Assembly: GCA_024711025.1 (NCBI GenBank)
Contig: JANJTP010000048.1
Coordinates: 1 to 44,806, forward strand
From: Solirubrobacteraceae bacterium
GTDB taxonomy: Bacteria > Actinomycetota > Thermoleophilia > Solirubrobacterales > Solirubrobacteraceae
DNA: 44,806 nucleotides
Reading direction: 5' to 3'
Numbering within the stretch: position 1 is the first letter of the stretch; each line of letters opens with the position of its first letter. This document shows positions 1 to 44,806 of this stretch, in pieces. The notes below the pieces were generated by a model that saw nothing but the letters and a program-made list of their open reading frames with translations, was not told the origin of the DNA and ran no database searches. The translations under genes and the position numbers were made by a program.

Positions 1-24
1 TCGGCGGGGGCCCGGGGGCGCCGC

Positions 25-2343
25 TCAGGTGACGGGGCCTTTCCTGGCGGGGGGGGGGGCGCGGCCGCCGCGCGGTTGGCGGGCACGCCCGGTGCCGCGG
101 CCGTCGCGCGGGCCGCTGCCGCCGGCGCCGCCGGCGCCGCCGGTGCGACGCGGGCCGCGATCGCCGCGGTCTCCCCCGCCCCCGCCGGCGCCGATCGTCG
201 CCAGCTCCTCGGTGGACTTGCCCGCGATCTGCGGGTCGCTCGCCAGCCGCAGGCCGATCCGGCCTCGCTCGCGATCGACCTCGACGACCTTCACCGCGAT
301 CTCGTCGCCGCGGCTGAGGACGTCCTCGACGTTCTCCACACGCTGTCCGGGCGAGACGTTCGAGATGTGGAGCAGGCCGTCGGTGCCCTTCAGCAGCTCG
401 ACGAAGGCGCCGAACGTAGTCGTCTTCACGACCTTGCCGGTGAACTCGTCGCCGACCTCGACCTCCTTGGTCATCGAGCGGATCCGCTCGGCGAGCGCGT
501 CGCCGAGCTCGCCGTTGGACGAGTAGATGAGCACCTGGCCCTCGTCGTTGACGTCGATCTGGGACTCGTACTCGTCGGACAGGCCGCGGATCGTCTCGCC
601 GCCCTTGCCGATCAGCAGACCGATCTTGTCCGGATCGATCTGGACGGTCAGGATCCGCGGCGCGTGCGGCGAGAGCTCGGCCCGCGGGCCGTCGATGACC
701 GCCGCCATCTTCTCGAGGATCGAGAGGCGAGCCTCTCGGGCCTGGGCGAGCGCGTCGCGCAGGATCTCGAACGTGACGCCGGTGATCTTGATGTCCATCT
801 GCAGCGCCGTGATGCCCGCGGCAGTGCCGGCGACCTTGAAGTCCATGTCGCCGAGGTGGTCCTCGACGCCGGCGATGTCGGTCAGCACGATGTAGTCCTC
901 ACCCTCCTTGATGAGGCCCATCGCGATGCCGGCGACCGGCGCCTTGATCGGGACGCCGGCGTCCATCAGCGACAGTGAGGAGCCGCACACGGAGGCCATC
1001 GATGACGAGCCGTTCGACTCGAGGATGTCGGAGACCACGCGGATCGTGTACGGGAAGTCCTCCGTGCTCGGGACGACCGGCACCAGCGCCCGCTCGGCGA
1101 GCGCGCCGTGGCCGATGTCGCGGCGCTTGGGACCGCGCATGAAGCCGACCTCGCCGACCGAGAAGGGCGGGAAGTTGTAGTGGTGCCAGTAGTAGCGGTG
1201 CTTCTCGAGCCCGAGCGTGTCGAGTCGCATCTCCTCCTTCAGCGTTCCCAGCGCAGCGACCGACAGCGCCTGGGTCTGGCCGCGGGTGAAGAGCGCCGAG
1301 CCGTGTGTGCGGGGCGTGACGCTGGTCTCGATCGTGATCGTGCGGATCTCGTCGGCCGAGCGCCCGTCGGGGCGGATCTTCTTGACGGCGATCCGCTCGC
1401 GGATGATCTGCTTCTCGAGCCGGTCGAAGACGAGCTGCGCGGCAGCCCGGCGCTCGGCGTGCCCCTCGTCGTCGGCGTTGCCGGCGTAGTGCTCGAGGAT
1501 GGCGGTCTCGACGGCCTTCGTCGCGTCCTGGCGCTCGAGCTTGTCGATCACCTGAGTGGCGGCGTCAAGATCCTTGCCGTGCGACGCCTGGACCTGGGCC
1601 AGGAGGTCGGCATCGACCTGCGGGGCGACGACCTCCAGCTTGGGCTTGCCGACCTTCGCGGCGAGCTCCCGCTGCAGCGCGCAGAGCTTCTTGATCTCCG
1701 AATGGGCGATGTCCAGCGCGTCGAGGATCTCCGCCTCGGGGATCTCGCTGGCGCCGGCCTCGACCATCAGGATCGCCTCTTCGGTTCCGGCGACGATCAG
1801 GTCGAGCTCGCTCGCCTCCTCGGCGCCGGCCGTCAGCGACTCCTCGGGCGGGTTGACGACGAAGTTGCCGTCGATCTTGCCGATCCGCACGGCGCCGACC
1901 GGCGTCGGGAGCGGGATCTCGCTGATCATGAGCGCCATCGAGGCGCCGTTCATCGCAAGGATGTCGTATGGGTGGACCTGGTCGACGCTGATCGGCATCG
2001 CGACGATCTGCGTCTCGTAGTGCCAGCCCTTGGGGAAGAGCGGGCGGACCGGGCGGTCGATCATGCGGGCGGTCAGCGTGCCCTTCTCGCCTGCGCGGCC
2101 CTCGCGCTTGAAGAACGAGCCGGGGATCTTGCCCGCGGCGTACATGCGCTCCTCGACGTCCACCGTCAGCGGCAGGAAGTCGACGTCCCTGAGGTTGCCG
2201 ACCGTGGCGGTGCAGAGGACCATCGTGTCGCCCTGGCGGACGACGACCGACCCGGAGGCCTGCTTGGCCATGCGCCCGGTCTCGAACGAGATCTCCGATC
2301 CGGCGATCTCGACCGAGACCGTGGTCGCGGCGTCAGTGCTCAT
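25..2343 (-). CDS. pnp: Polyribonucleotide nucleotidyltransferase (PNPase)
   Basis: Phosphorolytic 3'-5' exoribonuclease for mRNA turnover and RNA quality control in the cytoplasm. The 772 residues show two RNase PH-like domains (about 10-140 and 315-545) joined by an all-alpha segment, a KH domain (about 560-620, motif IGKGGETI) and an S1 domain (about 628-697, [20 protein letters not shown]). The tail from about 715 is rich in Gly/Arg/Pro, so the protein is longer than typical PNPases of about 700-740 residues; the tail looks disordered and RGG-like. The ATG is preceded by a good AAGGAG ribosome site (2353-2358). It is the last gene of the block, separated from rpsO by two redox genes. An 11-nt poly-C tract (poly-G on plus, 49-59) lies in the last codons. 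Identification is certain; the exact C-terminus depends on that tract. Confidence 0.97.
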
Positions 2344-2423
2344 GAAGTTGTGCTCCTTCTGGGCCGCCTTTCGGATCCTGCGGCCCGCTTCGATTCACAT
2401 CGTCTCGATATCCGAACCGCCTC

Positions 2424-2429
2424 ATCCTA
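2424..2429 (-). promoter_or_regulatory. pnp: Candidate -10 box of pnp promoter
   Basis: On the minus strand this reads TAGGAT, a good TANNNT -10 hexamer about 80 bases before the pnp ATG. No convincing -35 hexamer is visible, which is common in high-GC actinobacteria. It would give pnp its own transcript with a leader of roughly 75 nt, independent of the upstream redox genes. This rests on inspection only. Confidence 0.35.
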
Positions 2430-2516
2430 GCCTGCCGGAGGGGCGTCGCTCGGCGGTTCGCGATCGGGCGAGGCCCGCGTTCACGGGTGATCGGCCCCCT
2501 CGGCCGCGGCGCGCCG

Positions 2517-3029
2517 TCAGGCCACGGCGATGCGCGCGAGCAGGGTCGGATCGGGCGCTCCCGGATGCAGCGTGCCGTCCGGCAGCACGAGCGTCGGTGT
2601 CGTGGCCGCCCCGCCGCGCAGCGCATCGCGTGCGTCGCGTGCCACCCGCGCCGCGAGTGAAGGGTCGCGACGGTCCGACTCGAAGCGCTCGACGTCGAGT
2701 CCAAGGACCTCACAGCGCGCCCACAGGTGCGGGTCGTCCAGGCGGCCCTGGTCGGCCATCAGGGCGTCGTGGAAGTCCCAGAAGGCGCCCTGGCGAGCCG
2801 CCGCCTCGGCGGCGATCGCGACGGGCACCGCGCGGCGATGGCGTCGCGCGAGCGCCAGGTGCCGGAAGGCGACGCGCACCCGCGCCGTGCGCAGGCTCTG
2901 CGCGGCCAGCGCGCACTGCGCACAGGTGAGGTCGCCGTAGACGATCGCGAGCGATGCGTCGGCCGGGCCGCGAACATGGTCGTCGGCCCGGAGCGGCGGT
3001 ATCGGGGCGCTCGTCAGCTCGCTGACCAC
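2517..3029 (-). CDS. DsbA-family thioredoxin-fold protein
   Basis: Probable thiol-disulfide oxidoreductase of the DsbA/FrnE type, 170 residues from the GTG at 3029. It shows an N-terminal strand (SLAIVYGDLTC), a CAQC redox pair in place of the usual CPxC, a RHLALARRHRRA segment matching the family's FRHFPL region, the helical part with GAFWDFHDALMADQGRLDD, and the cis-Pro loop region TTPTLVLPDG. No signal peptide is present, so it is probably cytoplasmic. The reading frame stays open upstream, but that part is only translated tandem repeats, so I place the start after them. No clear ribosome site is visible. It lies between a peroxiredoxin gene and pnp, separated from the former by repeat DNA. 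Fold assignment is good; substrate unknown. Confidence 0.75.
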   Translation of the reverse strand: MVSELTSAPIPPLRADDHVRGPADASLAIVYGDLTCAQCALAAQSLRTARVRVAFRHLALARRHRRAVPVAIAAEAAARQGAFWDFHDALMADQGRLDDPHLWARCEVLGLDVERFESDRRDPSLAARVARDARDALRGGAATTPTLVLPDGTLHPGAPDPTLLARIAVA

Positions 3030-3052
3030 GACGGGAGCTTGACAGGCTGACT

Positions 3053-3080
3053 GCGGCGCCGGGTCAGAGGCGCGCGGTCT
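3053..3080. repeat. Isolated direct-repeat copy of the 38-bp unit
   Basis: These 28 bases match the unit at 3551-3578 at all but one position, 498 bp away. The matched sequence is the 3' end of the peroxiredoxin gene including its stop codon complement. The two copies bracket the decayed transposase-like segment and the 17-bp repeats, as if DNA had been inserted into, or duplicated around, this site. Confidence 0.7.
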
Positions 3081-3100
3081 AGACGAGTAGTTCCACGGGT

Positions 3101-3190
3101 TCAGGTGGTGTTTTGGGCCAGGGAGTGGCTGGGGAGGCCGCGTCGGTGGTTGAGCGCGACGGCGGCGGCGAGCGCGAGGAAGCGGCAGGC
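3101..3190 (-). pseudogene. Possible transposase C-terminal remnant
   Basis: The minus-strand translation ends in ACRFLALAAAVALNHRRG followed by LPSHSLAQNTT and a stop. This resembles the C-terminus of DDE transposases in high-GC actinobacteria, where a helix like LLALAAAIALN precedes a short basic tail. Upstream the frame runs straight into the 17-bp tandem repeats and no catalytic domain can be seen. If the match is real, this is a fragment of an insertion sequence whose body has been lost. The family cannot be named from so short a segment, and chance resemblance is possible. Confidence 0.35.
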
Positions 3191-3309
3191 CAGGCGTGTG
3201 CGCAGGCCGTGCGTGTGCGCAGGCCAGGCGTGTGCGCAGGCCAGGCGCGTGCGCAGGCCAGGCGTGTGCGCAGGCCAGGCGTGTGCGCAGGCCGTGCAGG
3301 GTGCGCGCA
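3188..3309. repeat. 17-bp tandem repeat, six full units plus a diverged seventh
   Basis: Unit ggccaggcgtgtgcgca on the plus strand, starting at 3188, 3205, 3222, 3239, 3256 and 3273. Units 2 and 4 differ by one or two bases, and a diverged copy ends near 3309. Because 17 is not a multiple of 3, translations cycle through three frames and give spurious low-complexity ORFs on both strands. It sits directly upstream of the transposase-like remnant and appears to have expanded within its former coding sequence. Confidence 0.9.
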
Positions 3310-3372
3310 CCGTGGCGTTGGAGGGGAGGATGCGATACGCCCCGAGCTGAGAGCGACACGCCTTCGGGAGTT

Positions 3373-3415
3373 GTGGCTGCAGAAGCTCAGGTATGGGCTG
3401 GGTTTCTGCAGCCAC
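3373..3415. repeat. 12-bp perfect inverted repeat
   Basis: gtggctgcagaa at 3373-3384 is the exact reverse complement of ttctgcagccac at 3404-3415, with a 19-base loop. There is no T-tract on either side, so it is not an obvious terminator. It could be a REP-like palindrome or part of a mobile-element end. Confidence 0.6.
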
Positions 3416-3541
3416 GTTCCGGGCGCGGCGGCGACGGCACGAACGCGGCACGGTTCTGTCGCGGGGCGTCCGCGATCCGCGGGCGTAGAGGGTCTCGTCG
3501 GAGATCGGACGGTGGCCGCGGGCCGCGGAACCACCCACCCA

Positions 3542-3655
3542 GGGGCCGCCGCGGCGCCGGGTCAGAGGCGCGCGGTCCAGGGGCCGCCGCGGCGCCGGGT
3601 CAGAGCCGCGCGGTCCATGGGCCGCCGCGGCGCCGGGTCAGAGGCGCGCGGCCGG
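3542..3655. repeat. 38-bp tandem repeat, three units overlapping the peroxiredoxin 3' end
   Basis: Units at 3542-3579, 3580-3617 and 3618-3655. The third contains the authentic stop codon of the peroxiredoxin gene (3638-3640, minus strand). Each unit repeats that stop codon, and because 38 is not divisible by 3 the stops fall in all three minus-strand frames. The origin is probably replication slippage at a GC-rich sequence. Confidence 0.85.
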
Positions 3656-4123
3656 TCCGAGAGCCGCTGCCGCGGCGAGCCCGTCGAAGACGAGGTTGAC
3701 GCCCGGCAGCTCGCCGGGGGTCTCGCCCTCCCAGGACCAGGCGACGATGCCGTCGCGCAGCACCACGATCGCGCGGTTCGTCATCCCGCCCGGCTCGAAG
3801 TACGCGCCGAGCGCACGCGCCGCGGCGCCCTTGGGCTCGAAGTCCGAGAGCTGCGGGATCGACACGCCGAGCCGCTCGCGGAACGCGGTCTGCGAGCAGG
3901 AGGCGTCGGTCGAGACGGCGTAGATCTCGACGCCGTCCGCCGTGATCTCCCCGAGCACCTCGTCGTAGATCTGGAGCTGGTCGGTGCAGACCTGGCTGAA
4001 GGCGAACGGGTAGAAGACGAGCACGACGGTCCGCCCCGCCAGGTCGGCGTTCGTCAGCGTGCTGCCGTCCTCGCGGCGCAGCACGAGCTCCGGCACGGGC
4101 GTGCCCGGAGCGATGATCGCCAT
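3638..4123 (-). CDS. Peroxiredoxin, AhpC/TSA family (AhpE/Bcp-like)
   Basis: Thiol peroxidase that reduces hydrogen or organic peroxides in the cytoplasm. The 161 residues form a complete thioredoxin fold of usual length for the 1-Cys AhpE / Bcp group. The peroxidatic cysteine is Cys46 in FYPFAFSQVCTDQ, corresponding to the family's PxxFTxxC. Cys76 (STDASCSQ) is a possible second redox cysteine. The ATG abuts the rpsO stop codon (4124), so it is probably cotranscribed with rpsO. Its 3' end has been tandemly copied downstream. A peroxiredoxin followed by a DsbA-like protein suggests a small thiol-redox pair, but shared function is inference. Confidence 0.9.
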   Translation of the reverse strand: MAIIAPGTPVPELVLRREDGSTLTNADLAGRTVVLVFYPFAFSQVCTDQLQIYDEVLGEITADGVEIYAVSTDASCSQTAFRERLGVSIPQLSDFEPKGAAARALGAYFEPGGMTNRAIVVLRDGIVAWSWEGETPGELPGVNLVFDGLAAAAALGPAARL

Positions 4124-4396
4124 CTACTTGCGCAGGCCGAGGTCGCGCACGAGCGCCCTGTAGGCCTCGATGTCGCGCTTCTGCAGGTAGTTGAGCAGCC
4201 GCCGGCGCCGGCCGACGAGCATCAGCAGACCGCGGCGCGAAGAGTGGTCCAGCTTGTTCGCGCGCAGGTGCTCGGTCAGGTCGTTGATGCGCTGGGTCAG
4301 GAGCGCGACCTGGACGCGGGTGTTCCCCGTGTCCTTTTCGCTCTCGCCGAATTGCGCGACGATCTCACGGGTCTTCTCGGGCGTAAGGGTGCTCAT
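4124..4396 (-). CDS. rpsO: 30S ribosomal protein S15
   Basis: Primary 16S rRNA-binding protein of the small-subunit platform. 90 residues, the normal size, with the diagnostic segments [34 protein letters not shown] and [11 protein letters not shown]. It lies 24 bp after ribF. A minus-strand TAGGCT box at 4408-4413 lies just before the ATG and no Shine-Dalgarno is visible, so it may have its own near-leaderless promoter in addition to readthrough from ribF. In most bacteria pnp follows directly; here two redox genes intervene. Confidence 0.98.
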
Positions 4397-4407
4397 GTGC
4401 GGGGTCG

Positions 4408-4413
4408 AGCCTA
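4408..4413 (-). promoter_or_regulatory. rpsO: Candidate -10 box before rpsO
   Basis: TAGGCT on the minus strand, 11 bases before the rpsO ATG in the short gap after ribF. It is consistent with a secondary promoter for rpsO, giving a very short leader. No -35 is evident. Confidence 0.3.
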
Positions 4414-4420
4414 GCAGCGC

Positions 4421-5308
4421 TCAGGCGCCCGCCACGATCTCGCGAGTCTCCCGCACGTCGCGCCCGATCTGCTCGACGAGCTCGTCGACGCTCGAGAAGC
4501 GCCGCTCGCCGCGCAGTCGGCGATGGAACTCGATACGGAGCTCGCTGCCGTACAGGTCGCCGTCGAAGTCGACCACGTGAGCCTCGATCAGCTCGCCCAG
4601 GCCCGTCTCGAACATCGGCCGCACTCCGATGCTGACCGCGGCGGCGTGCCACGCGCCGTCGCTCGTCCGCGCTCGGCAGGCATAGACCCCGTGACCGGGT
4701 GTGCAGTAGCCGTCGCGCGGCACGAGGTTGGCGGTCGGGTACCCGAGCTCGCGGCCGCGTCTCTCCCCCGGCTCGACGATCCCGTCGATCGCGAAGCGGG
4801 AGCCGAGCAGGCGACCGGCGTACTCGACCGCGCCGCCGAGGATCAGCCCACGGATGTGGCTCGAGCTGACGATCTCGCCGTCCACCTCCAACAGCGGCAC
4901 GACCCGCGTCTCGAAGCGCCCGTCGGCGGCCAGCAGCCCCGGCCCGCCCAGCGCGCGATGTCCGAAGTGGAAGTTCTCGCCGACGCTGACGTGGCTGGCG
5001 CCGAGCGCCTCGACGAGCACCAGGTCGACGAACTCCGTGGCGCTGCGCTCGGCGAACGACCGATCGAACGGGATCACGACGAGCTCTGCGGCACCCAGCT
5101 CGGCTACCAGCTCCGCCTTGCGCGCCAGCGTCGTCAGAAGCGGCGGCTGGTGCCCGGGCGCGATCACGGACACCGGATGCGGGTCGAAGGTCACGACGGC
5201 GTCGGCCCCGGCGATGACCTCGCGGTGTCCGAGGTGCACGCCGTCGAAGGTGCCGACGGCGACCCTCCGCGCGCGCTTGGGGGCCTCGTGGAGCGGAACG
5301 ACCATCAT
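4421..5308 (-). CDS. ribF: Bifunctional riboflavin kinase / FAD synthetase
   Basis: Converts riboflavin to FMN and then FAD. 295 residues from an ATG that overlaps the truB stop (ATGA at 5305-5308). The N-terminal nucleotidyltransferase half has VAVGTFDGVHLGHREVI, DPHPVSVIAPG and a VSSSHIRGLI segment. The C-terminal flavokinase half has GRELGYPTANL, GVYACRAR and a late HRRLRGERRF segment. The longer open frame upstream is antisense-like read-through of truB and was discarded. The truB-ribF-rpsO order is the classic one. Certain identification. Confidence 0.96.
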   Translation of the reverse strand: MMVVPLHEAPKRARRVAVGTFDGVHLGHREVIAGADAVVTFDPHPVSVIAPGHQPPLLTTLARKAELVAELGAAELVVIPFDRSFAERSATEFVDLVLVEALGASHVSVGENFHFGHRALGGPGLLAADGRFETRVVPLLEVDGEIVSSSHIRGLILGGAVEYAGRLLGSRFAIDGIVEPGERRGRELGYPTANLVPRDGYCTPGHGVYACRARTSDGAWHAAAVSIGVRPMFETGLGELIEAHVVDFDGDLYGSELRIEFHRRLRGERRFSSVDELVEQIGRDVRETREIVAGA

Positions 5309-6141
5309 GAGGGGCGGAAGCCTACGACGGGCTTCAGCGAGCCGTCCTCGCGCTCCAGCGCGAGCGCCACGGCATCGCCCCCCTCGTCGAGCAGCAGGAT
5401 CTCGGGCGGGGGCTCGGGCACCTCCCAGCCGGGGCTCGGCGGCACGGGTGCCGCGGGCGGCTCGACCGGCCGTCCGTGGGCCACGGCACGGGCCAGCTCC
5501 TCGGGCAGCGTCAGCCGCCGCAGGAAGCCGAGCGCGGCCGGCAGCGCCACGACGCGACGCGGGTCGGCATCGGCCACGTCGAACGGCCCGATTCGGGTCC
5601 GGCGCAGCTCTTCGGTGTAGGCGTCGCCGAGGTCGGCGACGAGGCTGCGCACGTACGTTCCCGACGAGCAGGCGAGCCGCAGCCCGACGCGGTCGCCGCT
5701 GCGCCAGAGCTGCTCGAAGTCGTACACGGTCACCTCGCGCTCGGGCAGCACGACCTCCTCGCCGCGACGCGCCAGGTCGTAGGCGCGCCGGCCGCCGACC
5801 TTCACGGCGCTGAACGCGGGCGGGCGCTGGCGCAGGCACCCGGTCGGCAACGCGAGCTCGCCGTCCGGCAGCACGCCGGTCGTCGTGATCTCGCCCTCGG
5901 GGTCCCCGGTGTCGGAGACGGCGCCGAAGCGGGCCACCGCCTCGTACTCCTTCGGCAGGGCGGTGAAGAGCCGCTGCGTGCGACGGGCGCGGCCGACGAG
6001 CACCAGGAGCAGCCCCGTGGCGAAGGGGTCGAGCGTTCCGGCGTGGCCGGCCTTGCGAATCCCGAGGTCGCGGCGCACGGTGCTCGTCACCGCGTGCGAT
6101 GTCCGCCCCGCGGGCTTGTCGACGAGGAGGACGCCGTCCAT
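5305..6141 (-). CDS. truB: tRNA pseudouridine(55) synthase
   Basis: Forms pseudouridine 55 in the T-loop of tRNAs. 278 residues, with the catalytic Asp38 in GHAGTLDPFATGLL, the KEYEA motif, PPAFSAVKVGGRRAYDLAR and SSGTYVRSLVADLG. The C-terminal part after about 215 is Pro-rich and less conserved than a full PUA domain. The start lies 3 bp after the nrnA stop, and the stop overlaps the ribF ATG, so translation is probably coupled. Confidence 0.97.
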   Translation of the reverse strand: MDGVLLVDKPAGRTSHAVTSTVRRDLGIRKAGHAGTLDPFATGLLLVLVGRARRTQRLFTALPKEYEAVARFGAVSDTGDPEGEITTTGVLPDGELALPTGCLRQRPPAFSAVKVGGRRAYDLARRGEEVVLPEREVTVYDFEQLWRSGDRVGLRLACSSGTYVRSLVADLGDAYTEELRRTRIGPFDVADADPRRVVALPAALGFLRRLTLPEELARAVAHGRPVEPPAAPVPPSPGWEVPEPPPEILLLDEGGDAVALALEREDGSLKPVVGFRPS

Positions 6142-6144
6142 CTG

Positions 6145-7137
6145 TCAGATCTGAGCGGCGACCTGCTCGCGCAGGAAGGCGACGAGGTCGGCCGGAGACA
6201 TCTCGGTCGTGAACCCGGCCGCGGCCTTGTGCCCGCCGCCGCCGGCAGCCCGGGCGATCAGCGAGACGTCGACGCTGCCGTCGCTGGAGCGCAGCGAGAC
6301 CTTCCAGCGCCCCCCGCCGTCCTCCTGGAGCTCACGGGCGAGCGCCGCGACCTTCGTGCCGCGCAGCGCGCGGAGGTGGTCGACGATCCCCTCGGTGTAG
6401 CTCTCCTCGGCCTCGGTCTGGCGGAAGTCCTCCACGCTGAGCTGCGTCAACGTCAGCGCCCCGCCGCCGTGGCGCACCGTGCGAGACAGCGCACGGGCGA
6501 AGAGCCGCAGCTTCGGCTCGGGCCAGCCCTCGTAGACGCGTCGGTGGATCAGCGCGACGTCGACTCCGGCCTCGATCAGCTCGGCGGCCATCAGGTGCGC
6601 GCGGGGGCTCGTGTTCTTGTACATGAACTGGCCCGTGTCGGTGATCAGCCCGACGTACAGGCGCTCGGCGATGTCCGACGTGAGCGTGACGCCCAGCCCG
6701 TGGACGAGGTCCCAGACGATCTCGGCGGTGCACGAGGCGCTCTCGACGACGTGGTCGATCGTGCCGAAGCGCGTGTTGTCGTGATGGTGGTCGATGTTGA
6801 TGATCGTGTCGGCAAGGCGGAACTCCTCGACCGGGTTACGGTCGATGTTCCCGCAGTCGAGGAAGACGATCGTCCGCTCGGAGACGTCGGCCGGCACCTT
6901 CGAGACGGCGGCCGACAGATCGAGCCAGGCGTACTCGTACGGCACGGGGAGCTCACCGGCGCAGATGAACATGACGACGTCCTTGCCGAGCGCGCGGAGC
7001 GCCTCGTACATCGCTGCCAGCGAGCCGAGCGCGTCGCCGTCCGGGTGCTCGTGGGTCAGCAGCACGAACCGCTCGCCGGCGGTGAGCGCCTCCAGCACCT
7101 GCTCGCGCGTCCCGATGTGCGCCACGTCGAGCATCAC
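6145..7137 (-). CDS. nrnA: DHH-family phosphoesterase (NrnA-like oligoribonuclease / pAp phosphatase)
   Basis: Mn2+-dependent enzyme that degrades nanoRNAs and/or 3'-phosphoadenosine 5'-phosphate. 330 residues. The DHH domain shows LLTHEHPDGDALGS near residue 30 and INIDHHHDNTRFG near 112-124; the DHHA1 domain ends with AGGGGHKAAAGF. This is the standard NrnA position between rbfA and truB in Gram-positive lineages. The ATG overlaps the rbfA stop codon (7134-7137). Substrate preference between nanoRNA and pAp cannot be read from sequence. Confidence 0.93.
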   Translation of the reverse strand: MMLDVAHIGTREQVLEALTAGERFVLLTHEHPDGDALGSLAAMYEALRALGKDVVMFICAGELPVPYEYAWLDLSAAVSKVPADVSERTIVFLDCGNIDRNPVEEFRLADTIINIDHHHDNTRFGTIDHVVESASCTAEIVWDLVHGLGVTLTSDIAERLYVGLITDTGQFMYKNTSPRAHLMAAELIEAGVDVALIHRRVYEGWPEPKLRLFARALSRTVRHGGGALTLTQLSVEDFRQTEAEESYTEGIVDHLRALRGTKVAALARELQEDGGGRWKVSLRSSDGSVDVSLIARAAGGGGHKAAAGFTTEMSPADLVAFLREQVAAQI

Positions 7138-7487
7138 GACGCCTTCCTCGGCACGGACTGCTCGATGAGCGCTTCCAGGCGGGCGGCGCGCTCGGCCGTC
7201 TCGTCGAGCGCGAAGCGCAGCGCCGGCGTGCGCTTCAGTCGCAGCTCCCGCGCGACCGCTCCCTGCAGCACGCCGTGAGCCGACGTCAGCCCCTCGAGGC
7301 AGGCCTCGCGCTCGACGGGGTCGCCGAGGACGCTCACGAAGACGCTCGCGTGGCGAAGGTCCGGGCTGGTGGTGACGTCCGTGACTGTCACGAATCCGAC
7401 GCGTGGGTCCTTGACGAGCTTCGCGATCGCGCCGGCGAGGACCTCCCTGATCGCCTCGTCGACGCGGCGCATGCGGCCGCCGGTCAT
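7134..7487 (-). CDS. rbfA: 30S ribosome-binding factor A
   Basis: Late 30S maturation and cold-adaptation factor. 117 residues, with a KH-like fold: RRVDEAIREVLAGAIAKLVKDPRVG, FVTVTDVTTSPDLRHASVFV, then the LRLKRTPALRFALDET strand/helix. It is tightly packed: its ATG overlaps the DUF503 stop (7484-7487) and its stop overlaps the nrnA start. Confidence 0.95.
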   Translation of the reverse strand: MTGGRMRRVDEAIREVLAGAIAKLVKDPRVGFVTVTDVTTSPDLRHASVFVSVLGDPVEREACLEGLTSAHGVLQGAVARELRLKRTPALRFALDETAERAARLEALIEQSVPRKAS

Positions 7488-7795
7488 CCTAGTGCCCCGA
7501 CATCCTCGAAGGAGACGAGGGTCCGCTCGACCCGCACGCCCTCGGGGAACCGATCCTCGAGCCAGCGCACGACGCGGTCGGTCGCGGCCTCGAGCTGCGC
7601 CGCCGACCCTCCGGTCAGCGCCGCGGCGAGCGTGGAGCGCTGCCAGGTGTCCTGGTGATCGACCTCGGCGACGGTCAGCCCATGGCGGCCGTGAAGCTGC
7701 GCCTTGACGGACTGCAGCTCGCTCCGCTTCGCCTTCAGGCTGCCCGCCTGCGGGAGGTGCAGGTGGACGAGGAGCAGGGCGACGTACGCGCCCAC
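7484..7795 (-). CDS. DUF503 (YlxP-like) protein
   Basis: Small conserved protein of unproven function, 103 residues. It has the family's opening VALLLVHLHLPQAGSLKAKR, the central AEVDHQDTWQRSTLAAAL and an acidic C-terminus. It is habitually found between infB and rbfA, which suggests a role in ribosome assembly or translation initiation; that is context inference only. It starts 4 bp after infB and overlaps rbfA. Confidence 0.9.
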   Translation of the reverse strand: MGAYVALLLVHLHLPQAGSLKAKRSELQSVKAQLHGRHGLTVAEVDHQDTWQRSTLAAALTGGSAAQLEAATDRVVRWLEDRFPEGVRVERTLVSFEDVGALG

Positions 7796-7799
7796 CCCC

Positions 7800-10700
7800 T
7801 CACCCGAGCTCCCGCTCGACCTTCCGGGTCGTGTACGCCTCGATCACATCGCCATCCTTCACGTCCTGGAAGTTGGCGAGGACGATGCCGCACTCGAACC
7901 CCTGGGCGACCTCGCGCGCATCGTCCTGATGGCGCTTGAGGCTGTCGATCGTCGTGTCGTAGATGACCGTGCCGTTGCGCACGACGCGGGCTCGCGATCC
8001 GCGCACGATCTTGCCGTCGGTGACGTGGCAGCCGGCGATCGTGCCGATCCGCGAGGCGCGGAACGTGGCCCGCACCTCGGCGCTGCCGAGCGTCTCCTCG
8101 ACCTCCTCGGGCTCGAGCATGCCCGACATCGCGTCGCGCAGGTCGTCGAGCGCCTTGTAGATCACCGCGTACGTGCGGATCTCGACGTTCTCGCGGTCGG
8201 CCGCGGCCCGTGCGTCGCCCACGGGGCGGACGTTGAAGCCGAGGATCACCGCGTCGGAGGCGGCGGCGAGCATGACGTCGGACTCGTTGATGCCGCCGAC
8301 GCCGGCGCGGATGATGTTGACCCGCACCTCGTCCTGCGGGAGTCGGGCGATCTCGTCCTCGAACGCCTCCAGCGAGCCGGAGACGTCCGCCTTGAGGACG
8401 AGGTTGAGGTCCTTGAGCTCGCCGCGCTGGATGCCCTCGAAGAGCTCCTCGAACGAGACCTTGCGGCCGGCGCGGCGCGCCTGCGCCTCGTTCTTGAGCC
8501 GAATCGCGCGCTCACCGGCCTGCTGGCGGGCGGCGCGGTCGTTGTCGACGACGCGCACGAGCTCGCCGGCGTCCGGGACGCCGTCGAAGCCGAGCACCTC
8601 CACGGGGTCGCCCGGTCCGGCCAGCTCGACCCGCTCGCCGGTGTAGTCGTTCATCGCCCGTACGCGACCCCAATGCGGCCCCGCGACGAGCGCATCACCG
8701 ACGTGCAGCGTGCCGCGTTGGACCAGGAACGTCACGACCGGCCCGCGCCCTGGATCGAGCCTGGACTCGATGATGACCCCGCTCGCGTGGGCGTCCGGGT
8801 TGGCCTTGAGCTCCTCCAGCTCCGTGACGACGAGGATCGTCTCGAGCAGCTCGTCGAGGCCCTGGCGCGTTTTCGCGGACACGTCGACGTACTCGGTTTC
8901 GCCGCCCCACTCGGAGGGCTGCAGCGCACGCTGCGTCATCTCCGTGCGCACGCGCGTCGGGTCGGCGCCCTCCTTGTCGATCTTGTTGACCGCGACGATG
9001 ATCGGGACCTCCGCCGCCTTGGCGTGGTCGATCGCCTCGTCGGTCTGCGGCTTGGGTCCGTCGTCGGCCGCGACGACCACGACGGCGACGTCCGTGACGC
9101 GAGCGCCGCGGGCGCGCATCGCGGTGAAGGCCTCGTGCCCCGGGGTGTCGAGGAAGGTGATTCGGCGACCCTTGTGGTGCACCTGGTAGGCGCCGATGTG
9201 CTGGGTGATGCCGCCGGCCTCGCCGGCCACGACCTCGGTCTCGCGGATCGCATCGAGCAGCGAGGTCTTTCCGTGGTCGACGTGGCCCATGATCGTGACG
9301 ACCGGCGGTCGCTCGACCAGGTCCTCGTCCGCGTCCTCGAAGGCCGGAAGCTCCTCGGCCTCGTCGGCCGCGCTCACGACCTCGACCTCCTTGCCGAGGG
9401 CCTCGGCGAGGATCGCGATCGCCTCATCGGAGAGGGTCTGCGTGAGCGTCGCCATCTCGCCCATGAGCATCAGCTGCTTGATGATCTCCGGTACCGGGAC
9501 GCCGAGATACTCCGCGACGTCCTTGACGGTGGAGCCGGAGCTGACGCGCACGGCGTCGGTCGAGCTCTGCGCCGCCATGTCAAGCGGTGCGACGACCTCG
9601 TTGAGAACGGCGCGTCGGCGCCCGCGGCGACGTGGGCGCCGCAGCGGCGGCCCGCCGGGGCCGGGGCCGCCGACGCCCGGAGGGCGTCGGGAGGCCTGCG
9701 AGTCGATGACGACGCGGCGTCGTCCGCCGGGGCCGCCAGGGCCGCCGCCGGGGCGTGCCGGGCCGGTCTGCGTCTCGTCGCGCTTGGGGCGCTTGGGCGG
9801 CTCCGGGACGGAGATGATCCGCGGGCCCGTGCCGGGTGCCGGTGCCTCGGTCGACGGCATGAGCTTCGGCGCGGCGGCCGCGGCCTTTGCGCCCTTCGCG
9901 ACCTTTGCGCCCTTCGCGGCCGGTGCCTCGGCGGCGCCTTCCGCCGGCTTCTCTCCCGCGGCGGCGGGAGCGCCGCCGGCAGCCTCGGCCGCGGCGGGAG
10001 CGGCCGGAGGTGTCGCGGCCGGAGTGGCCTCTGCGGGGACGGCCGGGGCGGTCGTCGCGGCCGGAGCGGTCTCTGCGGGGACGGCCGGAGCAGCCGGCGC
10101 GGGCGCCGCGGGAGCGACAGGAGCAGCCGCAGCGGCGGGAGCCGTCGCGGCAGGTGCCGTGGGCGTCGACCTCTTCTCGGCTGCGACAGACGCCTCGAGT
10201 CCCGGCTGCGCCGGCGGGGTCGTCGGCGCGGCGGGGGCAGGAGCGACGGCGGCCGTCGGCTGCGGCGCCGCAGCGGCGGGCGCCGGCGTCTTGGCCTCGG
10301 GCGGCTTGGACTCGACCTTCGGCGCCGGCGGCGTCTGTTGCGCCGCGGCGATAGGACGCTTGGCGCCGCCCTGCGCGGCGACGCGGGGATCGGTCGGAAG
10401 CGGTGAGGCGGCGCGCGTCTTGACGCGCGGACGCGGCATCGGCGGAGCTTGAGCGGCACCGCGCTCGGCGCGCGGTCCGCGCGGGCGCGGCGGCGGTGTG
10501 ACGTCCGGCTCGAACACCCGGCGGCCACTCGGTCCGGGGGCCGGAACGTCCGGCTCGAAGACGCGTCGTGCCTGCTGTCCGGAGGGCGGCGCGGCAGCGG
10601 GGGGCCGCTGAGCCGCCCCGCCGGCGGGCGGGCTCTGGGCGGGCGGGGGCGTCGGCGCCCGTCGCGCGGGCGGCGCTCCGTCCCCGTCGCCGGCAAGCGC

Positions 10701-10835
10701 GCTCAGCGCTGCGGACTCGTCCACCAGCGAGGCTGCCGCGGAGACCTCGATGCCGCCGGCACGCAGGCGCTCGAGAACCTCCTTGCTCGACAGGTTCTGT
10801 TCCTTGGCGATTTCGTGTACGCGCTTCTTGGCCAC
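7800..10835 (-). CDS. infB: Translation initiation factor IF-2
   Basis: GTPase that places fMet-tRNA on the 30S subunit. 1011 residues from a GTG two bases from the ylxR stop. Order: an IF2_N domain (about 1-50, [22 protein letters not shown]), a very long Ala/Pro/Gly-rich linker (about 55-410), a second IF2_N module (about 430-500), the G domain with G1 GHVDHGKT at about 516-523, G3 DTPGHEAF and G4 NKID, then domains II-IV ending [21 protein letters not shown]. The linker is compositionally extreme and has internal near-repeats of PAAPAV/APAA type, as in other high-GC actinobacteria. Confidence 0.98.
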
Positions 10836-11051
10836 TTAGCTAATCGATTCTACGAAGTCAGGGGGAACCTCAACCGAGCGCCGGAAGGCACTGCGGAAGG
10901 CGCTGCGGCGAACCGCCCGGCGGGCGCACGCGGCGTCGTGCAGATAGGCGCCGCGCCCGGGCCGACGGACGGCGGTGTCGACGGCGGGCACGCCGTCCCT
11001 CAGGGTGACACGGACGAGCGCGGCCTGCGGCGCGGTACGCCCGCAGCCCAC
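10836..11051 (-). CDS. ylxR: YlxR (DUF448) RNA-binding-like protein
   Basis: Small basic protein encoded between nusA and infB. The family has been linked to nucleoid/RNA binding and RNase P in some bacteria; the role here is unknown. Visible motifs are VGCGRTAPQAALVRVTLRDG and GRGAYLHDAACARRAVRRSAF. The coordinates use the GTG at 11051 (71 residues), but the conserved RxCVGC signature begins two codons earlier (RRCVGC) and no ATG, GTG or TTG lies in frame upstream before nusA sequence. The true start may therefore be non-canonical (an ATA codon at 11085-11087 is in frame) or the first Cys may be untranslated. It ends in TAA abutting the infB GTG. Confidence 0.8.
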   Translation of the reverse strand: MGCGRTAPQAALVRVTLRDGVPAVDTAVRRPGRGAYLHDAACARRAVRRSAFRSAFRRSVEVPPDFVESIS

Positions 11052-11083
11052 GCAGCGACGGACCGGTACGTGGACGTCCGCCG

Positions 11084-12649
11084 CTATGCGGGCTCCTCCG
11101 CTCCGGCCTGCTCCTCGGCGGGCTGTGCCTCCGTCTCGGGCACCGTCTCCGCTTCCGGCTCGACAGAGATGGCAACGTCGGCCGCAGGCTCGGCCTCCGG
11201 CGCAGGGTCCACCTCGAGCGCGGGCTCGCCCTCGGACTCCGTCTCGGCCTGCTCGGCTGCGATGTCGGCGGCCTCCTGGGCTGCGAGCGCGGCGGCACAG
11301 GCCTCCTCTCCGCGGGCGACAAGGTCGGCGACGTCCTCCTGGCTGAGGTCCGGATCGGACAGCCGTGCGATGTCGGCGTCGTCGAACGGCGTGAGGAAGA
11401 GCACCGAGCTGCCGGAGAACCGCGACAGGGCCTGATGGGCGGGCAGGCCGCAGTAGGCCGACTCCGAGAGCGCGGCGTTCGGGCAGCGCCGCCCGTTCGA
11501 GAGGATCGTGCCGCAGCGTCCGCTGGTCTCCTCCTGCTCGTACGAGGTGTCCTGGCCGTCCGTGGCGAACTCGGTCTCGGAGCGGATGTCGATCCGCCAG
11601 CCGGTGAGCCGCGCGGCGAGCCGCGCGTTCTGGCCCTCGCGTCCGATTGCCAGCGAGAGCTGGTCGTCGGGCACGATGACCGTCGCCTGGCGGGCATCGT
11701 CATCGACGAGCACCTCGCGCACCCTCGCGGGCGAGAGCGCCTTCGCGACGAATCGGGCGGGCTCGTCGTTGTAGGGGATGATGTCGATCTTCTCGCCGCG
11801 CAGCTCGGAGACGACCATTCGCACGCGCGAGCCGCGCGGACCGACGCAGGCTCCGACCGGGTCGACCCCGTCGGCGTACGAGACGACGGCGATCTTCGAG
11901 CGGTACCCCGGCTCGCGGGCGACGTTGGCGATCTCGACCAGGCCGTCGGCGATCTCCGGTACCTCGAGCTCGAAGAGCGCCTTGATGAGCTCCGGGTCCC
12001 GGCGGCTGAGGATGATCGACGGGCCCTTGGTCGAGTTGGAGACCTCCTTGATCACGGCCTTGACCCGCTGGCCGTGGTCGTAGCGCTCGCCGTCGACCTG
12101 CTCGGAGCGCGGCAGCAGCGCTTCGACCCGCTCGCGAAGCTGGACGAGCGTGTAGCGCGAGTCGGACTGCTGGACGATTCCGGTGACGAGCTCGCCGACG
12201 CGGTCCTGGTACTCCTCGAACATCATGTCGCGCTCGGCCTCGCGGATCCGCTGGAGGATCACCTGCTTGGCCGTCTGCGCCGCGATCCGACCGAAGTCGT
12301 CGGGTGTGACGTCGCGCTCGTCGATCTGATCGCGGTAGAGCGCGAGCTTCTCGGGATCGATCTCGGGCTCCTGGGGCTCGACGTACTCGCCGGTCTCCGG
12401 GTCCAGGTAGGTGCCCTCGTCGATCGTCTCGACGATGAGCTGCGCCTCGAGCCGCTCCGGGACGAGCAGCTCGATCACGCGATAGTCGCCGGTCTCGGGA
12501 TCGAGCTCGACCCGCGCGTACTTCGCCGCGCCGGGCTGCTTCTTGTACGCGGACAGGAGGGCGTCCTCGAGCGCCGCGATCAACCGCTCGGGGCTGATGC
12601 CCTTCTCGGCGGCGAGGGCGCGCATGGCTTCGACGATCTCACGGGACAT
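11084..12649 (-). CDS. nusA: Transcription termination/antitermination factor NusA with C-terminal Cys/His extension
   Basis: Binds RNA polymerase and RNA, modulating pausing, termination and antitermination. 521 residues, far longer than actinobacterial NusA of roughly 340. The N-terminal domain (1-about 125) is followed by S1 (about 130-200, [19 protein letters not shown]), then KH1 and KH2 (about 225-365; [37 protein letters not shown]). The extension has a zinc-binding-like motif Cys379-x9-Cys389-x10-Cys400-x4-His405 (around [17 protein letters not shown]), then a short acidic helical region and a Glu/Ala/Pro-rich tail. The ATG lies 4 bp after the rimP stop. Probably autoregulated through the rimP leader (inference). 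Confidence 0.96.
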
Positions 12650-12653
12650 GTCG

Positions 12654-13076
12654 TCACTCCTCGACGAGGTTCGAACGGTGGATGTCGTCGTAGGCGATCG
12701 CGACGAGGCCGCCGTCGGCGGCGATCATCACCTCGTCCTCGCCGGCCCCGACGAGTTGGCCGGTGAAGTTGCGCTGCCCCTCGAGCGGACTGCGGGTACG
12801 CACGTGGACCCTGCGGCCCACGAAGCGCCGGAAGTGCTCGGGCTTGGCCAGCGGACGCTCGACTCCGGGCGAGGAGACCTCGAGCGCGTAGTGCTCGCGG
12901 ACCGGGCCGAGCGCGTGCGTGACCCGCTCGCAGAGCGCGAGGGTGACGCCCTCCGGATGGTCGATCACGATCCGAGCGACGCCGGGTCCGACGACGTCCA
13001 CGAGCAGCACCTCGACGTCCGGCTCGGCGGACGCCACGAGACGCTCGACGTCGGTCTGCAGGCTGGTGTTGCTCAT
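12654..13076 (-). CDS. rimP: Ribosome maturation factor RimP
   Basis: Required for 30S maturation. 140 residues from the ATG at 13076. Conserved segments are VEVLLVDVVGPGVARIVID, ALEVSSPGVERPLAKPEHF and RRFVGRRVHVRTRSPLEGQRNFTGQL, with a C-terminal SH3-like strand ending YDDIHRSNLVEE. It is the first gene of the nusA-infB operon. An intrinsic terminator hairpin lies only about 20 nt upstream of the start, after a -10 box, so expression is probably attenuated in the leader. The longer open frame upstream has no RimP homology. Confidence 0.95.
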   Translation of the reverse strand: MSNTSLQTDVERLVASAEPDVEVLLVDVVGPGVARIVIDHPEGVTLALCERVTHALGPVREHYALEVSSPGVERPLAKPEHFRRFVGRRVHVRTRSPLEGQRNFTGQLVGAGEDEVMIAADGGLVAIAYDDIHRSNLVEE

Positions 13077-13093
13077 GACTGGCACAGGAAACG

Positions 13094-13120
13094 AAAAAAG
13101 CGGGCGAGCGCCCGCTTTCG
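13094..13120 (-). terminator. rimP: Intrinsic terminator/attenuator in the rimP leader
   Basis: On the minus strand a 10-bp stem (arms 13109-13118 and 13097-13106) is followed by a T6 tract (13099-13094). It ends just 18 bases before the rimP ATG, too close for a separate promoter, so transcripts of the operon must pass through it. An upstream leader segment GCTTTCG (13154-13148) is complementary to the CGAAAGC that opens the terminator 5' arm (13120-13114), offering an alternative pairing. Confidence 0.75.
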
Positions 13121-13163
13121 GAACCACGCCGACCGCGCGGGCCGGCACGAAAGCTGTGGTGGG

Positions 13164-13169
13164 ACGATA
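13164..13169 (-). promoter_or_regulatory. rimP: Candidate -10 box of the rimP-nusA-infB operon
   Basis: TATCGT on the minus strand. It would place transcription start near 13157 and give a leader of about 80 nt containing the attenuator-like hairpin. No clear -35 is seen at the standard distance. Confidence 0.4.
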
Positions 13170-13243
13170 GCACCGCCCCACCACCCGCGACGAGGGTGCA
13201 AGCGGCCTCGCGCGGACGTCGGCGGCGCCCCCGCGAGGCCCGG

Positions 13244-13615
13244 TCAGGCGCCCGCGCGCCGCCTCGCGCGGTCCCTGTACGCGCGGTAGTCGGCGCGCTC
13301 GGGCCGCAGGTTGGAGGCCAGCGCGAGCGGTCGTCGCGCCTCGTCGTGGCGACCGAGGAGCTGCAGTGAGCGGCCGAGGCAGAACAGGGCGTAGTCGTTG
13401 GTCGGCGCCCGCTCGACGACGGCGGCGAACTCGTCGGCCGCCTCGCGGTAGCGCCGCGCGCCGAACAGCGCACGGCCAAGCGCCTCGCGGACAGATGCCT
13501 TCTCGGGCTCGAGATCGCGGGCTCGGCTGAGTGAGACGACCGCGGCGTGGTGGTCGCCGCGCTCGAGCAGCTCGACGCCGTGCCGGAACCGCTCGTATGC
13601 GTGATGATCGGTCAC
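13244..13615 (-). CDS. TPR-repeat protein
   Basis: 123 residues from a GTG. Three tandem tetratricopeptide repeats cover most of the protein: AYERFRHGVELLERGDHHAAVVSL, then SVREALGRALFGARRYREAADEF, then NDYALFCLGRSLQLLGRHDEARRPL (described by position, about 7-100). The C-terminus is basic. No signal peptide or membrane segment, so it is probably a cytoplasmic scaffold or adaptor. It follows the transglutaminase gene by 47 bp. A TACCCT box 6 nt before the GTG and the lack of a Shine-Dalgarno suggest a leaderless transcript. Partner unknown. Confidence 0.85.
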   Translation of the reverse strand: MTDHHAYERFRHGVELLERGDHHAAVVSLSRARDLEPEKASVREALGRALFGARRYREAADEFAAVVERAPTNDYALFCLGRSLQLLGRHDEARRPLALASNLRPERADYRAYRDRARRRAGA

Positions 13616-13621
13616 GTAGCG

Positions 13622-13627
13622 AGGGTA
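13622..13627 (-). promoter_or_regulatory. Candidate -10 box giving a leaderless TPR-gene transcript
   Basis: TACCCT on the minus strand, exactly 6 nt before the GTG start, so transcription would begin at or next to the start codon. No Shine-Dalgarno is present. Confidence 0.35.
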
Positions 13628-13662
13628 CCCAGCCTCGTGCGGATACCCGTGGGGACCGGCTC

Positions 13663-15963
13663 TCAGCTGCGTCCCGGCCGCGGCGGCAGCGCCCACCACG
13701 AGCGCAGTCGCCCGCCGAGGCCCAGGCCCGCACCGAGCCGGGCGCGCAGCGCACGGCGCTCGGCCGTGCTCGGTCGACCGCCGCCGCCGGCCGCGTACCG
13801 CCGCCGGCGCAGCGCGCGCACGTAGCCGGCGGCCGCCGGGGCGTCCGCCAGCCCGAGCTCGAGCTCGAGCAGCGTCTGGCCGTCGCGTGGCGGGCGTCCG
13901 ACGCGGCGCAGCGCGCGCTCGAGCTCGGCGAGCGCGGGATCGACCGGCACCGGGCCGGCGCTGCTCGGGCGGCGCCGACGGCGCAGCAGGACGACCCCCG
14001 CGATCGTCGCGACGGCGCCGAACGCGAGCCCGGCGAGGATCGCCGTGCGGGGGCCGCCGCCGGCCGTGGAGCCCCGCGCGCCGTCGGCGCCGGAGCCGTC
14101 CGCGCCGATGCCCCTGATCCGGGCGACGCCCGCGGCCCGACCGGCGTCCTGCGTGTCGCGCCCGAAACCGAGGGCGGCCTGCTCGTCGTCCACCTGCTCG
14201 CGCGCCGGCGACGCCGCGGGTGTCGGGTCGAACGTCACCCAGCCGTAGCGCGGGAAGTACGCCTCCACCCATGAGTGGGCGTCGAGGTCGCGCACCACGT
14301 AGGTCCCGTCCTTGGCGTCGGCGACGCCCGGGCTGAAGCCGACGACGACACGCGCCGGCACGCCGCCCATGCGGAGCAGCAGCGCCATCGCGCCCGAGAA
14401 GTGCTGGCAGTAGCCGCGCCGATCGTCGAACAGGAACGTGTCGAGCGGGTCCGGTGTCACCCGCGGGTGCTCGCTGTAGGTCGCTCCCTGCATGACGCGC
14501 CGCTCGACGCGGCGGACGTAGTCGTAGGGCGAGGTCGCCTCCGAGCGCAGGCGCTCAGCGAGGTCGAACGTACGCCGCAGCCCGGTACGGCGCAGGGCGG
14601 CACGCCAGTCGCCGGCCTCGGTCGCGACCCCGGGACGATGCAGCGTCGTCGCCAGGCCGCTCCCGAACGGGGCGAAGCGCACCACGTTCGGCTGCCCGGG
14701 CAGGTCACCGATTAGGTGGGGCAGCTCGATCGTCAACCAGCCCGGCGAGCGCGAGTCGAGGTCCCACGAGGCGTGCGCGAGCTGCGACTGGGACGGCCGG
14801 GGCGTGTAGACGCGCGCCTTGTAGGTGGCGCCGTGGTCGAGCGGCGTGCCGGTCGTCGCGAATCCCCCGTCGGCCGTCGCCACGACCCGGCGCGAGCTGG
14901 CGAAGATCCGCGACGTCTGGCCGGCGGTGACGAAGCGCGGGCTGCTGAGTCCGCGCACGGAGACGGCGATCGTCTGGTACCACTGCGGCTCGCCCCGGTC
15001 CTCGTCCGGTGCCGGCTCGGGCCCCACGCCGTGTGGATCGTCCCGCCAGGCGACCCCGTCGAACGTCTCGAGCACCTGGGCCTTCCAGTAGGCCGGTGCC
15101 TGCGCCTTGACCCGCAGCATCTCGCGCCCGTCGCGCGGCCAGTCGATCGGCCCGTAGCCGTGATCCCAGCCGTAGCTGACGCCGCCGCCCGCCTGGGTGA
15201 GCGCCTGGAGGTCGACCCACGGTCGGCCCGCGTCGAGGACGGGGGTCGAAGCCCCCCCGACCGCCGCGGCGACCAGCAGCGCCGCCGCGGTCAGGCCGGC
15301 CCGCCCCCCCCGAACCCGCCCCGCGACGACCAGCGCGGCGAGCGCTAGCGCCATCATCGTTCCCGTGAGCGCCGGCCGATCGTCGACGACGAGCCCGGCG
15401 GGGACGGCGTAGAGGGCCGCCAGGATGCCGGCGGCGAGGATCGGAGAGGCCGACCGACCGCGATCTCCGCGCGGCCAGCAGAGAACGACGACGGCGATCG
15501 CCGCGATGCCGGTCGCGCCGAGCATCATCGTCGTCCGCGTCCAAGGGTCGCTGCCGCGATACGGCACGACCGTAGTCGCCATCGCGGCGAGCCCTTCGCC
15601 GACCCCCGCGGCGAGCTCGCCCCAGCCGGCCGGCGCCAGCAGCCGTGCGGGAACGCCCGCCGCGAGCAGCGTGCCGGCAGAAAGCGCGAGGAGCGTCGCC
15701 AGACGCGCCACGCACCGCGCCCGGGCGGCTCTCAACCGGGCCGCCGCGATCAGCGCCACACCGGCGCCGAGCGACGCCGCGAGCATCGTCCAGGCAGCGG
15801 CGTCGTCGGCCGGCGCGACGAGCGCCGCCCATTCGAGCAGGCCGAGCAGCGCGGCCGGCGCAAAGGCGGCCAGGCCGACGGCGGGCTCGCGGCGGGGGCT
15901 CGCACGGACGAGCCCGGCGGCCGGGACCGCAGGTCGTCGCGCGGGGCTCGCCACCGAAGCCAT
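13663..15963 (-). CDS. Transglutaminase-like membrane protein (TgpA/DUF3488 type)
   Basis: 766 residues. The N-terminal roughly 220 residues contain several hydrophobic membrane segments (LLGLLEWAALVAPAD, WTMLAASLGAGVALIAAA and others). An extracytoplasmic transglutaminase/peptidase core carries Cys519 in RRGYCQHFSGAMALLL, the His of LDAHSWVEAYF and the Asp of VTFDPTP, the complete Cys-His-Asp triad. A further membrane helix lies near 610-635 (ILAGLAFGAVATIAGVVLL) and a cytoplasmic tail follows. The ATG abuts the DUF58 stop. MoxR-DUF58-transglutaminase is a widespread trio thought to act on cell-envelope proteins; the substrate is unknown. Confidence 0.9.
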   Translation of the reverse strand: MASVASPARRPAVPAAGLVRASPRREPAVGLAAFAPAALLGLLEWAALVAPADDAAAWTMLAASLGAGVALIAAARLRAARARCVARLATLLALSAGTLLAAGVPARLLAPAGWGELAAGVGEGLAAMATTVVPYRGSDPWTRTTMMLGATGIAAIAVVVLCWPRGDRGRSASPILAAGILAALYAVPAGLVVDDRPALTGTMMALALAALVVAGRVRGGRAGLTAAALLVAAAVGGASTPVLDAGRPWVDLQALTQAGGGVSYGWDHGYGPIDWPRDGREMLRVKAQAPAYWKAQVLETFDGVAWRDDPHGVGPEPAPDEDRGEPQWYQTIAVSVRGLSSPRFVTAGQTSRIFASSRRVVATADGGFATTGTPLDHGATYKARVYTPRPSQSQLAHASWDLDSRSPGWLTIELPHLIGDLPGQPNVVRFAPFGSGLATTLHRPGVATEAGDWRAALRRTGLRRTFDLAERLRSEATSPYDYVRRVERRVMQGATYSEHPRVTPDPLDTFLFDDRRGYCQHFSGAMALLLRMGGVPARVVVGFSPGVADAKDGTYVVRDLDAHSWVEAYFPRYGWVTFDPTPAASPAREQVDDEQAALGFGRDTQDAGRAAGVARIRGIGADGSGADGARGSTAGGGPRTAILAGLAFGAVATIAGVVLLRRRRRPSSAGPVPVDPALAELERALRRVGRPPRDGQTLLELELGLADAPAAAGYVRALRRRRYAAGGGGRPSTAERRALRARLGAGLGLGGRLRSWWALPPRPGRS

Positions 15964-17067
15964 CTATCCCACGACGATCGCGGGGCCCGGTGCGCGGCCC
16001 ACCTGGAATCGATAGGCGGAGCAGCCCGCCACGGTGAACGACGCGCGGCGACCCGCGATCGGCTCTGGGACGACGAGCAGCGTCGACTCCCGGGCCACGC
16101 GCCGCAGCGCCCGCGGCGGCTCGCGCAGCACGCGGGCGCTGACCCAGACGACCGCCCTGCGGCCCGCGCCGAGCGCCCCGGCGAGTGGCGCGGCGCCGCA
16201 CTCGGCGAGCGCCAGGCGGACGTGCGCGTCGGGCCAGCCGCGCAGATCCGCCCCCAGGGTCGACGGCCGCCGCTCGCCGGGTAGCAGCAGCGCGCAGCCG
16301 CCCTGCGCCGATAGGCGGCGGGCGATCGAGGCCGCGGCCCGCACGGCGCGCTCGCAGGGCTCCTCGTCGGCTCCGCTGAGGTCGAGCACGACCAGCGTCG
16401 CCGCCTCGGATCCGGCGCTCAGCGCCCGCTCGTGCAGCTCGCCGGTGCGGGCGAAGACCGGCCAGGCGATCCGTGCGGCGGGCGATCCGGGCCGGTGGGC
16501 GCGCAGGCCGGCCAGGTCGACCTCCGCGTTCGCGGCCCGGGCGAGGCGCCCGGCGCCGCGTGCGCCGCGCGCCCCCGAGGCCGGCGCCTCGATCGACTCG
16601 ACCCGCGGCAGCACGAGCAGCTCGTCTGGTCCCGCCCCGCGCAGCTCGCGACAGGCGAGCCCGAGCGGATCCCGCACGATCAGCCCCGGGGGCTCGAGGA
16701 TCCTCCGGCCTCGTCCCTCGAACGAGGCCTCGACGACGAGCCGCACGCGCCGCCGTCCGGCGCGCAGCTCGCGCGGAGCCCCGAGCAGCGGATCGCGCAG
16801 CTCGCCGCGCGGCGGCAGCCCACGGGGAGCGCGCAGCTCCACCTCCACGCGCAGCGGCTCGCCCTCGACGGCGCGCGGGGCGGCGAGGACACGGCTGATG
16901 CGCGTTCCCCGAATGGCGAGCAGCACCCACAGCTCGGCTCCCACGCCGCACAGCGCCAGCGCGACTCCGGGCGCGTAGAGGACCGGCAGGTCGGCGAAGC
17001 CGCCGGCGGCGATCAGCGCGGCGCCGAGGAGCGCCGTGCCCCGCGCCGCTCCCGCCCCGGCACCCAC
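15964..17067 (-). CDS. DUF58 domain protein (MoxR-associated)
   Basis: 367 residues from a GTG overlapping the end of moxR by one codon-length. Two hydrophobic helices open the protein (TALLGAALIAAGGFADL and APGVALALCGVGAELWVLL), followed by a beta-rich segment. The DUF58 signature comes next: LAGLRAHRPGSPAARIAWPVFARTGEL, close to the family's LRxYxxGDxxRxIxWxxSAR but with SP in place of the acidic GDD. A VWA-like strand LVVLDLSG follows. It probably works with the MoxR ATPase as a membrane-anchored VWA-type partner. The start is uncertain by a few codons. Confidence 0.85.
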   Translation of the reverse strand: MGAGAGAARGTALLGAALIAAGGFADLPVLYAPGVALALCGVGAELWVLLAIRGTRISRVLAAPRAVEGEPLRVEVELRAPRGLPPRGELRDPLLGAPRELRAGRRRVRLVVEASFEGRGRRILEPPGLIVRDPLGLACRELRGAGPDELLVLPRVESIEAPASGARGARGAGRLARAANAEVDLAGLRAHRPGSPAARIAWPVFARTGELHERALSAGSEAATLVVLDLSGADEEPCERAVRAAASIARRLSAQGGCALLLPGERRPSTLGADLRGWPDAHVRLALAECGAAPLAGALGAGRRAVVWVSARVLREPPRALRRVARESTLLVVPEPIAGRRASFTVAGCSAYRFQVGRAPGPAIVVG

Positions 17068-17075
17068 GACGGCAC

Positions 17076-18047
17076 CTAGAGGGCGACCGTCGCCGCCAGT
17101 GCGTCGGCGACGATCGCGTCCGGCGACTCGCCGTGCGCATCCGGCGCGAGGACGAGTCGATGGGCAAGGACCGGGGGCGCCAGCGCCTGCACGTCGTCGG
17201 GAAGCGCGTGATCGCGACCCTCGAGCAGCGCGCGCGCCTTCGCCGCGCGCAGCAGCAGCAGGCCGGCCCGCGGGCTGGCGCCGAGCTCCACCCGTGGATC
17301 GGCACGCGTTCGGCCGAGCAGCGCGACGACGTACGCGCGCAGCGCGTCTGAGGCGTGCACGAGCCGCGCGGCGTCCTGGACCGCGAGCAGCTCGGTCGGC
17401 CCCGCGACCGGCTCGAGCGCCGCGACGCGGTCTCCCTGCTCGTGGGCGCGGAGCATCGCGGCCTCCGCGGCCGGGCCCGGGTAGCCGAGCGACAGGCGCA
17501 CCATGAACCGGTCGACCTGCGCCTCGGGCAGCGGATAGGTCCCCTCGAACTCGATTGGGTTCTGCGTGGCGAGCACGAGGAACGGGCGGGCGAGCTCGTG
17601 GCTCTGCGCGTCGACCGTGACGCGGCGCTCCTGCAGGCACTCCAGCAGCCCGGACTGCGTCTTGGGCGAGGCGCGGTTGATCTCGTCCACCAGGACGACG
17701 TTCGCGAAGATCGGTCCGGGCCGGAACTCGAACTGCGAGGTGCGCCGGTCGAAGACGTTCGTGCCGACGACCTCGGACGGCAGCAGGTCGGCGGTGCACT
17801 GAACGCGTGCGAACTCGAGGTCGAGCACGCGGGCGACTGCCCGCGCGAGCGTCGTCTTGCCGACCCCCGGAAGATCCTCGATGAGCACATGCCCTTCGGC
17901 GATGAGCGCGACGATGACCTCCTCGATCACCTCTGCCCTGACCTCGACCGCCTTGGCAACGGCCTGCTCGACGCGGGTGGCGAGCGCGCGGGCGGCGGCG
18001 AGCGCCCCGGCAGGAAGCTGGCCGGGCTGCTCGCCGCCGATCGTCAT
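17076..18047 (-). CDS. MoxR-family AAA+ ATPase
   Basis: Chaperone-like AAA+ ATPase that typically activates VWA/DUF58 partners. 323 residues with Walker A GVGKTT (in EDLPGVGKTTLARAVA), Walker B VLVDEINRASPKTQ, sensor 1 LATQNPIEFEGTYPLPEAQ and the arginine-finger region DRFMVRLSLGYP. The C-terminal lid resembles AAA_lid_2. The ATG overlaps the coaBC stop (18044-18047), implying cotranscription with coenzyme A biosynthesis. Confidence 0.95.
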   Translation of the reverse strand: MTIGGEQPGQLPAGALAAARALATRVEQAVAKAVEVRAEVIEEVIVALIAEGHVLIEDLPGVGKTTLARAVARVLDLEFARVQCTADLLPSEVVGTNVFDRRTSQFEFRPGPIFANVVLVDEINRASPKTQSGLLECLQERRVTVDAQSHELARPFLVLATQNPIEFEGTYPLPEAQVDRFMVRLSLGYPGPAAEAAMLRAHEQGDRVAALEPVAGPTELLAVQDAARLVHASDALRAYVVALLGRTRADPRVELGASPRAGLLLLRAAKARALLEGRDHALPDDVQALAPPVLAHRLVLAPDAHGESPDAIVADALAATVAL

Positions 18048-19306
18048 GGCGCCGCCGAGGAGGTCGGCGCCCGCGTGGCGCGCAGCGCGTCGACGGCGTC
18101 GGCGATTGCGCGAGCCACCTCCATCTTCGTCGCCCGCGGCACGTGACGTTCGCCGTCCACGCTCACGATCGTCACCTCGTTGTCGAGCGCGTCGAAGCCG
18201 ATGCCCTCACGGGACACGTCGTTGACGACGATCGCGTCGAGTCCCTTGCGCAAGAGCTTCTCGCGGCCGCGCTCGAGCGCCCCGGCGCCGTGCTGCGCGG
18301 CGAAGCCGACGATCGTCTGTCCCGGGGCGCGGCCCGCGGCGAGCCGTGCGAGGACGTCGACCGTCGGCTCGAGCGCGATCGTCAGGCCCTCGCGCCCGCG
18401 CTTCTCGAGCTTCCCCCCGGCGGGCTGCGACGGCGTGAAGTCGGCGACCGCGGCCGCCATCAGGAGCACGTCGCAGTCGGCGAACTCGCGTTCGCACGCC
18501 GCGAGCAGCTCGGCGGCCGTCTCGACGTCGAGCCGGCGAACGCCCGGAGCGCCCGCAAGGGCGACGTTGGCCGCGACCAGCGCCACCCGTGCGCCGCGCG
18601 CCGCGGCCTCGGCGGCCAATGCGAGCCCCATGCGTCCGGACGAGCGGTTGCCGACGTAGCGGACCGCGTCGATCGGCTCGCGGGTCCCGCCGGCGGTGAC
18701 GAGCACCCGCAGGCCGTCCCACGGGCGTGAGCCGCTCGGCACGAGCAGCTCGACCGCCGCCAGCAGGTCGGACGGCTCGGTCAGCCGACCGGCGCCCCAC
18801 TCGTCGCGGGTGGCGAGGGCGCCGGTTCCCGGCTCGAGCACCGTCGCCCCCCGTGCGCGCAGCAGCTCGACGTTCGCCTGCGTCGCCGCGTTGTGCCACA
18901 TGTGGTGGTTCATCGCGGGCGCGACGAGGAGCGGGCAGGTCGCGGCGAGAGCGGCGCTCGTCAGGAGGTTGTCGGCGAGGCCGTGTGCCAGCTTGGCGAT
19001 CGTGTTGGCGGTCGCGGGAGCGACGACCAGCACGTCGGCGTTGCGCACGAGCTCGAGGTGGCTCGGCGGCTCGTGGTCGGGCGGGCGCTGGTCGGGAAAG
19101 GCGCCCCGCGCGGGGTCGCGGTCGTGCTCGCCGACGAGCACCGGGGCGCCGGTCAGCGCCGCAAACGAGGCCGCGCCGACGAACTCGAGCGCGGCCGGCG
19201 TCTGCACGACGCGAACGCTGTGGCCGGCCTTGGTCGCGAGGCGCACGAGCTCGAGCGCCTTGTAGGCGGCGATCCCGCCGCTGACGCCGAGCAGGATGCG
19301 TGCCAT
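18044..19306 (-). CDS. coaBC: Phosphopantothenoylcysteine decarboxylase / synthetase
   Basis: Two consecutive steps of coenzyme A synthesis. 420 residues. The CoaC flavoprotein half has LLGVSGGIAAYKALELVR, VVAPATANTIAKLAHGLADNL and the PAMNHHMW motif. The CoaB half has VLVTAGGTREPIDAVRYVGN with RSSGRMG, then the KLEKR region and VNDVSREGIGF. A small insertion around residues 65-85 (ARGAFPDQRPPDHEPPS) is unusual. It lies downstream of rpoZ with a short gap, the common actinobacterial order gmk-rpoZ-coaBC. Confidence 0.95.
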   Translation of the reverse strand: MARILLGVSGGIAAYKALELVRLATKAGHSVRVVQTPAALEFVGAASFAALTGAPVLVGEHDRDPARGAFPDQRPPDHEPPSHLELVRNADVLVVAPATANTIAKLAHGLADNLLTSAALAATCPLLVAPAMNHHMWHNAATQANVELLRARGATVLEPGTGALATRDEWGAGRLTEPSDLLAAVELLVPSGSRPWDGLRVLVTAGGTREPIDAVRYVGNRSSGRMGLALAAEAAARGARVALVAANVALAGAPGVRRLDVETAAELLAACEREFADCDVLLMAAAVADFTPSQPAGGKLEKRGREGLTIALEPTVDVLARLAAGRAPGQTIVGFAAQHGAGALERGREKLLRKGLDAIVVNDVSREGIGFDALDNEVTIVSVDGERHVPRATKMEVARAIADAVDALRATRAPTSSAAP

Positions 19307-19335
19307 CGCGCCTCTCCGGGCCGGCGCCCGGCCCC

Positions 19336-19563
19336 CTAGCGGTAGCGGTAGGAGAGCTTGCCCCCGGCGACCTCCTCGAGGGCGATCGTCAGGTAGTTCT
19401 TCGAGGGTGTGTCGACCATCGGCGGCGGGAACTCGTCGAACGTCCCCTCACCGAGGTTGTGGTAGTAGCTGTTGATCTGCCGTGCCCTCTTGGCGGCGAC
19501 GATCACGGCGGCGTAGTTGGAGTCGACCTGCCCGAGGAGCGTGTCGATGCGCGGCTGGATCAT
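19336..19563 (-). CDS. rpoZ: RNA polymerase omega subunit
   Basis: 75 residues, a small subunit that stabilises beta'. Recognisable by PRIDTLLGQVDSNYAAVIVAAKRARQIN and the C-terminal LTIALEEVAGGKLSYRY. Its ATG overlaps the gmk stop (19560-19563). Confidence 0.95.
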   Translation of the reverse strand: MIQPRIDTLLGQVDSNYAAVIVAAKRARQINSYYHNLGEGTFDEFPPPMVDTPSKNYLTIALEEVAGGKLSYRYR

Positions 19564-20135
19564 GGCTCGCAGTCTACCGGCCCGCCGATCGCCTCTCGCA
19601 CGACCGCGACGAGCTCCCGCACGGCGTCCTCGAGGCGATCGTTGACGACCACGAACTCGAACTCGTCCTGGGCCCGCAGCTCCAGCTCGGCGACCCCCAG
19701 CCGCCGCTCGACGACCTCCGGCATGTCGGTCCCGCGGCCTACGAGCCGCTCGCGTAGCGCCTCGCGCGACGGCGGCGCGATGAAGACCAGCAGCGCGTCG
19801 GGGATCGCCTCGCGCACCTGGCGGGCCCCCTGCACCTCGATCTCGAGGACGACGGGCTCGCCGGCCGCGGCGCGCCGCTCGAGCTCCGAGCGCAGCGTGC
19901 CGTAGCGCCGGCCGGCGTACTCGGCGTGCTCGACGAACGCGCCCTCGAACGCAAGGCGGGCGAACTCCGGCTCGTCGAGGAAGTGGTACTCGACGCCGTC
20001 GCGCTCGCCGGGACGCGGCGGACGCGTCGTCGCCGAGACGCTGAGGCCGAGCTGCGGGAGCTGCTCGCGCAGCAGTCGGATCAGCGTTCCCTTGCCGACG
20101 CCGGATGGCCCAGTGATGACGACGACACGCGACAC
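19560..20135 (-). CDS. gmk: Guanylate kinase
   Basis: Phosphorylates GMP/dGMP. 191 residues, with the P-loop GPSGVGKGTLI at 9-19, SATTRPPRPGERDGVEYHF, the EYAGRRYGTL segment of the GMP-binding region, and the lid with RLVGRGTDMPEVVERRL. It lies between mihF and rpoZ in the canonical actinobacterial order. Confidence 0.97.
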   Translation of the reverse strand: MSRVVVITGPSGVGKGTLIRLLREQLPQLGLSVSATTRPPRPGERDGVEYHFLDEPEFARLAFEGAFVEHAEYAGRRYGTLRSELERRAAAGEPVVLEIEVQGARQVREAIPDALLVFIAPPSREALRERLVGRGTDMPEVVERRLGVAELELRAQDEFEFVVVNDRLEDAVRELVAVVREAIGGPVDCEP

Positions 20136-20169
20136 GGCAGTGCGGCGCTCGGGGCCCGGCTCAGGCCGT

Positions 20170-20526
20170 CTAACGCGAGCTGCGGCGGCGCAGCAGCTCG
20201 ACGATCTCGGCGCGCTGGCGCTCCGACAGCCCGCCCACCGTCTTGCTCGGCGAGATGCGGCAGATCTGGAGGATCTTGTTCGCCTTGACGCGACCGTACT
20301 TGGGCGCCGCGAGCAGCATGTCGAGGACCTTCGCGGTCTCGAGGAACTCCGGCGGATCGGTGAGCAGACGGTCGATCGTCACCTTTCCGCCACGCAGGTC
20401 TCGCTTGAGCTGCGCCCGCCGGGTGCGAATCTGGTTCGCGCGCTGGAGAGCCTCCATGCGCTGGAGATGCGAGCGCTCCGGAGCTGCCGTCGGCTTGATC
20501 GCGTCGATGTCTGCTGCCGGCGGCAC
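20170..20526 (-). CDS. mihF: Integration host factor, actinobacterial type (mIHF)
   Basis: DNA-binding nucleoid protein found in actinobacteria. 118 residues from the GTG at 20526. The long N-terminal helix (RMEALQRANQIRTRRAQLKRDL) and the helix-two-turn-helix part with YGRVKANKILQICRISPSKTV and LSERQRAEIVELL match the family. A second in-frame GTG at 20544 lies inside the predicted -10 box, which argues for 20526. Promoter elements end 9 nt before the GTG and no Shine-Dalgarno is present. pyrF, usually next to it, is absent; pyrD precedes by about 135 bp. Confidence 0.92.
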   Translation of the reverse strand: MPPAADIDAIKPTAAPERSHLQRMEALQRANQIRTRRAQLKRDLRGGKVTIDRLLTDPPEFLETAKVLDMLLAAPKYGRVKANKILQICRISPSKTVGGLSERQRAEIVELLRRRSSR

Positions 20527-20535
20527 TGGCCGGCG

Positions 20536-20563
20536 AGCATACACGCTCGTCGTGTGTCGACAA
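20536..20563 (-). promoter_or_regulatory. mihF: Promoter of mihF-gmk-rpoZ-coaBC
   Basis: Minus strand: -35 TTGTCG (20563-20558), 16-bp spacer, -10 TATGCT (20541-20536). The GTG start follows after 9 nt, so the mRNA leader would be 0-4 nt. Confidence 0.5.
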
Positions 20564-20564
20564 G

Positions 20565-20576
20565 GGCCGTACGGCC
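20565..20576. promoter_or_regulatory. 12-bp palindrome abutting the mihF -35 box
   Basis: ggccgtacggcc is a perfect palindrome lying 1 bp upstream of the mihF -35 hexamer. The position suits an operator, but no regulator can be named. Confidence 0.3.
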
Positions 20577-20662
20577 AATTCACCTTGACCTCCACTCGAG
20601 GTCGATGCTTCTTCAGCGTGGTCGATGCCGGGCGGCGCTCTCGGCGGCCCGCCGGACGGTCT

Positions 20663-21550
20663 TCAGCGCGCTGCACGAGGGTGCTCGAGCGCATCGAGGC
20701 CGAGCCGCACGCGCTCTCCCGCCAGCGGGTCTCGGAAGCTCTCGGTGCCCACCGCCACCAGCGTCGCGCCGGCGTCGATCGCCTGTCGCGCGTGGCGGCC
20801 CGAGGCGATGCCGCCCATGCCGACGACGGGGATCTCCACGCGCGCGCTGACGGCCGCGATCTGGGCCAGTGCGACCGCCCGCACCGCCGGTCCGGAGAGG
20901 CCGCCGGTGCCGGCTCCGAGCCATGCCCGCCCGGAGCCGTCCGGATGGGCGGCGAATGCTCGCAGCGTGTTGATCAGCGACACCGCGTCCGCGCCGGCGG
21001 CCTCGGCCGCCTGCGCGACGGCAGCGACGTCCGCCGTGTTGGGCGTGAGCTTCACGATCAGCGGCTTGCCGGTCAGCGGGCGCACCTCGTCGACCAGGCG
21101 GCCGAGCAGGCGGGGGTCGGCTCCCAGGTCAAGCCCGGTCTCGACGTTGGGGCAGGAGACGTTCAGCTCGATCGCGGCGACCTCCGCCCGCGCGTCGATC
21201 GCCTCGACGAGCCGTGCCACCTCGTCGGCGGTCGAGCCCATGACGTTCGTCACGAGCGGTACGGGCAGCGCCGCGAGCTGCGGCAGATCGTGCTCCAGGT
21301 AGCCGAGCAGCCCGCGGTTCGGCAGCCCGATCGAGTTGATCATGCCCGCGGGCGCCTCGTACAGGCGCGGCGGCGGGTTGCCGGCACGCGGCTCGAGCGT
21401 GATCGTCTTGGACACGAACGCCGCGAACGGGAAGCGCAGCACGATCTCGTCGCCGAAGACCCGCTGGGCCGCGATGGCGTCGAACGTCCCCGAGGCGTTG
21501 ATGACGCGGTGATCGAGCTCGAGCCCGCAGAAGCGCACAGCCTCGCTCAC
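20663..21550 (-). CDS. pyrD: Dihydroorotate dehydrogenase, class 1B catalytic subunit
   Basis: Oxidises dihydroorotate to orotate. 295 residues from a GTG overlapping the pyrK stop. FMN TIM barrel with VINASGTFDA, the NSIGLPNRGL segment, catalytic Cys in AIELNVSCPNVETG and the glycine-rich phosphate-binding region (IPVVGMGGIASG, ATLVAVGTESF). Pairing with pyrK identifies class 1B, NAD+-linked. It is the last gene of the pyr operon here, with no pyrF after it. The longer upstream open frame is read-through of pyrK. Confidence 0.95.
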   Translation of the reverse strand: MSEAVRFCGLELDHRVINASGTFDAIAAQRVFGDEIVLRFPFAAFVSKTITLEPRAGNPPPRLYEAPAGMINSIGLPNRGLLGYLEHDLPQLAALPVPLVTNVMGSTADEVARLVEAIDARAEVAAIELNVSCPNVETGLDLGADPRLLGRLVDEVRPLTGKPLIVKLTPNTADVAAVAQAAEAAGADAVSLINTLRAFAAHPDGSGRAWLGAGTGGLSGPAVRAVALAQIAAVSARVEIPVVGMGGIASGRHARQAIDAGATLVAVGTESFRDPLAGERVRLGLDALEHPRAAR

Positions 21551-22382
21551 GCGGCCTCCCCTGGGGCCAGGCAGCTCGCCAGGCGCTCGGCGTCGAAGAC
21601 CGGCCCGTCGACGCAGACACGTGCGTTGCCGCCCTCCCTCAAGGGCACGACGCAGCCGTAGCAGGCGCCGAAGCCGCACGCCATCCCCGCCTCGAGGGCA
21701 AGCTGCGCCGGTATCTCGAGCCGCTCGCAGAGGGCCCGCACGGTTTCGAGCATCGCCGGCGGGCCGCAGCCGTAGACGATCGCCACCGGGTCGCGCGCGA
21801 GCTCCTCGGCCAAGAGCTCGGTGACGAGCCCGCGCCGACCGGCGGAGCCGTCGTCGGTGGCCACGCGCGCGCGCGCGAAGAGCTTCGCCCCGGCGGCGTG
21901 CTCGGCGTCGCGGAAGCCGAGCAGCACGACCGCGTCCCGGCCGCCGGCGAGCAGCTCGTCCTGGAGCATCGCGAGCGGCGCCATGCCGACGCCGCCGCCG
22001 CAGAGGATCGCGCGGCGATCGCCGGGCGGGGCGCTGAAGCCGCGGCCGAGCGGGCCGAGCAGCCGGAGGCCGTCACCGGGCCGCAGCTCGCACAGACGCC
22101 GCGTTCCCGGCCCGACGTCCTCGAGCAGCAGCTCGATCCGCTTTCCGTCGGCGCGCAGGACGCTGAAGGCACGTGGCAGGAACGGCCGCTCGTCCGCGCC
22201 GGCGCCCCAGCGCTCCGCCGCGGCGACCATGCAGAACTGGCCCGGCTGCGGCGCCGGGCCGTCCGGGTCCTCGGCCGCGAGGACCACGTAGGCGCCGTGC
22301 TCGCGGCGCTCGACGACCTCGAGCAGGCGGCGCTCGAGCGGCGCGAGCGTGCGCGATCCGCCGTCGGGCGGCAGCGCGGCGC

Positions 22383-22386
<4 letters not shown>
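21547..22386 (-). CDS. pyrK: Dihydroorotate dehydrogenase electron-transfer subunit
   Basis: FAD and [2Fe-2S] subunit passing electrons from PyrD to NAD+. 279 residues from a GTG that overlaps the carB stop. The flavin-binding part has the RAFSV and GPLGRGF segments, then the NAD-binding [11 protein letters not shown] and [10 protein letters not shown]. The C-terminal cluster-binding cysteines are in [14 protein letters not shown] and [11 protein letters not shown] (four Cys). All expected motifs are present. Confidence 0.95.
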
Positions 22387-25489
<3,103 letters not shown>

Positions 25490-25490
<1 letters not shown>

Positions 25491-26617
25491 CAGAGGAGGT
25501 CCAGGAAGCGGTCGAAGATCCCGAGCGAGTCGTTCGGGCCGGGCCCGGCCTCGGGGTGGTATTGCACGGCGGCGCCGGGCACGTCGAGCAGCGCGAGCCC
25601 CTCCACCGTGCGGTCGTAGAGGTTCACGTGGCTCAGCTCGGCCGCACCGAAGTCGGTCTCCCAGCGGACCGGCTCGTCGCGCTCGACCCGCAGGCCGCCG
25701 TCCGGGGCGGCAACGGCGAAGCCGTGGTTCTGGGAGGTGATCTCGATGCGTCCCGTCCGCAGGTCCTTGACCGGGTGGTTGGCACCGCGGTGGCCGAACG
25801 GCAGCTTGAAGGTCTCCAGGCCGACGGCCCGGCTGAGCAGCTGGTGGCCGAGGCAGATCCCGAAGATCGGCTTGCGCCCGACGATGCTGCGGACGGTCTC
25901 CACGATGTATCCGAGCGCCGCCGGATCGCCGGGGCCGTTGGCCAGGAAGATCGCGTCGGGATCGCCGGCGAGCAGCTCGTCGGCGGAGGCGGTGCACGGG
26001 TGCAGCTCGAGTCGCGCTCCGCGCTCCACCAGCGCGCTCACGATCGAGCGCTTGATGCCCGTGTCGATCGCCGCGATCCGCGGTCCGTCGCCCTCGCCGC
26101 AGCGGATCACGTGCGAAGCGGTGACCTCGCGCGCGAGGTCGCGCCCGCTCATCGGCGGCTCGGCCGCGACGAGCGCGAGGGCGTCGGCCTCGGGGGTCGC
26201 GTCGGTGAAGATGCCGCCCCGCATCGCGCCGGCGCCGCGGATGTGGCGCACCAGCGCGCGCGTGTCGACGCCTGTGATCGCCGGAACGCCGCGCTCGGCG
26301 AGCCAGTCGAGCCAGCCGCCCTGCGCGCTCGGCGCGTCGGCGCCGCTGGTCACCGAGCGCATCACGAGTGCCTGGGCGTGCGGCGCCGCGCTCTGCATCG
26401 CCACGTCGCTCACGCCGTAGTTGCCGATGTGCGGATATGTGAAGACGATGATCTGCCGCGCGAACGACGGGTCGCTGACCGCCTCCTGGTAGCCGCTCAT
26501 CACCGTCGTGAAGACGACCTCCCCGGTCGTCGGCGCCGGCGCCGCGCACAGCTCGCCGTCGAAGCGCGTGCCGTCCTCCAGCAGGACGTAGCCCTGGATC
26601 GCCTCCATCGTGCTCAT
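25490..26617 (-). CDS. carA: Carbamoyl-phosphate synthase small subunit
   Basis: Glutamine amidotransferase subunit that feeds ammonia to CarB. 375 residues from ATG 26617, overlapping the pyrC stop. The N-terminal CPSase_sm domain has [12 protein letters not shown] and [20 protein letters not shown]. The class I amidotransferase domain has the nucleophile Cys in [14 protein letters not shown] and the His/Glu of [13 protein letters not shown]. All key residues are present. Confidence 0.97.
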
Positions 26618-27990
26618 CGGTGCTCCTCTCCGGGCTCGGGCGCGGCACACAGCACGAACGAGCGCTCTCGATAGGCGACCGACCCCGCGGCGACGGTCAG
26701 CAGGACACGTCCGCTCAGCTCCGTGCCGGCGAAGCAGCAGTTCTCCGAGCGGCTCTCATAGCCGTCGTCGCCCGGCGTCCAGCGCTGCTCGAGGTCGATC
26801 AGCGTCAGGTTCGCGGGCTCGCCGACGGCGACCCGCGGGATCGGCAGGCCGAAGCGCGCGCCGCCGCAGGTCATCCGCTCGACGACGAGCCCGAGGCCCA
26901 GGACGCCGGGCCGGACGAGCAGAGCGTGCAGCGCTGCGAAGGCGGTCTCGAGGCCGGTCGTGCCCATCGGCGCCTGCTCGAAGGGCACTTCCTTCTCGTC
27001 GCGTGCGTGCGGCGCGTGGTCGGTCGCGACGCAGTCGATCGCCCCCGAGCGCAGACCCTCGATCAGGGCCAGGCGGTCCTCCTCGGTGCGCAGCGGCGGG
27101 TTCATCTTCATGCTCGTGTCGAGCGACCGGACGGCGTCCTCGGTCAGGCAGAGGTGATGAGGGCTTGCCTCGGCGGTCACGTCCCAGCCGAGCTCCTTGG
27201 CGGTCGCGACGGCGCGCACCGACGCGGCGCAGCTCAGGTGCTGCATGTGGACGGCCGCCCCCTCGTAGCCGGCGAGCTCGGCGTCGCGGGCGATCATCAC
27301 CGACTCGCTGGTGCTCGGGATCCCGGCGATGCCGAGCAGCGCGCTGACGCGGCCCTCGTGCATCGCGCCGCCGGCCGAGAGCGTCGGGTCCTCCTCGTGA
27401 AGCGCCAGCACGCCGCCGACGAGCCGCTGGTAGCGCAGCGCGCGGCGCAGCATCCCGGCGCTCGCGACGGGGCGCCCGTCGTCGGTGAAGCCCAGCGCCC
27501 CGGCCTCGCGCAGCGCCGCCATCTCGGTCAGCTCCTCGCCGCGCAGGCCCCTGGTGACCGCGCCGAGCACGCCGACCGGGATCCGCGCCTGGTGGGCCGC
27601 GGCGTCGCGAAGCGCGCCCATGACCGACGGCGAATCCACGACCGGGTCGGTGTTCGGCATCGTGATGACCTGGCAGAAGCCGCCCGCCGCAGCGGCGCGC
27701 GTGCCGGTCTCGAGATCCTCCTTGTGCTCCTGACCGGGGGTGCGCAGGTGCACGTGGGGGTCGACGAACCCCGGGAAGAGGTGTCGCCCCTCCCCCTCGA
27801 CGATCTCCGCCCCGGGCGGCGATGCGAGCGTCCCGGGCGCACCGATCTCGGCGATCTCGCCGTCACGCACGAGCACGTCGCGAGGGCCGTCGAGGCCGGC
27901 CCGCGGGTCGAGGACGTGCGCGCCGCACACCAGCAGGTCGGCCGGCGGCGCCGGTGCGCGCACGAGTGGGTCCGGCAAGATGAGGCTCAT
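26614..27990 (-). CDS. pyrC: Dihydroorotase, class I
   Basis: Cyclises carbamoyl aspartate to dihydroorotate. 458 residues, amidohydrolase barrel with the zinc ligands of [16 protein letters not shown], then GFTDDGRPV (class I Asp in place of a carbamylated Lys), [19 protein letters not shown] and the catalytic [13 protein letters not shown]. It overlaps pyrB (27987-27990) and carA, so translation is coupled through the operon. Confidence 0.96.
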
Positions 27991-28919
27991 GCGGGCTGGG
28001 GCTCCGTGACGGGGTCTTCGGCGCGGGCGGTGGCGAGCACCTCGTAGAGAACCGCCATGCGGACGACGACGCCGGCTGCGACCTGCTCGAGGATCAGCGA
28101 CTGCGGCGAGTCGACGACGTCGCCGGAGAGCTCGACGCCCCGGTTGACAGGGCCGGGGTGCATCAGCAGCTGACGCGGCCCGAGACGGCGGCTGTCGATC
28201 TGGTAAACGGCCGCGTACTCGCGCAACGAGGGGACGTGCGCCTCGGTCATGCGCTCGCGCTGCATCCGCAGCGCGTAGACGACGTCCGCGCGGCGCAGAT
28301 CCCGCAGGTCGCTGCGGATCTCGACCCCGAGCTCCTCGACGTCGCGCGGCAGCAGCGTCGGCGGCCCGGCCAGCGTCACGTGAGCGCCCATCGCGCGGAA
28401 CGCGAGGATGTTCGAACGCGCCACCCGCGAGTGCATGACGTCGCCGACGATCCAGATCCGCGCGCCGTCCAGCGCTCCCAGGCGCCGGCGCAGCGTGTAG
28501 ACGTCGAGCAGCGCCTGGGTCGGGTGCTCGTGCTTGCCGTCGCCTGCGTTGACGACGGCGGCGTCGGTCCAGCGCGGAAGCAGTGCCGGAGCGCCCGCCC
28601 AGGGGCAGCGGATCACGATGCAGTCGGGACGGTGCGCGCTCAGCGTCAGCACCGTGTCCTTGAGCGACTCGCCCTTCTCGACCGACGAGCCGGAGGCGAT
28701 GAAGTTGACGACGTCTGCGCTGAGCCGCTTGGCGGCCAGCTCGAACGAGCTGCGCGTCCGCGTGCTCGCCTCGTAGAAGAGGTTGAGCACGGTCCGCCCC
28801 CGCAGCGCGGGAACCTTCTTGATGTCGCGCTCCCCGACCTCCTCGAATGCCGCCGCCCGGTCGCAGAGCCGCTCGATCGTGCGGCGGTCCAGCTGCTCGA
28901 TCGAGAGGAGGTGCCTCAT
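27987..28919 (-). CDS. pyrB: Aspartate carbamoyltransferase catalytic subunit
   Basis: Committed step of pyrimidine synthesis. 310 residues from the ATG overlapping the pyrR stop. Carbamoyl-phosphate site STRTR at 52-56, SSVEKGESLKDT, NAGDGKHEHPTQALLDVYT and the C-terminal HPGPVNRGVEL. No pyrI is present, the usual case next to pyrR and pyrC. The longer open frame upstream is the antisense shadow of pyrR. Confidence 0.97.
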   Translation of the reverse strand: MRHLLSIEQLDRRTIERLCDRAAAFEEVGERDIKKVPALRGRTVLNLFYEASTRTRSSFELAAKRLSADVVNFIASGSSVEKGESLKDTVLTLSAHRPDCIVIRCPWAGAPALLPRWTDAAVVNAGDGKHEHPTQALLDVYTLRRRLGALDGARIWIVGDVMHSRVARSNILAFRAMGAHVTLAGPPTLLPRDVEELGVEIRSDLRDLRRADVVYALRMQRERMTEAHVPSLREYAAVYQIDSRRLGPRQLLMHPGPVNRGVELSGDVVDSPQSLILEQVAAGVVVRMAVLYEVLATARAEDPVTEPQPA

Positions 28920-29467
28920 GACGAGGCCTCCGGCGCCGGCGTGATCGTCACGGCGTCGACGCCGTCGAGCTCGACGACGCGGACGTTCACGTGCTCGGCG
29001 CGCGCGGTGGGGAGGTTCTTGCCGACGTAGTCGGGGCGGATCGGCAGCTCGCGGTGACCGCGGTCGGCGAGCACCGCCAGCTGGACCTTCGCCGGGCGGC
29101 CGAAGCTGAAGAGGGCCTCGAGCGCCGCACGCACGGTCCGCCCCGTGAAGAGGACGTCGTCGACGATCACCACGGTGCGTGCGTCGATCGCGAAGTCGAC
29201 GGCCGTCGCGTGGACCTCGGGCGCCTCCGAGCGGCGCGAGAGATCGTCGCGGTAGAAGCTGATGTCGAGCTGGCCGAGCGGGACGTCGTCGTCGACGAGC
29301 TCGGAGAGGATCGCGCGCAGGCGCTGGGCGAGGATCGCCCCGCGACGCTGGATGCCGACGAGCGCGAGGCCGTCCGGGCAATCGTGGCGCTCGACGATCT
29401 CATGGGCGATCCGCACGAGGGTCCGGCGGATGTCCTCACTGTCGAGGACGACCTTGTCGTCGTTCAA
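28916..29467 (-). CDS. pyrR: PyrR regulator / uracil phosphoribosyltransferase
   Basis: UMP-responsive RNA-binding regulator of pyr genes with uracil phosphoribosyltransferase activity. 183 residues using a TTG start at 29467, chosen because AGGAAGG (29482-29477) is 9 nt upstream; a GTG at 29491 is the alternative. Motifs are EIVERHDCPDGLALVGIQRRG and the PRPP loop TVVIVDDVLFTGRTVRAA. It heads pyrR-B-C-carA-carB-K-D. The gap before it is only about 33 nt after rnz and holds no attenuator hairpin, so RNA-level control by PyrR may act at translation, or elsewhere. Confidence 0.94.
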   Translation of the reverse strand: MNDDKVVLDSEDIRRTLVRIAHEIVERHDCPDGLALVGIQRRGAILAQRLRAILSELVDDDVPLGQLDISFYRDDLSRRSEAPEVHATAVDFAIDARTVVIVDDVLFTGRTVRAALEALFSFGRPAKVQLAVLADRGHRELPIRPDYVGKNLPTARAEHVNVRVVELDGVDAVTITPAPEASS

Positions 29468-29500
29468 GCGCTGTGTCCTTCCTGGCCTCACGGGACCGGG

Positions 29501-30466
29501 TTAAAGGAGCTCGGATGCTGCCTCAGGCACCCTAGCAGCGCGGTCCCACGGCACCAGCCGGGGCTCGCCCTTCTCGACGTGCGGCACGTCGATCGCCTCG
29601 AAGTCGCGCGGGACGACGACCGGCTCGAAGACGACCCGCGCCTCGTCGCGCACGCGGGATGGCGGGTAGCGCGAGGACAGGTGGCTCAGCGCGAGCAGCC
29701 GCACGCCCGCGTCCGCCGCGACCTGTGCCGCCTGGCGCGCGGTGCTGTGCTCGGTCAGCGCCGCGCGCTGCGCATCCTCCTCCAGGAAGGTGGCCTCGTG
29801 GACGAGCACGTCGGCACCGCGCGCCGCCGTGCGGACCATCTCGCAGGGGGCGGTGTCGCCGCTGAGCACGATCCGTCGGCCGGGGCGAGGCGGACCGATC
29901 ACCTGGTCTGGCGAGACCCCGTCCACCGTCTCCCCCGCCTGCAGGCGCCCGAACGCCGGTCCGGGGGGCACGCCGAGAGCGCGGGCGGCGTCGACGTCGA
30001 AGCGGCCCGGCCGCTCGTCCTCGGCGATCGCGTAGCCGAACGCGCGACCGCGGTGGCGAACGTTGAAGCACTCCACCTCGTAGCCGTCGAACTCGATCGC
30101 GTCGCCCGGCTCGAGCTCGACGATCGCGAGCTCGTACCCGACCCGGCCCCACACGCCGCTCATCGCGCCGAGCAGCCGACCGGTGCCGGGCGGGCCGAAG
30201 ACGTCGAGCGGCTTCTCGCGCCCGCGCAGGTCGAACGTCTTGAGCATGCCGGGGAGCCCGAGCCAGTGGTCGGCATGGTGGTGAGTGAGGAAGACGGCGT
30301 CGAGGTCGGCCAGACCGACGCTCCGCAGGAGCTGACGCTGCGTGCCCTCGCCGCAGTCGAACAGCACCCGGTCGCCGTCGAGCCGGGCCAGGAGCGCCGG
30401 CAGGGCGCGGCGCGCGGACGGTGCCGACCCGCCGGTGCCGGCGAAGAAGAGCTCGACCTCGTCCAT
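29501..30466 (-). CDS. rnz: Ribonuclease Z (tRNA 3' processing endonuclease)
   Basis: Metallo-beta-lactamase enzyme that trims the 3' ends of tRNA precursors, needed where CCA is not encoded, as for the adjacent tRNA-Arg. 321 residues, with FAGTGGSAPSARR, the zinc motif HHHADH at 62-67 (THHHADHWLGLPG), VLSGDTAP, LVHEATFL and LALSHLSSRY. A TACGCT box 8 nt before the ATG suggests a leaderless transcript. The end is followed closely by pyrR, so the pyr operon may be read from here too. Confidence 0.9.
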   Translation of the reverse strand: MDEVELFFAGTGGSAPSARRALPALLARLDGDRVLFDCGEGTQRQLLRSVGLADLDAVFLTHHHADHWLGLPGMLKTFDLRGREKPLDVFGPPGTGRLLGAMSGVWGRVGYELAIVELEPGDAIEFDGYEVECFNVRHRGRAFGYAIAEDERPGRFDVDAARALGVPPGPAFGRLQAGETVDGVSPDQVIGPPRPGRRIVLSGDTAPCEMVRTAARGADVLVHEATFLEEDAQRAALTEHSTARQAAQVAADAGVRLLALSHLSSRYPPSRVRDEARVVFEPVVVPRDFEAIDVPHVEKGEPRLVPWDRAARVPEAASELL

Positions 30467-30474
30467 GCGCGGCG

Positions 30475-30480
30475 AGCGTA
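30475..30480 (-). promoter_or_regulatory. rnz: Candidate -10 box of rnz (leaderless)
   Basis: TACGCT on the minus strand, 8 nt before the rnz ATG, with no Shine-Dalgarno. A TACGCT also occurs on the plus strand at 30498-30503 facing the tRNA gene, so the two may be divergent promoters. Confidence 0.4.
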
Positions 30481-30537
30481 CCGCCGCCGCCGAGCGGTAC
30501 GCTGCTCGCCAGGCGCGGACGACCGTCCGCTCCCGAT

Positions 30538-30610
30538 GCGCCCGTAGCTCAGTGGATAGAGCGCTTGCCTCCGGAGCAAGAGGCCGCAGGTTCGAATCCT
30601 GCCGGGCGCG
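30538..30610 (+). tRNA. tRNA-Arg (CCG anticodon)
   Basis: A complete cloverleaf of 73 nt can be drawn. The acceptor stem is gcgcccg/cgggcgc, the D-arm is gctc...gagc, the anticodon stem is cttgc/gcaag with loop ctccgga (anticodon CCG at 30571-30573), and the T-arm is gcagg-ttcgaat-cctgc. G is the discriminator. CCA is not encoded. It decodes the CGG arginine codon. Confidence 0.97.
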
Positions 30611-30652
30611 CTGGTGGTCCCGTGAATCCCGGGGCGCCGTACGCCGGCGGCG

Positions 30653-31216
30653 CTACGCGCGGGCGTCGAGGAGATTTCCGCGGCCCTCGATGATGCGCGC
30701 GGGGACGCCGACCGCCGTCGAGCCGGCCGGAACGTCGCGGTTGACGACGGCGTTGGCTCCGATCGCGACGTTGTCGCCGACGACGATCGCCCCGAACACC
30801 TTGGCTCCCGGCGCCACGTAGACGCAGTCGCCGATCACCGGGCTGCCGCCGTGGTCGCCGAGCGTCACTCCCTGGCTGAGGTTGCAGTTCTCCCCCACGA
30901 CGACCCCCGGCCCGACGGTGATCCCCCCGAAGTGCCCTATGTAGAGGCCGGGCCCGAACCGCGCGCCCCCCGCGATCGAGATCCCGGTGGTCATCTCGGT
31001 CAGGCGCTGGGTGACGGCGGCCAGGATCGCCAGGGGCAGCCGCGCCGGACCCCTGCGCTCCTTGCACCAGCGCCGCAGGCGGTACTCGACGACCGCCCAG
31101 ACCCCGAGATCCCGAAGCAGCGCGCCGGCCACCGCGCGCCGGCTCCAGCGCGCATCCTGGTGGCGCGCCCCGGGGCTGCAGTACCGCGCCAAGTCCGCGC
31201 GCAGGGTCTCGATCAT
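30653..31216 (-). CDS. Serine O-acetyltransferase-like left-handed beta-helix protein
   Basis: 187 residues from ATG 31216. An N-terminal helical part (MIETLRADLARYCSPG, LRDLGVWAVVEYRLRRWC) precedes hexapeptide repeats of a left-handed beta-helix (about 75-170: GPGLYIGHFGGITVGPGVVVGENCNLSQ, GVTLGDHGGSPVIGDCVYV). This arrangement is typical of CysE-like serine acetyltransferases, which make O-acetylserine for cysteine. Related enzymes acetylate sugars, so the substrate is not certain. The frame is open to a GTG at 31279, but a TATCGT box 7 nt before ATG 31216 favours the shorter form. It converges with the tRNA gene. Confidence 0.8.
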   Translation of the reverse strand: MIETLRADLARYCSPGARHQDARWSRRAVAGALLRDLGVWAVVEYRLRRWCKERRGPARLPLAILAAVTQRLTEMTTGISIAGGARFGPGLYIGHFGGITVGPGVVVGENCNLSQGVTLGDHGGSPVIGDCVYVAPGAKVFGAIVVGDNVAIGANAVVNRDVPAGSTAVGVPARIIEGRGNLLDARA

Positions 31217-31223
31217 CGCCGCG

Positions 31224-31229
31224 ACGATA
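31224..31229 (-). promoter_or_regulatory. Candidate -10 box of the acetyltransferase gene (leaderless)
   Basis: TATCGT on the minus strand, 7 nt before ATG 31216, with no Shine-Dalgarno; it supports that start choice. Confidence 0.4.
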
Positions 31230-31262
31230 TCCGGAGCCTCGCGCACCGACCTCACGTCGCGG

Positions 31263-31268
31263 TAGCGT
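31263..31268 (+). promoter_or_regulatory. mscL: Candidate -10 box of mscL
   Basis: TAGCGT, about 30 nt before the mscL ATG, leaving a short leader that contains the gaggagg ribosome site at 31285-31291. Confidence 0.35.
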
Positions 31269-31297
31269 CGGCCCGTCACCGACCGAGGAGGACGCAG

Positions 31298-31684
31298 ATG
31301 CTCAGGGAGTTCCGCCAGTTCCTGATGCGGGGCAACATCGTCGAGCTGGCGATCGCGATCGTGATCGGCGTTGCGTTCGGGGCGCTGGTGACGGCGCTCG
31401 TCGCGGATCTCATCACGCCGATCGTCGCGGCGATCGTCGGCAAGCCGGACTTCTCGGGCCTTACGTTCACGATCAACGGCTCGGTCTTCCGCTACGGCTC
31501 CTTCCTCAACGCCCTGATCGCGTTCGTCTCGATCGCGGCGGCGATCTTCTTCTTCGTCGTCAAGCCGATCGATGCGATCCAGCGTCGGATGGGCATCGAG
31601 AAGCCCGCGGACGGGCGCAGCGACGAGGCGGTGCTGCTCGAGGAGATCCGCGACCTGCTCAAGGCGCGCACCGGCGCCGCGTAG
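31298..31684 (+). CDS. mscL: Large-conductance mechanosensitive channel
   Basis: Inner-membrane tension-gated pore releasing solutes during hypo-osmotic shock. 128 residues: a short N-terminal helix (MLREFRQFLMRGNIVELA), TM1 (AIAIVIGVAFGALVTALVAD, about 17-36), a periplasmic loop with ITPIVAAIVGKPDF, TM2 (ALIAFVSIAAAIFFFVVK) and a C-terminal helix rich in charged residues. A strong gaggagg site precedes the ATG. It stands alone between divergent and convergent neighbours. Confidence 0.96.
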   Translation: MLREFRQFLMRGNIVELAIAIVIGVAFGALVTALVADLITPIVAAIVGKPDFSGLTFTINGSVFRYGSFLNALIAFVSIAAAIFFFVVKPIDAIQRRMGIEKPADGRSDEAVLLEEIRDLLKARTGAA

Positions 31685-31698
31685 CGGCCCTCAGACGC

Positions 31699-31726
31699 GA
31701 CGGGCCCCGCATCGGCGGGGCCCGTC
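31699..31726. terminator. Hairpin between convergent mscL and HtaA-like genes
   Basis: A 12-bp perfect stem (gacgggccccgc / gcggggcccgtc) with a 4-nt loop starts 15 bases after the mscL stop. There is no T-tract, but it is symmetric and placed to serve as a bidirectional terminator. Confidence 0.6.
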
Positions 31727-31761
31727 GTCCGTCGCGCGCTCGCCTCGGCGAGCTCTCGCGT

Positions 31762-32409
31762 CTACGGCGTGCTGATCGTCCCCGCGGGATCGACGGTCAG
31801 CGTGCCGATCTCGGCGCCCGAGACGAGTGACGTGCCGAAGGCCTTGTTAAGCGCCTTCGTGCCCTGCTTTGCCAGCTTCATCGTCGCGGTGCCGACGCCG
31901 TTCTCGACCTTCCCGCCGCTCAGCGTGAAGAGGCGCAGCGTGCCCTTGCCGGAGACCCGCGCGGTCACGACGCCGCCCTTCTGCGCGGCGAGGACGATGC
32001 GGAGCTTCGTGAGGGTCACATCGGGCTTGCCGGCGAGTGACAGCGTGAGGCCGCCGTCGTGGCGCAGCCAGCCGGCCAGTCCGCGCGGCGCCGTGGCGCG
32101 CTTGCCGCGCTTGACGACGACGTGCCCCTTGGTGATCGGCAGGGTGAACGCCGCGACGGAGGGATCGGACTGGACCGCCGGAAGGACCGGCGCGATCGTC
32201 AGGCCGGCCGGCAGCGCGCCCGTGATGGCGAGCGTCGTCGTGCCGCCGGTGAGCTTCTTGACCCCGAGGCGCTTGAACGACTTCGCCGGGTTGTCGGGCT
32301 TCTTCGCCTTGCCGGGCCCGTGGGAGGCCGCGACGGCGCCGGTCGCCAGCGCCGCGAGCATCGCCACGAGCGCGCCGAGCGTCAGCGCGAGGCGGATTGG
32401 TCGGGACAT
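31762..32409 (-). CDS. Secreted HtaA-like beta-domain protein
   Basis: 215 residues. The N-terminus is a clear signal peptide (positive MSRPIR, then LALTLGALVAMLAALATGAVAAS). The mature part is a single beta-rich domain beginning TGGTTTLAITGALPAGLTIAPV, with HDGGLTLSLAGKPDVTLTKLRIVL in the middle and FGTSLVSGAEIGTLTV at the end. Proteins of this pattern are common at the surface of high-GC actinobacteria and resemble the HtaA haem-binding fold, but haem binding cannot be inferred here. A GGAGGAGGA site precedes the ATG. It stands alone. Confidence 0.65.
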   Translation of the reverse strand: MSRPIRLALTLGALVAMLAALATGAVAASHGPGKAKKPDNPAKSFKRLGVKKLTGGTTTLAITGALPAGLTIAPVLPAVQSDPSVAAFTLPITKGHVVVKRGKRATAPRGLAGWLRHDGGLTLSLAGKPDVTLTKLRIVLAAQKGGVVTARVSGKGTLRLFTLSGGKVENGVGTATMKLAKQGTKALNKAFGTSLVSGAEIGTLTVDPAGTISTP

Positions 32410-32567
32410 GGGTGAGGGTCCTCCTCCATCGGGGTCGATGCGGCTCGAACACCACCACCGTCGGATCGTTGCGGTGGCCGAGGTGCGGTGCTGGACGATC
32501 GTTCGATGTCGAGGCCCCGGAGCCTGCCCGGCGGTGGCCCCCGGCGGGGCGGCGCCGGCGCGCCTCG
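32410..32567. other. Intergenic region upstream of the HtaA-like gene
   Basis: 158 bp with the strong minus-strand ribosome site (32416-32426) of the HtaA-like gene. No clear promoter hexamers, terminator or ORF could be recognised. Confidence 0.4.
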
Positions 32568-33545
32568 TCAGCGCCCGATGCGCACGAGGGCCCGGCGATC
32601 GCGGCCGGCGTCGGGGTACCCGATCGCGACCTTGCCGCCGCCGGCGGTAACGGCGACCGACAGGTTCGACGAGTAGCCCATCGAGCTCTGGACGACGCTG
32701 TGGCGTACGGGCCGCCCGGCGGCGGTGAGCTTCAGGTAGCCCACGCCGTTGTTCGAGCAGACCCGGCCCCACCAGCCGACCCGCCGGCAGGAGAGCTGCC
32801 GCATGCGGCTGTACGCGATGTGCGCGGCGCCCCGGTCGTCGACTGCCAGCGCGACCTGATCGACGCCCACGCGCGTGCGGATCAGCCTGCTCCCCGTCCA
32901 CACTCGGAGCGAGCAGCAGTCACGCGTCGTCGAGAAGACCGCGCGGGCCCGCCCGTCGCGTCCGACGGCCATGTCGAAGTCGTTCACGCCGCGCGCGAGC
33001 GTTCGCGACGACCAGCCGCCCGAGCGCCGCTGGAACAGCAGCAGCCGGTTGCCGTCGGTCGCGGCGATCGCGACAACGCCGCCCCCGGCCGCGATTCGCA
33101 GCCCCCGCACGCCCCGCAGCGACAGCGCCGTCGTCCGGCCGTCCTGGGCGTGGTGGACGAGCAGGTCGGAGCGCCCGACGCCGTAGGCGGCGTGAAGCGC
33201 ACCGGTCCGACGGTCGACGGCGAGGTCGTTGAACAGGTAGCCGGTGTCGTTCTCCGCGGTCCGCGCCAGCTCCGCGGGCTCAAACGCCGGCCCAAACGCC
33301 TGGCGGAGCTGGCCGTAGTGGTGGCCGAGGCTGGTGCAGAAGTCGCACAGCTTCGGGTCGTACTCGACGAGCGGGTAGGCGTAGGTGATTCCCGCAGTGC
33401 CGTCGGCGCCGACTGCGAAGCCGAGCTGTGCACTGGCCGAGCCGGCGCTCGTGTCCACCACGCGGCTTCCGGCGGGGCCGTGGTAGGTGATCGAGCGTCC
33501 CCAGACGACGGGCTCGATCTCCGCCGCCGCACGCGGCGACGGCAC
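32568..33545 (-). CDS. Predicted beta-propeller repeat protein, function unknown
   Basis: 325 residues from a GTG. About six repeating strand blocks alternate YGxxRSDLLVHHAQDGRT, DGNRLLLFQRRSGGW, VGRDGRARAVFSTTRD and DDRGAAHIAYSRMR-like segments, as in BNR/propeller proteins of secreted type. Several paired cysteines (CDFC, RDCCS, SCRR, VCSN) suggest an extracytoplasmic protein, yet no signal peptide is visible and the frame closes 14 codons upstream. Either the start is lost (5' truncation or a frameshift in the lost part) or it is exported another way. A minus-strand TAGGGT box lies about 40 nt upstream. I do not recognise the family. Confidence 0.55.
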   Translation of the reverse strand: MPSPRAAAEIEPVVWGRSITYHGPAGSRVVDTSAGSASAQLGFAVGADGTAGITYAYPLVEYDPKLCDFCTSLGHHYGQLRQAFGPAFEPAELARTAENDTGYLFNDLAVDRRTGALHAAYGVGRSDLLVHHAQDGRTTALSLRGVRGLRIAAGGGVVAIAATDGNRLLLFQRRSGGWSSRTLARGVNDFDMAVGRDGRARAVFSTTRDCCSLRVWTGSRLIRTRVGVDQVALAVDDRGAAHIAYSRMRQLSCRRVGWWGRVCSNNGVGYLKLTAAGRPVRHSVVQSSMGYSSNLSVAVTAGGGKVAIGYPDAGRDRRALVRIGR

Positions 33546-33640
33546 TGCTCGCCGGGCGGGTCGCCGCTCCGGCCTTCCCGCGGCACCCTATCGCCGGTCG
33601 CGCGCCGGAGCCGCGAGACCTCCCGCGCCGCGGCCGGCGC

Positions 33641-35275
33641 TCAGCGGCCGGGGACCTGCTCCGTGAGGCTCATCAGCCGCCACGACGACTGGATCGGGTC
33701 AAGGAAGTAGGGCGGCTGACGGTAGCGGAAGTTGTCGTCGTAGTTGTAGTTCTTGACGTAGCCGTCGGAGATCGTCGAGCCGCCCTGGCCGACGGGACCG
33801 CGGTACTTCTGGATGATCGCCCCGGTCACCGTGAGCGTGCCGAGCGGACCGCCGCAGAAGTAGTAGTCGACCATGAAGGAGTGGTTCAGCGCCATCAGCG
33901 ACGAGTCGATCCGCACGCTTCCGATCTGCTGGCCGGAGACGTTGTCGCAGTCGCTGTTGTTGTTGCGCAGGTTCTGCACCGGGTGCCAGACGCGGATGAA
34001 ATCGTTGGCGATCAGTCCGAGCAGCGCGTTGTTCGACTTGACGATGTCGTCGCGGATGATGATGTCCTTGGCGCTGGCGATCGTCAGCGGCTGGCTGTAC
34101 GTGCCGCGCACGTAGACGTCGGCGCAGCCGGCAGGCGAGTTGTAGGCGTCGTAGGGCTTGTACGACTGTCCGCAGCTGCCGTTCTGCACGTAGATGACGC
34201 CGTTCGAGGGGTAGGGCATCGAGACGCCGTTCACCGAGATCGCCGCCGGGCTGAGGATGATGTCGGTCCGGCCGGTGAACAGGTAGCTCGGCTGGACGAC
34301 GTCACGGAGCTGGTCGTTCGCGGGCGGCATCGTCAGCAGCGGCGCGCCCGGCGTCCAGCTCCCGGCGAAGTTGGGGCTCGCGCCCGAGCAGGCGGCGCGC
34401 CACGCCGGCGGCGAGGCGGATGCCTCGATCGAGTCGTCGACCGTGCGGCCGAGCTGCGGGCTGCCGCAGATGTAGAACTCGTCGTTGGTGTGCATCGGAC
34501 CGAGGATCCTGTCGCCCGGCGCGAACTGGATCTCGCTGCAGCGCAGGCTGAACGAGCGCGGCCGGTTGTAGCTGTCGTACCAGTAGCCGTTGTAGACCTT
34601 GCTCGACCGCCCGTCGCGGTAGTAGCGGCAGTTGTCCGACGCCCAGCCGGTCACGTCGGGGCTCGTCGGCGCCCCGCCGACGGTTCGCGTGTACCACGCC
34701 GGGTCGAGCGTCTCGTAGTCGGTGTAGTACAGGTAGTCCAGGAAGCTGCGCTTGCGCATCTTGGCGATCAGCGATCGCTTGACGCCCCGCGTGCGACCGG
34801 TCGAGCGGACCCGGATCTGCCCGGCGGCGATCATCGTCCCGACCGGGTTGCTCGTGCTGCACTGGGTCTGGCCGGCCTTCGGCAGCAGCTCCACGGTGTA
34901 TTGCGAGGCCGACGCGGGAACGTTGCGCCAGACGCGCGGGTCGCTGCCGGAGCCGTCCCACGGCTGGTTGACGAACGGCGTCCCGGAGAGACCGGTGCAG
35001 CGCGTCCAGACCTCGGGATCGCGCTGCAGCTTGAACATGTAGGCGTTGACGCCGGCCTCTGCCGAGGCGAGCGCGGCCTTGCGGTCCTGGTCGCGGCGCG
35101 CCTGCGGCACGTCGGACTGCGCGGTCGTGATGATCGCCGCGCTGAGCATCGCGACCACGGCCATCATGCCGATGACCGCCGGCAGCGCGATGCCCTCCTC
35201 GCCGCCCGGCCGGCGCGGGACTACGTCCGCGCCCCGCGGCCGGCGTGCGATCCGCTCTCGGATTGTCAGCTGCAT
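33641..35275 (-). CDS. Large PilX/GspK-like minor pseudopilin
   Basis: 544 residues. The type III signal has Gly28 before IALPAVIGMMAVVAMLSAAIITTA, the hydrophobic helix of pilins. Position +5 is Ala rather than Glu, the hallmark of GspK/PilX-type tip subunits. The large soluble part is rich in Tyr, Asn, Ser and scattered Cys. It is the third gene of a pilin operon, its start overlapping the previous stop by 10 nt. It is probably processed by a prepilin peptidase encoded elsewhere. Role in initiating a type IV pilus or secretion pseudopilus is inferred. Confidence 0.75.
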   Translation of the reverse strand: MQLTIRERIARRPRGADVVPRRPGGEEGIALPAVIGMMAVVAMLSAAIITTAQSDVPQARRDQDRKAALASAEAGVNAYMFKLQRDPEVWTRCTGLSGTPFVNQPWDGSGSDPRVWRNVPASASQYTVELLPKAGQTQCSTSNPVGTMIAAGQIRVRSTGRTRGVKRSLIAKMRKRSFLDYLYYTDYETLDPAWYTRTVGGAPTSPDVTGWASDNCRYYRDGRSSKVYNGYWYDSYNRPRSFSLRCSEIQFAPGDRILGPMHTNDEFYICGSPQLGRTVDDSIEASASPPAWRAACSGASPNFAGSWTPGAPLLTMPPANDQLRDVVQPSYLFTGRTDIILSPAAISVNGVSMPYPSNGVIYVQNGSCGQSYKPYDAYNSPAGCADVYVRGTYSQPLTIASAKDIIIRDDIVKSNNALLGLIANDFIRVWHPVQNLRNNNSDCDNVSGQQIGSVRIDSSLMALNHSFMVDYYFCGGPLGTLTVTGAIIQKYRGPVGQGGSTISDGYVKNYNYDDNFRYRQPPYFLDPIQSSWRLMSLTEQVPGR

Positions 35276-35991
35276 CGGGGCCCCTTCTGGCCGGTGGTCA
35301 CGCTGCCGGTGTCGTTCGGGTCGGCGAAGCGGACGAAGGCGGCGTCCTGCAGATCGGCCCAGCCTCTCGCCGAGCCGTCGCGGAAGTCGCGCGCCGGCTG
35401 GACGCGCAGCGCGACGGCGATCCGCACGACGAGCGCGAGCGACGTGCCCGAGAGCGGCGTCGCCAGCGGCGAGTCCGGGACGAGCGGCGAGCCGGCACCC
35501 CACGTGAAGTAGCGCAGCAGCGGCGTCGAGCCCTGCGTCGTCACGTTCTCGAGCAGCGTCCGCGTGCTCGTCGGCGTCGCCGGCCACGTCATCGTCGGTG
35601 GCACGCCCGTGCCGACCCAGCGACGGAGCACCAGGTCGCCGCTCTCGAGTGAGATCTGATGGCGCTCGGGGAGCTGGTCCGGCCCGCCGAGGTTCACGTA
35701 GAAGGTCACCTGTGTCGCATTGCCCGAGACGATCGGCGGCGTCGTGCCGCTGAGGCACACCTGCGAGCGCAGCTCTCGCATCATCAGGTCGAGCGCGAGG
35801 CGCCCTCGCTGCGTCGCGTCGACTCGCTGCGCCGTCGCCTTGGAGAGCCTGGTTGAGCTGTCGAGCAGCATGAAGGCGCCGAAGATGACGATCAGGCCGA
35901 TGGCCATCGCGACGAGCAGCTCGGGCAGGCTGAAGCCCGCCTCGCCGGACGGCGGCGCGGCGCGGCGGAGGGCTCGCGGCTCACGGCTCAC
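35266..35991 (-). CDS. PilW/GspJ-like prepilin
   Basis: 241 residues from a GTG overlapping the preceding stop (GTGA). Type III signal: Gly19 before FSLPELLVAMAIGLIVIFGAF, with Glu at +5. The soluble part contains the pilin-like MMRELRSQVCLSG helix end and a beta region. It is the second of three co-transcribed pilin genes. The long open frame upstream is read-through of its neighbour. Confidence 0.78.
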   Translation of the reverse strand: MSREPRALRRAAPPSGEAGFSLPELLVAMAIGLIVIFGAFMLLDSSTRLSKATAQRVDATQRGRLALDLMMRELRSQVCLSGTTPPIVSGNATQVTFYVNLGGPDQLPERHQISLESGDLVLRRWVGTGVPPTMTWPATPTSTRTLLENVTTQGSTPLLRYFTWGAGSPLVPDSPLATPLSGTSLALVVRIAVALRVQPARDFRDGSARGWADLQDAAFVRFADPNDTGSVTTGQKGPRCS

Positions 35992-37322
35992 GGGCAGCCG
36001 CCGCTCGTCGTACCGCTGCGCAAGTCGATCGCGGTCGTCGCCGTGCCGGCCGCGGCGCGGTTCTGCACCGTCACCTGCTTGCGGACCGGTGTCGTCCGGT
36101 TGTCGTCGACGCAGATCGCGTAGTCCCCGTACGGGAGCCCCGGGTCCAGCAGCGCGCCGCCGGCGCTCAGCAGGCCGGTACCGCCGAACGCCGCCCCGCA
36201 GCCCGGCGTCGTCGGGGTGATCCTCACGTCCAGGGCGCTCATCGCGACGCCGCTCGGGGGCGTCACGAGCACGTTGACCGCCGGCTGGCGGACCGTCACC
36301 GCGGCGGCGGCGCCCGGGGCGATCCTCGCGAACGGGGCCGACTGACCGTAGAGGCGCGGGTCGGCGCCGTCGCACGCCCCGGCCCAGACGGCGTAGCCGT
36401 CGGTGAACGGGTAGAGGGTGTAGCCGGATGTGATCGACGTGGCGGGCGTGCCGACGGTGAAGGCGCGGGTGCCCGGCGGCGCCATGCCGTTGTTCGCGAC
36501 GGTGACGGCGCGCGCCTTGCTGCCCTGCGGGGCGCTCGCGCCGACCTTCGTCTCGAAGCTCGCGTCGAGCCTGGCGGCACGGTCGTAGGGGAAGTCGAGC
36601 GAGTTCGTGGCGCCGCCGACGACCGAGGTCGGCTGGGTGACCGTCTGGTTGCCGTTGCGGTCGACCCAGCCCGCCTGGCCGAAGCTGAGCGTGTACGAGC
36701 CGGCCGGCAGCCCCGTCCAGAAGATGCAGCCGTCGGCGTCGCTGGTGCCGCTGACGTTCGCCGGGCCGGTGAGCGAGCCCGGGATCCCCGCCGCGCCGGC
36801 GCCGGAGACGCCGCGCAGGCGGATGATGAGGCCGCCGGTGCCGCCGTCCATCGCCCCGAGCGGGATCGCCAGGAGGCTCTCGCTGACGACCGGGCGGATC
36901 GAGTCCATGACCGGCCAGGTGACGGTCGAGGAGACCTTCAGGTAGTCGGTGCGCGTGGCGCCCGACGGGCAGGTGACGGAGTCGGTCGTGTCGTCGATCC
37001 AGACGGCGCGGGAGACGATCGTGTACGACACGCCGCGAACGGTCTGGGTGCGGCTCGTCGTCGTCTGCGCCAGGTCGCGGGGCTTCAGCGCCCGCATCCG
37101 CTCGATGTCCTCCTGGGCCAGCGATGCGGCGGCGGCCCGGCGCTCGCTCTGGCCGCTCGTGCGCGCCGCCGTGTCGATCGCCGAGAGGAAGCCGAGCGAC
37201 AGGATGACGAGCAGCACCGCCGCGACCAGCGACTCGACGAGGAACGCCCCGCGCTCCTCCGCGGCGGCGCGTCGGAGCACGGCCGCGATCCGCCCGGCGG
37301 GGATTGCAGGGGCCACCGTCAC
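35988..37322 (-). CDS. PilV/GspI-like prepilin with carboxypeptidase-regulatory-like domains
   Basis: 444 residues from a GTG. Type III signal: Gly25 before AFLVESLVAAVLLVILSLGF, Glu at +5. The region after about 75 is a beta-rich stalk. A segment with GCIFWTGLPAGSYTLSFGQAG resembles a carboxypeptidase-regulatory / Cna-B-type module, and the C-terminal part has a second similar block (GLPYGDYAICVDDN). It heads the three-gene minor pilin operon and lies about 110 bp from the end of ligD. Its large size suggests an adhesive or tip function (inference). Confidence 0.75.
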   Translation of the reverse strand: MTVAPAIPAGRIAAVLRRAAAEERGAFLVESLVAAVLLVILSLGFLSAIDTAARTSGQSERRAAAASLAQEDIERMRALKPRDLAQTTTSRTQTVRGVSYTIVSRAVWIDDTTDSVTCPSGATRTDYLKVSSTVTWPVMDSIRPVVSESLLAIPLGAMDGGTGGLIIRLRGVSGAGAAGIPGSLTGPANVSGTSDADGCIFWTGLPAGSYTLSFGQAGWVDRNGNQTVTQPTSVVGGATNSLDFPYDRAARLDASFETKVGASAPQGSKARAVTVANNGMAPPGTRAFTVGTPATSITSGYTLYPFTDGYAVWAGACDGADPRLYGQSAPFARIAPGAAAAVTVRQPAVNVLVTPPSGVAMSALDVRITPTTPGCGAAFGGTGLLSAGGALLDPGLPYGDYAICVDDNRTTPVRKQVTVQNRAAAGTATTAIDLRSGTTSGGCP

Positions 37323-37431
37323 ATGGGAGCTATCGGCCTGCGCGCGGCGAGCCTTGACAGGCCCGCCTGCAATGTGTGTCCAAGCGAGACCGCATACCCG
37401 CTCCGGGCGCCCTCGTACGAGCGTCCGGCGC

Positions 37432-39792
37432 TCACATGGCGGGCAGCCGCTGGCTCAGCGAGAGCGCCGGCGCGAGCAGGTCGCCATGCTCGTCCATCCG
37501 GCGCAGGACGTCGGGTGCGAGGAAGCGCAGCGCGTCCGTGTCGCGAGCGGCGGCGCACGCCTCGATCTCCTCCCAGGTGACCGGCGCCGAGACCGTCGGC
37601 CGCTCTCGTGCCCGCAGCGAGTAGGGCGCGACCATCGTTCGCGCCCGGTCGTTCTGGTACCAGTCGACGAGCACGCGCCCGGAGCGCAGTCCCTTGGCCT
37701 GGCGCGCGACGACGAGTCCCGGTTCCTCCCCCGCGAGCAGCTCCGCGACCGCTCGGCTGAAGCGCTTGGCCTGCGCGAACGTCGCATCCGGGCGGTTCAG
37801 CGGAACCAGCAGATGGAGGCCCTTGCCGCCCGACGTCTTCGCCAGGGCCCGCAGGCCGACGCCGTCGAGCATGCCGCGCAGCAGCAGCGCCACCCGGCAG
37901 CACTCGACGATGCCTGCCGGCGGGCCGGGATCGAGGTCGAAGGCGAGCCAGGTGGGCCGATCCGGCGCGTCGGCGAGCGCCGCCGACGCGTGGAGCTCGA
38001 GCGCCGCGAGCTGCGCCAGCCAGACGAGCGTCGGCGCATCGTCGGCGATCACGTGGCGGATCCGCTCGCGACCGTAGGCGACGGTCTCGGTGCGCACCCA
38101 GGCGGGTGCGTGCGACGGGGCTCGCTTCTCGAAGAACGACTCGCCGTCCACGCCGTCCGGGAATCGCTTGAGCGTCAGGGCGCGTCCTCGCAGATGCGCG
38201 GCCAGCAGCGGCGCGATGCGGGCGACGTAGTCGAGCGCGTCGCGCTTGCTGAAGCCGTCGGGGTAGAGGGGCTTGTCGAGGTTGGTGACCGCAATCCGCC
38301 GCCCGTCGACGAGCGCCGTCGCGCAGCGCCCTTTCCCGCGCATCTCGCGCTCGTCCTCCAGGACGAGCGGGCGCGGAGCATCGTCGCGCAGGCCGACCCA
38401 GACCGGGTGGCGCAGCAATCCACCGCGTGAGCGCTCACCGAACGCGACCTCGGCCAGCAGCTCGGGCTCCACCCAATGGGCCTCGCGCGGCGGTCGGGCG
38501 CCGCCGGCCGCAAACGGCGAGCTGCGCCGAGCGAGCGGTGCGAGCCGTGCGGCCAGGTCGTCGAGCGCGTCCTGCGAGAGCCCCGACCCCACCCGGCCGG
38601 CGTAGCGCAGGCGCCCGTCGGCACCGGCGTCGCCGAGCAGGAGCGAGCCGATCCGTCCGCCCCTGCCGCCCCGGCCCGCGAGCCAGCCGCCGATCAGCAG
38701 CTCGGCGGTCGGCCGTCGCTTAACCTTGACCCATCTCGCGCTGCGCCGCCCAGGCTCGTATGTGCCGTCGAGCCGCTTGGCGACGACCCCCTCGAGGCCG
38801 AGTCGCTCGGTGGCGGCGAGCAGATCCCGCCCGTCGCCCAGGTGGGCCTTCGGAACCTGCCAGCGCTCGCCGTCGAGAGCGAGCGCGTCGAGCTGCCTGC
38901 GGCGCTCGGCGTAGGGCAGCTCGAGGAGCGGTCGCCCGTCGAGCCAGAGCAGGTCGAAGACGACGTACGTCACCGGCGTCTCGCGCGCCAGCCGGCGAAC
39001 GTGCTCGGGGCGCTCGGCGTGCATTCGCCGCTGCAGCGCCTGGAAGCTCGGACGCCCGGCACCGTCCGCCACGACGACCTCGCCGTCGAGGATCGCGCGG
39101 TGCTCGCGCAGCGCACGGCCGAGCCCGGCCAGCTCGGGGTAGCGGGCGCTGACGTCCGAGCCGCTGCGCGAGCGCAGGGTCAGGCGCCCCGGCTCCGACC
39201 GGCACTGCATGCGCGCGCCGTCCCACTTCACCTCGAACGCCCAGCCATCCCCCTCGGGGAGCGACCCGGGCCGTGCGAGCATCGGCTCGATCCACTGCGG
39301 CAGCGGCTCGGCGCCCGGATCGACGGGGGCTCCCATCCGGTGGATCATCCACGAGCGCTCGTCGCGTGGACTGCGCCCGGTCGCGAACAGCGCCCAGCGA
39401 CCCCGCAGGCGCTCGCCGTGCAGCTCCACCTCGACCTTGCGCGCCTCCCACAGCAGCGGCGCATACGTCCCGCGGTCGAAGATGTGGATCTCCCCCGCCC
39501 CGTACTGCCCTGCCGGGATCGTCCCCTGGAAGCCCAGGTAGTCGAGCGGATGGTCCTCGGTGCGAATCGCGAGGCGGTTCTCGCCCGGGTCGTCGGGCAG
39601 GAAGCGCGGCAGCGCCCACGACGCGAGCGCGCCGTCGCGCTCCAGTCGCAGGTCCCAGTGCAGCCTGCGCGCCCGATGCTCATGGACGACGAAGCGCGAC
39701 TCGGCGGCCGGCGCCGGCGGCTCGACCCCGGCCGGCTCGGGCGTCGCGCCGAAGTCGCGCCGCCGGCGATACTCGCGCAGGCGGTCGGGCAT
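37432..39792 (-). CDS. ligD: ATP-dependent DNA ligase D (PE-LIG-POL)
   Basis: Non-homologous end-joining enzyme acting with Ku, which is not in this window. 786 residues in the order 3'-phosphoesterase (about 30-145; FVVHEHRARRLHWDLRLE, YGAGEIHIFDRG), ATP-dependent ligase (about 165-480; nucleophile Lys189 in FEVKWDGARM, LDGEVV, EGVVAKRL) and primase-polymerase (about 490-786; DKPLYPDGFSKRD, WLAFDLDPGP, KTSGGKGLHLLVPL). This order is the one known from Pseudomonas, not the POL-first order of mycobacteria. A TACGGT box 6 nt before the ATG and no Shine-Dalgarno suggest leaderless translation. Confidence 0.93.
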   Translation of the reverse strand: MPDRLREYRRRRDFGATPEPAGVEPPAPAAESRFVVHEHRARRLHWDLRLERDGALASWALPRFLPDDPGENRLAIRTEDHPLDYLGFQGTIPAGQYGAGEIHIFDRGTYAPLLWEARKVEVELHGERLRGRWALFATGRSPRDERSWMIHRMGAPVDPGAEPLPQWIEPMLARPGSLPEGDGWAFEVKWDGARMQCRSEPGRLTLRSRSGSDVSARYPELAGLGRALREHRAILDGEVVVADGAGRPSFQALQRRMHAERPEHVRRLARETPVTYVVFDLLWLDGRPLLELPYAERRRQLDALALDGERWQVPKAHLGDGRDLLAATERLGLEGVVAKRLDGTYEPGRRSARWVKVKRRPTAELLIGGWLAGRGGRGGRIGSLLLGDAGADGRLRYAGRVGSGLSQDALDDLAARLAPLARRSSPFAAGGARPPREAHWVEPELLAEVAFGERSRGGLLRHPVWVGLRDDAPRPLVLEDEREMRGKGRCATALVDGRRIAVTNLDKPLYPDGFSKRDALDYVARIAPLLAAHLRGRALTLKRFPDGVDGESFFEKRAPSHAPAWVRTETVAYGRERIRHVIADDAPTLVWLAQLAALELHASAALADAPDRPTWLAFDLDPGPPAGIVECCRVALLLRGMLDGVGLRALAKTSGGKGLHLLVPLNRPDATFAQAKRFSRAVAELLAGEEPGLVVARQAKGLRSGRVLVDWYQNDRARTMVAPYSLRARERPTVSAPVTWEEIEACAAARDTDALRFLAPDVLRRMDEHGDLLAPALSLSQRLPAM

Positions 39793-39798
39793 GCCCCG

Positions 39799-39804
39799 AC
39801 CGTA
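39799..39804 (-). promoter_or_regulatory. ligD: Candidate -10 box of ligD (leaderless)
   Basis: TACGGT on the minus strand, exactly 6 nt before the ligD ATG; no Shine-Dalgarno. Confidence 0.35.
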
Positions 39805-39855
39805 CCCGCCCCGGCGAGCCCGCTCGGCGGGGCGGGTGGGCCGTCTTCGGTCGGA

Positions 39856-39943
39856 GCGGCCGCCCGCTCAGCCCCCGGCGGCCGCCCGCTCAGCCCCCGG
39901 CGACCACTCGCTCAGCCCCCGGCGACCGCCCGCTCAGCCCCCG
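39856..39943. repeat. 22-bp tandem repeat, four units overlapping the sulfur-carrier gene 3' end
   Basis: Units at 39856-39877, 39878-39899, 39900-39921 and 39922-39943 (gcggccgcccgctcagccc followed by ccg, with two units altered at a few bases). The last unit contains the authentic stop codon of the MoaD-like gene; the other three repeat it. As 22 is not a multiple of 3, minus-strand stops occur in all three frames. The architecture parallels the 38-bp repeat at the peroxiredoxin gene. Confidence 0.9.
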
Positions 39944-40209
39944 GCGACAGCCGGCAGCACCTGGATCTGGGCGCCGTCGCTCAGCGGCGTCGCCAGATCT
40001 TCGCCGAAGCGGATGTCCTCCCCGTCGACGTAGACGTTCACGAAGCGCCGCACGGCTCCGGACTCGTCGCAGAGCCGCTCGCGCAGCTCGGCGTGGGCGG
40101 CGAACAGCGACTCGAGCGCATCGCGCACGGTCGCTCCGTCGACCGCCACGACCTGTGCGCCGGCGGCCGCGTCGCGCAGCTGGGTCGGCAGCTTCACCGT
40201 GATCGCCAT
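39934..40209 (-). CDS. MoaD/ThiS-family sulfur-carrier protein
   Basis: 91 residues with a ubiquitin-like beta-grasp pattern: an N-terminal strand (AITVKLPTQLRDAAAG), the helix ATVRDALESLFAAHAELRERL, a VNVYVDGEDIRF strand and the C-terminal tail IQVLPAVAGG ending in Gly-Gly. The exposed Gly-Gly is what carriers use to form a C-terminal thiocarboxylate, so no processing would be needed. Its ATG overlaps the thrC stop (TGATG), and both lie behind a SAM-I riboswitch. No molybdopterin or thiamine genes are nearby, so MoaD or ThiS proper are less likely than a carrier for amino-acid sulfur (CysO/HcyS-like, inference). Confidence 0.85.
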   Translation of the reverse strand: MAITVKLPTQLRDAAAGAQVVAVDGATVRDALESLFAAHAELRERLCDESGAVRRFVNVYVDGEDIRFGEDLATPLSDGAQIQVLPAVAGG

Positions 40210-41477
40210 CAGGCCACCGCCCCGCTCGCGACCGGCTCGACTCGCTGGCAGAACTCGTCGAACGAAGCATCGATCTCGAACGTCTCGAACGTGTCCCGCA
40301 CCGCGTCGAGCGTCTTGAGGCCCTCGCCCGTGATGACCAGCACTACGCGTTCGTCGGCACCGATCGCGCCGCTCTGGGCGAGCTTGGCGAGCGTCGCCGC
40401 CGTTACCCCGCCGGCGGTCTCCGTGAAGATGCCGGTCGTCTCGGCGAGCAGGCGGATCCCGGCGCGGATCTCGTCGTCGTCGACGGCCTCGATCGAGCCG
40501 CCGCTTCGGCGAGCCAGGTCCAGCGCGTAGGGTCCATCCGCCGGTGTGCCGATCGCCAGCGACTTCGCGATCGTGTCCGGGCGCACCGGGCGACAGACGT
40601 CGTGCCCTTCGGCGAACGCTCGCGCGACGGGTGCGCAGCCCGCCGCCTGCGCTCCGTGGAAGGCAGGCTCGTCGCCTTCGATCAGGCCGAGCTCGAGCCA
40701 CTCGGCGAAGCCCTTCGCGATCTTCGTGTACAGCGAGCCGCTGGCCACCGGCGCGACGACGCGATCCGGCGTGCGCCAGCCGAGCTGCTCGGCGACCTCG
40801 TAGGCGATCGTCTTGCTGCCCTCGGCGTAGTAGGGCCTCAGGTTGACGTTCACGAACGCCCAATCCCGCTCGCCCGACAGCTCGGTGCAGAGCCGGTTGA
40901 CGTCGTCGTAGGTCCCGCGGATCTTCACGAGGTTCGTCCCGTAGACGCCCGTCGCGAGCACCTTCTGCTCCTCGAGGTCGGCCGGGATGAAGACGTAGCT
41001 CTCCAGCCCGAGCGCCGCCGCGTGGGCCGCGACGGAGTTGGCGAGATTCCCCGTGGAGGCGCAGGCGAGCACTTCGAAGCCGAGCTCGCGCGCACGGGCC
41101 GCCGCGACGCTGACCACGCGATCCTTGAACGAGTGGGTCGGGTTGGCGGCGTCGTTCTTGACCCAGAGCTCCCCCAGCCCGAGCCGCTCGGCGAGCCGGT
41201 CGGCCCGGATCAGCGGCGTGCAGCCCGCCGGCAGCGCGGCACGCGAAGACGCTCGCGCCGATGGGCCCGGCGGCCCCCCGGCGAGCGGCAGGAAGTCCGC
41301 ATAGCGCCAGATGTTCTGCGGCCCGCCCTGGATCCGCCGACGCAGCGCACCGACATCCGTCAGGCCGCTGTGGTCGTACGCGACCTCCAGCGGCCCGAAG
41401 CAACGCGAGCAGACGTAGCTCGCGTCCAACTCGTAGGGCGTCGCGCATTCGCGACACCGAAGCCCCGTGGCCCCCAT
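40209..41477 (-). CDS. thrC: Threonine synthase homologue
   Basis: PLP enzyme, normally converting O-phosphohomoserine to threonine. 422 residues from ATG 41477. An N-terminal zinc ribbon (Cys8-x2-Cys11, Cys23-x2-Cys26) is followed by the PLP domain with Lys118 in NPTHSFKDRV, ASTGNLANSVAAHAA and the glycine-rich AGGVTAATLAKLA. The family match is good, but function could differ: it is behind a SAM-I riboswitch and overlaps a sulfur-carrier gene, which fits a PLP enzyme making homocysteine from the same substrate as well as threonine. The Shine-Dalgarno GGAGG (41509-41505 region) lies within the terminator stem, 7 nt upstream. Confidence 0.9.
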   Translation of the reverse strand: MGATGLRCRECATPYELDASYVCSRCFGPLEVAYDHSGLTDVGALRRRIQGGPQNIWRYADFLPLAGGPPGPSARASSRAALPAGCTPLIRADRLAERLGLGELWVKNDAANPTHSFKDRVVSVAAARARELGFEVLACASTGNLANSVAAHAAALGLESYVFIPADLEEQKVLATGVYGTNLVKIRGTYDDVNRLCTELSGERDWAFVNVNLRPYYAEGSKTIAYEVAEQLGWRTPDRVVAPVASGSLYTKIAKGFAEWLELGLIEGDEPAFHGAQAAGCAPVARAFAEGHDVCRPVRPDTIAKSLAIGTPADGPYALDLARRSGGSIEAVDDDEIRAGIRLLAETTGIFTETAGGVTAATLAKLAQSGAIGADERVVLVITGEGLKTLDAVRDTFETFEIDASFDEFCQRVEPVASGAVA

Positions 41478-41480
41478 GAG

Positions 41481-41511
41481 AAAACCTCCGCCGTGACACG
41501 TGGCGGAGGTT
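41481..41511 (-). terminator. Expression-platform terminator of the SAM riboswitch
   Basis: Minus strand: 10-bp stem AACCTCCGCC / GGCGGAGGTT around a 9-nt loop, ending in a T4 run (41484-41481), 3 nt before the thrC ATG. The 3' arm contains the GGAGG ribosome site, so the hairpin can block translation as well as terminate. The loop's GTCAC (41497-41493) can pair with GTGAC at the P1 3' side (41527-41523), a short possible antiterminator. Confidence 0.75.
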
Positions 41512-41524
41512 CTGGATTCTCCGT

Positions 41525-41608
41525 CACATCTTTCAGGAATTGGCACCGTGCCCTTGCGGGAGGTTGCCGGGGTTTCGTCGGGCCAGTCCCTCCACCCCTC
41601 TGGATGTG
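41525..41608 (-). ncRNA. SAM-I (S-box) riboswitch aptamer
   Basis: The minus strand reads as a near-consensus S-box. P1 is CACATC (41608-41603) with GATGTG (41530-41525). P2 begins CAGAGGGGTGGAGGGACTGG, with the conserved GGCCCGACGAAACCC and CGGCAACC. P3 is CCCGCAAGGG. The conserved GGTGCCAATTCCTG precedes GAAAGATGTG. All core SAM-contacting segments are there. A terminator and the thrC start follow. SAM-I normally turns expression off when S-adenosylmethionine is high. Confidence 0.95.
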
Positions 41609-41626
41609 TCCAGCTATGTGCGTGTC

Positions 41627-41632
41627 AGCGTA
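41627..41632 (-). promoter_or_regulatory. thrC: Candidate -10 box of the riboswitch-thrC transcript
   Basis: TACGCT on the minus strand, 18 nt upstream of the aptamer P1, placing transcription start just before the aptamer. It lies close to the divergent corA promoter. Confidence 0.4.
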
Positions 41633-41656
41633 GCACGCGGTGCGGCGCCGAGCCGC

Positions 41657-41685
41657 TTGGGGAGCGGGCCGTCCGCGGGTACACT
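41657..41685 (+). promoter_or_regulatory. corA: Promoter of the corA-like gene
   Basis: -35 TTGGGG (41657-41662), 17-bp spacer and -10 TACACT (41680-41685), the best-spaced promoter seen in the window. Expected start is near 41692, about 58 nt before the corA ATG. Confidence 0.5.
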
Positions 41686-41721
41686 TGCGGCTCGGGCGAT
41701 TTCCGCCGGAGGCGCTGAACG

Positions 41722-41820
41722 ATGCACACCGACGAGCCACGAAGTCCGTATGCCGAGCCTTCCCAAGCCCCGCCTCCGCCGCGGCGCCCGCTCGCGCACG
41801 CTCGCCGCAACACCCGCTGA
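41722..41820 (+). CDS. Possible proline-rich upstream ORF overlapping corA
   Basis: 32 codons, ATG at 41722, TGA at 41818-41820, in a different frame from corA and overlapping its first 71 bases. It has a good GGAGG at 41708-41712 with 9-nt spacing, whereas the corA ATG (41750) has no clear Shine-Dalgarno. The predicted peptide contains EPSQAPPPPRRPLAHARRN. In enterobacteria, Mg2+ transporter genes corA and mgtA have short leader ORFs that control expression. A regulatory role here is a guess, and the frame could also be a coincidence. Confidence 0.35.
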   Translation: MHTDEPRSPYAEPSQAPPPPRRPLAHARRNTR

Positions 41821-42757
41821 GGATCGCCGGCCGCACGTCGAGACGATCGTCGGGGGCCCCGACGGTCGCGAGCTGCGCTGGATCAACCTGTCCGGCTTCG
41901 ACGCACCCGAGCGCGACTGGCTCGAGGAGCACTTCGACTTCCACGCGCTGGCCGTCGAGGACCTGGGCTCACGCAACCAGCGCCCGAAGGTCGACGAGTA
42001 CGACGACCACCTGTTCGTCGTCCTGCAGTTCGCCCGCTACGACAAGCAGCTCGGCCGGCTGAGCGCGGCCGAGCTCGACGTCTTCCTCGGGCCCGACTAC
42101 GTGATGACGGTGCCCAACCAGCCGCTGCAGGCGCTCGACTACCTGTTCGAGCGGTGCCGCCAGAGCACCGAGCTGCGCGACCAGCTCTTCTCGCAGGGCG
42201 CCGGCTACCTCCTCTACCGGATCGTCGACGACTCCGTCGACGCCGCGTTCCCGATGCTGCGCAAGATGGGCAACAAGCTCGAGCGGCTCGAAGACGACGT
42301 CTTCGAGGGCCGCTCCTCGGAGGTCGTGCGCGACATCTTCAGGGTCAAGCAGGAGATCATCAACTTCCGCCGCGTCGTGCGCCCGATGCGCGCGGCGCTC
42401 GCCGACCTCGAGCGCACGACCCGCCGCTACGTGCCGGACGAGCTGGACGCCTACTTCGACGACATCAACGACGCCTCCGAGCGGATCTGGGACATGCTCG
42501 AGAACTTCAAGGAGGCCGTCGATGCGCTCGAGAGCACCAACGAGTCGGTGCTCTCGCACCAGCTGAACGACATCCTGCGCGTGCTGACGTCGATCAGCGT
42601 GATCGTGCTGCCGTTGACGTTGCTGGCGAGCATCTTCGGGATGAACGTGCACGTCCCGTGGGAGGGCGACATCGGGGGCTTCTGGATCATCCTCGTGATG
42701 ATGGGCGTCATCCTCGGCTGGATGCTCTGGGCCTTTCGCCGCCGCGGCTTCCTGTAG
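41750..42757 (+). CDS. corA: CorA-family Mg2+/Co2+ transporter
   Basis: 335 residues. A cytoplasmic alpha/beta funnel (about 25-270), a long stalk helix (EIINFRRVVRPMRAALADLE onwards) and two C-terminal membrane helices follow the family pattern. TM1 is VIVLPLTLLASIFGM, ending in the selectivity motif GMN at 297-299 (FGMNVHVPW), and TM2 is FWIILVMMGVILGWMLWAF. The C-terminus is basic (RRRGFL). It is divergent from the SAM-riboswitch operon and has its own promoter. An overlapping upstream ORF may affect its start; no alternative canonical in-frame start is found. Confidence 0.94.
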   Translation: MPSLPKPRLRRGARSRTLAATPAEDRRPHVETIVGGPDGRELRWINLSGFDAPERDWLEEHFDFHALAVEDLGSRNQRPKVDEYDDHLFVVLQFARYDKQLGRLSAAELDVFLGPDYVMTVPNQPLQALDYLFERCRQSTELRDQLFSQGAGYLLYRIVDDSVDAAFPMLRKMGNKLERLEDDVFEGRSSEVVRDIFRVKQEIINFRRVVRPMRAALADLERTTRRYVPDELDAYFDDINDASERIWDMLENFKEAVDALESTNESVLSHQLNDILRVLTSISVIVLPLTLLASIFGMNVHVPWEGDIGGFWIILVMMGVILGWMLWAFRRRGFL

Positions 42758-42764
42758 CCGGCGC

Positions 42765-42770
42765 TAGGTT
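42765..42770 (+). promoter_or_regulatory. Candidate -10 box of the lipid-kinase gene (leaderless)
   Basis: TAGGTT, exactly 6 nt before the GTG at 42777 and 7 nt after the corA stop; no Shine-Dalgarno. Confidence 0.35.
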
Positions 42771-42776
42771 CACCGC

Positions 42777-43751
42777 GTGACCGGGAGTGCCCTGCTCGAC
42801 GAAGGCCTCGCGCAGCTCGAAGCGCCCGTGAGGCGTCGGCGCCTCGCCGTAATCGTCAACGGCCATGCGAGCGCCGTGACGCCTCGTCGGCGGTCGATCA
42901 TCCTCGCCGCGCTCGCCGGCCGCTACGAGGTGGAGCCGCTCGACACCGCGGGCCCGTGGCAGGCGGCGGACCTGGCGCGGGACGCCGTCGCCGCAGGCGC
43001 GGACGCCGTCGTCACCTACGGCGGCGACGGGACGATCAACGAGGCCGCGAACGGCATCGCCGGGACCGGCGTGCCGCTCTTTCCCCTGCCCGGCGGCTCC
43101 CAGAACGTGTTCGCCAAGATGCTCGGTCTGCCCGCGGACGCGGTCGACGCCACCGAGCGCCTGCTCGCCCTCGCCGACGACTGGCACCCACGCTGCGTCG
43201 ACCTCGGCCGTGTCAACGCCCGCCGTTTCGTGTTCTCGGCCGGCGCCGGGCTCGACGCCAGCGTCGTCGAGCGGACCGACGCCAACCCGGCGCGAAAGGC
43301 GCGCTGGCGGCAGTGGTACTACGCCCAGATCGCGACGAGCGTCTACCTGCGGCGCTATGTGCTGCGGCCGCCGCGAATCGAGGTCCAGGGCCCGGACGAG
43401 CCGCTTCGCGGCATCACCGTGGTCGTCCAGAACGGCGCGCCATTCACGTACTTCGGCCGGCGCCCGATCGATATCTGCCGCGACGTCTCGCTGGCGTCGG
43501 GAACCCTCTCGGCCGCGGTCCTGGAGCGCGCCCGCCCAACGGACCTCCCGAGCAGCGCCTTACGGCTGCTCAGCTCGCGACTGGAGCTCACCGACCAGCG
43601 CCACGTACGATCGCTCGCCGGGCTGCGCGAGCTCACCGTCCGCGCCGCCGGCGACGAGCCGTTCGCCGTCCAGGTCGACGGCGACTTCCTGGGCCTGTTC
43701 GAGCGAGTGACGTTCGCGGTCGAGCCGGACGCCCTCGCGGTCATCGCCTGA
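42777..43751 (+). CDS. Diacylglycerol kinase-family lipid kinase
   Basis: 324 residues from a GTG. The catalytic core has AVIVNGHASAV, the nucleotide loop VVTYGGDGTINEAANGIAG (GGDGTINE at 82-89), PLFPLPGGSQNVFAKML and the later beta-rich domain with VQVDGDFLGLFE. The family includes DgkB-like and undecaprenol/phosphatidylinositol-type kinases, so the lipid substrate is not certain. It starts 19 nt after the corA stop, possibly from its own leaderless promoter. Confidence 0.88.
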   Translation: MTGSALLDEGLAQLEAPVRRRRLAVIVNGHASAVTPRRRSIILAALAGRYEVEPLDTAGPWQAADLARDAVAAGADAVVTYGGDGTINEAANGIAGTGVPLFPLPGGSQNVFAKMLGLPADAVDATERLLALADDWHPRCVDLGRVNARRFVFSAGAGLDASVVERTDANPARKARWRQWYYAQIATSVYLRRYVLRPPRIEVQGPDEPLRGITVVVQNGAPFTYFGRRPIDICRDVSLASGTLSAAVLERARPTDLPSSALRLLSSRLELTDQRHVRSLAGLRELTVRAAGDEPFAVQVDGDFLGLFERVTFAVEPDALAVIA

Positions 43752-43859
43752 CAAGCGTCCGGCGCATCGCGGGCGCCGCCGCCGGACGCTCGGACAAGTC
43801 GAGCCGACAGATCCGCGGGTGCCCGTCGCATGATCGGAGCGTGCGAGCGCGGCGGCCGC

Positions 43860-44519
43860 TCACGTCTGTGGCATCGGGGGCGGCGGAAGCGCCTGCGCGT
43901 TCCACAGCTCGTCGGCGAGCACCGCCGCCTCGTTGCGCTCCAGCTGCAGCTCGAACGACGAGACGCCGCGAGGGTCCGTCCCGCAGACGCGTGCCAGACG
44001 CCGGCGGCCATCCAGCGCGCAGCTGACCGGAAGCCGCATCGGCCTCCCCACGCGCGCGGCGAGCCGGCCGCGGCCGGGCTGCCGGCGAGCCGCCGCCGAC
44101 GTCGACAGGAGCCGCGCCTCCCCGTCGGTCGCCGACTCGAGGCTCGCGCCCTCGAGCAGGTCGAGCAGCCAGAGCGGGTTGGGCCACCAGTCGCCCACGG
44201 GCCTCAGCTCGGCGACGGGAGCGCCGATCGCCCCGCAGAGCGAGATAGCGCCGCGCACCAGACACGCGGAGCCGTCGTCGTCCCAGAGAAGCGCCCTTCG
44301 CGCGCCGTAGTCGAGGTAGCCGGAGAGCGACCACGTCGACGCCTGACCGAGATCCTCGGGCAGGTGGGCGAGGAGGCGCGGGTGTCGGCGCCTGGCCTCG
44401 GCGAGGTCTTCGCCGAGCGGTCCCTCGAATCCCGGGACCACGTGTGTGAAGCGCGCGGCGAGCGCCCCCTCCTCGCGCAGCCGCAGGCGAGCGGCCTCGA
44501 TCTCGCCAAGCCGGGTCAT
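43860..44519 (-). CDS. Hypothetical protein, 219 residues
   Basis: I do not recognise the family. It opens MTRLGEIEAARLRLREEGAL, continues with DYGARRALLWDDDGSACLVRG and DWWPNPLWLLDLLEGASLES, and its second half resembles a beta-rich lipid- or ligand-binding sheet (GRLAARVGRPMRLPVSCALD, GVSSFELQLER). No signal peptide or membrane helix. A TAGCCT box 6 nt before the ATG, without Shine-Dalgarno, suggests leaderless translation. It follows a relA homologue by about 150 bp, with no obvious functional tie. Codon pattern matches neighbours, so it is probably a real gene. Confidence 0.65.
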   Translation of the reverse strand: MTRLGEIEAARLRLREEGALAARFTHVVPGFEGPLGEDLAEARRRHPRLLAHLPEDLGQASTWSLSGYLDYGARRALLWDDDGSACLVRGAISLCGAIGAPVAELRPVGDWWPNPLWLLDLLEGASLESATDGEARLLSTSAAARRQPGRGRLAARVGRPMRLPVSCALDGRRRLARVCGTDPRGVSSFELQLERNEAAVLADELWNAQALPPPPMPQT

Positions 44520-44670
44520 GGCGGGAGGCTAACCACCGGAGCGGGCGCCGCTCGTCAGGCCGTCCCCTTCGAGCCGTCCACCCGCCGTGCGGATCGCTCT
44601 CGCTCCGGGCCGCCGGTCGCCCGCACGTCAAACCCGCCGGCAGACCGACAGGGAGACGGCGCGGGCCCGC
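44520..44670. other. Gap between the relA homologue and the 219-residue gene
   Basis: About 150 bp. Apart from the TAGCCT box (44526-44531, minus strand) 6 nt before the gene start, nothing recognisable. No terminator with a T-tract is visible for the relA end. Confidence 0.4.
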
Positions 44671-44806
44671 TCAGGCCGACGGCGTGACGCGGTAGGCGTC
44701 GAAGACCGCGTCGACGTTGCGAAGGCGGGTGATCGTCGCCTTCAGCGCCTGCGTGTCGGCGACCTCGACGACGAAGCGGTTGCTCGTCATCGGCCGGTTG
44801 ACCGCG
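44671..44806 (-). CDS. relA: RelA/SpoT homologue, C-terminal ACT domain (partial)
   Basis: The gene continues past the window edge; only the last 44 codons are here, read with TGA at 44671-44673. The visible part reads NRPMTSNRFVVEVADTQAL then KATITRLRNVDAVFDAYRV, the closing ACT/RIS regulatory domain of bifunctional (p)ppGpp synthetase/hydrolases. The 5' part, and hence catalytic competence, is not visible. Confidence 0.85.
   Translation of the reverse strand, partial: AVNRPMTSNRFVVEVADTQALKATITRLRNVDAVFDAYRVTPSA

Follow-up and report, generated by a model that had tools for sequence, protein, structure and literature searches.

A predicted metM-metO operon for homocysteine synthesis behind a P4-less SAM-I riboswitch variant in a Solirubrobacteraceae bacterium

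What does a gene make when its product resembles threonine synthase and its leader is a riboswitch for S-adenosylmethionine (SAM)? This question is raised by a locus on the minus strand of contig JANJTP010000048.1, of which the stretch from position 1 to 44,806 is here called the window. The original prediction had placed a near-complete S-box aptamer with a terminator directly upstream of a thrC homologue at 40209-41608, and had proposed that the enzyme uses O-phosphohomoserine to make homocysteine rather than threonine. That span takes in the aptamer and the gene, but it stops short of a sulfur-carrier gene (40209-39934) that turns out to be central to the argument. We consider it highly probable that the locus is an operon of metM and metO that a SAM-I switch turns off when SAM is abundant, in which MetM would make homocysteine from O-phosphohomoserine with sulfur borne by MetO. 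The features are collected in Table 1.

Table 1. Features of the metM-metO locus, in window coordinates.
Feature	Position	Strand	Basis
SAM-I riboswitch aptamer, variant without helix P4	41523..41610	-	RF00162, P4 deleted in alignment
P1 helix, 5' strand, CACAUC	41603..41608	-	Rfam structure line; pairs kept in 98% of cells (20 leaders)
P1 helix, 3' strand, GAUGUG, mostly doubling as first part of the antiterminator / anti-sequestor	41525..41530	-	
Antiterminator / anti-sequestor strand, AUGUG-A-CGGAG, competing with P1 and the hairpin	41519..41529	-	Predicted duplex
Expression-platform hairpin, CCUCCGCC / GGCGGAGG, a terminator-like stem that would sequester the Shine-Dalgarno sequence	41485..41509	-	Predicted fold, conserved pairing
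Shine-Dalgarno GGAGG in 3' arm of hairpin	41485..41489	-	Sequence; same layout in most family members
metM, encoding a PLP enzyme that resembles threonine synthase (422 aa, motif NPTHSFKDRVV); predicted homocysteine synthase using O-phosphohomoserine	40209..41477	-	
metO, ThiS/MoaD/CysO-like sulfur carrier, 91 aa, C-terminus PAVAGG	39934..40209	-	ThiS/MoaD/SAMP1-type match

A SAM-I aptamer without helix P4

The assignment to the S-box class held up in a covariance-model search. With cmscan, RF00162 matches positions 41610-41523 of the minus strand and scores 80 bits (gathering score, 44.4; E = 2.3e-17), directly 5' of the threonine-synthase-like gene and 46 nt away from it. The alignment runs end to end over model positions 1-108, and P1, P2 with its internal loop (the kink-turn side), P3 and the conserved core are all present, the core columns being invariant. 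The aptamer is therefore near-complete in that it is matched from one end of the model to the other, but helix P4 is missing: the Rfam alignment has a 17-position deletion, and a 12-nt linker stands where P4 would be. The window element is a P4-less SAM-I variant and not a canonical SAM-I aptamer, which has this helix; what it shares with the canonical S-box is the core, P1 to P3 and the logic of a competing antiterminator. The aptamer is predicted to bind SAM. The SAM-IV riboswitch also lacks P4 (PMC6890682), but a P5, a second pseudoknot and another type of turn set it apart, and the best match of the window element within the clan is SAM-I, only the best clan member being reported.

The P4-less form is shared by the window and most parsed members of the host family, with a linker of 11-13 nt that is mostly UCCUGNNAGAUG. 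P4 is present in L049, L058 and L065, in other families of the host order and in Streptomyces. It is also absent from L118, L137, L138 and L140, which with L042, L047, L054 and L066 represent several lineages of the phylum that carry P4-less SAM-I aptamers with a linker of near-constant length. We found no description of a P4-less SAM-I aptamer in the literature that we searched, a search of limited extent.

The RF00162 search of the whole 3.1-Mb genome returned no second SAM-I element. No RNA family matched at the metY-metX, thrC, CBS or cysM loci of the host genome either, so that no further SAM riboswitch was found near these genes. A scan by consensus gave no sigma-70 promoter 5' of the leader, such a scan being uninformative in a GC-rich actinobacterium. 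Elsewhere in the window, a tRNA gene lies at 30538-30610 (RF00005, 74.6 bits).

The expression platform and its Shine-Dalgarno sequence

Downstream of the aptamer, the arms of the platform hairpin (5' arm, 41509-41502; 3' arm, 41492-41485) are followed by UUUUCUC and then by the ATG. The GGAGG within the 3' arm lies 7 nt 5' of this ATG and is the sole visible Shine-Dalgarno sequence of metM. Across 20 leaders, 98.1% of cells in the hairpin alone are paired and three of its pairs have compensatory changes on both sides; for P1 and the hairpin together, standard pairs occupy 98.2% of cells, compared to at most 51% paired in slid controls. The antiterminator strand is predicted to form a duplex with 41508-41498 (window, -14.9 kcal/mol, z about -3.1 versus shuffles; 19 further leaders, -12 to -21 kcal/mol). 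The base 3' of GAUGUG is A opposite U in several relatives and G opposite C in others, a compensatory pattern; in the window, the same position is an A-C mismatch that interrupts the antiterminator helix.

This arrangement of P1, antiterminator and terminator is classic S-box logic, and SAM is expected to switch metM off. When SAM is abundant, the bound aptamer would keep P1 closed and thereby withhold the P1 3' strand from the 5' arm of the hairpin, which would then form and bury the metM Shine-Dalgarno sequence; transcription may end there too. Under SAM scarcity, the P1 3' strand together with CGGAG would pair with the 5' arm, freeing GGAGG and turning metM-metO on. The competing helix and the conserved hairpin can be read directly from the leaders; the direction of regulation is inferred. 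A calculation in which the Shine-Dalgarno sequence was forced open was dominated by P1, and since RNAfold has no energy term for SAM, it is uninformative on the balance of the switch.

The terminator of the original prediction is thus a real hairpin whose stem is conserved with compensatory changes, but its T-run (TTTTCTC) is weak, it goes unreported in a strict terminator scan, and its 3' arm contains the Shine-Dalgarno sequence. Because this terminator-like hairpin holds the only visible Shine-Dalgarno sequence of metM, the switch is probably translational, and perhaps transcriptional too; the hairpin is at least as much a sequestor as a terminator. In other families of the host order, 22-44 nt mostly separate the hairpin from the start and a U-run mostly comes after it, with room for a separate Shine-Dalgarno sequence, and the close kin L047 and L059 have runs of six to eight U. 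These relatives would suit a classic transcription terminator switch with no involvement of translation. For the window, such a switch is unlikely, given the buried Shine-Dalgarno sequence, the UUUUCUC tail and the silence of the strict scan. In addition, the hairpin abuts the start codon in the host family and is kept beside the ATG in L050, L052, L056 and L063, where the U-run has been lost.

The likely course in the host family is that a terminator turned into a Shine-Dalgarno sequestor, the preferred reading being a switch that acts at least in part on translation. A broader proposition, which we regard as evenly balanced, is that the metM leader in the host family and several other lineages is a naturally minimised P4-less SAM-I aptamer (with its nearly fixed 11-13-nt linker), joined to a hairpin that began as an ordinary terminator some way from the gene and came to act as both terminator and Shine-Dalgarno sequestor. 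Such a three-helix switch would exert graded or double-level control at the O-phosphohomoserine branch point. The Streptomyces platform differs from that of the window: there, an AGGAG-rich stretch lies at the P1 3' strand, in place of a long hairpin holding the Shine-Dalgarno sequence.

MetM, its sulfur carrier and the predicted reaction

The metM start (ATG at 41477) agrees with the start conserved in relatives. The product is annotated as threonine synthase because it matches TIGR00260 (thrC) at 269 bits, above the cut-off of 167; with the stricter PRK08197, it scores 274 bits, below the cut-off of 303. It is 56-58% identical to Streptomyces proteins and about 41% identical to canonical ThrC. 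A tree, in which S. albulus MetM itself is absent, splits 45 metM-type proteins (the window and Streptomyces included) from 11 canonical ThrC proteins of the host order with a support of 99. The window enzyme groups with the Streptomyces MetM-type proteins; it neither clusters with the ThrC of hom-thrC-thrB clusters nor keeps the residues conserved there. At least 38 columns are diagnostic for metM-type versus ThrC, among them L145 (Thr in ThrC) and Y217 (Arg in ThrC), which separate 76/76 metM-type from 11/11 ThrC sequences. The PLP-lysine motif is NPTHSFKDRVV in most metM products versus NPTGSFKDRGM in ThrC, and STGNL replaces STGNT at position 145; Arg214 lies near Tyr217. We take the replaced Thr and Arg to be the substrate- and phosphate-contacting residues of T. 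thermophilus ThrC, as a lead only. Canonical ThrC and the window enzyme thus share their fold type and, probably, O-phosphohomoserine as substrate, but they belong to separate clades. Two ThrC-like paralogues outside the tree set, L230 (G029:C41:5770-6969) and L231 (G025:C360), share 43% and 34% identity with the window protein and lack the metM motif.

The second gene, metO, overlaps metM by a single base, the start of one and the stop of the other sharing TGATG. The nearest solved structures to its product are M. tuberculosis CysO (3dwg) and the ThiS/MoaD carrier 4n6e. To our knowledge, threonine synthesis does not involve a sulfur carrier; since the adjoining metO would be useless for making threonine, it argues for a homocysteine role of metM. 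A 22-nt repeat (CGCTCAGCCCCCGGCGACCGCC), present in about four copies, can be seen by eye at and past the metO end (39857-39945), and a gene for a multidomain LigD (phosphoesterase, ligase and primase-polymerase; 37432-39792) adjoins the operon on the same strand.

A methionine-synthesis system of this kind, MetM/MetO, is said to have been first described in Streptomyces in 2024, when Hasebe et al. reportedly found that MetM forms homocysteine from O-phosphohomoserine and the MetO thiocarboxylate. In those parts of PMC12172450 that concern Streptomyces (citing Hasebe et al. 2024), S. albulus MetM is a homocysteine synthase and metO a sulfur-carrier gene, the two genes are neighbours, and a SAM riboswitch lies upstream of S. 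albulus metM. The window has the same threonine-synthase-like enzyme in one clade, the neighbouring carrier gene and the upstream SAM riboswitch; it differs in that the genome keeps metY-metX too and in its aptamer without P4. A Microcystis homologue that is 51.6% identical to S. albulus MetM and lies beside a metO-like gene is, in vitro, a weak threonine synthase and threonine deaminase (PMC12172450). Because this homologue makes threonine, identity alone does not fix the reaction of MetM homologues.

The rest of the genome narrows the choice. Ten PALP-family genes are present, and metM is not the only thrC-like gene: a canonical ThrC (TIGR00260, 292 bits) is encoded on contig C33, flanked by homoserine dehydrogenase (hom) and homoserine kinase (thrB). 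The original prediction had also proposed looking for metX and metY, and a metY-metX pair is found on contig C68. A CBS gene, followed by a Cys/Met PLP-family gene, lies on C48. Two CysM/CysK-like loci have sulfur carriers and rhodanese-MoeB proteins, one of them also with a JAMM/desampylase-like protease. Because rhodanese-MoeB proteins are encoded, carrier-charging enzymes are available. The two rhodanese-MoeB copies are near a CysM-like gene on contigs C11 and C67 (G000; L024 and L025), one with a Prok-JAB (desampylase-like) gene; we read these loci as a double carrier-dependent cysteine system.

Carrier-fed PLP enzymes are known from other systems. CysM of M. tuberculosis takes sulfur from the CysO carrier, and Wolinella HcyS/MetY makes homocysteine with a PLP enzyme fed by a carrier thiocarboxylate. 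Both resemble the predicted MetM/MetO pair in principle; the former differs in using O-phosphoserine and a CysM, the latter in its enzyme family (MetY) and in O-acetylhomoserine as substrate. Given the CysO-CysM precedent and the resemblance of MetO to CysO, the metM product might be a carrier-dependent sulfhydrylase for another substrate, for example turning O-phosphoserine into cysteine, or, as Microcystis shows that homologues can be bifunctional (PMC12172450), an enzyme making both homocysteine and threonine. We consider this improbable, however, as the genome has two separate CysM/CysK-like genes beside rhodanese-MoeB genes and carriers, SAM control points to methionine, and the closest kin of MetM is threonine synthase, not cysteine synthase. 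That metM encodes a second threonine synthase under SAM control, perhaps sharing out O-phosphohomoserine when methionine is scarce, would agree with the TIGR00260 score and the Microcystis activities but is scarcely credible beside a canonical ThrC next to hom and thrB, ThrC-invariant columns that differ throughout the metM clade, and a carrier gene and SAM repression that would be useless for threonine synthesis.

The homocysteine synthase reading, by contrast, is supported by the overlapping carrier, the clade shared with Streptomyces, the separate ThrC and the recurrence of riboswitch, enzyme and carrier described below. In this pathway, MetM, a paralogue of threonine synthase, would draw O-phosphohomoserine from the threonine branch and swap its phosphate for sulfur from the C-terminal thiocarboxylate of MetO, yielding homocysteine and thence methionine and SAM. 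The enzyme that charges MetO is presumably one of the two rhodanese-MoeB proteins, whose genes lie at other loci. The aptamer, the gene order and the clade are direct observations; the enzyme reaction and the sulfur route are our interpretation of them. With metM-metO and metY-metX, the host genome has both homocysteine routes, and metM need not be the main one.

Distribution across the order and phylum

Among 60 relatives and the host's own genome, there are 54 full or partial close homologues of metM (68-100% identity). A SAM-I element lies 43-158 nt upstream on the same strand in 51 of these; of the remaining three, two are truncated at contig ends. Across a sample of 296 genomes from the phylum, close homologues (>280 bits) occur in 110, at least 66 of which have SAM-I within 500 nt upstream; a direct scan of 20 sampled loci found it in 17. 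One group in this sample is Streptomyces (80 named loci, 88-96% identity). There, the aptamer core motif precedes metM at every one of the 80 loci, each of which has the complete trio of riboswitch, metM and carrier, the carrier GG being at or near the end.

The carrier gene lies 3' of metM in 28/33 loci of the host order, 33/38 of the wider class and phylum and 80/80 of Streptomyces; in a few relatives, including L042 of the same genus, it is not beside metM. Carriers with one to six residues past the GG (S, C, R, A or STDDGV) occur at L044, L047, L054, L066, L127 and L128 and at 11/80 Streptomyces loci; the extra residues would have to be removed, for example by a JAMM protease, before the thiocarboxylate could be made. 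At L045 (638-2242, minus strand), also of the same genus, metM and metO form one open frame of 535 codons including the stop, which reflects either a genuine gene fusion or a single-base error in the assembly.

Matches of the metM type occur in each of the 39 good genomes of the host order (at least 90% complete, at most 5% contaminated). MetX is present in 12 and MetY in 12 of them, 27 are without metX/metY, and MetA was not found in any of the 39; the host genus is among those carrying metY-metX. In most of the host order, metM-metO is the only recognised homocysteine route in a comparison covering MetX, MetY and MetA. The metM-metO pathway itself is already known, so the inference of a methionine-branch enzyme was right but not new. 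What is new here, in a system known in kind, is how far the pathway reaches, that it occurs together with metY-metX, that the aptamer lacks P4 and that the hairpin contains the Shine-Dalgarno sequence.

These data make the MetM/MetO route with its SAM riboswitch a phylum-wide arrangement and not a Streptomyces peculiarity. Because no other route via MetX, MetY or MetA turned up in most of the order, many threonine synthase annotations in these bacteria should be renamed, and the riboswitch lets such reassignments be checked from genomes alone. The P4-less aptamer provides a natural test case for the minimum that a SAM-I element needs, and the Shine-Dalgarno sequence within the hairpin provides one for the passage from a terminator to a translational switch.
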